This document shows, in pieces, positions 1-44,276 of a stretch of 44,276 nucleotides of DNA (the stretch's first letter is position 1; the number at the start of each line of letters is the position of its first letter). The notes under the pieces were generated by a model, which was not told where the DNA came from, made no database searches, and saw only the letters and a list, made by a program, of their open reading frames with translations. This DNA comes from a virus. The DNA lies in IMG/VR virus record IMGVR_UViG_3300037184_000177, positions 1 through 44,276 of that record; one strand, given 5' to 3'. The position numbers were made by a program, and so were the translations under genes.

Positions 1-1
1 G

Positions 2-1114
2 ATTTGCAACACTACCAACGCGGGAGGAACGCAGGCATCGGTGGGAGATGACTGGGATATTGTGGTGCCATCGGTGACGAATGCCATCGTGGGGCCAGCT
101 TCGTCAACCGACGACAACTTTGTAGTGTTTGATGGATCATCGGGGAAGCTGGCAAAAGACTCGGGATATGGACCGACGACGCTGGGCGTGATTACCACGG
201 GCACATGGAATGCCGATTCGGTAGACATCGAGTTTGGCGGTACGGGCTTATCATCCATCGGAACTCCCGGCCAATTCTTGGCGGTCAACAGTGGCGCTAC
301 GGAGTTGATTTGGCAGAGCACCACAGCCATTACGGCCTTGGGAACCATTACCACGGGAACGTGGAATGCGACCACAATTGCCACGTCGCACGGTGGCACG
401 GGGCTTACTTCGATGGGTACGGCCGGGCAAATTCTGGCGGTCAATAGCGGCGCGACTGGTTTAGCTTGGGAAAGCACGACGGCGATCACGGCACTGGGCA
501 CTATTGCGACGGGAATTTGGCAGGCAACGACGGTGGGTGTGGCTTACGGAGGTACGGGACTGACGAGTTTAGGGACCGCGAATCAAGTGCTGTGTGTGAA
601 CTCTGGCGGAACGGCTTTGACGTACGTAAGTCGTAGCCTCCTACCGGCGGACAGCGCCGGCCTCCTATTCAACAGCGGATCGGGCGCAAGTTGGTCACAG
701 TCGCCTACCGTGACGGGGGTTGTGACCGCTGGCGGGATTGTGACTGGGGCAGGCTCGGGGATTCTGGTGCCAGGGGTGCTAGAGTCTAACTCTACGGTCA
801 TCAGCGGCAATCCCGGACTCTACGTTGTGGGAGGAATTGTTGCGACGGGCGCGCTATCCTGCGGATCATTCAGTACCAATGGCAGCGTAACCGTCAATTT
901 AGGTTACGCACTGACGGTACAAGGCGCGATGGCGGTGAGTAATACAAGCGGGTTTTTGTGTGTCGTTCCGGCGACGTTTTCCTCTACCTTGGCAATCGTC
1001 AACTGGTGGTCGGCCACGTCCTCAGCCGTCACGTCCAATGTTCCGTTGGTAGCCAACAGCGGGATGACCACCAACACATTACGGGTCACCAGCGGCCAGA
1101 TTCAGCTAGGATAA
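2..1114 (+). CDS. Tail fibre / receptor-binding repeat protein (5' end cut)
   Basis: The frame is open from the first bases of the window, so the GTG at 41 is probably internal and the N-terminus lies outside. The product contains three repeats of about 43 residues built around GTW(N/Q)A, GGTGL(S/T)S and LAVNSG(A/G)T, spanning roughly residues 60-200 counted from base 41. Such Gly/Thr/Ser-rich repeats are typical of phage tail fibres and tail-needle-like proteins. The rest is Ser/Thr/Gly/Val-rich, as in beta-structured fibre shafts and tips. It is followed after three bases by the next structural gene. I infer a role at the distal tail in host recognition; no specific receptor can be named. 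Confidence 0.75.
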   Translation: MCNTTNAGGTQASVGDDWDIVVPSVTNAIVGPASSTDDNFVVFDGSSGKLAKDSGYGPTTLGVITTGTWNADSVDIEFGGTGLSSIGTPGQFLAVNSGATELIWQSTTAITALGTITTGTWNATTIATSHGGTGLTSMGTAGQILAVNSGATGLAWESTTAITALGTIATGIWQATTVGVAYGGTGLTSLGTANQVLCVNSGGTALTYVSRSLLPADSAGLLFNSGSGASWSQSPTVTGVVTAGGIVTGAGSGILVPGVLESNSTVISGNPGLYVVGGIVATGALSCGSFSTNGSVTVNLGYALTVQGAMAVSNTSGFLCVVPATFSSTLAIVNWWSATSSAVTSNVPLVANSGMTTNTLRVTSGQIQLG

Positions 1115-1117
1115 GTT

Positions 1118-1570
1118 GTGAGTGTATTTTTGTCATGGTACGAACAGGATTATGCGTATTGCACTGTGGTCAATGGGCCGATTATGCTGACGATGTATGT
1201 ACAAGCACATCCGCACCTAGTTGTCAATGGCGAGGTCTACTGCCCGTTCGTCAACGCGCCGCAGGACAATACCTATCCCGACGGCGGATGCTACCAGTGG
1301 CCTGGAACCGATTACAACGCAACGGGCTTGACTCCGGGAACACTGTCTGCGGTCGGAAATAGCCTTGGTTTGGTCGGTCAGTATGGAGAACAAGTGTTGT
1401 TTTCAGCGAATCTTTTCGGTTCCACCTTCCCTGGATTCATCTTCAACTGTACTGCCGGACTTGAGTTGATAACACCGTCAGGAACGGGCCTTGTCACCCC
1501 CGGCCTGTTCAACGGCACTATGTACGCCACCTACAACGGAACAACCAACACCTCGTTCTTCTCGGCATAA
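1118..1570 (+). CDS. Hypothetical virion-associated protein (150 aa)
   Basis: This GTG-started frame lies three bases after the tail-fibre stop and two bases before the next gene, so all three are probably translated from one message. The product is rich in aromatic residues, Gly, Thr and Asn and has no obvious membrane segment or signal peptide. I do not recognise a family. Position directly after the fibre gene suggests a fibre-tip, chaperone or small virion protein, which is inference from context only. Confidence 0.6.
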   Translation: MSVFLSWYEQDYAYCTVVNGPIMLTMYVQAHPHLVVNGEVYCPFVNAPQDNTYPDGGCYQWPGTDYNATGLTPGTLSAVGNSLGLVGQYGEQVLFSANLFGSTFPGFIFNCTAGLELITPSGTGLVTPGLFNGTMYATYNGTTNTSFFSA

Positions 1571-1572
1571 CC

Positions 1573-2112
1573 ATGACCCAAACATCTTCCTACAGCTACA
1601 CGGTGCCGGGCGCGTCCAGCATGATGGACCCGGCTACGCTCTACGGCAACGTGGAGCAACAGTTACAAGGCTACGGCAACGCCCAACTGGCGGACGCTAA
1701 GCAGAACTACTTGAACTCGCTGGGGGTCAACGCTCAGCAAATGGCGTCCTCGGGCCTGGCCGGGACGACCATCGCTCCTTCCATGCGGATGGGCTTTTCC
1801 AAACAGTACCAGTTGGCGCTGAACAACCTTAATCAGTCGTTGACGCAAACCCAACTCGGTGCGCAATCCACCTTTGGCCTGGGCGGCATTCAAGCCCAAC
1901 AGGCCGGGCAGCAGATCGGTAACCAAATGGCCCTCGGCATGGGAAACCTGGCGTTGGGTTACGGTCAACTCGGCGTGCAGCAGCAAAACGCCAACAACCA
2001 AACGGGCGCGCAGAACGCCGGTTCCGATGCCGCGATCTATGCCAATCAGGCCAACATCAACAACGCCAACGTGGCCGGTGGCGGAAACGTCTATCCCGGC
2101 GGTTACGCATAA
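1573..2112 (+). CDS. Putative internal virion / ejection protein (179 aa)
   Basis: The product is Gln/Ala/Asn/Gly-rich, with helical low-complexity stretches such as GGIQAQQAGQQIGNQMA, and it ends in a Gly/Asn-rich tail. It starts two bases after the preceding stop. In podoviruses a small Gln/Ala-rich protein of this kind commonly precedes the two large ejected proteins, as in the T7 gp14-gp15-gp16 order. The next two genes here are a 539-residue Q-rich coiled-coil protein and an 1800-residue protein, which fits that arrangement. There is no direct sequence signature, so the assignment rests on composition and gene order. Confidence 0.5.
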   Translation: MTQTSSYSYTVPGASSMMDPATLYGNVEQQLQGYGNAQLADAKQNYLNSLGVNAQQMASSGLAGTTIAPSMRMGFSKQYQLALNNLNQSLTQTQLGAQSTFGLGGIQAQQAGQQIGNQMALGMGNLALGYGQLGVQQQNANNQTGAQNAGSDAAIYANQANINNANVAGGGNVYPGGYA

Positions 2113-2120
2113 GGACCATC

Positions 2121-3740
2121 ATGGCCGACTTTGACGATCAACTTGGCGATCAACCGCCCGTGATGCGGCGATTACTGCGGCGGAAGCAGGCGCAGGCCGA
2201 TCAGGCTGCATCCCAGGGGCAGGCCATCGCTGACCGTGACACCGCACAGCGGGAGGCGCAGGCCAACCGCGTGGCCGGGCTCCAGTCGCAGGCGATGGGC
2301 ATCGCGGGCCAGCGGCAATTGGCCCGGGACCGCTTCGGCTACGATACGGCCCTCGGCCAGCAGTCGGCGGCAGTGCAGACCGACCGCGATGCGGCCACCT
2401 GGCAGCACGATGACGAACTGTTTGATCGGCACCAAGCCGGCCGCATTGCCGAGATGCAGCTTGAGCAGCTTCACAAGGGCCAGCAGGATCAATTCGCGGC
2501 CGAATCCCAACAGCGTCGTGACGATCGGCTGCAAGGCTACGACGTGCAAAAGTTGATCCAACAGCAGCAGTACGACGCCCAACGGCAAGAGCAACAGCAG
2601 AACTTTGAATCTGATCGGCTGGGCCAACAGCAGCAGTACGAAGCGGTGCGGACTGGCTTCGAGTCGGGCCAGCAGCAAGATCGGCTGGGCCAGCAACAAG
2701 ACTTCGAGCAGCAACAGCAGCATGCCCAATTCCTGCACTCGGCGGCGCTGAACATGTTGGCCCAACGGGGTCGCGAGGCGGAAGAGGAGATTGTCAATCG
2801 CCACAAAGAGGGCACGCTGGCAGAAGAACACGGCTGGAAGGTCGACCAGATCAAGCAGCTTCAGCAGTACGACCAAGACAAGCTCACGGCCCAAGGATTG
2901 GAAGCAGGTAGCCTGATCCTGGACCCGGCCGCGGCGCCGCTGGTGGCGCAGGCCCGGCAGGCAAAGGCCGACATTGCTTCCAGTCCGGTGCTCAGCGATG
3001 CCGACAGACAAGCCAAGTTCAAGGAGTTGGACGACAAGATTCTTTCCTACCACCGCACCTTTGCCCGTCCGCAGTCTGCGGCGGAAAAGGGATCCAGCTA
3101 CGCCGCCGCGCTGGCCAAGATCGATCCGGAACTACGACCGCTGTACGAGCAAGACCCAAATACCGGCAGGCCGGTGCCCAGCCGCGTGCTGGCGACATAC
3201 GACGCCAATCGTGAGAAGGCCGGCATTGCCAAGCAGAAGATGACGCAAGAACAGGAGGCGAAGCAAGACACGGCTCAGGAGCGGCAAGCGGAACACGAAG
3301 CGCGGATCAAGGAATCTCAGCACGAGGCTTGGGATACTCGTCGGCAGGACCACGAAAAGGAACGGGCACGTTTGCTGCCGCAGATCGAAAAGGAAATTGA
3401 TGAGGAAGATGCCGACATTCCCATTCCTAAAGAGCAGCAGCATTGGTACGGCAGTTCAACCCGCAAGATGACCGCTCTTGAAAAACACAAGTTGGCCAAA
3501 GAACGGTTAGACGCTGAGTTGGACCCAAATATGTACGGTAGTTCGCCCGACGAGTATTGGGCGAAACATGGCGGTTTGTCAACGGCTTCAGCCGCTCCCT
3601 CGCAAGCCGCTCAGCAACAGATTACGCCGCAAGAGTTTGATCGTCAATGGACAGCGTTGCCTCCCGGCGGAAAGTTGGTCGGCCCGGATGGAAAGACCTA
3701 CGTAAAGAAGGGGCGGAAGAATGCAGTGGGCACCCCCTGA
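2121..3740 (+). CDS. Gln-rich coiled-coil internal virion protein (539 aa)
   Basis: The ATG follows an AAGGA site. The central third (roughly residues 100-230) is an extremely Gln-rich charged coiled coil with repeated blocks such as RLGQQQQYE and QQQNFE, followed by further long charged helices to about residue 440. The C-terminal segment holds a short GPDGKTYVKKG motif. The gene overlaps the start of the 1800-residue protein gene by 20 bases, so the two are probably translationally coupled. Size, composition and position between a gp14-like and a very large gp16-like protein suggest an internal core or DNA-ejection protein. No enzymatic motif is visible. Confidence 0.6.
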   Translation: MADFDDQLGDQPPVMRRLLRRKQAQADQAASQGQAIADRDTAQREAQANRVAGLQSQAMGIAGQRQLARDRFGYDTALGQQSAAVQTDRDAATWQHDDELFDRHQAGRIAEMQLEQLHKGQQDQFAAESQQRRDDRLQGYDVQKLIQQQQYDAQRQEQQQNFESDRLGQQQQYEAVRTGFESGQQQDRLGQQQDFEQQQQHAQFLHSAALNMLAQRGREAEEEIVNRHKEGTLAEEHGWKVDQIKQLQQYDQDKLTAQGLEAGSLILDPAAAPLVAQARQAKADIASSPVLSDADRQAKFKELDDKILSYHRTFARPQSAAEKGSSYAAALAKIDPELRPLYEQDPNTGRPVPSRVLATYDANREKAGIAKQKMTQEQEAKQDTAQERQAEHEARIKESQHEAWDTRRQDHEKERARLLPQIEKEIDEEDADIPIPKEQQHWYGSSTRKMTALEKHKLAKERLDAELDPNMYGSSPDEYWAKHGGLSTASAAPSQAAQQQITPQEFDRQWTALPPGGKLVGPDGKTYVKKGRKNAVGTP

Positions 3741-6700
3741 AGACGCTATTCTTGATTCGTCTGCGGCAAGTGAGCCAGCGGCATCATGGGCACCTCCAGC
3801 CGATGCCGAACCTTTGAAGTTGGCGCACGAGGCGGGTACTCCAGTCCCAGATGGAACTGCGCTGCCGGACGATAAGCAATTCGAAACCGCCATCAATACC
3901 GAACTCGACGCGCGGCGAACTTCCGCCAAGTACGGCAAGCGAGCATCGGGCGAGTACGATGACTTTGCGGGTGCCGTCGCCAAGCGGCTGGGGAGTGAGA
4001 GTAACCCAAAGTTTGTGGAAGCCCTGCGGCCACGACTGGACGCGGAAGACTGGGTTGGCAACGTCTTTGATTTCAGTCAACCGAAGGAACACCAATCGGA
4101 GATGCCGCGAGCCGAACTTCGTCCCTATATTCTTGGCGCAATGCAACGGGAGTACCAGAAACGGGATGAACGGCAAAGCGATAGTTGGCTCAGTCGCGCG
4201 GCGGGGTTGGGGGTGACGGGTATTGAAAAAGTGGGCGGGGCCATCGAACGGCTTAACCCGCTGCTCAGCCGAGAAGAATGGGAGTGGCGACAACAAATGG
4301 AATCGGTTGCGACCGATCCCAAGCGATTTGTCCATCCCGATCAGGGATTCTTGAGCAAGAACGCCGAACAGGCGCTAGGAATGCTGCCCACCCTCGGCGC
4401 GGCGGCGCTGGCTGGCCCGGGCGCGGTGCCTGTGATGTTTGGACTTCCTAAGGGCGTGGAAGTCGAAGAGGCGGCCCGCGCCCGTGGTGCCTCACCTTTG
4501 GCTGCCATTGGGGCCGGGGCGGTGGCTGGAACCATTGACAGCCTGCTGTTCTCGAAGCTGCCAGGACGGGTACTGGGCTCCTTGGGCGGCCAAGCGGCGG
4601 TGTCTCAGACGATCCGCAGCGTTGCCTCCAAATTTGCCCTAGACACACTCAAGACGGGCGGGGTACTGACGGCCTCTGGATTACAGGGACGGTTGGCAGA
4701 AGAAGGGGCGCTATGGGCAAGCGGCAAGGCGGGAAAGTCGGCTGGTGAATTGTGGAAAGATACGGTATCTGGCATCCCCGATGCACTGATGCAATCTGCC
4801 ATGATGCACTCTGTAACCGTGGTCGGGGATCTCGCCAACTTACCCAGAAACCCACCCCGCAAGGCATTTGAAGCAGCCGGAGGACAACGGGGTACGAGTG
4901 CCAAGGACCGTGACGCCGTGGTCCAAGCCGCTCAACAGGCCCGCCAGAACGCTCAACAAGGGGCAGTGGCCCCCGAGACCCAAACACCGCCCGCAACGCA
5001 GCCAACGGGCCCAGAATCGATTCCTACCACGGCTGCCGAACCACAAACGCAAGGAGTAGCCAACGATGCCCAGCAAAACGAAGAAACAGGCCCGGACGAT
5101 GGCAGCCGCGGCCCACAGCCCGAAGTTCGCCAAGAAGATGGGAATCCCCCAGAAGGTAGCCAAGGAGTTCAACCAGGCGGACGCGGGGACGGGGATACTG
5201 AAGGGCAAGAAGACCCAAAGCAAGTCGGCGAGCTTCCGGATGCGGATGCGACGGGCGTAACGACCGGCGTTAAGTCGGAAAAAGTCGCGGAGCAACGGGC
5301 AGGACGCGGTTTGCCGCCGGTTGAGGGGTCTGCGGCCCAGAGTGATGCCGGTTGGATCGCCGCGGCGCAGTCGCAATTGGACAAGGATCCAAAAGCGGGT
5401 GAGAAGTTGGTAGCGGATCTGACCGTCAATCCGCGCGATCCCGGGCCGGTGGGCCACGCACTGCTGAATCTTCACAACGCTCGACTGAACCGCGATTACA
5501 ACGCGGCGATGGCGGCCGGGGATGCGGACCAGAGCCGGCAATTGGAAGGCCAGTTGGCGGACTTTGAAGCTGCCGATAAGGCGGGTGGGGAGGAGTGGGG
5601 TCGGTCTGGCAAGGCCCGCCAGACGGAATTGAACGAGGATTTCACCCCCGCTGGCCTCACGCGCAAGCGGCTGAAGGCCAACGGAGGCCAACCGCTCACC
5701 GACGATGAGCGGACGACGATCAGCAAGCAGGCGGTCGAAATTGCTGAGCAACAGAAAGTGATCGACGAGGCCCGGGAGAAGTTGCGGCAAAATGATCTTG
5801 ACGCCCAACATGACGCGTTAGTGAAAGATGTCAACGCCAAACGGCAGGCAACACTTGAAGCGCGAATCAAGCGGCAATACGCGACCGCCCAAGAGCACGG
5901 CATTGATCCGGATGAACTGCGGCAGGCCGCCGAGGATCGCGCCAAGGTCGAGGCGGACGAAGCGGAGAAGTACAACGCCGCCTACAAACAGGTTGTGAAG
6001 ACCACGGGGTTGACGCCCGCGAAGATCGAACAGTTGCGAGACGCTGGAAAAGATCCCGTGGCCGATGCCGATTTGGATACGGTGGCGGCGCAGTTGGCCC
6101 GTGATTACCCGGAACTGGGACTTCAGGGAGAAGACGAGTTTGCCCCGCAGACCAAGGACCAGGCGCAAGCTTTGGTCGATGTCATTGATCGAGGTCCCAA
6201 GTCGGTTCCCCAATGGCATGAGAAGTTGGATGAGGCGGCGCAGGCGCTGGCTAAGGAAAAGGGTGTTGCTGCGCCGCCGGCTGATGCCGGCGATTCCTGG
6301 GAAGGCGGAGGGGGGCAGGAATCGTTTGACTTCGGCGGTGAAGCGGAACAAACGAAACCGGGGAAGGCGGACGTTGACGGCCGCGCGGCCAAGAAAAAGG
6401 CGGTTGCGGATGCGTGGGACGCCTTTGGTAAGGTGGTCAAGAGTAAGTTTTACGCCAACCCGCTGGATCCTGAATTGATCTCGGCCGCCGTGAGAGTTGC
6501 CAAGGCCCACATTGATCTGGGTATTGTCGACTTCCGCCGCTTCATGGACGAGGTGAAAAAGCGATTCAAGGACGCAGCCGAGAAGATGCGGCCAACGCTG
6601 GTGGCAGCGTGGAAGCAACTCCAGGAATCTGGCGAAATTCCCACACGGGACGTGGATGTGGAAGATCCGGCGTCGGTTCGGCGGTTGGCCCAATCACTGC

Positions 6701-9123
6701 ATCGGCAGGCCGTGGAACTGGGCACGACCGACCGTGAAGACGCGGTTAAGGAAGTGCATGAGCAGCTACGGGAATACCTCCCCGACATTACCCAGCAGCA
6801 AACCGAAGATGCCATGTCGGGGCGAGGCGTGTGGAGAGAATTGAACCAGGACGAGATTGCGGCCAAGGTCGGTGAGCATCGCGATGAACTCCGCGAACTG
6901 GGAAATCTCGCTGAGGCTCAATCGGGAAAGCAACCACCGAAGACCGGCTTTGAGCGGCGCCCGGCCAGTGAGTTGGCGCGGCAGACGCGACAAAAGGTCG
7001 CTGCCGCGGTAAAGGCCCTGCATCTTCCGGATCGGCCCGATGACATGAAGAGCGCACTGGCTACCGCCAAGACGACCCTTCGCAACTGGCTGGCGGATCG
7101 GCGGAAAGAAATCGCGACCCGGGAAAAGATCGTCCAGGAGCAACGCACGCCGCCGAGTGACGAGGAGCTACGGGAGTTGCAGAGCCAGAAAAAGGGCGTG
7201 AAAGAGATTTGGGATAAGATATTCCCCTCCAACGCCGCTAAGGCCCGTGCGGACAAGGCCCTTGATGACCGGTTGCAGGCAGAGTGGGAGAGCGAAGGGG
7301 GATCAGGGAAGGCACCGAAGATCAAGCCGCCGCTCACTGAGGAGCAACGTACCAAGCTGGTCAGCGACGGCCTTGATCGGAGCATTTTGCAACTGGAGAG
7401 TGATCTACGCAAGGGGAACATTGGCCGCAAGACGCTGACCAAGAAACTCCGCACGGCGCAAATCGATTCGCAACGGGCAATGCTGGAACATCTCAAGGCG
7501 GTACGCGAGGAAATGCGGGTCAACAGCCCCGAGTATCAGGCCAGCGAAGCGGAGCGACGGTTGGCACGCTACACGACTCAAAAGACCAAACAAGTGGCAA
7601 CGTGGCAGCAGCGGCTTGTGGAAGCCCAACGCGGAGAATTACCCAAGCCACGGGCGGAACCGCCCACATCGCCTGAAATCAAAACCGCAAATGCCAAGAT
7701 CGCGCGGATCAAACGCGACGTGCAGCGCGCGGAAAACGAGGCCAAGGCGCGACAAGAGAATCGGGCGGAAAAGCTCGGCTCGTTGGCAACCAGCGTCATT
7801 CAATCCAACGTACTGAGTTCCCCTACGGTCGTGTTGCATATTGTTGGTGCCGTGGCATGGAAGATCCCGACGATGATTGGGGATGAAATCGCCCGGGGCG
7901 TCTTATCCAAGCTACCGGGATTTCGGGAGTTGAGCGTCGTGGAAGGCCGGTCGGATCTCGGCGCATACCTTCGGGCGTTGTTGGACCTGAAGTCCATTGG
8001 TCGCAATGCCATGGATCAGGTGTTGCAGCACGGCACCTTATCGCATACGGAATTTGGCGAAGTACGCGGGCCAAAGTCCTGGGCGGTCCCTGCGCTGGAC
8101 GCCAGCCCTACCCAGCGACGGCTATTGCACGCCGCTGACATGGCCGTGGAAATGGCCGGCAGGGCGCACGGTGCGATGAAAGAGGTGGTGCGGACTCCGG
8201 CTGAGGCATTGGCTCGGTCTAAATACGAGGCGGACGCCAAAGAGCACGGATACGACATCAACGATCCGGAGGTCCGGCAGAGGATCGGCCAGGCTTCCTA
8301 TGAGTGGGCCAACCGGCAAATCTTGATGCAGAAAAGCGAACAAGCTACGGCACTGCGGAGTTTGACGACGGCAAAGGTCGATCCCGTCACGGGGCACAAA
8401 ACGGGGGCTGGGATCGTCAAAGAGGTCTTTGGTCATGGTGTCTTACCGGTCGTACGAGTGGGCATGAACTGGGCAGCCGAGATGATGGAGCGGAGTCTTG
8501 GGGCCGTGTCGGGGTTTGGCCGTTTTGCCTTGCACTCGCTGATATTGCGGGACTTGCAGCAGTTGTCTCCGGTAGCCCAGGAGGTGATTGCGCGGCAGAT
8601 GGTCTACGGCCTCTCCTCACTCCCCGTGTGGGCGCTGCTGGGATGGTTCGGTTACGATCATTTTGGCGGTTTCTATCGCGGGAGAGGGGCAGAGAAAAAG
8701 GCGAAGTTGAAGGCCGGGGAAATTTCCATTGGCGATACAGTGATTTCCCATAGCTTGACGCATTCCCCAGCGGTCGGCGTGGGGCAGGCATACGCGACGC
8801 TCCGTAAACTGTTGGAGGAAGTCAACAAAAGGGGTAAAACGAAGCGTAGCGTCGGGGATGCCATGCTCACGGCCGCGGCCGGGGTCCTGGATCAGACTCC
8901 GGTTTCTGCGGAGTCCCGCACGTTTACGGGGCTCACCAATCCCGAGACTGCATCCACGGCGGTGGGAAAGTTGTTGCAGACGATGATTATCCCTTCCTGG
9001 CTACGCTTCATTGCCACCGAGAACGATTCACGCAATCGCGACGAACGCGGAGTTATGGGGCCCATTAAGGGCTCGATCCCCGGAATTCGCGGTAGCTTAC
9101 CTCCCAAACGACCAAGCAGGTAG
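3721..9123 (+). CDS. Giant internal virion / polyvalent-type ejection protein (1800 aa)
   Basis: This is the largest gene in the window; it starts inside the upstream gene after AAGGGG. A hydrophobic, Gly/Ala-rich region lies at about residues 220-300. It is followed by an acidic, Pro/Gln-rich linker and then a very long charged helical region (about 500-1370). A second hydrophobic helix begins near residue 1360 (SVIQSNVLSSPTVVLHIVGA), and another lies near 1620-1640 (LSSLPVWALLGWFGY). The C-terminal few hundred residues resemble the ends of large polyvalent or gp16-like ejected proteins. Such proteins enter the cell with the DNA and span the envelope. I see no clear lytic transglycosylase or polymerase motif. 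Its position directly before the enzyme cassette is notable. Confidence 0.6.
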   Translation: MQWAPPEDAILDSSAASEPAASWAPPADAEPLKLAHEAGTPVPDGTALPDDKQFETAINTELDARRTSAKYGKRASGEYDDFAGAVAKRLGSESNPKFVEALRPRLDAEDWVGNVFDFSQPKEHQSEMPRAELRPYILGAMQREYQKRDERQSDSWLSRAAGLGVTGIEKVGGAIERLNPLLSREEWEWRQQMESVATDPKRFVHPDQGFLSKNAEQALGMLPTLGAAALAGPGAVPVMFGLPKGVEVEEAARARGASPLAAIGAGAVAGTIDSLLFSKLPGRVLGSLGGQAAVSQTIRSVASKFALDTLKTGGVLTASGLQGRLAEEGALWASGKAGKSAGELWKDTVSGIPDALMQSAMMHSVTVVGDLANLPRNPPRKAFEAAGGQRGTSAKDRDAVVQAAQQARQNAQQGAVAPETQTPPATQPTGPESIPTTAAEPQTQGVANDAQQNEETGPDDGSRGPQPEVRQEDGNPPEGSQGVQPGGRGDGDTEGQEDPKQVGELPDADATGVTTGVKSEKVAEQRAGRGLPPVEGSAAQSDAGWIAAAQSQLDKDPKAGEKLVADLTVNPRDPGPVGHALLNLHNARLNRDYNAAMAAGDADQSRQLEGQLADFEAADKAGGEEWGRSGKARQTELNEDFTPAGLTRKRLKANGGQPLTDDERTTISKQAVEIAEQQKVIDEAREKLRQNDLDAQHDALVKDVNAKRQATLEARIKRQYATAQEHGIDPDELRQAAEDRAKVEADEAEKYNAAYKQVVKTTGLTPAKIEQLRDAGKDPVADADLDTVAAQLARDYPELGLQGEDEFAPQTKDQAQALVDVIDRGPKSVPQWHEKLDEAAQALAKEKGVAAPPADAGDSWEGGGGQESFDFGGEAEQTKPGKADVDGRAAKKKAVADAWDAFGKVVKSKFYANPLDPELISAAVRVAKAHIDLGIVDFRRFMDEVKKRFKDAAEKMRPTLVAAWKQLQESGEIPTRDVDVEDPASVRRLAQSLHRQAVELGTTDREDAVKEVHEQLREYLPDITQQQTEDAMSGRGVWRELNQDEIAAKVGEHRDELRELGNLAEAQSGKQPPKTGFERRPASELARQTRQKVAAAVKALHLPDRPDDMKSALATAKTTLRNWLADRRKEIATREKIVQEQRTPPSDEELRELQSQKKGVKEIWDKIFPSNAAKARADKALDDRLQAEWESEGGSGKAPKIKPPLTEEQRTKLVSDGLDRSILQLESDLRKGNIGRKTLTKKLRTAQIDSQRAMLEHLKAVREEMRVNSPEYQASEAERRLARYTTQKTKQVATWQQRLVEAQRGELPKPRAEPPTSPEIKTANAKIARIKRDVQRAENEAKARQENRAEKLGSLATSVIQSNVLSSPTVVLHIVGAVAWKIPTMIGDEIARGVLSKLPGFRELSVVEGRSDLGAYLRALLDLKSIGRNAMDQVLQHGTLSHTEFGEVRGPKSWAVPALDASPTQRRLLHAADMAVEMAGRAHGAMKEVVRTPAEALARSKYEADAKEHGYDINDPEVRQRIGQASYEWANRQILMQKSEQATALRSLTTAKVDPVTGHKTGAGIVKEVFGHGVLPVVRVGMNWAAEMMERSLGAVSGFGRFALHSLILRDLQQLSPVAQEVIARQMVYGLSSLPVWALLGWFGYDHFGGFYRGRGAEKKAKLKAGEISIGDTVISHSLTHSPAVGVGQAYATLRKLLEEVNKRGKTKRSVGDAMLTAAAGVLDQTPVSAESRTFTGLTNPETASTAVGKLLQTMIIPSWLRFIATENDSRNRDERGVMGPIKGSIPGIRGSLPPKRPSR

Positions 9124-9128
9124 GAACC

Positions 9129-10124
9129 ATGCCCGACACCGTGAAGCGTCCGCTGTTGCGGCCCAAACAGGCCGAATCGCATCCCAGTCAGAAGGCCGAT
9201 CCCAACGTCAAGATCGAGAATCCCTCGCTGCTGGACTTCCCCATCTACGGAATGATCTTCCCGCACAAGTGGGATACCGACGATCCCAACAACGTGTGGA
9301 TGAAGGGTATGTCGGCGGAAGAGATTGATGAGGATTGGCAGAAGTGCTACCAACAGTGGATGTGCCTCTACGGCTGGCTGACCAGTGACAGCACCCGCGT
9401 GATGGAACTCCCTTCGATCGGTGACTTTGCCGACGCGGTGTACATCGCCAACATTGGCATCATGCTCTGCCATTTGCCGCGGCCGGTGTTCGTGGGGTCG
9501 AACTTCAAGAGCCCTCCGCGGCGTGGCGAAGAGAAGGCCGCCATGGACTACTTCGGGGCGTTTGGCTATCAGACGCAGAAGTGCCCCTTCTACTTCGAAG
9601 GGGAAGCCGACTTGAAGCATATCGTCGACCGCACCTACATCGGGGCCTATGGCATTCGCACCGAGCGGAAGGCCCTGGAGTGGTTCGAACGGACCTACGA
9701 CATGAAGGTCCTTCCGATCGAGATGACCGACGCACGGAACTATCACCTCGACACCGAGATTTTCCCGCTCACGGCCGAAAAGGTCCTGGTGGCGGTGGAC
9801 GCGATCACGCCGGCAGAATGCAAGGCCATCGAGAAGGTCTGCGAAATCATCCCCGTGCCAAAGAAGCTGGCCTATGCCGGGACCACCAATTGCGTCCGCA
9901 CGATCACGGCCGTTCTCTGCGGTAGTTCCCTGGAGGCCATGAAGCCCAGCGACGACGATTGGCAAGAGCAGTTTGACAAGCGCAAGTTTCTCGAACAGGT
10001 CTGCACCAAGAACGGCTTCGAACTGGTGATGCCGGACCTGAGTGAAATGAGCAAAAGCGGGGCTGATTTGTCGTGTTGTTGTTTCCATGTGAACCGCGCC
10101 GCCTACCTCTACCCGATCACCTAA
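9129..10124 (+). CDS. DDAH/amidinotransferase-like guanidino-group-modifying enzyme (331 aa)
   Basis: The sequence carries the signature blocks of the guanidine-modifying-enzyme superfamily (DDAH, arginine deiminase, amidinotransferases). ADAVYIANIG at 101-110 matches the 'PDxVFxAN' block. FEGEAD at 156-161 matches the substrate-binding 'FEGGD' block. HLDTEIFPL from H206 supplies the catalytic His. Cys316-318 near the C-terminus (DLSCCCFHVN) matches the nucleophile block. DDAH hydrolyses methylated arginine to citrulline; amidinotransferases move the guanidino group. The exact substrate cannot be read from sequence. The triple Cys makes the nucleophile ambiguous. The gene begins five bases after the giant virion gene and ends four bases before a PSD-like gene, so it sits inside the late transcript. 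Confidence 0.78.
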   Translation: MPDTVKRPLLRPKQAESHPSQKADPNVKIENPSLLDFPIYGMIFPHKWDTDDPNNVWMKGMSAEEIDEDWQKCYQQWMCLYGWLTSDSTRVMELPSIGDFADAVYIANIGIMLCHLPRPVFVGSNFKSPPRRGEEKAAMDYFGAFGYQTQKCPFYFEGEADLKHIVDRTYIGAYGIRTERKALEWFERTYDMKVLPIEMTDARNYHLDTEIFPLTAEKVLVAVDAITPAECKAIEKVCEIIPVPKKLAYAGTTNCVRTITAVLCGSSLEAMKPSDDDWQEQFDKRKFLEQVCTKNGFELVMPDLSEMSKSGADLSCCCFHVNRAAYLYPIT

Positions 10125-10128
10125 CGCC

Positions 10129-10854
10129 ATGGCACTCCCACTTAAAGAATGGTTGGCGACTGCCGAAGTACAACGCTTTTCGAAGATGAGCGCGGAAGAG
10201 GCCGGCCACGAATACTTCTTCCGCAACCCGCCGCGCACGGTCTGGGGCAATCGGGAGTTGTTCGGCTCGCCGGCGGATGGCGTGATTACCACCCAGGGGC
10301 GCTTTGCGCCTGACGCGGATCTGCTGGACGTCAAGGGCGTCGATGTGACTGTCAATACGCTCCTCGGCCCCCATGCCATCGACACGCCCGCCCTGGTCAC
10401 GGCCATCTTTATGACCGCTGCCGATGTGCATTGGAACCGTTGCCCAACCGACGTTACCATGGGGCGTTACCCCCTGCCCCCGATCCGCACCCGCAACCTT
10501 CCGATGCTCTGGGCTGAGCGGGATATGCTGGATTCTGGGCTGATCCGCAAGGGGAGCTTTGGCTTCATGCAGGCCAATGCCCGGGTGGTCAACCGCTGCT
10601 ACTGCGGTGCGCTGCGGTATCGCTACTACCTGGTACAGCTTGCGGACTCGGAAATCAATTGCATCGTGCCCCTCAAGAGCACGCCGGTGGCCACCTTCAA
10701 CCAGAACGAGCGGTTTGGGCAAATTATGTGGGGCTCGATGTGCGTACTGGTATTGCCGTTGGACTCACGCTATACATTCCATAGCTTGTGCCACACGGCC
10801 GATCATGTGGAAGCGGGTGTGGACCTTTTGGTTTCGATAAAAAGGAGAATCTGA
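10129..10854 (+). CDS. Phosphatidylserine decarboxylase-like protein (241 aa)
   Basis: The colinear PSD blocks are visible. SPADGVITT at 47-55 matches 'SPxDG', with D50 as the triad Asp. DVKG at 67-70 matches 'QVKG', and VNTLLG at 75-80 matches 'LLG'. DVHWNRCP at 99-106 matches the 'DYHRxHxP' block. NARVVN at 150-155 matches 'NERV', and RFGQIMWGSMCVLVLP matches the 'GxFxxGST' self-cleavage site, with S203 as the expected pyruvoyl precursor. PSD is a membrane-bound pyruvoyl enzyme converting phosphatidylserine to phosphatidylethanolamine; homologues decarboxylate other substrates. Oddities: the second His of the HxxH pair is Arg104, and the cleavage motif is WGSM, not LGST. The stop overlaps the start of the next gene (TGATG). 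The ribosome site is weak, so coupling with the upstream gene is likely. Confidence 0.75.
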   Translation: MALPLKEWLATAEVQRFSKMSAEEAGHEYFFRNPPRTVWGNRELFGSPADGVITTQGRFAPDADLLDVKGVDVTVNTLLGPHAIDTPALVTAIFMTAADVHWNRCPTDVTMGRYPLPPIRTRNLPMLWAERDMLDSGLIRKGSFGFMQANARVVNRCYCGALRYRYYLVQLADSEINCIVPLKSTPVATFNQNERFGQIMWGSMCVLVLPLDSRYTFHSLCHTADHVEAGVDLLVSIKRRI

Positions 10855-11753
10855 TGCGGGACAGCGAAACGAACGTCGTGTATGTGACCGATGCGTTGGG
10901 TCGCTACCCCGCCGTGCTGGGGGCGATCAAACACGCCTTGGAGTACATGGAAGTCGAGTGTCGGCCGCTTTGCAGTACGAAAAACATATGGTGTCGGGAC
11001 TATATGCCGGCGCAGGTCAATGAATATTTTGTAAAATTCAACTACAAGGGTTACGGCGACCCGGCCACGGTTGCGTCCGGGCTGAGCTACAGCCAGTACC
11101 CGCAATTGGCTGTCCCGCGTTCCTGCTGGGAAAACCTGGGCTGGGTAGTGGAAGCGGATCTGATCGTCGACTGTGGCAACATAGTCCGCTATGGTGACCG
11201 GGCGTTGATGACGGAAATCGTCTACCAGCACAACCCGGGTACCCCGCCGGGGATCATCCGCCAGCGATTGTCCGAGTTGTTGCAGGCTGAGATTATCTTC
11301 ATCCCTCCCGAGCCGGGCGACGATCTGGGCCACACCGATGGCATCGTGAAGTGGATCGACGATCGGAATTGCTTCCTCAACGATTACCGCGTGATGCGTG
11401 ACGCCGCTTACCGGGACTACACCACTTGCGTGCGCTCCATTTTGAAGGCGTCCGGGATCGAAGCGGTGCCATTCCCCTACGCCTACAACCGTTGCCCGGC
11501 GGTGGACGAAGCGGATTTCCGTAAGCGGTATCCCGATGCCGACGAAATCAATCCCGGCTGGGGCTACTACATCAACTACCTCCAGGTTAAGGGTGGCATC
11601 CTGTACCCCACGTTTGACATCGACGACGACGAACGGGTGGAAGCCTGTTTGTGGGATGCCTTCCCAGATCTGGAGTTGTTCGCCATCGATTGCTCTGACC
11701 TGAGCATGGAAGGGGGCCTCGTCAACTGCACCACCATGAACTATTGCCTGTAA
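10854..11753 (+). CDS. Agmatine deiminase / peptidylarginine deiminase-like protein (299 aa)
   Basis: I place the start at the ATG at 10854 because AAGGAG lies at 10842-10847 and the codon overlaps the previous stop; a longer frame from 10788 would sit inside the PSD-like gene. The blocks of the PF04371-type family are present in order: WCRDYMP (46-52), DCGN (106-109), GHTDGIVKWID with H160 and D162, and SMEGGLVNCTT with the nucleophile Cys292. Relatives convert agmatine to N-carbamoylputrescine, or peptidyl-arginine to citrulline (P. gingivalis PPAD). No signal peptide is present, so it would act in the cytoplasm or inside the virion. It completes a three-gene cassette with the DDAH-like and PSD-like genes. 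Confidence 0.82.
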   Translation: MRDSETNVVYVTDALGRYPAVLGAIKHALEYMEVECRPLCSTKNIWCRDYMPAQVNEYFVKFNYKGYGDPATVASGLSYSQYPQLAVPRSCWENLGWVVEADLIVDCGNIVRYGDRALMTEIVYQHNPGTPPGIIRQRLSELLQAEIIFIPPEPGDDLGHTDGIVKWIDDRNCFLNDYRVMRDAAYRDYTTCVRSILKASGIEAVPFPYAYNRCPAVDEADFRKRYPDADEINPGWGYYINYLQVKGGILYPTFDIDDDERVEACLWDAFPDLELFAIDCSDLSMEGGLVNCTTMNYCL

Positions 11754-11776
11754 ACGGATTGATAGATCCAGGAAAT

Positions 11777-11791
11777 TGGTCATACTGACCA
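11777..11791. promoter_or_regulatory. Perfect 15-bp dyad upstream of holin-like gene
   Basis: TGGTCA-TAC-TGACCA is a perfect six-base inverted repeat with a three-base centre, in the short gap between the deiminase-like gene and the holin-like gene. It could be a small protein-binding site or an RNA hairpin 16 bases before the GTG start. No partner copy was noticed elsewhere. Confidence 0.35.
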
Positions 11792-11807
11792 TGAAGGTAG
11801 GTTAAAC

Positions 11808-12191
11808 GTGATTCGGCCAATACTTTTGACATCCGGTACGATTCTCGGCACGATACTAGTGTCGTTGAAGCCGCTGTTTTCGCAGGCGACATCCACGAAC
11901 TCCGAAATGCTGCAAGTTACCGGGATGGGACTCTTGGCGTCGATGTTGGCCTATTTCTTTCTCCGCTATGTTCCCGCCGAACGCGAGGAGCGCAAGACGG
12001 CGGCGGCGATGGCAACGGAGGCGGTGGCAAAGGCGGCAGTGGCGGCAGCGGAGGCAGTGGCAAAGGCGGCAGCGGCAAACAACGCGGTGATAAAATCGAT
12101 TGTCGCCGATCACGCGGCCACGATTGCGCACATGCTGCGCAATTGCGGCCAGCGGCCGGATCCGCAAGCGGGCCGGAGGGAAGACGCGTAG
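11808..12191 (+). CDS. Holin-like small membrane protein with Ala-rich tail (127 aa)
   Basis: The GTG start follows a weak AAGGTAGG site. Two hydrophobic segments are visible, at about residues 3-25 and 35-53. They are followed by a charged turn (PAEREERK) and a long Ala/Glu/Lys helix with repeated AVAKAA units, then a basic C-terminus. Two short membrane helices plus a charged tail are typical of phage holins or spanin-like proteins. The gene starts a block of small membrane and secreted proteins, which supports a lysis role, but no family motif proves it. Confidence 0.5.
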   Translation: MIRPILLTSGTILGTILVSLKPLFSQATSTNSEMLQVTGMGLLASMLAYFFLRYVPAEREERKTAAAMATEAVAKAAVAAAEAVAKAAAANNAVIKSIVADHAATIAHMLRNCGQRPDPQAGRREDA

Positions 12192-12227
12192 TGTTTCTGT
12201 TTTTTTCATTCATCAAGGAGAGCGAGC

Positions 12228-12572
12228 ATGATTGCTCAGTCGGACCCCCAAGTCGAGATGTTTTGGGATTGGTGTCTCTTGGACGTGCTGCCCCCGGGCG
12301 CGACCAAGGGCGGAATTCAAATGCCCGAGACCGTCGGTCAGGGCGGTAGCGAGTTGCGGTTGGCCCGCGTGGTTGCGGTGGGGCCAGGCGTTCCGGACAG
12401 CAACGGCCAGTTGTTCGATCATGGGATTCGTCCCGGGGATCATATCTACGCCGCCGCTAGCCGGGCGATGGCGGAAGTATTTTTGGAAGGCAAGACCTAC
12501 ACCATCGGCCAGGCGCAGACGCTGATTATGCGGTTGCCGCGGCCAGAACCCCAAGGAGTACCCCAGTCGTGA
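12228..12572 (+). CDS. groES: Phage GroES-like co-chaperonin (114 aa)
   Basis: A strong AAGGAG site precedes the ATG. The product matches Cpn10/GroES along its length: DWCLLDVLPPGATKGGIQMP at 14-33, covering the first strand and the mobile loop base; VVAVGPGVPDSNGQ at 48-61, the family's VxAVGxG block; and IRPGDHIYA at 67-75, matching 'VGDxVLF'. GroES caps the GroEL chamber; phage versions such as T4 gp31 replace the host protein to fold the capsid protein. The loop between about 33 and 44 is Gly-rich and longer than usual, and the C-terminus has a Pro/Gln extension. No GroEL is seen in the window, so it would work with host GroEL. Confidence 0.82.
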   Translation: MIAQSDPQVEMFWDWCLLDVLPPGATKGGIQMPETVGQGGSELRLARVVAVGPGVPDSNGQLFDHGIRPGDHIYAAASRAMAEVFLEGKTYTIGQAQTLIMRLPRPEPQGVPQS

Positions 12573-12847
12573 CGATCAAGCCAAACTTTGCGATGGAGAT
12601 GCAGTTTTTTCCCGGGCCTGCGGACGGCTTGCGGCAGTACGGCAAGGAGGCATGGCCCTTCAAGGCCGTCGTGGTGGATGTGCATAGCGACACGATGGTC
12701 ACCGTGGCGGTGAAGAAGCCCGACAAGGGTTGCTGCCTCCGCGAACACACCTTCCTGCGCTATCCAGAGATGCAGAAGCCGACCGAGCAGTCGTACTGCG
12801 AGTTCGTGCCCGCGGCCGCACCGAAGAAGGATGCAGCCAAGGAGTGA
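12569..12847 (+). CDS. Hypothetical protein (92 aa), coupled to GroES-like gene
   Basis: The GTG start overlaps the stop of the GroES-like gene (GTGA), so translation is probably coupled. The protein is small and soluble, with a beta-rich centre (FKAVVVDVHSDTMVTVAV), a short Cys pair and a Lys/Ala-rich C-terminus. I do not recognise a family. Coupling suggests a partner or accessory of the GroES-like protein, or simply compact packing. Confidence 0.6.
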   Translation: MTIKPNFAMEMQFFPGPADGLRQYGKEAWPFKAVVVDVHSDTMVTVAVKKPDKGCCLREHTFLRYPEMQKPTEQSYCEFVPAAAPKKDAAKE

Positions 12848-12849
12848 TC

Positions 12850-12879
12850 TTGACATGATCCCCCTTCGGGATCGATATT
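12850..12879 (+). promoter_or_regulatory. Candidate sigma70-type promoter with dyad in the spacer
   Basis: A perfect TTGACA at 12850-12855 is followed after 18 bases by GATATT at 12874-12879. Between them lies a hairpin/dyad, GATCCC-CCTTC-GGGATC (12857-12873). The next gene starts at 12927 with a good CAGGAG site, giving a leader of about 40 bases. The dyad could be an operator or, if read through, an RNA hairpin. Confidence 0.5.
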
Positions 12880-12926
12880 GCGTTGTGTTGCGTTTTCTCA
12901 ATTGTCCCATTTTCAGGAGTGTTCCC

Positions 12927-13349
12927 ATGTTGAGTCAACTGTTGTCCGACGCCCAGGCCCTTGCGGGCGCCTTGCCCACCCTTCAGTCGGCCGCCAATGC
13001 CGTCGAAGCCGACTTGGAGGCTTCGCCTCCGGTGACCCTCACCCAGTTGCAGACCGACGCCGCGGCCTTGACCACGGCCTTGGCCCCGGTCATTGCCGAC
13101 ATTGGGGCGATGCAGGCCGACTTGAGCGCGCTGCCCCAGTCCAGCCATCCCGACTTGGGTGCCAGCTTGGACGCGATCAACTGGACGGCGATCATTGCCA
13201 AGATCCAAGCCCTGTTGGCGGCTGGCATCACCAATCTTCCGGAAATCCTGGCGGCATTGCAGGCGGCCGGGATCGTGATCCCGCCCCAAGTGTTGGCGAT
13301 CGTGGAGTTGGTGATTGCCATCCTCGGCGGACAGGCCCCCACGTCCTGA
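12927..13349 (+). CDS. Small helical protein with hydrophobic C-terminus (140 aa)
   Basis: I choose the ATG at 12927, preceded by CAGGAGT, over upstream in-frame starts that fall in the promoter-like region. The protein is Ala/Leu-rich and strongly helical. A clearly hydrophobic stretch (VLAIVELVIAILGG) lies near residue 125, just before the C-terminus. No family is recognised. Its own candidate promoter and its place between holin-like and membrane genes suggest a lysis or membrane-associated role; a holin or antiholin is possible but unproven. Confidence 0.55.
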   Translation: MLSQLLSDAQALAGALPTLQSAANAVEADLEASPPVTLTQLQTDAAALTTALAPVIADIGAMQADLSALPQSSHPDLGASLDAINWTAIIAKIQALLAAGITNLPEILAALQAAGIVIPPQVLAIVELVIAILGGQAPTS

Positions 13350-13386
13350 TCTTCTGGTTCGCCCTTGGGGGGCGATTGAGAGGGTC

Positions 13387-13433
13387 CCGCCGGTCCTGGT
13401 CGTTTCCGGGGCCGGCGGCCTTCTCGGCCTTTT
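13387..13433 (+). terminator. Possible terminator hairpin
   Basis: A perfect seven-base inverted repeat (CCGCCGG at 13387-13393, CCGGCGG at 13412-13418) is followed by GGCC-TTCTC-GGCC and TTTT at about 13430-13433. The first loop is long (18 bases) and the T-run is short, so this may be a weak terminator or only a structured spacer. Confidence 0.35.
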
Positions 13434-13451
13434 GAACGGAAGGAGATTGCC

Positions 13452-13694
13452 GTGTTGAGCATCCACAAAACTGCCATCTGTATCGTGTCGGTGTACATCA
13501 TCGTCGCAATTGTCTGGGATGTGCTCTTGGCCTGTTGCGGAAAACTCGGCGACAACTCCTTCTGCGAGGCATGCCGCGAAATCAATGCGGCCAGCGACGG
13601 GCTGTTGGCCCTCTGCCTGATTGCCCTCTGGATTCACATTTTTCTGCTTCCGCTTCTGCCGGCATGGTGGAAGTATTGGTACAAACCGAGTTAG
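13452..13694 (+). CDS. Two-helix membrane protein (80 aa)
   Basis: A strong GGAAGGAG site precedes the GTG start. Two hydrophobic segments, about residues 7-27 (AICIVSVYIIVAIVWDVLL) and 48-70 (LLALCLIALWIHIFLLPLLP), flank a short Cys-containing loop (CCGKLGDNSFCEACRE). The C-terminus is aromatic and basic. A hairpin of two membrane helices in a lysis-type block suggests a holin or pinholin partner. The four loop cysteines are unusual for holins and could form disulfides. No family is recognised. Confidence 0.6.
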   Translation: MLSIHKTAICIVSVYIIVAIVWDVLLACCGKLGDNSFCEACREINAASDGLLALCLIALWIHIFLLPLLPAWWKYWYKPS

Positions 13695-13703
13695 GAGTAA
13701 ACC

Positions 13704-14630
13704 ATGTCTGTTACCATGCGTCCCCGTGGTGCGCGTCCCAGTCCGCGGCATGTACTGGCCGCGGCCCGACCGCACGTCAGTGCGAGCGCGCCAGCGCAAT
13801 ACGGCTGCATTCCTCCGCAGAACTCGATGTTTTTGAACGACACCGATGGCGACTGCGTGTTGGCCGAGGAATGCGTAAACATCAACACCTTTGCGTACAA
13901 CACCACCGGCCAATGCGCCCTGGTGACCGACGCCGAAATTCAAACCTTTGGCGCCGCGCATCGCATCTTGAACGGTGCGGACCTCTCACAGGTCATGGGC
14001 TACATGCAGCAAAGCGTTTGCAATGGTCTGACCATCGGTACGCGGATGTATTTCGACGGACCTCCGACCAGCGTGGATTGGACCAACCGGGCCAATCTCT
14101 GCTCGGCAATCTTCGCATCGCAAGGGTCGATCAAGATCAGTGTCGACGCCGGCGTGCTGGAAAGCGCGGTTGGCTCGTCCAATGGTTGGTATCTGGCGTC
14201 CTACCGAGGAACCTCGCAGGACCATTGCGTGGGTTTGGTCGGCTACGGGACGGCATCGTTCTGCTTTGGGCTCTGCGGCGTTCCCGTACCGGCTGGCGTT
14301 GACCCCAACTCGTTCTGCTATCTGCTCGACACCTGGAACACGGTCGGAGTGGTAGCGGCTGCCGTGATCGAATCGTCATGGGTAGGCGAGGCATGGTTGC
14401 GGTCGCCCACTTCGATCCCAATTCCGCCGACAACTCCGGTGCCGACCCCGGTTCCCGGTCCAACCCCAACCCCCACGCCCGTTCCGGTGCCTGCCATCGT
14501 GGCCGGTCCGGTCACGTTGACGCCTGGGCAGTGGGATCTGCGAGTCTACAACCGCGCATTCCATTATGCTGATGCCGGTTCGATCACAATTCCCACGGCC
14601 GGAAGCTACAAGGTTTCGTTGTCCCAATAG
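13704..14630 (+). CDS. Papain-like cysteine peptidase with Pro-rich linker (308 aa)
   Basis: A TAGGAG site precedes the ATG. The sequence shows a papain-fold order: NDTDGDCVLAEECVNI with candidate nucleophile Cys51 (equivalent to the 'GxCGSCW' region), DHCVGLVGYG with His174 (equivalent to 'NHAVLLVGYG'), and LLDTWNTVG with Asn212 (equivalent to 'KNSWG'). A Pro/Thr-rich linker follows (about 237-263), and then a small beta-type C-terminal domain. Such linkers join catalytic and binding domains in secreted or virion-bound hydrolases. No signal peptide is obvious. Because no classical endolysin is found nearby, this peptidase is a candidate for cell-envelope degradation at lysis. That role is inferred from context. 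Confidence 0.65.
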   Translation: MSVTMRPRGARPSPRHVLAAARPHVSASAPAQYGCIPPQNSMFLNDTDGDCVLAEECVNINTFAYNTTGQCALVTDAEIQTFGAAHRILNGADLSQVMGYMQQSVCNGLTIGTRMYFDGPPTSVDWTNRANLCSAIFASQGSIKISVDAGVLESAVGSSNGWYLASYRGTSQDHCVGLVGYGTASFCFGLCGVPVPAGVDPNSFCYLLDTWNTVGVVAAAVIESSWVGEAWLRSPTSIPIPPTTPVPTPVPGPTPTPTPVPVPAIVAGPVTLTPGQWDLRVYNRAFHYADAGSITIPTAGSYKVSLSQ

Positions 14631-14667
14631 GCGTTCCCTGTGTGTCCCTGGCCCAAGGAGGTATTCG

Positions 14668-14997
14668 ATGAAAGGATTGTGTGTTGTCATCCTTGACTGT
14701 GCCGCCATGCTGATGCTGGCCAATCAAGCAACCGCGTGCAGCAGCTACGACAGTCGACAGATTATGACTACTGCTTACAACGTCGCTGTCCCGGAGGTGG
14801 CTATCTCTACGGTCCATGTGCCGCCGTGCGTGGCGCCTTCCGCCATCGTGCTAATTCCGACGCCGCCGCCCTGCGCGGTGCATCTGGTCGTGGTCGAACC
14901 GAACGGCCCTATCCGTAGATTTGTGGAGGCAGTGCGTGATCGGCAACCGCTGAGACGATGCCTCTGTTTTCTCGGTCGCGTGTTCGGCCGCCGTTGA
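14668..14997 (+). CDS. Secreted or lipoprotein-like small protein (109 aa)
   Basis: AAGGAGGT precedes the ATG at 14668; longer in-frame starts lie inside the peptidase gene. The N-terminus is a plausible signal peptide (MKGLCVVILDCAAMLMLANQ) ending at ATAC, where Cys could be an atypical lipobox or a Cys just after cleavage. The rest is Pro/Val-rich with several cysteines and ends in a basic tail. An outer-membrane spanin or surface protein is possible given the lysis context. No family is recognised. Confidence 0.5.
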   Translation: MKGLCVVILDCAAMLMLANQATACSSYDSRQIMTTAYNVAVPEVAISTVHVPPCVAPSAIVLIPTPPPCAVHLVVVEPNGPIRRFVEAVRDRQPLRRCLCFLGRVFGRR

Positions 14998-15027
14998 CTC
15001 GGACTTCACCCCGTTTCTCTGATCCCG

Positions 15028-15064
15028 GCTCTGGCGGGCACATGCACCCGCCAGGGCCTTTTTC
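15028..15064 (+). terminator. Rho-independent terminator
   Basis: An 11-base stem (inner perfect CTGGCGGG / CCCGCCAG at 15031-15038 and 15047-15054, extended outward with one G-T pair) has an eight-base loop and is followed by CTTTTTC. This is a strong intrinsic terminator at the end of the lysis-type block. The thioredoxin-like gene downstream therefore depends on read-through or a local promoter. Confidence 0.75.
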
Positions 15065-15088
15065 GTAGCTACAAAAAGGAGATCCCCC

Positions 15089-15862
15089 ATGCGAACCCAA
15101 TTCGGTTGGATGCTGTTTGTCCTGTTTCTCGACCAGTTTGCCTTTGGCGCCGGTCTTACCAAGACGGTTGAGGTCTGTAAAGATGGGAAATGTAGGATGG
15201 AGATTACTGCCGATCCTGCCGCCGATCCTCTGGTTGATAAGGCGCTCTCAATCCTCGCGAATCTCAAGCTCCTGCGGTCCAAGCTACCCAATCAGCAATT
15301 GGCCGTGAGCACAGCAACCTCCGTGCTGCACGATTCCCAGGAAGCCGTAAAGGATACGAATGCTGCCATCCTACGTGCGTTGACCGAGCTTGAGGCCACA
15401 ATGACCGCCATTTCGGCCACAACGCAAGGAAAGGCCCAAATTCAGCCCCAGAAGGCCAATACTCCCCAATCCCAAATTACGCAAGACCTGCAAGCCATCC
15501 AGGAGAATATCAAAAAGAGTTGGGGGATGAACCCTCCTGCCGTGGTCCCCCAGATTGAGGTGATCGAGATTGCTGGGTCGCAGTGTCCAGCCTGCGACCG
15601 ATCGGCACCGGCGTTGGACGCTGCCCGGCAGAAGGGCATGCAGGCCGTGCGCGTGAATGTTGACACCACCGCTGGGGCTGCTGGCAAGTACGGATTACCG
15701 ACCGGGACCGTGAACGTGCCACTGTGGATTCTGCGGGTCAACGGCGCCGAAGTATCGAGATGTGCCGGCGAACTCAGCCCGGAGGGACTATTGGAATGGG
15801 TCCGCGACAATCAGCAACGTGACAAGGCGGTTCGCGATGCGGGGCAACAGCAGCCGCTATAG
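15089..15862 (+). CDS. Secreted thioredoxin-fold protein with CPAC motif (257 aa)
   Basis: AAAAGGAG precedes the ATG. The N-terminus is a signal peptide (RTQFGWMLFVLFLDQFAFGA) and is followed by a helical region with coiled-coil character (about 60-140). The C-terminal half is a thioredoxin fold: VIEIAGSQCPACDRSAPALD with the CxxC pair at about residues 170-173, and VNVPLWILRVNG carrying the cis-Pro. The first mature segment has another short Cys pair (CKDGKC). It would act outside the cytoplasm in disulfide exchange, perhaps on the Cys-rich membrane and secreted proteins encoded just upstream. It lies after a strong terminator and ends facing the minus-strand operon. Confidence 0.72.
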   Translation: MRTQFGWMLFVLFLDQFAFGAGLTKTVEVCKDGKCRMEITADPAADPLVDKALSILANLKLLRSKLPNQQLAVSTATSVLHDSQEAVKDTNAAILRALTELEATMTAISATTQGKAQIQPQKANTPQSQITQDLQAIQENIKKSWGMNPPAVVPQIEVIEIAGSQCPACDRSAPALDAARQKGMQAVRVNVDTTAGAAGKYGLPTGTVNVPLWILRVNGAEVSRCAGELSPEGLLEWVRDNQQRDKAVRDAGQQQPL

Positions 15863-15890
15863 ATTTGTGATTCAGAAGCAAAAGGACCAT

Positions 15891-15914
15891 GGCCGGGGAT
15901 CTTGTTCCCCGGCC
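15891..15914. terminator. Hairpin between convergent genes (likely bidirectional terminator)
   Basis: GGCCGGGG (15891-15898) and CCCCGGCC (15907-15914) form a perfect eight-base stem with an eight-base loop. It lies midway between the stop of the thioredoxin-like gene and the stop of the minus-strand operon. There is no T-run of note, but the position suits a transcription block for both strands. Confidence 0.5.
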
Positions 15915-15924
15915 GTTGGTCATT

Positions 15925-16236
15925 CTAGCGATGCTCCAAGGTCTTCTTGTGGTGGAACGCCTTGTGGGCTCGTAGTTTTGCCTTAGCCTTATCTTTGGTC
16001 CTCCTGATTGCCTGCTCCTTTCCTAGCGTGCGCTGGAGCAGGTCAAAATGCAGCCTGCCTACGCCGCGTCGTACGGTTTCTAGGGCTTCGCGTACAGTGG
16101 CGGCCAGGTCGAACTCCTCTGCATCGCGTAGCGCCACCCGTCGCTGTTCGGCCGTGTGCGTGAAGTCATACCAACGGCAGTCGATCGAACATAGCGACGG
16201 TTCTTTATCGCCGGGACATGCGTTGCACTGGCTCAC
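15925..16236 (-). CDS. Small Cys-containing basic protein (103 aa)
   Basis: I set the start at the GTG at 16236-16234. It overlaps the stop of the upstream gene (GTGA), and AAGGAG lies just upstream at 16247-16242. A longer frame from 16314 would overlap that gene. The N-terminal third carries several cysteines (SQCNACPGDKEPSLCSIDC), which may bind zinc. The rest is helical and very basic, ending in Lys/His-rich residues, and may bind nucleic acid. No family is recognised. It is the last gene of a three-gene minus-strand unit divergent from the early operon. Confidence 0.55.
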   Translation of the reverse strand: MSQCNACPGDKEPSLCSIDCRWYDFTHTAEQRRVALRDAEEFDLAATVREALETVRRGVGRLHFDLLQRTLGKEQAIRRTKDKAKAKLRAHKAFHHKKTLEHR

Positions 16237-16433
16237 TCCGTCTCCTTCAACCTTTTGAGGCACTTGCGGCGGACGTTCCTTGCCGTGGACTCGATAAAAT
16301 GTAGTTGGGGGCACTCATAGCTTACTCGCATCAGTTCTGCAAAGGCGATCCAGCCATCGGCCCATGCCAGTTGATTACGGATTAACTTGTCGTCGTATCC
16401 CTTGGGGAACATGCGGTTGGTTGGGTGTTTCAT
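16233..16433 (-). CDS. Small basic protein (66 aa)
   Basis: An excellent AAGGAGGAATA site precedes the ATG at 16433. The product is basic, with an aromatic centre (LAWADGWIAFAELMRVSYECPQL) and a Lys/Arg-rich C-terminal helix. It is coupled to both neighbours: its ATG overlaps the stop of a 15-residue ORF and its stop overlaps the next start. No family is recognised. Divergence from the early operon across operator-like repeats suggests a regulatory or establishment role. Confidence 0.6.
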   Translation of the reverse strand: MKHPTNRMFPKGYDDKLIRNQLAWADGWIAFAELMRVSYECPQLHFIESTARNVRRKCLKRLKETE

Positions 16434-16480
16434 TATTCCTCCTTCATCCGGTGCACGAATTGGTAGGCATCTTCATCCAT
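16433..16480 (-). CDS. 15-residue leader-like ORF
   Basis: The ATG at 16480 follows GGAGGG and reads MDEDAYQFVHRMKEE before stopping at TAATG, whose ATG is the start of the 66-residue gene. The last codons of this ORF encode the Shine-Dalgarno of that gene. It is either a tiny acidic peptide or a coupling leader. It is too short for family recognition. Confidence 0.4.
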   Translation of the reverse strand: MDEDAYQFVHRMKEE

Positions 16481-16503
16481 GTTGCTTCCCTCCGAACGCT
16501 ATG

Positions 16504-16620
16504 GTATCACACGTAAACGGGCGTGCAAGACCTCACAGTATCCATTTTCCAAAATGTTTACGTTTTACATATTGACGTGGTTTCATTCCGAGATACATTT
16601 TACAGGTATCACGTTTACGT
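16504..16620. promoter_or_regulatory. Divergent control region with three GTTTACGT operator-like repeats and promoter
   Basis: GTTTACGT occurs at 16556-16563 and 16613-16620, and its complement ACGTAAAC at 16511-16518. The outer two are each preceded by GGTATCAC, with ACGTAAAC or GTTTACGT following. A sigma70-like promoter for the early operon lies between copies: TTGACG 16572-16577, 16-base spacer, TACATT 16594-16599. The repeats bracket the divergent promoters and are good candidates for the binding sites of the ribbon-helix-helix protein encoded just downstream. Confidence 0.55.
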
Positions 16621-16647
16621 TTTCGATCCCACACAGGAGAAGCAACG

Positions 16648-16836
16648 ATGGCAAGTAAGGTGGCCCAGAAACGCAAAGCATTGGCAATCCGATCCAGCGT
16701 GATTGCTGCACGGTTCACGCCCGGCGAGCGAAGCCTGGTGGAACGGGCGGCGGCGGCGGCGAATCTCAATCTCTCGCTGTGGGTCAGCCAGGCTGCGGTG
16801 GCCGCTGCTCCGGCTTCGATCCGCCACGCGAGGTGA
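16648..16836 (+). CDS. Ribbon-helix-helix-type DNA-binding protein (62 aa)
   Basis: CAGGAGA precedes the ATG. A basic N-terminal arm (ASKVAQKRKALAIRS) is followed by a short strand (VIAARFTPGE) and two helices (ERSLVERAAAAANLNLSLWVSQAAV). This is the layout of Arc/CopG/DUF1778-type ribbon-helix-helix proteins, in which paired strands read DNA. It is the first gene of the early operon and sits next to the GTTTACGT repeats, so it may repress its own promoter and the divergent operon. An antitoxin-type role is less likely because no toxin gene follows. Confidence 0.6.
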   Translation: MASKVAQKRKALAIRSSVIAARFTPGERSLVERAAAAANLNLSLWVSQAAVAAAPASIRHAR

Positions 16837-16862
16837 CTCCGACGCACAGAAAGGAATCTATT

Positions 16863-17066
16863 ATGCTGGTGTTAACGCGCAAGATTTCCGAAGTCATTGA
16901 TGTGGGGCAGGATATCCACGTCTGCGTGCTGGCAATTGGCCACGGGCAAGTCAAGCTGGGCATTGACGCCCCGGTCGGCGTTAGCGTGCATCGTCATGAG
17001 GTTACGTTGCGGATGCGAGACAGGGACGTTGCGGCTCTGGACGATCAGACGGAGGCATGCCCGTGA
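16863..17066 (+). CDS. csrA: CsrA/RsmA-family translational regulator (67 aa)
   Basis: AAAGGAA precedes the ATG at 16863. The product matches CsrA throughout: MLVLTRKISEVIDVGQDI, VCVLAIGHGQVKLGIDAP and VSVHRHEV, with Arg6 and Arg44, the conserved RNA-binding arginines, both present. CsrA dimers bind GGA motifs in mRNA leaders and repress or stabilise messages. The C-terminal tail is short and acidic. A phage copy in the early operon could redirect host metabolism or control phage messages. The last codons overlap the start of the next gene by ten bases. Confidence 0.9.
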   Translation: MLVLTRKISEVIDVGQDIHVCVLAIGHGQVKLGIDAPVGVSVHRHEVTLRMRDRDVAALDDQTEACP

Positions 17067-17245
17067 CGCTGCTCGAAGAGATCCACACGTTACGTAGTAC
17101 GTCGGTATCCGATCCCGAATACTATCGGCAGATCGATCGGCTATTGCGACTGGCAGCGCAGGAGTTGCAGCGGCGATCCCGGGGCGTGGACTTTATAGTC
17201 CGGATGGAGGCCGCCGGCTGCTTTATACCAAAGAGAGATGAGTGA
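17057..17245 (+). CDS. Small helical hypothetical protein (62 aa)
   Basis: The ATG lies inside the end of csrA, so the two are probably coupled. The product is helical and charged (DPEYYRQIDRLLRLAAQELQRRSRG), with a C-terminal segment of mixed hydrophobic residues. No family is recognised. It could be a CsrA partner or simply a compactly packed small protein. Confidence 0.6.
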   Translation: MPVTLLEEIHTLRSTSVSDPEYYRQIDRLLRLAAQELQRRSRGVDFIVRMEAAGCFIPKRDE

Positions 17246-17285
17246 GATGGCAGAGAAACAGAGTTCTGAAAGAAAGAGGACGAGA

Positions 17286-18197
17286 ATGAGCGATCAACTG
17301 GAACCCGTAGAACCCGCAACCACCATCGCCCTGATCGAAAGCGAGGGCGATCCCGAGTTGATGTTGGCGGTACTGGAAAAGAAAGCGGCCCTGGCGGAAC
17401 GGATGCGAACCGCTGTCGAGCACATCTTGATCTCGCAAACATACCCTCTGGATTGGACGATCCAAGGCGAGAAGGCGTGTCTGGCCTCGGCCGGCGCTGA
17501 GCGGATCGGCCGCAACTTTCCCATCAAGTACGAGAACGTCTTTTTTCAGAGGGAAGAGTTTTCCGACACGAATGGGAAAGCGTACCGCTATGTCTACTGC
17601 GGCTACGCCACGCTCTACGACCGCAAGTGCTATTGTGAGGGCAGCTATTCGACCCGTGACGAATTCCTCGGTAAAAAGGGTGGCGAGTGGCGTCCGATTG
17701 AGGACATCAACGAAGGGGACATTCGTTCCGCGGCACACCACATTTTCACCGGCAACTGCGTCAAGGAACTGCTTGGCATCCGCAACATTCCGGCCAGTGA
17801 CTTCGCGCGGATCATGGCCGGCACGGGACGCGATCCCGCCAAGAGTGCGACCGTCACCCGGGGGCAAGGGACCGACGGGGGCACGAACACTGACGATTCA
17901 AAGCATCAGATCGAGTTGACCGAGAAGTGCTTGGCGATGGCCAACGCACACACGTCCGTTGTGGCGGACGGCGACGACTGGAAGCTGGTTCCGTTGTCTG
18001 AGTCCGACGAGCGCCCGGCCGTCGAGGTGGCTAAGGCAATCTGCATCACGCTGTCCGGGTTCACCGCGAAGGATGGCAAGGTCGTGGCCGGAAAACTGTC
18101 GAAGCAGTTAAAGGGAAAGTGGCTCAGCGCGACACTGGCCAAGGCCCGCAAGCTCGTCGAATCGCTGCCGAAGGACGAAGATACTTTTACAGGATAG
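17286..18197 (+). CDS. Putative phage single-strand annealing (recombination) protein (303 aa)
   Basis: The ATG at 17286 follows AGAGGA with good spacing; in-frame ATGs at 17238 and 17247 would add up to 16 residues. The N-terminal part is helical. It leads into a core rich in Tyr, Cys and Phe (YRYVYCGYATLYDRKCYC) and a conserved-looking GDIRSAAHHIFTGNCVKELL helix, followed by a charged linker and a Lys-rich C-terminal domain (about 230-300). I do not recognise the family by motif. Annealing proteins of the RecT/Erf/Rad52 type are usually encoded directly before a PD-(D/E)XK exonuclease, as here. The call is therefore mainly contextual. Confidence 0.45.
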   Translation: MSDQLEPVEPATTIALIESEGDPELMLAVLEKKAALAERMRTAVEHILISQTYPLDWTIQGEKACLASAGAERIGRNFPIKYENVFFQREEFSDTNGKAYRYVYCGYATLYDRKCYCEGSYSTRDEFLGKKGGEWRPIEDINEGDIRSAAHHIFTGNCVKELLGIRNIPASDFARIMAGTGRDPAKSATVTRGQGTDGGTNTDDSKHQIELTEKCLAMANAHTSVVADGDDWKLVPLSESDERPAVEVAKAICITLSGFTAKDGKVVAGKLSKQLKGKWLSATLAKARKLVESLPKDEDTFTG

Positions 18198-18206
18198 GAG
18201 GAAAAT

Positions 18207-19298
18207 GTGGCGATCACCATCGACATTACATCTGGTCTTGCGTTCGTATTGTCTCACAACAAGCGGACCTATCCCCAGCATGTGAATCGTGTATCGTCCC
18301 TGGACGATCCATGCCTGCGGCGGCTCTACTATCGTCGCGCGGCATGGGACAAGGCGCAGCCGATCGACGATGGCTTGGCTGGAGTGTTTGCGACGGGAAA
18401 TATGCTGGAACCCGTGATTGAGCGCATTGTTTCCGAGGTCGGCTCCGCGTCCACTCCGCGATGGCGGATCGTCGGAAGCCAGACTCCGACCAATGACTCG
18501 TTGCTGAAAAAGTACCAAATAAGCGGTAGCATTGACGGCTTTCTGCAATCCTTCGATATTACGCTTGGTATCTGGATCACCATCGGTGTCGTTGATGTGA
18601 AGACGATGAGTCCGAACATCTATCCCCGGATCAATTGCTACGACGACCTGAACCGATACCCGTGGACGCGGGGATACCGCGGGCAATTGATGCTGTACTC
18701 GCTGGCCCACAACTTGGAACGCTGTTTCATCTTGGGGGTCAACAAAAACAACCTATACGAAATGAAGTTGATCGAGTTTGCATTGGACATGCAATACGTG
18801 GAGGAATTACTACAGAAGGCGGAACTCGTAAACATCGCCATCGAATGCAACGAACCGCCTGGCGGTGTGAACGATCCGGATGTATGTCCCAAGTGTGCCT
18901 GGTTCAGTTATTGCTGCCCAGATCTGGCCAGTAAGGGCACCCTAGAAATCTTAGACCAACCCGAACTGGAGGCGGTGTTGGAGCGCATGGCCGAACTGGA
19001 GTCAACGGCTGACGAATATGCAGATCTGGAAAAAACGCGGGATACCCTGCTCGTCAAAGGTCGCGATGTTGCAGTCGGGCGCTTCCTCATTTCGTGGAAG
19101 GAGCAACAACGCAAGGACGGCAAGGGTGGTGTGACGAAGTTTTTCACGAAGAAAATTCGCGCGATGCTAATACGCAAGGAGGCGCCGAAGGCAGTACCCA
19201 TCGCACCCCAGACTCCCTTACTGAAAGATGATGATGCGTTGATGGAAGCGGATTTTACGCTGTTTATGAGCCATATGAAAGGAGACCAACTATCGTGA
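18207..19298 (+). CDS. Cas4/RecB-type PD-(D/E)XK exonuclease with Fe-S cysteines (363 aa)
   Basis: AGGAGG precedes overlapping ATG (18205) and GTG (18207) codons; only the GTG is in frame. The nuclease core is clear: GNMLEPVIERIV (E68), GSIDGF (D110), GVVDVKTM (D130 and K132) and a QLMLYSLA helix starting at Q160. Cys36 (DDPCLRRLYY) plus CPKCAWFSYCC near residue 230 form the four-Cys pattern that holds a 4Fe-4S cluster in Cas4 and AddB. Such enzymes resect double-stranded ends to feed an annealing protein. The downstream third is a charged helical region. The gene overlaps the next start (GTGA). Confidence 0.8.
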   Translation: MAITIDITSGLAFVLSHNKRTYPQHVNRVSSLDDPCLRRLYYRRAAWDKAQPIDDGLAGVFATGNMLEPVIERIVSEVGSASTPRWRIVGSQTPTNDSLLKKYQISGSIDGFLQSFDITLGIWITIGVVDVKTMSPNIYPRINCYDDLNRYPWTRGYRGQLMLYSLAHNLERCFILGVNKNNLYEMKLIEFALDMQYVEELLQKAELVNIAIECNEPPGGVNDPDVCPKCAWFSYCCPDLASKGTLEILDQPELEAVLERMAELESTADEYADLEKTRDTLLVKGRDVAVGRFLISWKEQQRKDGKGGVTKFFTKKIRAMLIRKEAPKAVPIAPQTPLLKDDDALMEADFTLFMSHMKGDQLS

Positions 19299-20209
19299 CC
19301 GAAACAACTACCCTAATCATGACACCTGAACGTGCTGTTGCTGCGTTCGACATTCCTGATGCGTGGATCGAGGCCAAGCGCGACGAGTACATGCACCTGG
19401 TGGTGACCGACACGGACAGCAAGTCCCAGTTCTACGCAGTCAACAAGGCACGACTGGAGATCAAGTCCAAGCGTGTTGCCGTGGAGAAGAAGCGAAAGGA
19501 ACTAACTAGCGATGCCCTTGCCTGGCAGCGCACCGTGAACACCGAGGCAAAGCGACTGACATCCCTGCTGGATCACATTGAGGAGTACCTGATTACCCAA
19601 TGCAAGCTGGTGGAGGACGCGGAGGTGGAGAAGGCGAGGCTTGAAGCGTTGCGGATCGAGACTGAGCGCAAGGCGGCGGAAGAGGTCGAGCGGGAGCGGA
19701 TTCGACTGGCCCAGGAAGCTGAGAATTCCCGGTTGGCGGCTGAGCGGGAGCGGCTGGCCGAGGAGCGGCGGTTGCTCCAGGAGGCACGGGATCGCGAGCG
19801 TATAGCCTTGGAGTCCCAACGGCAGGAGTTGGCCGCTGCGCAGGCGGCGCTGGAATCCCAACGCAAGGCGCTGGTTGCGGCGGTAAACCCCCAGTCGGAA
19901 ACTGTTGAGCAGGCTGTGGTGAGTGATCGTGTGGGCGAATACGTGCCACCCCCTCCGGATGCTGAAGAGGTCGCACAGGAGATCCGTGATAATCAGACGG
20001 GAGCCGCACCGCCGATTGGCGGGGAGTGTGATCCAGCCGTGGTTGTGGCGAGAGACAAGGCCTACCTGAGCGCTGTGCTGGTGGCCGTGCGTGCGATCCA
20101 GGTGCCTGCGGTGTCGGACTTGGCTGTGAGCGAGGCGGCAGTGCGAACGATCGTTGGCGTTCTCAAGTGGGCTGGTAACAAGATCGAAGACGCCATTCGG
20201 GGCATGTGA
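19295..20209 (+). CDS. Coiled-coil protein of the recombination block (304 aa)
   Basis: The GTG start overlaps the exonuclease stop. An N-terminal domain (about 1-100) with Lys-rich helices leads into a long Glu/Arg/Ala/Gln coiled coil (about 105-195), then an acidic Pro-rich linker, and a small C-terminal helical domain. The layout resembles the DUF1351-type phage proteins often encoded beside annealing proteins and exonucleases, but I see no diagnostic motif. A structural or bridging role in recombination is inferred from its place. Confidence 0.6.
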   Translation: MTETTTLIMTPERAVAAFDIPDAWIEAKRDEYMHLVVTDTDSKSQFYAVNKARLEIKSKRVAVEKKRKELTSDALAWQRTVNTEAKRLTSLLDHIEEYLITQCKLVEDAEVEKARLEALRIETERKAAEEVERERIRLAQEAENSRLAAERERLAEERRLLQEARDRERIALESQRQELAAAQAALESQRKALVAAVNPQSETVEQAVVSDRVGEYVPPPPDAEEVAQEIRDNQTGAAPPIGGECDPAVVVARDKAYLSAVLVAVRAIQVPAVSDLAVSEAAVRTIVGVLKWAGNKIEDAIRGM

Positions 20210-20349
20210 CACTGAAAGGAATCGTCAATGCGCAACATGATACTTCGCATCCGCATCTCAGCTTTACGTGGTACGACGCCGCCGTGCTGGCCAAGAGAAT
20301 TCGCGAATCAACCCCGCCGTTCCCTGGCGGGCCCGTATCGAGACTCTGA
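20206..20349 (+). CDS. Short coupled ORF (47 aa)
   Basis: A GTG at 20206 overlaps the preceding stop as GTGA, the same junction used by other genes in this operon. The frame encodes 47 residues including SFTWYDAAVLAKRIREST, which looks like a short helical protein. There is no clear Shine-Dalgarno, so translation would depend on coupling. Another frame from an ATG at 20228 also encodes 47 residues but is Arg/Pro-rich and less protein-like. Confidence 0.4.
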   Translation: MTLKGIVNAQHDTSHPHLSFTWYDAAVLAKRIRESTPPFPGGPVSRL

Positions 20350-20390
20350 ACCAATGATCAAGACGTCCTAGCTTGTGTAGGGCGACTGCG
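20350..20390. other. Start of 660-base gene-poor stretch (20350-21007)
   Basis: From 20350 to 21007 no convincing protein gene is seen; the only in-frame extension is the uncertain upstream part of the zinc-binding gene. The stretch holds two tRNA-like elements (20391-20486 and 20646-20708), a GCCGG-GAAAGA-CCGGC hairpin near 20626-20641, and a 14-base inverted repeat closing a 142-base segment (20710-20851). Confidence 0.4.
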
Positions 20391-20486
20391 GGAGCGGTTG
20401 GTCCGGAAGGGTTGGGGGCGATGGGTGGTCCACGCAGATAGGCGAGCCCCCTTGCGTAATGGTCGGTTCGATTCCGGCTCGCTCCA
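20391..20486 (+). ncRNA. tRNA-like element 1: intact acceptor and T-arm, no normal anticodon arm
   Basis: The 5' GGAGCGG (20391-20397) pairs with TCGCTCC (20479-20485), with A as discriminator. The T-arm is canonical: GTCGG-TTCGATT-CCGGC (20462-20478). The 64 bases between do not give a clear D-arm or a 5-7-5 anticodon arm; they instead allow GGGGGC/GCCCCC and ACGCA/TGCGT pairings. GCGAGCC (20442-20448) can also pair with GGCTCGC (20476-20482), competing with the T-arm. It may be a decayed class II tRNA, a tRNA with an insertion, or a tRNA mimic. Confidence 0.4.
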
Positions 20487-20645
20487 CTTTGACAAGCGAC
20501 CTAAACGGGATCCCGTCTTCCCGAGAGCGTGAGGTTAGGCAACAACTCCTGGTGGATGAGCCGGCCAAGGAACTGCGCCAACACTCGACGGGCGTTCGCG
20601 GGCATCGTAACCGACCGCTGGCAGCCGGGAAAGACCGGCAACTGA

Positions 20646-20708
20646 GTGGCCGAATCGATACTCGCGCGAGCAGGCGATTACTCCGGGGTTCAATACCCGG
20701 CGGCCACC
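20646..20708 (+). ncRNA. tRNA-like element 2: short, acceptor plus T-arm-like hairpin
   Basis: GTGGCCG (20646-20652) pairs perfectly with CGGCCAC (20701-20707). A T-arm-like hairpin, CCGGG with loop GTTCAATA and CCCGG, ends at 20700. Between them AATCG and CGATT enclose CTCG-CG-CGAG, so a single compound arm replaces the D and anticodon arms. At about 63 bases it is too short for a normal tRNA. It may be a degenerate tRNA or a deliberately minimal tRNA mimic. Confidence 0.35.
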
Positions 20709-20709
20709 T

Positions 20710-20851
20710 TGGTCAGTGTTTCGGTTTCGATCGGTTGCCGGTACGCACATTATCACGGATCGCGAGGAAATACGCGACACGTAGCTTGGCTCAATAGCCC
20801 CCTCCAGAAGCGGAGCGGGAATATACGGCGTTGTAAGCGAAACACTGACCA
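20710..20851. repeat. 14-base perfect inverted repeat enclosing structured segment
   Basis: TGGTCAGTGTTTCG (20710-20723) and CGAAACACTGACCA (20838-20851) are perfect complements. The 114 bases inside contain smaller pairings such as CTCC-AGAAGC-GGAG. A closed multibranch RNA, or a DNA-level recombination or replication site, is possible. It directly follows tRNA-like element 2. Confidence 0.45.
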
Positions 20852-21007
20852 TTGCATTCCAATTCCGGAACAATGGAGTGGCAGCCAGAGTGCCCATGCA
20901 TCTCCTGCCGGTATCTCAACGGCGAGACGATCCACGGCGTGAATATCGGAGGAAAGCGAACTGTCGCCGAGGCTGGATTTGAAACAACAAGAGCACGGAG
21001 TAGAGAC

Positions 21008-21289
21008 ATGATTGCCCCTGTCACACCAAAGTGCCTGACGCCCGGCTGCCCCAACGAGGCCGTCACGGTCGGAATCTGCAAGGGATGCCATCAGGCTCAA
21101 CAACGTGCCATTCGGCGCGGCGACTGCACAGAGGAAGAGCTTGTGGCCTGGGGTTGGCGACTCGGTAAGCGGATCAAGCCTCGGGGCCGATTCGCGCTGG
21201 CCCTTCAGAAGAAGAGAGCGGAGGCAACGGCGGTACCGGACGAGTTTAAGCGACATCAGAGGCGGTCGAAGGCGGAGTCTGGCCCATAA
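21008..21289 (+). CDS. Small zinc-binding protein (93 aa)
   Basis: I choose the ATG at 21008, preceded by GGAG. The frame also extends upstream to an ATG at 20873 with another Cys-rich segment (WQPECPCISCRYLNGE), so a longer protein of 138 residues is possible. The core CLTPGCPNEAVTVGICKGCH gives four cysteines in a zinc-ribbon spacing, followed by a basic helical tail. Such small proteins are common in phage early operons and may bind nucleic acid. Specific function unknown. Confidence 0.55.
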   Translation: MIAPVTPKCLTPGCPNEAVTVGICKGCHQAQQRAIRRGDCTEEELVAWGWRLGKRIKPRGRFALALQKKRAEATAVPDEFKRHQRRSKAESGP

Positions 21290-21385
21290 CGCTACCAACG
21301 AAATTAGGCGCCATAAAAGAGCTTCGGTGCCAATCATGGCGTGAATTTCTGCGGTAAACAAGCAACCTGTTAGAAGGATTCGAGG

Positions 21386-22366
21386 ATGCTAACAAAACGA
21401 GACTACGTGGACGGGTGCGATTATCCCGGAAAGTACGATCCGACCGCTGTAAGCGTCGCTTTGGGCTGTTACTGTGCGGCTTTGAAAGTCCATCGCACAG
21501 TGATTGAAATAAAGCGTCCATGGTGGCAAACAGGCGGGTTATTGGAGGTCGTGCTTGGTGTAGCTCGGGACGCTCTGGCCGCTCGGGACGCTCGGGACGC
21601 TCGGGACGCTCGGGACGCTCTGGCCGCTCGGGACGCTCGGGACGCTCGGGACGCTCTGGACGCTCTGGCCGCTCTGGACGCTCTGGACGTAAATAGTGCG
21701 ATCCTGTTGCGGGAGTTTGGAAATTGGTGTGCTATGCGAGGTGCCTGGTGGTCTTGGGAATCGTCGTGGCTAGCGGCTGTTGCTTTCGGTGCGAGACAAA
21801 CCAACGCGACAAACGTATCTATCTGGGCAGAACCTATGTTGGATGCTTTTTGTAGCGGTTGTTGGTTTGTGTTTTGGTCGGAACACACGCTGTATTGGAC
21901 GCGTAAGCCAACGGTCACGGTCGAAAGAGGAACGTTTGGCCGACGCCTACATTGCGAATCGGGACCAGCCTGCACGAACGAGATCGAGAATCTTTATTTC
22001 TGGCATGGCGTGTTGTTGCCAGCTTATGCGATCATCGAGCCGGCATCGATCACGCTCGATGAGATCGAGCAGGAACAAAACGAAGAGACGCGTCGGATTT
22101 TGACTGAGCGATTTGGCTGGCCGCGATATATAGCCGAGACAGATGCAACCTGCGTGGAGTCGCGGCGGAATGACGTGGACGGGACTACGGAGGCGTTAGT
22201 TCGCCTCAAGGACGATTCGCAACGGTTGGTGTGCGCGTGCAGGAGTACCGGACGAGTCTACGCGATTGGCGTCCCGCGCGAGATAAGGACGTGCGAAGAG
22301 GCGCAGCGGTTTATGGTGGGCGGCTCGCGACTGGGCGACCGCTTGAATGTGATTGGAGCTTCGTAA
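21386..22366 (+). CDS. DUF6745-like protein with Ala-Arg-Asp repeats (326 aa)
   Basis: AGAAGGATTCGAGG precedes the ATG. The N-terminal part holds a low-complexity block of ARD/ALD units (about residues 62-100). The C-terminal half carries what I recognise as a DUF6745-like pattern: LHCESGPACTNEIENLYFWHG, then ITLDEIEQEQNEETRRIL, and ERFGWPRYI. The middle is rich in Trp and Cys. The family has no known function. The repeat block is encoded by a near-perfect nine-base tandem repeat and can vary in length by slippage. Confidence 0.55.
   Translation: MLTKRDYVDGCDYPGKYDPTAVSVALGCYCAALKVHRTVIEIKRPWWQTGGLLEVVLGVARDALAARDARDARDARDALAARDARDARDALDALAALDALDVNSAILLREFGNWCAMRGAWWSWESSWLAAVAFGARQTNATNVSIWAEPMLDAFCSGCWFVFWSEHTLYWTRKPTVTVERGTFGRRLHCESGPACTNEIENLYFWHGVLLPAYAIIEPASITLDEIEQEQNEETRRILTERFGWPRYIAETDATCVESRRNDVDGTTEALVRLKDDSQRLVCACRSTGRVYAIGVPREIRTCEEAQRFMVGGSRLGDRLNVIGAS
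21562..21690 (+). repeat. 9-bp tandem repeat (GCTCGGGAC and variants)
   Basis: About fourteen head-to-tail copies of GCTCGGGAC / GCTCTGGAC / GCTCTGGCC encode the ARD, ALD and ALA units of the DUF6745-like protein. The unit length is a multiple of three, so copy changes keep the frame. Confidence 0.85.
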
Positions 22367-22390
22367 CTACTTTTTGAAAGGACTAAGAAC

Positions 22391-22804
22391 ATGGCAACGG
22401 ACATCATTACCACGGTTCAGAATCGCGCGAAGAAGATCGCCAAGCGCGAGACGCAGACATTTCCGGCTGGGGCCGCTCCTGGAGATACCGCGCGGCAAGG
22501 CGACGTGTACATCACACTGTTGGACAAGGTTCCGGCCGGCTGCATCCAGCAGAAGAGGTGGGATTTGCAGTTGGCCTCCGGGAGCACCCAGGGCAGCCGG
22601 CACATTTTAGACTCGCGTAAAGGCGTGAAGTGCTACGCACTCCAGGACGCGACCGAGTTCGACGGGCCAGTTCTGTCGCTCGAGGAAACTCGGGAGTTGA
22701 CGCACCCCGAGCATGGCAACTGGATTCTGCCGCCTGGAATTTACGGCATCAGTTATCAGCGCACGCAAGACGCTCTCGACCAGCAACGGCGGGTGGCGGA
22801 CTGA
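22391..22804 (+). CDS. Conserved phage hypothetical protein (137 aa)
   Basis: GAAAGGACTAAGAAC precedes the ATG. Recognisable blocks are ARQGDVYITLLDKVP, LASGSTQGSRHIL and THPEHGNWILPPGIYGISYQR. I recall this arrangement from small proteins of unknown function encoded beside DUF6745 proteins in phages and prophages; that pairing is remembered, not checked. The fold is probably mostly beta. No enzymatic motif is evident. Confidence 0.6.
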   Translation: MATDIITTVQNRAKKIAKRETQTFPAGAAPGDTARQGDVYITLLDKVPAGCIQQKRWDLQLASGSTQGSRHILDSRKGVKCYALQDATEFDGPVLSLEETRELTHPEHGNWILPPGIYGISYQRTQDALDQQRRVAD

Positions 22805-22905
22805 TTGTTTTTCGAGTGCCGGCGATCCCGATATTGAAGGCGATTAGCCGTGTCGGGGTCGCCGGCTGCTGCATTTCCTGACTAAGCTCAAAAGGAGAGT
22901 TTGCG

Positions 22906-23325
22906 ATGCGAGAGCTAACGAGTCACAAGGTCAATGGGCTGAATGAGGCCCTGAAAATTGAAGTCCTCGACAATCCAGGACAAGGAAACGCTTGCCACCG
23001 CTATCACATTACCACGACCGAAACGCCGCCTCCGATTGGCAGCGGAATGAGTTCGGCTGATCTGCAAAAAGCAGAATCAATGCTGCATGCCGTCACGGAG
23101 ATCCGCTTCCAAAACGGACCTATCCAGGAGGTTGGAGTCAACGGCATCAGCAATGAAGCTCTGCTTGCCATCGTCGAGGATCGGCTACTGGGATTTCAGT
23201 CGGGCCAGTACGTCTGCCTAGAGAACGCCATGGCACTGACGAAGCTTCAAGATGCAATGCACTGGTTGCACTACCGGACCAGGTCGCGGATTCAGCGGGG
23301 CGTTGAGGGGACGAATCAGAAATGA
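22906..23325 (+). CDS. Conserved phage protein, possibly Acb2/Tad1-hairpin family (139 aa)
   Basis: AAAAGGAGAG precedes the ATG. An N-terminal strand region (HRYHITTTE) leads to IRFQNGPIQEVGVNGISNEA and LLAIVEDRLLGFQSGQYVC, then LENAMALTKLQDAMHWLHY and RIQRGVEGT. The paired-helix part resembles the hairpin of phage proteins that sponge cyclic nucleotides to block CBASS or Thoeris defence. The family link is from memory and uncertain. Its stop overlaps the next start (ATGA). Confidence 0.5.
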   Translation: MRELTSHKVNGLNEALKIEVLDNPGQGNACHRYHITTTETPPPIGSGMSSADLQKAESMLHAVTEIRFQNGPIQEVGVNGISNEALLAIVEDRLLGFQSGQYVCLENAMALTKLQDAMHWLHYRTRSRIQRGVEGTNQK

Positions 23326-23672
23326 CCGCCGCTGAAGCCGCTGAACAACTGTGGGCACTCATTCGCGACGAAGCCGAACTCTACGGCGACGTAGGAAAGC
23401 GAATCATCGCTAATCGGTTGGTGGAGAATATGGCGACATGGCTTCTGAAACAAACGGAACCGAAACCAACAACAGTCGAGCCTATGAGCGAGCGAGAGGC
23501 AAAGATGTTCGATGCCGAGACGATTGCATTTGGAAAATACCAAGGAAGGCCGTTTCGAGAAATCCCGACGAGCTACCTAAGTTGGCTTGCCGATTCGCAG
23601 CGAGCGCTCTGGCGGGAGATCCACCGATACCTAACCAGCCCCGCCAACCGCGAGGGCAGAGAGGGGGAGTGA
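23322..23672 (+). CDS. DUF3820 / QSregVF-like protein (116 aa)
   Basis: The ATG overlaps the previous stop. The C-terminal half contains FGKYQGRPFREIPTSYLSWL, the hallmark of the DUF3820/QSregVF family that is found alone or fused to exonucleases. The N-terminal half is helical. In phages it is usually encoded among early genes; it is probably a small DNA-metabolism accessory, which is inference. Confidence 0.65.
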   Translation: MTAAEAAEQLWALIRDEAELYGDVGKRIIANRLVENMATWLLKQTEPKPTTVEPMSEREAKMFDAETIAFGKYQGRPFREIPTSYLSWLADSQRALWREIHRYLTSPANREGREGE

Positions 23673-23752
23673 TGTAAACTGAATCCGATACACTGCACAC
23701 GGAAGTCCAACGCCTGATGTGCTGCCGACCTAGCGGTACGCGGGAATTCATC

Positions 23753-23941
23753 ATGTCGGAATTCCTGGAAGACTTGCTTGGAGAGGATCAGGAACTCGAC
23801 GAACGTGAAATCAACAGGATCGTCAACGATTGGATTCAGTCGCAGTTACCGCTCGCGTGGGAAGCCGCGAAGACACGGCCAACGCCGGCATCAGTGCTGG
23901 AAGCGTTTCGGCAGAGGCGTCTACCAGGGATCAAACAATGA
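23753..23941 (+). CDS. Small acidic hypothetical protein (62 aa)
   Basis: The ATG at 23753 begins MSEFLEDLLGEDQELDEREI; an in-frame ATG at 23717 would add 12 Cys/Arg-containing residues that look less natural. The ribosome site is weak for both. The protein is acidic at its N-terminus and basic at its C-terminus. No family is recognised. It overlaps a 23-residue ORF at its end. Confidence 0.5.
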   Translation: MSEFLEDLLGEDQELDEREINRIVNDWIQSQLPLAWEAAKTRPTPASVLEAFRQRRLPGIKQ

Positions 23942-24009
23942 GCACCGCCGATCAACGCCGCGCCCACTCCGAGCCGCCGCGGTACAATCACTTTCACTTT
24001 ACCCAGTAA
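23938..24009 (+). CDS. 23-residue ORF
   Basis: The ATG overlaps the previous stop (ATGA). It reads MSTADQRRAHSEPPRYNHFH plus three residues and stops just before the HD-domain gene. Coupling makes translation likely; the peptide may serve only to bridge ribosomes to the HD gene. Confidence 0.35.
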   Translation: MSTADQRRAHSEPPRYNHFHFTQ

Positions 24010-24021
24010 GGATTTCACGCG

Positions 24022-24588
24022 ATGAGTTGGATTCAAACCTACACCGGAAGAAAATTCTACCCCCTCTGTCCCCGCAGTCAGGACGTGTGCATTGAGGATA
24101 TCGCCCATGCGCTGGCCCTTGAGTGCCGCTACACCGGCCATTGCCGAGAATTCTTCTCGGTCGCCCAGCACTCAGTGATGGTGTCCGAGATGCTGTCTGG
24201 AGAGGCGGCGATATGGGGGCTGCTCCACGATGCCGCAGAGGCATACCTGTGCGACCTAGCAAAACCGATCAAGTGGGCCTTCCAGGTTATCAACAGTAAC
24301 TGGGGCGGAACCTGCTCCTTTGCAATGGCCGAATCTCGCATTCTGCTTGAAGTCGCGAAAGCGTTCAATCTCGATCCAATGATCCCTGAGTGTGTACATG
24401 GTGCGGATCTGCGATGTCTTGAGTGGGAGCGTCGGCAGTTGATGGGGGCACCTCCCGAGGAATGGGCAACCGCAAAGTATTGGGACGGCACGACAACTCC
24501 CATCGAATGTTGGGGGCCGCTGACCGCTGAGTGGAAATTCCTTTGTCGTTGGAACGAACTCCGCAAACCGCTTGACGGAACGTTTTGA
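24022..24588 (+). CDS. HD-domain phosphohydrolase (188 aa)
   Basis: The product resembles phage YfbR-like HD hydrolases: FYPLCPRSQDVCIEDIAHAL, FFSVAQHSV (H50), LLHDAAEAYLCDL (H69, D70, D78) and KPIK. These metal-binding His/Asp residues are the HD signature. Relatives dephosphorylate deoxynucleoside monophosphates or act on other nucleotides. It lies just before the replication genes, so nucleotide supply is a sensible role; the exact substrate is unknown. The C-terminus after about residue 130 is family-variable. Confidence 0.8.
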   Translation: MSWIQTYTGRKFYPLCPRSQDVCIEDIAHALALECRYTGHCREFFSVAQHSVMVSEMLSGEAAIWGLLHDAAEAYLCDLAKPIKWAFQVINSNWGGTCSFAMAESRILLEVAKAFNLDPMIPECVHGADLRCLEWERRQLMGAPPEEWATAKYWDGTTTPIECWGPLTAEWKFLCRWNELRKPLDGTF

Positions 24589-24644
24589 AGCGTCATAATC
24601 TGGGCTACTTGTGAACTGCGAGGTCCCAATACATGAGGAATCCG

Positions 24645-24712
24645 AATCCCCCCCACGTTGATAGCCATTCTAAATCCTCGCAGGTTTCTCATGGCTTCCG
24701 TGGGTGGGGATT
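24645..24712 (+). promoter_or_regulatory. 13-base-pair hairpin upstream of replication initiator
   Basis: AATCCCCCCCACG (24645-24657) pairs with CGTGGGTGGGGATT (24699-24712) with a single bulged T, enclosing 41 bases. The initiator's Shine-Dalgarno, GGAGGGG (24719-24725), follows seven bases later and could instead pair with the C-run. This suggests an RNA switch controlling initiator translation, or a DNA structure at the origin. Confidence 0.45.
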
Positions 24713-24729
24713 TGGTTATGGAGGGGTCC

Positions 24730-25479
24730 ATGTATCGCACTCTTGATACATCCTTCTGGACCGATCCGAAGATTGGTGCACTATGCCCATTGGGGAAACT
24801 CTTGTCCCTCTATTTGATTACTTCTCCCCATGGCCACATCGGCGGAATCTACTACCTGCCAGACGAGATTATCACTCTCGAAACGGGCCTGAGTCCCAAA
24901 ATTCTGGATACCCTATGGCATACCCTATCCGGCTCAGGATTTAGTCGGCGCGACAGAAAACTGAGTGTTGTTTGGGTCGTGCGCATGTTTTTTTACCAAG
25001 CGAGGGGTGAAAAGAATGAACGGTCAGTAGCGGGGTATCTCCCGACGCTACATAACTCCCACCTGGTAAACGAGTTCTTGATGGTTTACCCATCCGTAAA
25101 ACGATGGATCAAGGATAGGGTATCGATAGGGTATCCTGAGTTTGGCAAAAGTGGCCCTCTGGATCAGGATCAGGATCAGGAAGATATATATGGTGCGCAC
25201 ACGACTTCAGAGAAGAAAAAGACGACGCGCCGATTCACTCCGCCAACCCTTGAAGAAGTCACCGCTTACTGCCTTGAAAGAAAAAATGGGATTAACCCTC
25301 AAGGGTTTCTCGATAGTAACCAACAGAAGGGATGGGTCGTTGGTAAAAATCGGACCCCCATGAAGGACTGGAGAGCCGCGATCCGAACATGGGAGCGCGT
25401 CACCTTGGATAGTGACCGGCTGTTTTCAGCCCCCCAGAAAGATGGACCCATAGAATCGGAGATCAAGTATGCCCGCTAA
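24730..25479 (+). CDS. Phage replication initiator / replisome organiser (249 aa)
   Basis: I choose the ATG at 24730, preceded by GGAGGGG, over upstream in-frame ATGs at 24718 and 24691 that lie in or next to the hairpin. The N-terminal domain (SFWTDPKIGALCPLGKLLSL and following) resembles the winged-helix start of phage initiators of the DnaD/O-protein type. The C-terminal RTPMKDWRAAIRTWER is the familiar end of such proteins. The gene directly precedes DnaB, which it would load. It contains four GATAGGGTATC-type repeats and an AT-rich tract, so the origin may lie inside the gene as in lambda O. The DQDQDQED stretch is encoded by GGATCA repeats. Confidence 0.72.
   Translation: MYRTLDTSFWTDPKIGALCPLGKLLSLYLITSPHGHIGGIYYLPDEIITLETGLSPKILDTLWHTLSGSGFSRRDRKLSVVWVVRMFFYQARGEKNERSVAGYLPTLHNSHLVNEFLMVYPSVKRWIKDRVSIGYPEFGKSGPLDQDQDQEDIYGAHTTSEKKKTTRRFTPPTLEEVTAYCLERKNGINPQGFLDSNQQKGWVVGKNRTPMKDWRAAIRTWERVTLDSDRLFSAPQKDGPIESEIKYAR
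24907..25193. other. Candidate replication origin with iterons inside the initiator gene
   Basis: GATAGGGTATC occurs twice in tandem (25114-25124, 25125-25135). On the other strand it appears twice with one mismatch each (24907-24917, 24919-24929), and a partial copy lies at about 25035. Three tandem GGATCA copies (25161-25178) then lead into AAGATATATATGG (25181-25193). Iterons plus an adjacent AT-rich tract inside the initiator gene are the arrangement of lambdoid origins. Confidence 0.5.
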
Positions 25480-26836
25480 CCGCGTCACGTCGGAAATCCT
25501 GGATCGGCTGCCACCTTGCAACTTGGAGGCTGAGCGCGGTCTGATCGGTTCGGTGTTGATCGACCCGCAAGTGTTGGATCGGATCAAGGTTCGTCCGGAA
25601 GATTTCTACGCCGATGGCAACCGCCGATTGTTCGGCCATCTGCAAGCGATCTGGTCTGAGTCGCGCCAATTGCCGCTGGAGGTGCTGCACGAACGGCTAC
25701 GGCGGTTGGGCGATCTGGAGTGGATCGGCGGCATGGCGTATCTGGCCGAGTGCGCACAAAAAACCGTGGTCTCAGCCCATGCCGGCTACTACGCAGGAAT
25801 CATCAGCCGCAAGGCGCAGTATCGGGAAATGATTTACGCTGCGACGGAGATGCTACGCGATGCTTACGCTGAGGCGGATGAGCCCGAGTCCCTGTTGGCG
25901 GCGGCAGAGGGCGCCTTGCGGTCTGTGAAGACCGGCCAGTACAAGACCGATCCCGTGAGCATGGAGGTCGCGACGATCGACGCGTTGGCGCTGATCGATG
26001 CCGTTGCCGATCGGCGTTATCAGGCGGGTGTACTGACCGGCTTTCCTTCGTTCGACGCGAATATCGGTGGGTTCTTCCCAGGCGAGTTGGTGATTATCGC
26101 GGCCCGGCCCGGACAGGGTAAAACGTCACTTGCAATGCAGATTGCCTACCATGCGGCCGAACAGCGTAAACGTAAGGTCTACGTGGCCACCCTGGAGATG
26201 TCGCGTTCGGAGTTGGCGCTACGCAACCTGTGCAGGTTGTCGGGAGTGAGCAACCAGAAGATCCGCAACGGCACTCTGCATGAGGCCGACCGGGAGCAAT
26301 TGCGGCATGCTGCGCTGGAGCAATCGCAAGTTTCAATCGTGTTGCACGACTGGTCGACGATTCGCGTGTACGACATTGCCCGCGCTGCGCGCTCCTGCGG
26401 TGCGGAGATGGTGGTGGTGGACTACCTGACGCTGTTAACACCGGAGGACAAACGGATCAAGCGCTACGAGCAAGTCGGGCAACTCACGCGGGCGCTGAAG
26501 GTAATGGCAAAAGACCTGAAAATTCCGGTCGTGGTCTGCGCACAACTGAATCGGCAATCCGACACTCAAGGCAAAGAGACGCGTCCCAGGATGTCCCAAC
26601 TGCGTGAGTCGGGCGACATTGAGCAAGACGCCGATATGGTGCTCCTGCTCTATCGGCCAAAGGATGGGCTGGTGAGACGATCGGAATCCGGGCACGACGA
26701 AGAGCGCTGGGATGCTGATTTGGAGGTCGCCAAGAATCGCAATGGCGACACTGAGAATTTTCGCCTGTTGTGGAATAAGCATCGCACTAGCTTTGCAGAA
26801 TTTGGGGTCGAAGAGAACCCCGCGGAGTTGTTCTAA
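25469..26836 (+). CDS. dnaB: Replicative DNA helicase DnaB (455 aa)
   Basis: The full two-domain layout is present: an N-terminal helical domain (about 12-150), a linker, and a RecA-type ATPase. ARPGQGKTS at 212-220 is Walker A, VVDYL at 316-320 is Walker B, AQLNR at 358-362 contributes the sensor, and LRESGDIEQDAD at 378-389 is a hallmark DnaB block. DnaB forms a hexamer that unwinds the fork 5' to 3' and recruits primase. The start overlaps the initiator gene by 11 bases, so initiator and helicase are made together. Length matches the family. Confidence 0.93.
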   Translation: MPANRVTSEILDRLPPCNLEAERGLIGSVLIDPQVLDRIKVRPEDFYADGNRRLFGHLQAIWSESRQLPLEVLHERLRRLGDLEWIGGMAYLAECAQKTVVSAHAGYYAGIISRKAQYREMIYAATEMLRDAYAEADEPESLLAAAEGALRSVKTGQYKTDPVSMEVATIDALALIDAVADRRYQAGVLTGFPSFDANIGGFFPGELVIIAARPGQGKTSLAMQIAYHAAEQRKRKVYVATLEMSRSELALRNLCRLSGVSNQKIRNGTLHEADREQLRHAALEQSQVSIVLHDWSTIRVYDIARAARSCGAEMVVVDYLTLLTPEDKRIKRYEQVGQLTRALKVMAKDLKIPVVVCAQLNRQSDTQGKETRPRMSQLRESGDIEQDADMVLLLYRPKDGLVRRSESGHDEERWDADLEVAKNRNGDTENFRLLWNKHRTSFAEFGVEENPAELF

Positions 26837-26853
26837 TACGAGGAGTTGCCGCG

Positions 26854-27321
26854 ATGTCGTACGAACTGAAGACGGGATGCACGGCAGCCGAGGGTATTGC
26901 TAAGCTACGGGCCGCGCAGCGCGATGGATCCTTATTTCTCAAGCACGACGAGATGAGATGCACACTGTATCTGCCGCTTCCTCCGACCGTGAACAACTAT
27001 CGAGCCTGCGTCTCCATCGGTGGCAGGCCCCGGCTGATTACGAGTAAACGCGGTCGGGAGTACCACCAGGCTGTGGCTATGATTGTGCATCGAGATTGGC
27101 CGCTGTGGGAACCGCTTACGGCGAGACTCCGGGTGTCGATCGGATGCGCTATGGCGCGTAACGGAAAGAGCGACCTAGATAATCGCGTCAAGCCATTGCT
27201 CGATGCGCTGACGGCTGCGGAAGTGTGGCAGGATGATTCCTTGATCGACGAGTTGCATATTGTGCGGGCCCCGGTCAAGGCGCCGGGGTGGGTGGATGTG
27301 ACCATTGAGACCATAGCGTAG
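26854..27321 (+). CDS. rusA: RusA-type Holliday junction resolvase (155 aa)
   Basis: GAGGAG precedes the ATG. The family blocks are LPLPPTVNNYR at 40-50, KSDLDNRVKPLLDAL at 105-119, supplying D107, D109 and K113, and VWQDDSLIDELHI at 124-136, with D127/D128. These carry the metal-binding acidic residues of RusA. The enzyme cleaves four-way junctions made in recombination and replication, clearing DNA for packaging. An N-terminal extension of about 30 residues precedes the RusA core. It follows DnaB closely in the same operon. Confidence 0.88.
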   Translation: MSYELKTGCTAAEGIAKLRAAQRDGSLFLKHDEMRCTLYLPLPPTVNNYRACVSIGGRPRLITSKRGREYHQAVAMIVHRDWPLWEPLTARLRVSIGCAMARNGKSDLDNRVKPLLDALTAAEVWQDDSLIDELHIVRAPVKAPGWVDVTIETIA

Positions 27322-27332
27322 GAGTGCATGCC

Positions 27333-27542
27333 GTGGATGCAAGCAAGGGTTTGGTGCGCTGTCCGATGTGCCGATCAAAGCATGTTGCTGAGGTTGCTAA
27401 CAAAGTATGGTATTGCAGCGAGTGCAGTGCGCAGTTCGACCCCGTGGACGACGGCGTGACACCTTACGGTAACCCGTCCCGAATTGTCGAGCGGCGGGAT
27501 GGTTTTCAACATCGGGAGAAGGCCCGAAAACTGCGGAGGTGA
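27333..27542 (+). CDS. Small zinc-ribbon protein (69 aa)
   Basis: I choose the GTG at 27333 because TAGGAG at 27318-27323 then has normal spacing; an upstream GTG at 27324 is too close. The product contains VRCPMCRSKHV and VWYCSECSAQF, a two-CxxC zinc ribbon, followed by an acidic stretch and a basic tail. A nucleic-acid-binding role is likely. Specific function unknown. Confidence 0.6.
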   Translation: MDASKGLVRCPMCRSKHVAEVANKVWYCSECSAQFDPVDDGVTPYGNPSRIVERRDGFQHREKARKLRR

Positions 27543-27580
27543 TGAGTTCTAAACCCTTTTTAACGTGAGGAGAAAACGAG

Positions 27581-27880
27581 ATGGTGAAGAAACAGCAACG
27601 ATTGGCGGGATGTGGGACGGCAGTGCCCGTTGCCGTGCAGGACGCGGCGGAGTCCTTTGCTCGCGCGCTGCGGGCGCTGGGGACCGCGCGGAGCAAGAAG
27701 AACGGTTGTCAGGAAGGGCTGATCCAAGCGATGCTTGAGGCACGCATCAAGGAGGTGCTTATTGACGAGAACAACAAGCGAATCGTGCTGGACGAGAAGA
27801 ACGTCGTTACCATCAAGAAGGTCCAGGACAAGGATGCGACCAGCGGCGATGATGACGACGATGAGGGGGAGGAGGATTAA
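27581..27880 (+). CDS. Small protein with acidic C-terminal tail (99 aa)
   Basis: GTGAGGAG precedes the ATG. The protein has a helical N-terminal half, a basic centre and a run of Asp/Glu at the end (SGDDDDDEGEED). Acidic tails of this kind are found in SSB-like and DNA-mimic proteins, but no OB-fold pattern is evident. It is the last gene of the early operon. Confidence 0.6.
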   Translation: MVKKQQRLAGCGTAVPVAVQDAAESFARALRALGTARSKKNGCQEGLIQAMLEARIKEVLIDENNKRIVLDEKNVVTIKKVQDKDATSGDDDDDEGEED

Positions 27881-27910
27881 GCGACAACGGATCTCTATCA
27901 ACGCAAAGAG

Positions 27911-27939
27911 CCCCGGCTGTCTTGGAGGGACAACCGGGG
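27911..27939. terminator. Hairpin between convergent operons
   Basis: CCCCGGCTGTC (27911-27921) pairs with GACAACCGGGG (27929-27939) with one mismatch and a seven-base loop. It lies between the early-operon stop (27880) and the end of the minus-strand recombinase gene (27957). There is no strong T-run, but the position suits a bidirectional terminator. Confidence 0.55.
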
Positions 27940-27956
27940 ATCGCGCGCTAACCCCC

Positions 27957-28664
27957 TTAGCTTCGATGCACGATGGCCAAAATCAATCGCTGGGCCCCCC
28001 GCCACTTCTTTCCCCTTCGCATGATGCCCTGGGCGTCGAGATGGGCCCCGATTGCCCTGCTCGATTTCCCTTCTGCGGCAAGTGCCTTGATCGTTTCGAT
28101 AACGCTATGCTCCCCCTGGTCGATCTCCAGTCCGCGCATGTCTCCGTTCCCATTGGAACACGCGCGGAAGCCAAAAGGAACCCGGTCCAACCGGGTCATA
28201 CGTCGGCCATTGCGCTGGTGTGACAACATGGCCGAAGATGTCCGTGCGGAGTTGCATTCCCGAAAATACTGCGCTACCCCTGCCTGGATCGTAAACACCA
28301 TCCGGCCGATGGCCGTGGTTGTGTCGATCTGTTCGATGAGAAGCATTAAGTTGACCTGCCTCTTCATGAGCCGTTCAGCGATGGCCAGCGCGTCCAGTGC
28401 TTTGCGGCTGAGTCTGGATAGGTCGTAGACCGCGAACACCCCGCGGATTTTGCACGCGTGGCGCAACGCTTCTTCAAGGCCGTCCCTCCCATCGGTGCTC
28501 GCGCCGCTCGCGTCGGCGTCTGAATACTCGCCTGCAATGGCTACGTCGCGCGCAACGCACCACGCGCGGAGTCGCGACAACTGCTTTTCGATGCTGTCAC
28601 ACTCGGCGGCGCCTGGTCGGGGAGAAAACCGAGCGTAGAGAATAGCTTGCTGCTGTCGGCGCAT
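27957..28664 (-). CDS. Serine recombinase, resolvase/invertase type (235 aa)
   Basis: AAAGGAA precedes the ATG at 28664. The catalytic domain is clear: AILYARFSP with R12 and catalytic S14, YDLSRLSRK with R84 and R87, and GRMVFTIQAGVAQYFRE. The C-terminal part holds PFGF and a short helical segment (SSRAIGAHLDAQGI) of the Recombinase-domain type. At 235 residues it is much shorter than large serine integrases, closer to resolvases and invertases. It could act in inversion, multimer resolution or integration. It is the last gene of the minus-strand accessory operon. Confidence 0.85.
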   Translation of the reverse strand: MRRQQQAILYARFSPRPGAAECDSIEKQLSRLRAWCVARDVAIAGEYSDADASGASTDGRDGLEEALRHACKIRGVFAVYDLSRLSRKALDALAIAERLMKRQVNLMLLIEQIDTTTAIGRMVFTIQAGVAQYFRECNSARTSSAMLSHQRNGRRMTRLDRVPFGFRACSNGNGDMRGLEIDQGEHSVIETIKALAAEGKSSRAIGAHLDAQGIMRRGKKWRGAQRLILAIVHRS

Positions 28665-28743
28665 TGGTTATTCCTTTGGCATTGACTTACTTGACGCCCC
28701 ATAGGGCAGGAATCCGAACGGGTTGACCGATGGCTCCCATTTT

Positions 28744-28872
28744 TCACTTACTCCCGCGTTTCTTCCGCCGCTTCTCGCGGCGCTCCACTTCCTTTTTCGG
28801 GACTTGGACCAACTTGCGGGCTAGCTGGTCGAACGCCTTGAACCCCTTGGGCTTCTTGTTTGCCTTTTTCAT
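28744..28872 (-). CDS. Small basic protein (42 aa)
   Basis: GGAGAG precedes the ATG at 28872. The 42-residue product begins MKKANKKPKGFKAFDQLARK and continues LVQVPKKEVERREKRRKKRG. The 'F..LA.KLVQVPK.EV' pattern is one I recall from other small phage ORFs of unknown function. It is highly basic and may bind nucleic acid. A 17-residue ORF (28684-28737) follows it and is not annotated for lack of a clear ribosome site. Confidence 0.55.
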   Translation of the reverse strand: MKKANKKPKGFKAFDQLARKLVQVPKKEVERREKRRKKRGSK

Positions 28873-28885
28873 CGGTAACCCTCTC

Positions 28886-29119
28886 CTATCCTTTAGAACA
28901 TCCCTTACGGTGAATAATCGGACGGTCGCCTTCCGGCCCGGGGTCGTTGTGGCACTCAGGGCACCGTACTGCTATTTTGTCCGCGCTGGTTTTCCCCGAT
29001 GGGCAGTGTGGACATTCGTTGACCTTGTACCATCCGCACCAGCACTTTTGTTCTGGCGGAATGGTGGCAAGATATTCGATGTATGCCTGCTGATCCTCGT
29101 TGAACCAAATGGACGCCAT
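28886..29119 (-). CDS. Small zinc-binding protein (77 aa)
   Basis: GGAGG precedes the ATG at 29119. The protein carries several Cys/His pairs: KCWCGWYKVNECPHC and VRCPECHND, plus a C-terminal His and Cys. A zinc-ribbon fold is likely. It begins four bases after the stop of the gene upstream on this strand. Function unknown; small zinc proteins are frequent in this operon. Confidence 0.6.
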   Translation of the reverse strand: MASIWFNEDQQAYIEYLATIPPEQKCWCGWYKVNECPHCPSGKTSADKIAVRCPECHNDPGPEGDRPIIHRKGCSKG

Positions 29120-29123
29120 CGGC

Positions 29124-29501
29124 TTAATCCTCCACGCTTACAGTGACTCCAAACGGCTCGATTTCCACGCCTTGCGTTTTCACGACCAATCCGCGTGTCA
29201 TCGCGTAGTCGAACAGCTCGTTGATTGCAACCTCGATCGCCGTCGCCTCGCTGTACGGCTCACCGATCGCTCCGTGATTCGTCCAGGTGCATCTCATTAC
29301 GTCAAGGATGATTTCAGCCAGGCTCGCGGGAACGTGGGAAGAATCTGTCCGCTTGTAGCCCCACCTTTTTTGGACCGCTGCCGGTTCGTTTGCAAGCCAC
29401 GCTTGAAAGTCGTGGCTCATCACGTATTCGATGTTCTGTCCGATGACACCGCGAAGCGCTTCGCGTTCCGCGCCCTCGCATTTTTGGTACTGCGTAGTCA
29501 T
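29124..29501 (-). CDS. Conserved hypothetical phage protein (125 aa)
   Basis: I choose the ATG at 29501 after CGGAGA; an ATG at 29522, after AAGGAA, is equally spaced and would add seven residues. The product (TTQYQKCEGAEREALRGVIG, AWLANEPAAVQKRWGYKR) is acidic and helical, ending in a beta-type segment (IEPFGVTVSVED). No membrane segment or catalytic motif is seen. It may be a nucleic-acid-metabolism or anti-host protein; this cannot be resolved from sequence. Confidence 0.6.
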   Translation of the reverse strand: MTTQYQKCEGAEREALRGVIGQNIEYVMSHDFQAWLANEPAAVQKRWGYKRTDSSHVPASLAEIILDVMRCTWTNHGAIGEPYSEATAIEVAINELFDYAMTRGLVVKTQGVEIEPFGVTVSVED

Positions 29502-29635
29502 TGGTCGGTCTCCGTTAGGCATGAGTGATTTCCTTGAAAAACAAAGGCGGAAAGCCATTCCTGCCGCAACGTGCGGTCCAGGCCAGCGCCCCCAGCACGG
29601 TCTGCGCAAGGGGCGTTCGGCGCGGGCCGAGGGGA

Positions 29636-30775
29636 CTACGTCGCGTCGGAGCCTACGCGACACACGGCTTGTTTGCCGGTACAGTCGATCGCTACGGCGA
29701 AGAGGCTTGCGATCTGGAATACGACAGCGGTGCCGCTGTAAATGCGAGTGGTAGCCTCGCCGTCCATGCTGTCAACACGCGACTCGCCGTACATGCTGCC
29801 AACACTCGCGTTGTCGTCCATGCTGTCAACACGCGACTCGCCGTACATGCTGTCAACACGCGACTCGCCGTACATGCTGTCAACACGCGCGTGGTCGTAC
29901 ATGCTGCCAACACGCGCGTTGCCGTCCATGCTGTCAACACGCGCGTTGTCGTACATGCGTCCAACACGCGCGTGGCCGTACATGCGGTCAACAATCGCCT
30001 CGCCGTCCATGCTGCCAACACGCGCCTCGCCGTACATGCCGTCAACACGCGCGTTGTCGTCCATGCTGCCAACAGTCGCGTTGCCGTATATGCGTCCAAC
30101 ACGCGACTCGCCGTCCATGCTGTCAACACGCGCGTTGTCGTACATGCTGTCAACACGCGCGTGGTCGTACATGCTGCCAACACGCGCGTGGCCGGTCATG
30201 CGGTCAACAGTCGCCTCGCCGTCCATGCTGTCAACACGCGCGTTGCCGTACATGCCGTCAACACGCGCGTTGTCGTCCATGCGGTCAACAATCGCCTCGC
30301 CGTACATGCTGCCAACACTCGCGTTGTCGTTCATGCTGTCAACACGCGACTCGCCGTACATGCTGTCAACACGCGCGTTGCCGTCCATGCTGTCAACACG
30401 CGCGTTGCCGTACATGCGGTCAACAGTCGCGTTGCCGACAAGGAAGTACCGCCCGCTGTATAACTCCTTGGCGTATGCGCGGATCACGCGCTTTGCGATC
30501 CAGCCGTCAAGGGCCACGCGGGCACGCACCTCAATGGCGCTAATTCCCTCCGTATCGACCCACTCGGGGACTTCGGCCTGATCGACGCGGAACTCCCAGC
30601 GATCAGATTGGGCTCCGTAGTCGTCGTTAGGGGGAGTAATCTCGACGCGGAGGACGTTCGGACCGCGAACCCCGTCTTGCAGTCCATGCTCGGCGATGAT
30701 CCCATCGTAGGAGTCGGTATCCATCGACCAGCACTCCTTGTTCTCGGTCAAGACAAAGGAAGCGGAGCGACACAT
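29636..30775 (-). CDS. Protein with 25 nonapeptide repeats, probable beta-helix (379 aa)
   Basis: GGAGG precedes the ATG at 30775; the longer frame from 30856 lacks a ribosome site. The N-terminal domain (about 1-115) is conserved-looking (KECWSMDTDSYDGIIAEHG, LRVEITPPNDD, WEFRVDQAEVPEW). Then come about 25 head-to-tail nine-residue repeats of the form N/E-A/S-R-V-D/G-S/R-M-Y/D-G/D. A short Cys-containing C-terminus ends the protein. The alternating pattern suggests a solenoid of stacked short strands; similar 'NATVxAxG' repeats occur in other phage and bacterial proteins. Function is unknown: surface binding or scaffold are options. Confidence 0.7.
   Translation of the reverse strand: MCRSASFVLTENKECWSMDTDSYDGIIAEHGLQDGVRGPNVLRVEITPPNDDYGAQSDRWEFRVDQAEVPEWVDTEGISAIEVRARVALDGWIAKRVIRAYAKELYSGRYFLVGNATVDRMYGNARVDSMDGNARVDSMYGESRVDSMNDNASVGSMYGEAIVDRMDDNARVDGMYGNARVDSMDGEATVDRMTGHARVGSMYDHARVDSMYDNARVDSMDGESRVGRIYGNATVGSMDDNARVDGMYGEARVGSMDGEAIVDRMYGHARVGRMYDNARVDSMDGNARVGSMYDHARVDSMYGESRVDSMYGESRVDSMDDNASVGSMYGESRVDSMDGEATTRIYSGTAVVFQIASLFAVAIDCTGKQAVCRVGSDAT
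29750..30438 (-). repeat. 27-bp tandem repeat array
   Basis: About 25 copies of a 27-base unit (on the + strand typified by GTCAACACGCGCGTTG followed by CCGTACATGCT) encode the nonapeptide repeats. Units vary mainly at a few positions. Because 27 is divisible by three, several other frames on both strands also lack stops. Confidence 0.9.
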
Positions 30776-30865
30776 AGGGAACCTCCATAGAGAAAAGGGA
30801 ACGGAAACGGTTGATGGGCCGCCCGGAGTGCGAGGTCCGGGTATCGCTGCGGCCATGGAATGGTG

Positions 30866-31042
30866 CTAGTAGCTGTGACCCGACAGACCGGGCGCGGCCT
30901 TCCTCGGCAACTGCGGCGTCGCGGTCCAAGACTCGCGTTTGCGCTGCAACACGCTCGACTTCAAGTCGGCCAAGCTCAAGAACCGCTGGTCGTCCGGTCG
31001 GCTGCTCCATTGCTTCGAAACCTCGTGCAATTGCGTACCCAT
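30866..31042 (-). CDS. Short protein resembling the N-terminus of DUF932-type phage proteins (58 aa)
   Basis: CGGAGAG precedes the ATG at 31042. The product starts MGTQLHEVSKQWSSRPDDQR and continues FLSLADLKSSVLQR. This resembles the beginning of much larger phage DUF932-type proteins, as I recall them, but the frame stops after 58 residues. It may be a truncated remnant or a reduced functional version. No continuation was seen in other frames downstream, where the repeat-protein gene begins. Confidence 0.45.
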   Translation of the reverse strand: MGTQLHEVSKQWSSRPDDQRFLSLADLKSSVLQRKRESWTATPQLPRKAAPGLSGHSY

Positions 31043-31162
31043 GGTACACTCTCCGATTTCTCTACCCGTACAATGCCCTGGTAGCTAGGCGAACAAAGGA
31101 ACCACTCCGACCACCACCAGGTGGGCGGGTCGGTGGGGCGATGCGCTCGCCCCTGGCGTTCG

Positions 31163-31318
31163 CTACATGCTGTCGATCGTGTATTGGGCTTCGCGATCCT
31201 CCGAGTCGATCCGCAATGCCTCCGTTACCGCTTCGGACGCGATCGGCATGTCGATTGCTCGCAAAATTGCGATGGCTTCGGTAAGGATCATTCGTTCTGC
31301 TGCGTCGGTCGTTCTCAT
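31163..31318 (-). CDS. Small acidic helical protein (51 aa)
   Basis: AAGGAG precedes the ATG at 31318. The sequence is helical and acidic (TEAIAILRAIDMPIASEAVT, ALRIDSEDREAQYTID). An upstream in-frame extension to 31483 overlaps a different reading frame and has less natural composition. No family is recognised. It is part of the minus-strand accessory operon. Confidence 0.5.
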   Translation of the reverse strand: MRTTDAAERMILTEAIAILRAIDMPIASEAVTEALRIDSEDREAQYTIDSM

Positions 31319-31355
31319 TTCACTCTCCTTGTTTGGCCCGCCGGGCGGTACCGTG

Positions 31356-31577
31356 TTAATTGAACGATTCGCCAAACTGCTCCGCTTCGGCAAAGATCGT
31401 ACCGACCTTGTGCGAAAATTGCTTGCGGCAATCCTTGCAGCGGAGCAAGTGACGGCTTCCATCAGGGTTTCGGTATTCATCATGCCGTCTCAGTCTCGAC
31501 CGCGCTTGGTTTCGCGCGTGTTTTCGCGGGCATCGCCACCGCGATAACCGCTCCGCGTTTTGCGCTCGGCTTCCCAT
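31356..31577 (-). CDS. Zinc-ribbon-like fragment in overlapping frame
   Basis: This frame contains RNPDGSRHLLRCKDCRKQFS and HKVGTIFAEAEQFGE. The 'CKDCRKQFS..VGTIF' part resembles the zinc ribbon of IS1595-like transposases and some regulators, but only one CxxC pair is present and no good start is visible. Its upstream half overlaps the 112-residue gene in another frame. It may be the end of a frameshifted gene. Confidence 0.3.
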   Translation of the reverse strand: MGSRAQNAERLSRWRCPRKHARNQARSRLRRHDEYRNPDGSRHLLRCKDCRKQFSHKVGTIFAEAEQFGESFN

Positions 31578-31828
31578 CGGTCGCGCTGAGCGATGAGCAT
31601 TTCCGTCTCAGTCTCGACCGCGCTCTGTGTCGACTCATCAATGACGGGCGGAGCCGCCGGTCGCATCGTAGCGTAGCATGCCGAGCAGTATGGCTCGCGT
31701 GCATTGGCCGTGTCGCGAGGCTTATAGCAGCCCCGGCAGAGCTTAGCGGCCCACAATTCCTTGCGGCAGTGGTTGCATGGAAGGCTGCCGCTTTTTCGCC
31801 CGCATCGCGGGCACGGGTTGATGGCCAT
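31490..31828 (-). CDS. Cys-rich zinc-finger protein (112 aa)
   Basis: The ATG at 31828 is preceded only by a weak G-rich site. The N-terminal half has repeated Cys pairs: PCPRCGRKSGSLPCNHC, LCRGCYKPRD and YCSACYATM, consistent with three zinc ribbons. The C-terminal half is charged and Arg-rich. A 22-base direct repeat occurs once inside and once just past the 3' end of this gene. Function unknown; nucleic acid binding is plausible. Confidence 0.55.
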   Translation of the reverse strand: MAINPCPRCGRKSGSLPCNHCRKELWAAKLCRGCYKPRDTANAREPYCSACYATMRPAAPPVIDESTQSAVETETEMLIAQRDRWEAERKTRSGYRGGDARENTRETKRGRD

Positions 31829-31843
31829 AGCCCACCGAATTGG

Positions 31844-32077
31844 TTAGTCGCTGATCGTCCAGCTATAGCACACGTCGCCATCCTGGAGGCTTTTCGCGCC
31901 GTCGGCGATTGCTTCTTCGATCGACTCGTAAATGCGGTCGGACTCGTCTTGACTACCTCCGAGGACAGCCGCGCAATCCTCAATCACGCCGTCATTCAGC
32001 CATCCGGTGCCACCCCAGACACCATCAACCGAAATGCTGATGTGCTGCCGGTAGATTTCGTGATCGATACGTTCCAT
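31844..32077 (-). CDS. Small acidic protein (77 aa), first gene of accessory operon
   Basis: AAGGAG precedes the ATG at 32077. The product is acidic, with a beta-type start (HISISVDGVWGGTGW) and a helical centre (YESIEEAIADGAKSLQDG), ending in a strand. It is the promoter-proximal gene of the minus-strand operon. Small acidic proteins in this position are often anti-defence or regulatory, which is context only. No family is recognised. Confidence 0.6.
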   Translation of the reverse strand: MERIDHEIYRQHISISVDGVWGGTGWLNDGVIEDCAAVLGGSQDESDRIYESIEEAIADGAKSLQDGDVCYSWTISD

Positions 32078-32372
32078 TTTCTCTTCTCCTTGTTTTGTCG
32101 TGTGTGTAACCGTCTACCCTAAGGGAATTTGGCACGTAAAATAAGGAGTTACGTCGACGGTCATTTTCACGATTGAGTCATAAACTATTACTGTGTAAAG
32201 AGAAGAAACTTTTTCAACGTTTACAAAATACGGGCCCCCGATTGGTGAACAACAGAGCAGAAAACGAAGGTGAGTGTAAGGTGATGAGACCGAGCCCGAG
32301 TGATAGGTACGGTGGCCTTTACCTCGTTTTTCGGCTGGACGCACAACATTCGCCGCAACCTCCCATCTTCAC
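32078..32372. promoter_or_regulatory. AT-rich control region of minus-strand operon
   Basis: About 300 bases without a gene. From 32140 to 32230 the sequence is markedly AT-rich compared with its surroundings, as expected for a promoter serving the minus-strand operon, but no unambiguous -35/-10 pair can be chosen. CGTTTAC at about 32218-32224 matches part of the operator-like repeat of the early control region. Confidence 0.35.
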
Positions 32373-32407
32373 AAAGGAGGCCATGAGACTACGAGGAATA
32401 GTCTCAT
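32373..32407 (+). promoter_or_regulatory. Strong Shine-Dalgarno followed by perfect 9-bp hairpin
   Basis: AAAGGAGG (32373-32380) is followed by ATGAGACTA (32383-32391), a seven-base loop and TAGTCTCAT (32399-32407), a perfect nine-base stem whose first triplet is ATG. The ORF stops after 12 codons. It directly abuts the tRNA-Lys fragment. It could be a terminator-like arm of the attachment site or a binding site; a translated leader is less likely. Confidence 0.35.
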
Positions 32408-32420
32408 ATATCCCCCCCTA

Positions 32421-32464
32421 AGTGAGGCTGTCGGGGCTCGAACCCGAGACCTACGGATTAAAAG
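32421..32464 (-). other. Probable attP core: 3' half of a tRNA-Lys gene
   Basis: Read on the - strand, this is the 3' half of a tRNA: anticodon loop CTTTTAA (Lys, UUU), stem strand TCCGT, variable AGGTC, perfect T-arm TCGGG-TTCGAGC-CCCGA, acceptor strand CAGCCTC and discriminator A. The matching 5' half is absent: past the anticodon loop the sequence (GAGTA) no longer pairs and no GAGGCTG is found nearby. Phage attachment sites often carry exactly such a tRNA 3' half so that integration restores the host gene. Confidence 0.65.
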
Positions 32465-32652
32465 TACTCTGATTGGCCCGAGCGGATCGCCAGAACGGGC
32501 CCGAAAATCGCCCCGCGGCGGAAAAACGGTCAGAGAGCCGCCGGCGACGAAACCGCTTAGGATCGCCTGCCAGGGGCGTTCCCTGGGGTCCGATCGGCGC
32601 CCCCTCTTTCTTACCGATTTGGGAATGCCGCAAATAAATCCACTCGGCTGTA
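32465..32652. other. Gene-poor GC-rich stretch next to attP
   Basis: About 190 bases with no convincing gene. It is rich in CCGCGGCGG / GCCGCC type runs that can fold on either strand. It may contain integration-protein or regulator sites flanking the attachment core, but no defined repeat was found. Confidence 0.3.
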
Positions 32653-32680
32653 TTGCGTTACATCTGATAGGCTGTATAAT
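32653..32680 (+). promoter_or_regulatory. Promoter with perfect TATAAT
   Basis: TTGCGT (32653-32658), a 16-base spacer and a perfect TATAAT (32675-32680) lie 65 bases upstream of the 69-residue gene and the XRE regulator. This would be the promoter of the regulator pair. Confidence 0.6.
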
Positions 32681-32745
32681 AGAGGTAGATCGAGGGAACA
32701 AACGAACTCGGTCGGGCGTTTTTCACAATCATCGGAGCCACGAAA

Positions 32746-32955
32746 ATGAAACTGTACCAAGACGAACACGGCCGAGCCTGTGTGTCTTTCCCCGGCGCGA
32801 AGGGCACAATGACGATCCGCTGCAAGTCCGGCGTGAGCGTCGCTAGGCTTAGCGAGAGCCTTCATGCGCAGCCCGGAAAATGGAACACATACACACGCGG
32901 CAAGGTGCGATTCGAGACGGCTCGCAAGGCGTTGCTTGAGGCGGGCGTAGCATGA
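32746..32955 (+). CDS. Small basic protein upstream of XRE regulator (69 aa)
   Basis: CGGAGCCACGAAA precedes the ATG. The product has a beta-type N-terminal half (LYQDEHGRACVSFPGAKGTM) and a basic helical C-terminal half ending at an ATGA overlap with the XRE gene. No family is recognised. Coupling to the regulator suggests a joint role in lysogeny control or a small DNA-binding partner. Confidence 0.6.
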   Translation: MKLYQDEHGRACVSFPGAKGTMTIRCKSGVSVARLSESLHAQPGKWNTYTRGKVRFETARKALLEAGVA

Positions 32956-33230
32956 AAAAAACCCACCCCCAACCCGCTCCCATCGGCCGCCAGATCTGCG
33001 ACCGCCGCAAACTCCTCGGGCTCACGCAAGCCGATCTGGCGGCGCGCCTCGGCACCACACAACAACAGGTCCAGCGCTGGGAGCGTGGCCGCGCGATTGG
33101 CGTGGCCGACCTCTGCCGCATAGTCGACGGCCTGGGGATGTCGGCGATCCTCGATCGCGACGGCCCGCGGCTGGTCGAGCCGGCCGCATTTTCCTCTTCG
33201 GCTTGCCCCGGAACACACAATCCGGCATAA
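32952..33230 (+). CDS. XRE-family helix-turn-helix regulator (92 aa)
   Basis: The ATG overlaps the previous stop. Residues 11-66 form a standard Cro/CI helix-turn-helix: IGRQICDRRKLLGLTQADLA, ARLGTTQQQVQRWERGRAIG, then a capping helix. The C-terminal tail is short and lacks the CI-type cleavage domain, so it is Cro-like in size or a small repressor. It lies between the attP-like site and a region with a 15-base palindrome (33734-33748), a likely binding site. It probably takes part in the lysis-lysogeny decision. Confidence 0.82.
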   Translation: MKKTHPQPAPIGRQICDRRKLLGLTQADLAARLGTTQQQVQRWERGRAIGVADLCRIVDGLGMSAILDRDGPRLVEPAAFSSSACPGTHNPA

Positions 33231-33941
33231 TACGCTCACTGGCGGCCAACGGGCCAAGCGCACACAACCCGGCCGCCGGCAACAGAAGAATCAGAGCAGC
33301 TAGCCCGCTGCGACCGACTAAGGCGAACAGCACCGTCACAACACCGGGCGTGCATATTTGCTTCTCACGCGGCCAAACGCCCTACTGAGTGGCCATAGGT
33401 TCTCTTAGAACGGGGGGACCTACGGGGGGGGCGTCTTCTCAAAGCCTCTACGCCCTTGCCTGCTCCAGGTCGTCTGTAGTGGTCACCGTGTCTGCGCTAC
33501 TCTCTGTAACGCTCACAAACTGCTCCACGTGCACAGTCGCAAATATCGCTCTCTCACTCCCACCGAATGGAATAACAGAACGACAGCACGCAAGAGGAGG
33601 CCCGCTAAGCGCGCAACGTCGTCCGTGCTCTCGGAGCGTTGCTCTAGTGGAGGGGTAACGCACTCGACTGTCCGTGGGGTCTGTGGCGCAGTATCTATGG
33701 GGTGTGGCGCAGGCGAGCGGCGCGCGCTGTGCCTAAGCGATTCGCTTAACAACAGCGCAAGCGGTGATGGCGTAATGAGTTACGCGCGGAGGTTGCGGAT
33801 GTCCGTTAATCGCAGGGGCCCCACCCGTTTCCGGAAAACGAACCAATCCCCCCGCGCGCACGCGCGATGTAACGTATAACTACTCCCTTCAGTTACGCGA
33901 GAAGAAAGCAGGTTGTTAAGATAGGTAAGTGCAGAAAAAGC
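33231..33941. other. 700-base non-coding control region
   Basis: No convincing gene lies here; frames such as 33529-33879 have Ser/Arg-rich shadow composition and no ribosome site. It contains a perfect 15-base palindrome, TAAGCGA-T-TCGCTTA (33734-33748), a direct repeat GTTACGCG (33779-33786 and 33892-33899), and a small GTTCT-CTT-AGAAC hairpin near 33400. It likely holds the operators that separate the regulator unit from the late operon; a packaging site is another option given the neighbouring terminase genes. Confidence 0.45.
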
Positions 33942-33969
33942 TTGACGTAAGGTGAGAAAGAAGGATACT
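33942..33969 (+). promoter_or_regulatory. Late operon promoter candidate
   Basis: TTGACG (33942-33947), 16-base spacer, GATACT (33964-33969), 63 bases upstream of the first late gene. The -35 and spacer length equal those of the early promoter at 16572-16599, so both may be read by host sigma70-type polymerase. Confidence 0.55.
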
Positions 33970-34032
33970 GGTGTTCGAGTTGAGGTAATAGGTGGGGTGT
34001 AAGAGGTTCGTGAATAAGTGGAGGTGGTGACG

Positions 34033-34356
34033 ATGACGAGGTACGTAGCGCGGAGCAATTCGAAGATAGTGGTAGAGGTGGTGGTTTGCCAAGCGGGTTC
34101 GACGATGGTGGAAGTGCTGATGAGCCAGCGGTTGCTGGCGGAGGAGTTTGTGGAGGTGATACCGGAGAGAGTGAAGGTGCCCACGCAGTCGTCGGAGGAG
34201 CGGATATGTGCGTTGGAGAAGGCGTTGCAGTCGTTGAGGTTGGAGTTTGATCGTCGGACGCAGGAGCGGGATAAGGCAGAGCGAGAGGGGGCTTCCCAAC
34301 GGTTAATCCTTTTGCAGTACCGAGAAGCGGTCAATCGGTTGTATCCTGGGGCATAA
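34033..34356 (+). CDS. First late gene: helical protein (107 aa)
   Basis: The ATG at 34033 follows GGAGGT; a GTG at 34018 overlaps this site and is less likely. An N-terminal beta-type part (IVVEVVVCQAGSTMVEVLM) leads to a charged coiled coil (SSEERICALEKALQSLRLE and following). No family is recognised. Its position at the head of the packaging genes suggests a small regulator or terminase accessory. Confidence 0.55.
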   Translation: MTRYVARSNSKIVVEVVVCQAGSTMVEVLMSQRLLAEEFVEVIPERVKVPTQSSEERICALEKALQSLRLEFDRRTQERDKAEREGASQRLILLQYREAVNRLYPGA

Positions 34357-34358
34357 GC

Positions 34359-34667
34359 ATGAGACTGCGGACTTTCATACCTTGGTGCTGGTCGTTGGTG
34401 TTTGGATTTGGAGCGTTTGAGCGGTTGGTGATCCGGTTGCATCGTGCGAGCTACGATCGGGGCTTTGCGAGGGGGCGGTTGGAACACGGGTGTGTATTGC
34501 GGAAGGACTACCATGCGGCGTGCGAGGCGATGCACGCTCACCGGGGTCGTCTGGGGATTTTGGAGGCGAGGACAAAGGCGGTGGAGGATCGGTTGTCGGA
34601 ATTGGAGAAGGGGACGACGAAGGATCATCCGTTGGTGCATGGGTTGAGAAACATGGGGGCATTGTGA
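34359..34667 (+). CDS. Helical protein with hydrophobic N-terminus (102 aa)
   Basis: This begins two bases after the previous stop. A short hydrophobic segment (FIPWCWSLVFGFGAFERLVI) at the N-terminus is followed by basic and coiled-coil helices (ARTKAVEDRLSELEKGT). The stop overlaps the next start (GTGA). It may be membrane-associated. No family is recognised. Confidence 0.55.
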   Translation: MRLRTFIPWCWSLVFGFGAFERLVIRLHRASYDRGFARGRLEHGCVLRKDYHAACEAMHAHRGRLGILEARTKAVEDRLSELEKGTTKDHPLVHGLRNMGAL

Positions 34668-35368
34668 GCATCGACGTGAAGGCGAACGCGAGGATGGTGA
34701 AGACGGCCGCGTCGATTCTGGAGAAGGAGCGTTGGACGGACTTTCTGACGCGGGTGAAGCGGGAGAATCGATTGGAGGAGGCGTTGCGTCTGATGCGTGC
34801 AACGCGGGCGGCGTCGAAGGTACTGCCGTATTGTATGAGTCCGGCGGACGCGCGGACGGTGGCCCAGGCCGAGGCGGTGAAGACGTTCCGTCCGTTGTCG
34901 ATTTCTGCGGTGGCCAAGATGTCGGTGCGGACGGATCGGAAGGTGGCAGCGATTCTGGATCAGGTGTTGTCCGATTCGGAGGACGCGACGGAGAAAGCAG
35001 CGGAGGAGCAGACGGCGGCAGTTCCGGTACAGAGACCGTTGCCGGAATGTTGGGGCGAGCTTTCGTGCGAGGGGGACCTGAGCGACGACGTGCTGTGGGT
35101 CTATCACCAAAAGACGCTGGTGATCGAGCAGACGGCGCGGGGTCCGGTGATGCACTGGGAGCGGGCCAGTGTGGCGCCGCCCAGCCAAGGGGCTATTGGT
35201 CTGATGGAGTTTGCGGCCGATAACCGGGTGAAGTTCTACGAGTTGCTGCAAAAGGTGCAGAGCAAGACGGAGAGCGTCAGCGGCGATGACCAGCATATCC
35301 TGGAAGAGGACTTGCGGGCGGATGAGGTGGAAGGGATTTTGAAGAAGCTGCAAGAGTCGAGAGCATAG
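34664..35368 (+). CDS. Putative terminase small subunit (234 aa)
   Basis: I set the start at the GTG at 34664, which overlaps the previous stop; the longer frame from 34490 has Gly-rich shadow composition. The N-terminal half is helical and basic (MVKTAASILEKERWTDFLTR, ISAVAKMSVRTDRKVAAIL), which could include a helix-turn-helix. The C-terminal half is acidic and helical. It lies five bases before the terminase large subunit, the usual place of the small subunit, so the call rests mainly on position and size. Confidence 0.5.
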   Translation: MSIDVKANARMVKTAASILEKERWTDFLTRVKRENRLEEALRLMRATRAASKVLPYCMSPADARTVAQAEAVKTFRPLSISAVAKMSVRTDRKVAAILDQVLSDSEDATEKAAEEQTAAVPVQRPLPECWGELSCEGDLSDDVLWVYHQKTLVIEQTARGPVMHWERASVAPPSQGAIGLMEFAADNRVKFYELLQKVQSKTESVSGDDQHILEEDLRADEVEGILKKLQESRA

Positions 35369-35373
35369 GCGAG

Positions 35374-37287
35374 ATGAACGATTTTGTGGCCTATGTCCCG
35401 AAGACGGTAGAAGAGAATCTTCAATGGCGGGCCGAGATGTACCGGGCGGCGGCTCGGGACCGCAGCTACCAGAGGGCGTTGCGGCGGGCGGCGTGGGATG
35501 ACACGCTATTCTTCTTTCGGGCCTTTCTCTGGACCTTCGAGGCGCGCGCCCGGGTCACCGACAAGCCGTTCTGCTTCTGGGACAACCAGGTGCAACCGAT
35601 CGTGGAAGCGGATCGGGCTATCGACGATGCGTTGCAGACGGAAGAGAACGTCACGGTGCTGTTTCCCAAGTCGCGGGCCCAGGGCGCCACGCTGCTGTTG
35701 CTGGGGGTGTGCCTGAAACGATTCCTCCGCGACACGGGGTTTACGTGCGGTCTGGTGACGCGCAACGAAAAGCTGGTCGATTCGCTGACCGATAGCGATA
35801 CCATGATGTGGCGGGTGCAGTATTTCCTAGACCGGCTGCCGTTCTGGATGAAGCCGGAGCGGGTGGATCGGAACGTGAGCGAACACACGATCTACAACCA
35901 GGACCGCCGTTCGAGCTTTGTGGGTTTCTCGGCCACGCAGAACGTGGGCCGCGGCGGACGGCGTACGGTGTTCATTTTGGATGAGTTCGGCGCGGAGGAG
36001 TGGATTACCAGTGAGCGGGACGCCAAGGTACTGGACAGCTTGCGGGACGTGACGAACTGCATGTTGATCCCGTCGACCTTCTCGGGGACCACCGGCAAGT
36101 TCTGGGAGATGTGCGAGCAACCGGGCAAAGGCCGCAAGGTCACCGTGGCCTGGTGGGACAACCCGACGCAAAACCGGCTGTCGTATGTGATCCGCAAGGA
36201 AGTGGCGGTGGCTTCCAATCCGGAGGAGCAGTTGGCTGTCGAGGCTTATCTGCGCAAGCATGCGGACGACATGGCGATTTTGAAGCGGCGGGGCTTCATC
36301 AAGGACGGCCGCAAGCGGTCGCCGTGGTACGATCGCAAGTGCCTCACGCCGGGGGCTACGCCCCGGGGCATCGCCCGCGAACAGGACATGGACGCGCGCG
36401 GCGCCGTAGGCAAGGTGTTCGACGTTGACGTGCTGGATAAGATGAAGCGGGAGAGTTGCCGGTCGCCGTTGTGGCAGGGTCGGCCGGTCGTTGATCCGGA
36501 GACCTGCACCCTGACCGGGCTGATTCAGCAGGACGACGGTCCCATGAAGCTCTGGTTTCGCCCAGGGCTCGACAACACCGTTCCCATGGGTGACTACGCC
36601 GTGGGCTCGGATATCTCGTCTGGGGGTACGGGCGAGTACTCCAGCAATTCGACGCTCTGCGGGGTCGATATGTTCACCGGCCAACAGGCGTTGGCGTATG
36701 CCATTCAAGGAATGAAGGTCCACGACTTCGCCCGCGTGATGGTGGCAGTGGCCCGCTGGCTCCGCAAAGCATATCTGGGCTGGGAGGCCAGCGGCCCGGG
36801 GGAAACGATCGTGGAAAAAGAGGTTCTAGACCCCACCAAGATTGGGTACTACAACGTCTACTACCGCGATGTGAACCCGATTGGAGGGAAAAAAGAGCGT
36901 AAACCGGGCTGGGGGAACAAAAAGGAGAGCGACAAGCTGGATCTGTTCGAACAACTGGCAATTTCCTTTGCGGATGGCCGTTTTGAGCCCCGGGACGCGG
37001 AAATGATCGAGGAATGCGGGGAGTACGAATTGGATAGCGGCGGCAAGATTGTGCATGCCCCCAGTAAGAGGAGCGGGGCAGGGCAAGAACACGGTGATCG
37101 GTGCGTTGGCGCCGGGGTTGCATGGTTATTATGCACGGATCGCATGAAAAATAAGCTTGACAAGCCAGACGCGCGACGCCACAATCCCCCATATGGTAGT
37201 CCGGCGTGGCAAATGAGGGAGATGGATCGAGCCCGGTCACGTCGGGAAGGCCAGAACGATCAGGATTTTCCATCGAGCACAAATTGA
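35374..37287 (+). CDS. terL: Terminase large subunit (637 aa)
   Basis: The ATPase domain has a Walker A-like FPKSRAQGAT at 97-106, Walker B VFILDEF at 199-205 and a following GTTGKFWEM coupling segment. The nuclease domain has GSDISSGG with D413 and a late GDRCVGAGVAWLL with another Asp. Together these form the two-metal RNase H-type centre that cuts packaged DNA. The motor pumps DNA into the procapsid through the portal encoded next. The Lys/Arg-rich C-terminus (about 605-637) may bind DNA. A structured RNA island and a tRNA separate it from the portal gene. Confidence 0.9.
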   Translation: MNDFVAYVPKTVEENLQWRAEMYRAAARDRSYQRALRRAAWDDTLFFFRAFLWTFEARARVTDKPFCFWDNQVQPIVEADRAIDDALQTEENVTVLFPKSRAQGATLLLLGVCLKRFLRDTGFTCGLVTRNEKLVDSLTDSDTMMWRVQYFLDRLPFWMKPERVDRNVSEHTIYNQDRRSSFVGFSATQNVGRGGRRTVFILDEFGAEEWITSERDAKVLDSLRDVTNCMLIPSTFSGTTGKFWEMCEQPGKGRKVTVAWWDNPTQNRLSYVIRKEVAVASNPEEQLAVEAYLRKHADDMAILKRRGFIKDGRKRSPWYDRKCLTPGATPRGIAREQDMDARGAVGKVFDVDVLDKMKRESCRSPLWQGRPVVDPETCTLTGLIQQDDGPMKLWFRPGLDNTVPMGDYAVGSDISSGGTGEYSSNSTLCGVDMFTGQQALAYAIQGMKVHDFARVMVAVARWLRKAYLGWEASGPGETIVEKEVLDPTKIGYYNVYYRDVNPIGGKKERKPGWGNKKESDKLDLFEQLAISFADGRFEPRDAEMIEECGEYELDSGGKIVHAPSKRSGAGQEHGDRCVGAGVAWLLCTDRMKNKLDKPDARRHNPPYGSPAWQMREMDRARSRREGQNDQDFPSSTN

Positions 37288-37378
37288 AGGCGTTTTTCGA
37301 AGCGACCGTAGCGCCTGGAAGTCGGAACGGTAAAACAGGACTTCCCCGCCTTTTCAGCGCGTCATAGCGGGAAAAGGC
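37288..37378 (+). ncRNA. Three consecutive stem-loops preceding the tRNA
   Basis: AGGCGTT/AGCGCCT (37288-37294, 37310-37316), GGAAGTC/GACTTCC (37317-37323, 37339-37345) and GCCTTTTC/GAAAAGGC (37348-37355, 37371-37378) follow each other almost without gaps. The first has one G-T pair; the other two are perfect. A competing CCCGC/GCGGG pairing is possible in the third. Together with the tRNA and the hairpin after it they form a 300-base structured segment. Confidence 0.5.
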
Positions 37379-37383
37379 TGCTG

Positions 37384-37454
37384 AGTGGGGTTGAGGAGTG
37401 GTGCCTCGGCGGGCTCATAACCCGCACACGCTGGTTCGAATCCAGTCCCCACCA
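37384..37454 (+). tRNA. tRNA-fMet (CAU), initiator type
   Basis: A full cloverleaf is visible: acceptor GTGGGG/CCCCAC, D-arm GAGG-AGTGGTG-CCTC, anticodon arm GCGGG-CTCATAA-CCCGC, variable ACAC, T-arm GCTGG-TTCGAAT-CCAGT, discriminator A. Three marks of bacterial initiator tRNA are present: an unpaired 1-72 position (A-C), three G-C pairs at 29-41 to 31-39, and an A11-U24 pair. The CCA end is not encoded. It sits in the late operon between terminase and portal. Confidence 0.88.
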
Positions 37455-37514
37455 CTGATCTTTTGCAAACTACTTTGGGGAACTTCACCACACCGCCCGG
37501 CCAGGCGATGGTGA

Positions 37515-37582
37515 GGGGCCAAGAAACACAAGCCCATGCGCGGGCGCATCCACGCATGGGCTTTTTCGTTTCTTGGCTCCCC
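37515..37582 (+). terminator. Nested long hairpin / terminator after tRNA
   Basis: An inner perfect 11-base stem (AAGCCCATGCG 37530-37540, CGCATGGGCTT 37553-37563) is followed by TTT. An outer stem GCCAAGAAAC/GTTTCTTGGC (37518-37527, 37568-37577), with flanking GGG/CCC beyond a bulged T, can close around it. The inner stem alone would work as an intrinsic terminator before the portal gene. The complete structure may instead be a processing or anti-termination element. Confidence 0.6.
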
Positions 37583-37602
37583 TTTCTTTCTCACGGTGAG
37601 GC

Positions 37603-39402
37603 ATGGCCTTCGATCTCGGCAGTGCGATCGACCTGAAGCGGTTTCAGACCGCTCGCAAAACGTCGCAAGATGCGCTGGATCCGTATCGCCGCGTGCGGGC
37701 CGCCATCAATCGGGAACTCGGCGGAAGCTGGTATTCGACGCAGGGTGGCAACGGCGTTCGGGATTACGTGAATAAGCTGGGGACCACCGCCAACGTGCTG
37801 GCGATGGCTCTGGCGTACAACAATCCCGAGGTGGAAGTCGCCAGTTGGAACCCGCAGAATTGGCCCTTTGCCTGGAAGTGGACGGAATCCATCAACCGGG
37901 TGATTAAGAACATCGACTTCCGCACCACGTTCTACGAGGCCACGCTTGACGCCACGGTGCTGTGGGGAATTTTGAAGGTTCGCTTGGCCGATAGCGGCTA
38001 CGTGAAGACGGCCGACAACCAATGGGTGATGCCGGGCCAAATCTGGATGGATCGGGTCAGCCCGGATGACCTGATTATCGACTTGAGCCCCAAGGACGCC
38101 CGTTGCGTACGGTTCATTGGGGACTGGTATCGGGCCAGCTTCCGCCGCGTGAAGGATCGCGACGATTTCGACGAAGCGGTGGTCAAGAAGATGGCCCCCA
38201 CGTCGAAATACAACCTCGACAGCGGCGAAGAGTATTCGGCACAAATCGCTACCGGCGCCCGGGTGGACGATGACGAGTTGGAGCCCATGGTGTGGCTCTA
38301 CGATGTGTACTTTCCCGAGACACACCAACTCGCGACCTTCTCCCAGAACGACGATCTGTGGCCGCTGAAGGTGGAAGACAGCGACGTAGGCCCGATGGGG
38401 CCATACGAATTGCTCTCGCTGGGCCTCGTCCCCGACAACCTCGTGCCCTCTTCGCCGTTGCAACAGTTGATGGCCCTGCACCGGCTGATTAACCGGATCT
38501 TCACCAAGCTGGCCAGCCAGGCTACGGCACAGAAGAACATCTTCGTGAGCCGGCCGGGCGATGAGAAGTGGGGTCAGATCATGAAGGACGCCCAGAACAA
38601 CGAATGGGTCGTTTCGCCCACCACGCCCGATCAGATCAGCATCCGCGGCGTGGATGGTCCCACCATGGCCTTCTGGTTGCAGAACCAGGAAATCTACAAC
38701 ACTCAGTCGGGAAATGAGCGGGCGTTGGGCGGATTGGGAACCGATGCTCCGACTGCCACCCAAGAGCAAATGATGCTCGGACAGGCCGGCGGGCTGATTG
38801 GTCGGATGCGTTCCAAGGTCGAACAGTGTGCGGAAAACTGCTGCCGGAAGATCGGCGTGGAGATGTGGGAATCGGAGTCGCTGACGGTCGATGGCAGTAG
38901 CGAAATCGGCCAGACCAAACTCTACCAGCCGACCACCTGGCGGCCCAAGTCATACAAGCCGAAGCCGGGCGAGTCACCGACGCGGGAAGGTCTTCGCGAT
39001 CACTACGACTTCCAGATCCGCGCGAATTCGATGGGCTATAAGCCGCCTGAGGCACAGTTGCAACAGGTGGTGCAATTTGGACAGGCGCTGACCACCATGC
39101 TGCCGTTGGCGCAGGCCGGAAAGATGGACCTGGCGGCATTCGCGGAATTCGCCGCGCGGTCGCTCAACAATCCCTCGCTGAAGAAAATATTCCGCCCGTT
39201 GATGGTCGATGCGCTGGCGCAGTCGTCCTCTTCGGGGGACCATGCGGCCACCAAGCCGCCGATGACCCAGCGCACGGTGACCCGCAACAACGTCTCTCCG
39301 GGGCCGAAGGGAAGCGGTCTGCAATCGGTGCTGGGGCAAATGATGCAGGGGTCGGCCAATGGCGGCGGGGGAACGGCAACAGTCACGAAAGGTAGTCGAT
39401 GA
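37603..39402 (+). CDS. Portal protein (599 aa)
   Basis: Size, position after the terminase and sequence character fit a podovirus portal: an N-terminal region LGTTANVLAMALAYNNPEV, a WMDRVSPDDLIIDLSPKDAR strand block typical of portal wings, LMALHRLINRIFTKLASQAT helices, and TATQEQMMLGQAGGLIGRM in the clip/stem part. The dodecameric portal forms the vertex through which DNA is pumped and to which the tail attaches. The C-terminus is Ser/Gly-rich. The stop overlaps the next start (ATGA). Confidence 0.82.
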   Translation: MAFDLGSAIDLKRFQTARKTSQDALDPYRRVRAAINRELGGSWYSTQGGNGVRDYVNKLGTTANVLAMALAYNNPEVEVASWNPQNWPFAWKWTESINRVIKNIDFRTTFYEATLDATVLWGILKVRLADSGYVKTADNQWVMPGQIWMDRVSPDDLIIDLSPKDARCVRFIGDWYRASFRRVKDRDDFDEAVVKKMAPTSKYNLDSGEEYSAQIATGARVDDDELEPMVWLYDVYFPETHQLATFSQNDDLWPLKVEDSDVGPMGPYELLSLGLVPDNLVPSSPLQQLMALHRLINRIFTKLASQATAQKNIFVSRPGDEKWGQIMKDAQNNEWVVSPTTPDQISIRGVDGPTMAFWLQNQEIYNTQSGNERALGGLGTDAPTATQEQMMLGQAGGLIGRMRSKVEQCAENCCRKIGVEMWESESLTVDGSSEIGQTKLYQPTTWRPKSYKPKPGESPTREGLRDHYDFQIRANSMGYKPPEAQLQQVVQFGQALTTMLPLAQAGKMDLAAFAEFAARSLNNPSLKKIFRPLMVDALAQSSSSGDHAATKPPMTQRTVTRNNVSPGPKGSGLQSVLGQMMQGSANGGGGTATVTKGSR

Positions 39403-39716
39403 GCAGGCACTTTGTCTATGACGAGGCTTCGCAGCAAGTGGTGGAAGTGGTGGCGGCGCCGCGCAAGCCGGATGCGGCCATGCCCTACTTCGACGATTCG
39501 CACCCGCGTGAATCGCTGAGCATGCGGGCGAACCCGTCCCAGATACCGTTGCTCAACGCGGCGTTGAAAGAGCACAACATCACTGGCGTGCACTACGACC
39601 CGACGCGGCGGATCAACTGCGTGGTGACCAACGACCGGGAGCGGGATCGGGCCATGAAAGTCATCGGCCCAATGTTGGGAATGGGTCCGTTACACGACGA
39701 GGACAGTTTTCGCTAA
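39399..39716 (+). CDS. Small hypothetical protein between portal and scaffold (105 aa)
   Basis: The ATG overlaps the portal stop. The product contains MPYFDDSHPRESLSMRANPS and HNITGVHYDPTRRINCVVTN, with an alpha/beta character. I do not recognise a family, though its place between portal and scaffold is often held by a small head-assembly protein. Confidence 0.6.
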   Translation: MSRHFVYDEASQQVVEVVAAPRKPDAAMPYFDDSHPRESLSMRANPSQIPLLNAALKEHNITGVHYDPTRRINCVVTNDRERDRAMKVIGPMLGMGPLHDEDSFR

Positions 39717-39728
39717 GGAGAATCGAGC

Positions 39729-40814
39729 ATGCCACAAGAAACCGTAGTTCCTTCGACCAGTGGGAGCGTTGCCGAGTGGGCCACCATGAGCCCCGAACAA
39801 CGCCAAGCCGATGTCGACAATCTCTACAACCAGGTGCAGACCGAACGGCAACAGTACGAGACCGATGCCGGTCTTCGTGAGCCCGATCCGGCGCGCACTG
39901 CGGACGAAGAGCCGCCCACCGCACACGATTCCGGCGCTGCCGATGAGACTCCCGGCAGTGCCGATGCCGCCCCGGTCGTACCTAAGGCCGACGACGAAGA
40001 GGTCCAAGACTGGCGTGATGCCGAGGTCAAGGATCTGGCGACCGCGTATGGACTGGATGACGTAACGCTTGCCGCCCTGCCCAATCGCGACGTGCTGAAC
40101 CATGTTCTTCAGGCGATCGACAAGAAGGCGTTTGAGGCCGGAAAGGTCCCACCGACCGGCCAGCAACCGCCTCTCGCGAAAGCCGCAGAGAAACAGGCGG
40201 AACAACCCGCCGCGCAACAGCCGTCCCAAGCGGGTGACCCCTTTGCTGACCTTTCCAAGTTCAAGTTGCCGGAAGGGGGCGAAGAGTACGATGCCGTGAA
40301 AAACCACAATGCTTTTGTGGAGGCGGCAGCGGCGGAATTGAAGAACCTCCGCACCCTGGTGTCCGGGTTTCAGCAGCAGTCGCAGCAATCGGCGTTGGCC
40401 AATTTGCAACAGCGGGCCACTGCCTCACTGCACTCCCTGGGCTTTACGGACCTCTTCGGTGAACCCGGAAAGGAACCCACCAAGGAGCAAGCGGCGAACA
40501 TCCAAAAGGCCATGGACGCGCATTTTACGCACGCCCGGGGCCTGTTGGCGCAAGGCCGGCAGCCGGCCCCTACGCCATCCTTTCTCCGCTCGGCCGTGCA
40601 ACTGGCCTTCGGAGATGCGTTGATCCAACAAACCCAGAAGCAGTTTGACGAGCGGCTGAAAAAGCAGTCGCACCGGATTAGCGGCGGGTCTGCCCGTCAT
40701 GCCCCGTCGCGGATGCCCACCGACCGAGAAGCCCGCTTGGAATTTCTCAAGCACGACGATCCCGAGATCGATGCTGCTTGGACCAAGGCGTTGGGCGGTG
40801 CGGTGGAAGAATAG
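39729..40814 (+). CDS. Scaffold protein (361 aa)
   Basis: AAGGAG precedes the ATG. The product is acidic and Gln/Ala/Pro-rich at the N-terminus, with low-complexity acidic stretches (residues about 55-110), a long helical middle and a basic helical C-terminus (FDERLKKQSHRISGG). This composition and the place just before the capsid gene fit a scaffolding protein that directs procapsid assembly and is then lost. The basic C-terminal helix would bind the capsid protein. Confidence 0.72.
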   Translation: MPQETVVPSTSGSVAEWATMSPEQRQADVDNLYNQVQTERQQYETDAGLREPDPARTADEEPPTAHDSGAADETPGSADAAPVVPKADDEEVQDWRDAEVKDLATAYGLDDVTLAALPNRDVLNHVLQAIDKKAFEAGKVPPTGQQPPLAKAAEKQAEQPAAQQPSQAGDPFADLSKFKLPEGGEEYDAVKNHNAFVEAAAAELKNLRTLVSGFQQQSQQSALANLQQRATASLHSLGFTDLFGEPGKEPTKEQAANIQKAMDAHFTHARGLLAQGRQPAPTPSFLRSAVQLAFGDALIQQTQKQFDERLKKQSHRISGGSARHAPSRMPTDREARLEFLKHDDPEIDAAWTKALGGAVEE

Positions 40815-40854
40815 TAAACTGCCTCACAACGAATGCTAAGGAGTCTCTTTTCTC

Positions 40855-41991
40855 ATGCCAGCAATTCCCCTTCAAAACATCGACGATTTTGTGGAGTCGG
40901 TCCTTCACAAGTACGTCAAGACGGACTGGAAAGACATTTCCATTCCCCTGCGGAAATGCGTCTTCGCGGATCGGATTTTCAACCGCGTGAAGGCGGATGA
41001 GATGGAAGGCGACGAAGTTCACTGGAAACTCCAGTTTGCGAACCCCGGAAACTTCCGCTTGATCGCGCCGTACTCGGAACTGGAAACCAAGCGCGTGGAC
41101 ATGCTCACCCACGGCCAGATGTTCTGGTCGATGAATGAGACCAACTACAACTACTGCATCCTGGAACCCGAATTCCGCACCACGAAGGTGCGGATCATCG
41201 ACGCGCTGGACGTTGCTGAGCACGGGATGTGGAACGATTACTTCCTTGGCGTGGAAAAGCTGATGATGGGCCCAGGACCGACGACGATCGCCACGGCCGG
41301 TCAGCCCACCCCGCCGGCCTCGCTGTTGTGGTGGCTCCAGCCCTACAACTCTGCCCTTTCTCCGATCACGCTTTCCGTGGGAACGGACGCCGTGAGTTCG
41401 GGATTTGTGGGTATGGACCCGCCCGGATTCAGCAGCGTTGGAACCGGCGGCGTGTTTTCCTCAATCGTCCCTGGCTGGCGCAACCGGGCGGGAATTTACA
41501 CCTCGGTCACCCCCACCGACATGGTGGACACGATGATCGAGTGCATCGATAAGTGCGCGTTCACTCCCGTCAAGAACTATCCCGAGTTGGCCCCCGGCGA
41601 AAAGCCCGACTGGGAAATCTTGACGACCTACAGCCGGATCAAGGCCACGCGGCGGATTCTCCAGTCCGGCAACGACAACATCAACGGCGACTTGTCCACG
41701 CACAAGGGAACCGTGATGGTCAACGGCGTCACGATGCGGGAAGTGCCGATTTGGTCCAACCAGGAATTGGGCCTTGCGCTGACCACGGGCACGATCTTGG
41801 GCGTGAACTGGTCGACTTGGAAGTATTACTTCAAGTCCGGGTTCCGGCAGCAGAAGATGCCGCCGATCATCCATCCCACGATGCCCGACGTGCGGATTCG
41901 CCGCATGTTGGACTCAGGGCAAATCGTGTGCTTCGACCGCCGGGCAAACTGGCGGCTGGACTGCACGGTTCCGGTGGTCGAGTTCGACTGA
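40855..41991 (+). CDS. Major capsid protein (378 aa)
   Basis: AAGGAG lies 11 bases upstream of the ATG. Size, the lack of low-complexity stretches, and position after scaffold and before tail genes identify it as the major head subunit. Blocks such as VHWKLQFANPGNFRLIAPYS and WNDYFLGVEKLMM, and the C-terminal RIRRMLDSGQIVCFDRRANW, are consistent with a phage coat protein, though I cannot assign its structural family with certainty. The phage GroES may help fold it. Confidence 0.78.
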   Translation: MPAIPLQNIDDFVESVLHKYVKTDWKDISIPLRKCVFADRIFNRVKADEMEGDEVHWKLQFANPGNFRLIAPYSELETKRVDMLTHGQMFWSMNETNYNYCILEPEFRTTKVRIIDALDVAEHGMWNDYFLGVEKLMMGPGPTTIATAGQPTPPASLLWWLQPYNSALSPITLSVGTDAVSSGFVGMDPPGFSSVGTGGVFSSIVPGWRNRAGIYTSVTPTDMVDTMIECIDKCAFTPVKNYPELAPGEKPDWEILTTYSRIKATRRILQSGNDNINGDLSTHKGTVMVNGVTMREVPIWSNQELGLALTTGTILGVNWSTWKYYFKSGFRQQKMPPIIHPTMPDVRIRRMLDSGQIVCFDRRANWRLDCTVPVVEFD

Positions 41992-42039
41992 GTTCCGTTT
42001 GTTCCAAGCAACCTTTTTCATTGAAAGCGAGAGATACCC

Positions 42040-43089
42040 ATGGGTCTGCGACCAAAGGGAATCGCTGGGCAGATGGACGTTTTCGGCCTCAGCGAACAAC
42101 TGTGGGGCGATGCCCCAATCGATTGGATTTTCGGTTACAAGGACCAAGACTACGGCTGGGGCGTCATCGACAGCTTCAAAAACTGGAGTCTGGTCACGGC
42201 GCTTTCTTCGAGCCGTGGAGTCTACAACTCCGAAGGCAACACCTACCAGACCTACGAACTGGCGGGTGGCACGTCGGCACAAAACATCGTGCCGGACAAC
42301 ACGTACTACACCATCCCCAGCGGCTATCCGATTGCTCCAGCGCCGGCGGGGAACTATCCCAACGGCGTGGCAAACGTCCTCTATCCGGTGGGCACGAAGT
42401 TGTGGACGCCGGGGCAGTTGACGTTGATGGGTGCGGGCGCCAACACCGGCGACGAAGCGTCGATGCAAATGGGTCCGGCCACGGCGACAAGCAACGTGTG
42501 CCCGTTCTCGGTGGTGCCAGGGGTGAGCGGCTCGTTGCTGTTCGAGGCCCGGCTGAGGGTCTCTGGATTGGGGTACGTCAGCGGTTCGATCGGCAGCACG
42601 TTCTTCATGGGATTTGCCGGCAGCGGCAGTGCGGTCAGCGGGCGACCTTGCGGGGCTGCCTTCGACACCACAACCTCGCTGTTGGGCTTCGGCTGTCTCT
42701 ACACGGACACGGCCGGCACCCTTTCGTTGGTCTACGACAAGGCCGGCGGGACGGTGCAGAAGAGCGCTGCGGTGCTCACCTTGGGGGCCTTCCCCAACAG
42801 CACCACGCCCACCGTGGGGCCGAACGTGTACTTCAAGCTCGGCTTCCGCTATGAGGGCAAGAGCTGCCGGTTGGTGCCCTACATCAACGGCGTGCCCCAG
42901 GACGGGCAACTCGGCAACAACTGTGTGCTGAGTTCGACGATCACCGGCAGCAGTACGTTGTGGCCGGCGGATGGCATGACGCTCGTATGCGGCATCCATC
43001 AGTACGGAACGACGACCTTCCAGAAGGTAACGTTGGACGGCTGGGCCGCGGCCCAAGAGCCGTGCGTCGGGGCCTGGGGTCGCTATTGA
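42040..43089 (+). CDS. Putative minor capsid / decoration protein, beta-rich (349 aa)
   Basis: This lies 48 bases after the capsid gene. The protein is Gly/Ser/Thr-rich and strongly beta-like, with repeated short strands (SGSLLFEARLRVSGLGYVSG, VYFKLGFRYEGKSCRLVPYI) recalling lectin-type or jelly-roll domains. The N-terminal 40 residues (LSEQLWGDAPIDWIFGYKDQ) look different and may anchor to the capsid. A surface-exposed head decoration protein is the best guess from its place and fold character. Confidence 0.55.
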   Translation: MGLRPKGIAGQMDVFGLSEQLWGDAPIDWIFGYKDQDYGWGVIDSFKNWSLVTALSSSRGVYNSEGNTYQTYELAGGTSAQNIVPDNTYYTIPSGYPIAPAPAGNYPNGVANVLYPVGTKLWTPGQLTLMGAGANTGDEASMQMGPATATSNVCPFSVVPGVSGSLLFEARLRVSGLGYVSGSIGSTFFMGFAGSGSAVSGRPCGAAFDTTTSLLGFGCLYTDTAGTLSLVYDKAGGTVQKSAAVLTLGAFPNSTTPTVGPNVYFKLGFRYEGKSCRLVPYINGVPQDGQLGNNCVLSSTITGSSTLWPADGMTLVCGIHQYGTTTFQKVTLDGWAAAQEPCVGAWGRY

Positions 43090-43182
43090 TCGGTTTCGCG
43101 TAGCGTCCGCCGCGTGGCTGCCCGGGGTGCCTTCTCCCGCCCTGGCAGCCGCGCGGTGTTTGATGTTCGAAGGGAATTCACG

Positions 43183-44202
43183 ATGGCGGCTCCGCTTCCA
43201 CTGACGCAAAGCTACACCACGCTGGTCAACCGGCTGGGGATGGAGATTGGCCTGCGCAAGACGTCGGTGGACGTGATTACCGATGGCGTGGCCAACAGTC
43301 GGCAGGCGGCCGACATTCTGCAATGTATCCAGGATGGTTTGCTGTGGGTCTACAACGCCTACGAGTGGTCTTTTTTGCAGCCGGTCGTTTCCATCACGAC
43401 CATCCCCGCCTACGCGGTGGGAACGGTGACCGTGGACGCCAGCGGCAATGTCACTGGCACGGGGACGACGTTTCCAAGCTATGCCGTCTCGGCCAGCGGT
43501 TGGCTGTACCTGGGCTTGACCGGGGCCTTCGCCGTGCAGACCTACAGCAGCGGGACGGCGTTGGTGCTAGCCAACTACCACGGTCCGGCGATCACTGCGG
43601 CCAGTGGCTACGTGCTGTGGTTCAACGCCTATCCGTTGCCCAGCGGGATTGACTCGCTGAAAGGGCCGCTGACCTATCCCCCCAACCTGTGGCACGGCCA
43701 TCAAGACGACTTGCGGAAGCTGCCGGAACTGGAGCTTCGCCGGCGGCTGCACGACAACTGCCAGCCGGGTCATCCGGTGGCTTACTGCCAAGAGACGAGC
43801 ACCTTCGATCCCACGCATGGATCGAGCCGCTATATCATGCTCTGGCCACCACCGCACGGCCAGGTCACCTTGTCGGCGATCGGCACGGTGCGCCCCACAA
43901 TGCTCGACAGCACGAATCTCTATCCGATCGGCGTGGAGGTTATGGCCTGTGTGCTGGAGGAAAGTTGTCTGGCGGCTTGGGAAAGGAACATCGAACGCAA
44001 GGACGCGGGGAACCCGGATGCGGTCCACGGCCGGGCTTTGACGCCGCTATTGCAACAGGCTATCGAGTTGGATAAGCGGAAGGCCGCGCCGGAAACTCTG
44101 GGCGTCAGCAACGGCGATGGGCGCGAAGGACGGAGCGGTTACGTGGCGCGCATTCCTGTGTACCTGGACATTGGCGGCGGCGTGCAAGGTTGGTTCGGTT
44201 AG
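43183..44202 (+). CDS. Head-tail adaptor / tail tubular-like protein (339 aa)
   Basis: The ATG at 43183 follows AAGGGAATTCACG; a longer frame from 43114 lacks a site. The N-terminus (SYTTLVNRLGMEIGLRKTSV and following helices) and the later part with LPPGHP-like turns resemble podovirus adaptor proteins. A hydrophobic beta-rich insert (GTVTVDASGNVTGTGTTFPS) lies at about residues 78-130. It would connect portal to tail. Assignment is from order, size and general pattern. Confidence 0.55.
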   Translation: MAAPLPLTQSYTTLVNRLGMEIGLRKTSVDVITDGVANSRQAADILQCIQDGLLWVYNAYEWSFLQPVVSITTIPAYAVGTVTVDASGNVTGTGTTFPSYAVSASGWLYLGLTGAFAVQTYSSGTALVLANYHGPAITAASGYVLWFNAYPLPSGIDSLKGPLTYPPNLWHGHQDDLRKLPELELRRRLHDNCQPGHPVAYCQETSTFDPTHGSSRYIMLWPPPHGQVTLSAIGTVRPTMLDSTNLYPIGVEVMACVLEESCLAAWERNIERKDAGNPDAVHGRALTPLLQQAIELDKRKAAPETLGVSNGDGREGRSGYVARIPVYLDIGGGVQGWFG

Positions 44203-44218
44203 ACGACGAGTACGATCC

Positions 44219-44276
44219 ATGGCAGACGGAATTTCCATCGTAGTGGCTGAGGAGACGGCAGGGGTGGCTGCTGCTG
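44219..44276 (+). CDS. Start of a further late gene, cut by window end
   Basis: An ATG at 44219, 16 bases after the adaptor stop, opens a frame (MADGISIVVAEETAGVAAA) that runs off the window. It is probably the next tail gene; nothing more can be said. Confidence 0.45.
   Translation, partial: MADGISIVVAEETAGVAAA

Follow-up and report, generated by a model that had tools for sequence, protein, structure and literature searches.

What would a phage do with two guanidine-modifying enzymes and a relative of phosphatidylserine decarboxylase (PSD) encoded side by side? The question is raised by the virus record IMGVR_UViG_3300037184_000177, the whole 44,276 nucleotides of which were analysed (hereafter, the window). 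Three open reading frames (9129-10124, 10129-10854 and 10854-11753) stand back to back after a giant gene, as the first-pass annotation had it; its description of two guanidine-modifying enzymes and a pyruvoyl-decarboxylase homologue was also right as to families, and the active sites are intact. The features are as follows.

P1: 9129..10124, + strand, ArgZ/DDAH-type guanidine-modifying enzyme, 331 aa
P2: 10129..10854, + strand, divergent phosphatidylserine-decarboxylase-fold proenzyme, 241 aa
P3: 10854..11753, + strand, agmatine-deiminase-type (PF04371) enzyme, 299 aa, found only in a subset of phages
1800-aa gene: 3721..9123, + strand, directly upstream of P1; context, outside the enzyme module
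GroES/Cpn10 homologue: 12228..12572, + strand, two genes downstream; context (PF00166, 2.3e-8)
P1 Asn108 codon: 9450..9452, + strand, Asn71 of ArgZ/AgrE by alignment, invariant in homologues
P1 Cys316 codon: 10074..10076, + strand, predicted nucleophile, Cys264 of ArgZ/AgrE
P2 Gly202-Ser203 codons: 10732..10737, + strand, predicted self-cleavage site giving the pyruvoyl group, invariant in 47-48 homologues

The genes are tightly packed. P1 and P2 are separated by four bases, while the P2 stop codon (TGA, 10852-10854) has one base in common with the best start of P3, the ATG at 10854-10856. A plausible ribosome site for P1 is AGGTAGGAACCATG and that of P3 is AAGGAG; no obvious site was seen for P2. 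The interior of the cassette holds neither a terminator-like site on the + strand nor a promoter-like site. Relatives of the 1800-aa gene also precede P1 in loci L001 and L003. Compared with L001, dN/dS is ~0.05 for P1, ~0.11 for P2 and ~0.33 for P3 (dS being near saturation), and all three genes are under purifying selection. Independent viral contigs repeat this adjacency and gene order; together with the dN/dS values, this shows the cassette to be more than a product of chance. Further, the predicted catalytic residues are all in place and hardly vary across 117 homologues of P1, 117 of P2 and 23 of P3.

Three divergent enzymes

Judged by its sequence, P1 is a member of the guanidine-modifying superfamily. 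The Pfam families expected from the first reading were matched for P2 (PF02666) and P3 (PF04371), whereas P1 matched PF19420 (DDAH_eukar, 3.8e-5) and not PF02274. The best NCBIfam match of P1 was DDAH-Mtb (6e-24), followed by arginine dihydrolase (1e-20); both scores fall far below the cut-offs (84.6 vs 300 bits, and 74.2 vs 450 bits for the NF052232 equivalog), and a true DDAH-Mtb member (414.5 bits) is separately encoded in a bacterium that also has a P1. P1 is thus likened to arginine dihydrolase in action and not classed as a member of that family. Against solved structures, the P1 family profile matched the arginine dihydrolase ArgZ/AgrE of the cyanobacterial ornithine-ammonia cycle at 2.5e-36 and DDAH at 1.6e-5; amidinotransferases were absent from the matches. 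The predicted structure of P1 (pLDDT 88) superposes on ArgZ/AgrE with Z 32.4-32.9 over 263-265 residues at 2.0-2.1 A, ahead of DDAH (26.7), AstB dihydrolase (26.6), arginine deiminase (25.8), arginine:glycine amidinotransferase (22.8) and agmatine deiminase (about 20.5). On this model, ArgZ/AgrE is the closest solved relative of the P1 fold.

Ten residues of P1 are invariant (N54, N55, D102, N108, R131, E157, R177, H206, D208 and C316), and identical invariant residues stand at N22, D65, N71, R90, R139, H168 and C264 of ArgZ/AgrE. P1 therefore shares with ArgZ/AgrE the fold and the checked catalytic and substrate-contact residues, the Asn71 position included. However, it is only about 25% identical, lacks the C-terminal ornithine cyclodeaminase domain, falls far under the equivalog cut-off and has a decarboxylase gene as its partner. 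R131 and R177 correspond to R90 and R139, presumably the residues that bind the carboxylate of the free amino acid in DDAH and ArgZ; since P1 keeps both, it should bind an undecarboxylated amino acid. The role given to the N71 position of ArgZ/AgrE draws on the PDB title of one match in the structural search with the P1 model, an N71S variant in complex with a reaction intermediate. Asn108 was rejected as sole proof of dihydrolase activity, as an actinobacterial DDAH-Mtb-type enzyme, encoded in the same bacterium as a P1, has the equivalent Asn.

P2 matches PF02666 at 3e-16 (60.1 bits vs a gathering score of 22) and lies far under the PSD equivalog models (best 44.6 vs 183 bits). Asp50, His101 and Gly202-Ser203 are invariant, so that P2 has the Asp-His-Ser triad and the Gly-Ser cleavage site of PSD and of the amino-acid-acting PsiD; the site reads GSM or GSQ in place of the usual GST. 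The P2 model resembles E. coli PSD (Z 10.8) and the tryptophan decarboxylase PsiD (Z 9.3), and the latter match implies a fold able to act on a free amino acid. All four cellular genomes with P2 that were checked also carry a separate, strong canonical PSD; in these genomes P2 is distinct from the housekeeping enzyme. P2 is a divergent PSD-fold pyruvoyl enzyme of its own subfamily, which we do not file as a PSD in function. A literature search found no PSD-fold ornithine decarboxylase.

P3 matches PF04371 at 2.4e-21 (76.7 bits) and conserves W46, R48, D49, H160, D162, N241 and C292, of which D49, H160, D162 and C292 supply the catalytic Asp/His/Asp/Cys. Its profile finds agmatine deiminases at 8.5e-23 to 2e-17 and PPAD only at 6e-6; the protein ends just past the catalytic Cys, without the extra C-terminal region of PPAD. 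For both reasons, a PPAD-type assignment was rejected. With agmatine deiminase/iminohydrolase (AguA, AIH) P3 shares the family, the WxRD and GHxD motifs and the C-terminal Cys motif, but it is shorter, distant in sequence and far below the AguA equivalog cut-off (TIGR03380, 31.3 vs 381.8 bits), forming a phage-specific branch. No match was obtained in an IMG/VR protein search with P3 alone, whereas a P3 alignment did find relatives.

Distribution in phages and bacteria

The first-pass annotation knew of no phage system with this set. That statement did not hold: P1 and P2 are widespread in phages, occurring together in roughly a hundred viral contigs, Campylobacter and Bacteroides phages included, and a neighbourhood search found P3 beside P1/P2 in about 17 other viral contigs, in shuffled order with two gene orders. 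The trio is therefore neither confined to the window nor marked by disrupted active sites. In 76 of the 77 viral loci found with P1 (L066-L142), P2 is the very next gene, the exception being cut at a contig end. Campylobacter phages aside, almost every P2 locus likewise has P1 next to it, and the P1 and P2 distance matrices are strongly correlated (Mantel r 0.96, 0/999 permutations). P1 and P2 co-evolve as a conserved, near-obligate pair, which P3 joins modularly. Among pair-bearing phages, 24 marine T4-like records and one Campylobacter phage gave no P3 match; in Bacteroides phage DAC19 and a contig related to it, P3 is encoded away from P1/P2. P3 was not seen within 8 kb of the bacterial pair; a relative is encoded elsewhere in 6 of 14 bacterial genomes with the pair. 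P3-type phages have no general extra gene: only the trio recurs, besides the 1800-aa gene in seven contigs.

Most of the 77 loci are on T4-like contigs, where the pair lies between the gp23 capsid gene and PhoH. The proposed late-operon position is thereby supported for T4-like phages. The proposed placement before GroES stood in part: a GroES/Cpn10 homologue is present downstream, with a single gene (11808-12191) between it and P3, but the linkage is confined to Campylobacter phages and the present window, and GroES was rejected as part of the module. In most phages the pair occurs without linkage to the 1800-aa gene. No exporter or tailoring genes were found beside the phage pair. AdoMet decarboxylase was absent from 27 phage records with the pair; therefore no onward route to spermidine was seen.

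About 38 bacterial loci have the pair in the order P2-P1, mostly with a MATE or ABC exporter as neighbour (about 33 of the 36 loci with room to see one; in 22 the exporter lies on the same strand). The bacterial pair has a sparse, patchy distribution (1 of 274 genomes in one class) over distant phyla; no further tailoring genes are widely common to its loci. Bacteria with the pair probably export its product. The exporters may instead point to a specialised metabolite, other than putrescine, that is secreted; this counts against the pathway proposed below.

A putative route from arginine to a small amine

We consider it fairly probable that P1 and P2 form a mobile, unrecognised two-enzyme path from arginine to a decarboxylated amine, with a PSD-fold pyruvoyl enzyme as amino-acid decarboxylase, carried by unrelated phages among their late genes, often by the capsid gene, and by bacteria probably exporting the product. 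Our best explanation, which we hold to be about as likely as not, is that the phage cassette makes a small amine from the arginine of the infected cell late in infection. The substrates, products, order of steps and benefit to the phage are those that we infer. P1 would bind a free guanidine-bearing amino acid, most likely arginine, and hydrolyse the guanidine, yielding most likely ornithine (a dihydrolase, as ArgZ) or, less likely, citrulline (a deiminase). The P2 proenzyme would cut itself at Gly202-Ser203 to give the pyruvoyl group and then decarboxylate the P1 product, ornithine to putrescine or citrulline to N-carbamoylputrescine; the product is probably a small charged amine such as putrescine. 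Where present, P3 may convert host agmatine to N-carbamoylputrescine, drawing in a second host route to putrescine. If P1 and P2 already yield putrescine, P3 is partly redundant, which counts against the scheme, as do the higher NCBIfam score of P1 for DDAH-Mtb, the failure of Asn108 to single out dihydrolases, the lack of a PSD-fold ornithine decarboxylase among the papers found and that of AdoMet decarboxylase in the 27 phage records. The amine could be used in translation and to balance the charge of packaged DNA; phage growth depends on polyamines, which also contribute to neutralising packaged DNA. Among the roles first offered, conversion of arginine derivatives to polyamine precursors is thus the best supported.

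Other readings were weighed. A possible but doubtful one is that a guanidino amino acid is the starting point for a specialised small molecule, not putrescine, which P1 and P2 make for export, and that phages took both genes. The patchy, exporter-adjacent bacterial pair is what one sees for secreted metabolites. However, its loci share no widespread tailoring genes, the phage pair has neither exporter nor tailoring genes alongside, and MATE-type exporters could export polyamines too. It is improbable that P2 is instead an arginine decarboxylase producing agmatine, on which P1 or P3 would act to give N-carbamoylputrescine or putrescine. P3 is of the agmatine-deiminase type and phage pyruvoyl arginine decarboxylases of another fold are known (PMC9992855), but P1 keeps the two presumed carboxylate-binding arginines, and an adjacent P3 is missing in most phages and all bacterial pairs. 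A shade less probable again is that P1 is an amidinotransferase making a guanidino compound that P2 then decarboxylates: the Campylobacter phage homologues are so annotated, the superfamily is the same, and SxtG, HsvA and AGAT are among the structural matches, yet amidinotransferases reach only Z 22-23.5 against 32.9 for ArgZ/AgrE and 26.7 for DDAH, and the profile search did not return them.

Two further roles from the first-pass annotation are disfavoured. Membrane-lipid change, in which P2 would convert phosphatidylserine to phosphatidylethanolamine before lysis, is very unlikely: despite the clear PF02666 score and E. coli PSD among the closest solved relatives, the equivalog scores are far too low, the four P2-bearing bacterial genomes checked have a normal PSD, and P2 travels with an arginine-type enzyme, a constant partner that makes no lipid logic. 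Least likely of all are enzymes packaged in the virion or citrullinating host or virion proteins, since P3 is nearer agmatine deiminases than PPAD and P1, with its two arginines, falls in a free-amino-acid clade, even though PF04371 is named for peptidyl-arginine deiminase and the locus adjoins a putative ejected protein, itself unlinked to the pair in most phages.

Relation to known viral systems

The proposed arginine-to-amine route has counterparts in virus-encoded polyamine synthesis. Giant viruses pair arginase with ornithine decarboxylase, chloroviruses encode arginine decarboxylase and agmatine deiminase (ADC-AIH-NCPAH in PBCV-1), and phages have SpeD-derived ADC/ODC; the survey concerned reports AIH from chloroviruses only and no arginase from phages (PMC9992855). 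As in the proposed cassette, these viruses supply putrescine from arginine, but with other enzymes, and neither a dihydrolase-type nor a PSD-fold enzyme is mentioned there (PMC9992855). In Campylobacter Fletchervirus, the genes annotated 'amidinotransferase' and 'phosphatidylserine decarboxylase' are homologous to P1 and P2 (about 33-34% identity in each case), but they are widely separated in the genome, and no P3 was found. None of the papers found describes them as a pair, and an ocean auxiliary-gene survey discusses PE and creatine genes but not P1-P2. Viral polyamine synthesis is known, whereas the proposed P1-P2 route is not, and the pair had not been recognised as a unit before.

These two unrelated annotations had so far concealed the pair. 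In bacteria, its link to exporters suggests a secreted product. As the pair is present in laboratory-grown Campylobacter and Bacteroides phages, its role is directly testable, and should ornithine or citrulline prove to be decarboxylated by P2, the known ornithine-type decarboxylases would gain a new fold.

Layout of the cassette and its neighbours

The window spans the entire 44,276-base IMG/VR record, and the three-enzyme cassette noticed in the first-pass annotation was confirmed as three ORFs arranged end to end:

9129–10124, + strand: P1, DDAH/arginine dihydrolase type, 331 aa
10129–10854, + strand: P2, phosphatidylserine decarboxylase (PSD) fold, 241 aa
10854–11753, + strand: P3, agmatine-deiminase type, 299 aa counted from the ATG (the automatic ORF call begins earlier, at a GTG)

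P1 and P2 are spaced by 4 bases, one base is common to the P2 stop and the P3 start, and neither a promoter-like site nor a + strand terminator-like site was found inside the cassette. On the 5' side lies a gene for 1800 aa. The annotation had placed the cassette before GroES; a GroES/Cpn10 homologue does lie downstream, two genes 3' of P3, with one small gene between. Such linkage was otherwise seen only in Campylobacter phage NCTC12673 (L007:7694-8768), with GroES directly 5' of P2. Other profile matches in the window are a DnaB-type helicase, RusA, an exonuclease with a Cas4 domain (18207–19298; phrog_1990, 4e-16) and, weakly, a terminase; the neighbouring genes suggest that the trio sits in a late module. 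The window also encodes a DUF6745 protein (21386–22366; PF20530, 3e-11) and an ORF (29525–30463) whose match to a Plasmodium histidine-rich profile (9e-14) is probably only a composition effect.

Enzyme families and predicted active sites

P1 is of the DDAH/arginine dihydrolase type, scoring under every equivalog cut-off. Its homologue profile found ArgZ/AgrE, the cyanobacterial arginine dihydrolase, at 2.5e-36 in the PDB and DDAH at 1.6e-5. ArgZ/AgrE was also the top structural match of the predicted model (pLDDT 88; Z 32.9, 2.0 A, 264 residues), followed by DDAH (Z 26.7), AstB dihydrolase (26.6), arginine deiminase (25.8), amidinotransferases (22–23.5) and agmatine deiminases (about 20.5). 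AgrE N22, D65, N71, R90, R139, H168 and C264 align with P1 N55, D102, N108, R131, R177, H206 and C316, invariant among 41 diverse members. In DDAH and ArgZ, arginines of the R90/R139 type bind the substrate carboxylate; their presence suggests that the P1 substrate is an amino acid with its carboxyl group still in place, which would put P1 ahead of P2. The substrate is probably arginine or a close analogue. In ArgZ the Asn71 position is linked to the second of the two hydrolyses, and one PDB entry among the structural matches shows the N71S variant with an intermediate attached covalently. As a DDAH-Mtb-type enzyme shares this Asn, P1 is possibly a deiminase yielding citrulline.

P2 belongs to PF02666 (3e-16), its homologue profile finding only E. 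coli PSD in the PDB (8e-12). Structural comparison of the predicted model (pLDDT 88) gave Z 10.8 with PSD and Z 9.3 with PsiD, which decarboxylates a free amino acid and is described as a relative of PSDs (PMC12099186); Asp50, His101 and Gly202-Ser203 are invariant. All four bacterial carriers of the pair that were checked have a separate, far stronger PSD, and P2 is therefore not a housekeeping PSD. One bacterial carrier has a separate DDAH.

P3 matches PF04371 (2.4e-21). Its homologue profile retrieved agmatine deiminases in the PDB from 8.5e-23 and Porphyromonas peptidylarginine deiminase only at about 6e-6.

Predicted catalytic residues are 91–100% conserved among 117 P1, 117 P2 and 23 P3 homologues. 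Against L001, a compared locus, dN/dS is about 0.05 (P1), 0.11 (P2) and 0.33 (P3), with dS near saturation. P1 and P2 distance matrices correlate at r = 0.96 over 102 loci (0/999 permutations, kinship ignored), and the two almost certainly form a functional pair.

Distribution of the pair and the trio

P1 relatives are encoded by 116 IMG/VR stretches, of which 80 were kept; the P2 and P3 searches gave 28 and 18 loci. A profile scan of all loci showed P2 to be the gene immediately after P1 throughout L066-L142 (76 of 77 loci), save for L141, which is cut off by the contig end. In most of them the pair has a gene for the gp23 major capsid protein on one side (69 loci) and PhoH on the other (67 loci), which marks these phages as T4-like. 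Among annotated phage genomes, 38-39 Campylobacter phages have both homologues at separate genome places, often annotated as amidinotransferase and phosphatidylserine decarboxylase, and Bacteroides phage DAC19 and relatives have P1 and P2 adjacent with P3 about 47 kb away.

Besides the window, about 17 contigs have P3 next to P1, P2 or both, in the orders P1-P2-P3 and P1-P3-P2, so the annotation's statement that no phage system has this set does not hold; its proposed neighbourhood search found all three visible in about 15. Nothing apart from the trio is widely common to P3-type contigs (the 1800-aa gene occurs in seven), and the mobile unit is therefore the cassette itself. P3 homologues also occur in phage contigs L176, L177, L187 and L188, with neither P1 nor P2 in the stretch examined. 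In L003 (8991-9845) and L002, contigs from different metagenomes with an identical tblastn pattern, part of the P2 5' region is repeated in tandem; stop codons lie between the copies, and the reading frame shifts at a stretch of T residues. This may be a pseudogene, recoding or a shared assembly error. L003 also encodes two CsrA-type global regulators 3' of the trio (13936-14229 and 14433-14786; PF02599, 8e-18 and 1e-20).

The bacterial pair is rare (1/274 genomes of one class). Carriers include Verrucomicrobiales, Latescibacterota, Saccharothrix/Amycolatopsis relatives, Xenorhabdus, Sulfurimonas and Sedimenticola, and about 38 of 53 loci of the genome collection have the pair, ordered P2-P1. 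Among 36 loci with room to see, and leaving out the doubtful matches L036 and L037, a MATE or ABC exporter adjoins the pair on the same strand in 22 and convergently in 11, the latter mostly from related Verrucomicrobiales and hence not independent. Allokutzneria has a second P2-P1 copy (L205; G002:C42:40500-60000) beside a TetR-like gene and a fatty-acid-desaturase-domain protein. An ORF matching the Cas9 helical lobe (L010:8380-9939; PF18470, 4e-8) lies a few kb from P2-P1-ABC exporter genes.

A candidate route to C4 amines

In the most economical reading, P1 would convert arginine to ornithine and P2 ornithine to putrescine, while P3 would draw host agmatine to N-carbamoylputrescine. That P2 acts on the product of P1 is fairly likely; that the end product is putrescine or its carbamoyl form is an even call. 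Were P1 a deiminase, the pathway would yield N-carbamoylputrescine, identical to the expected product of P3; either way, the three enzymes would lead to the same few C4 amines. Virus-encoded polyamine synthesis offers a precedent: giant viruses pair arginase with ornithine decarboxylase, chloroviruses encode arginine decarboxylase, agmatine deiminase and N-carbamoylputrescine amidohydrolase, and some phages carry SpeD-derived decarboxylases, the same survey reporting agmatine iminohydrolase only from chloroviruses and no phage arginase (PMC9992855). The main rival is that the pair makes an exported metabolite of another kind; the exporter beside the bacterial pair is consistent with this, and it also fits an exported amine.

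The first-pass interpretation is supported in part: it stands for the enzyme families, but not for the absence of other phage systems with this set. No description of the P1-P2 module was found in the searched literature. It is a conserved two-enzyme module with an optional third member rather than an isolated curiosity, and on the putrescine reading the phage would gain in translation and DNA packaging.
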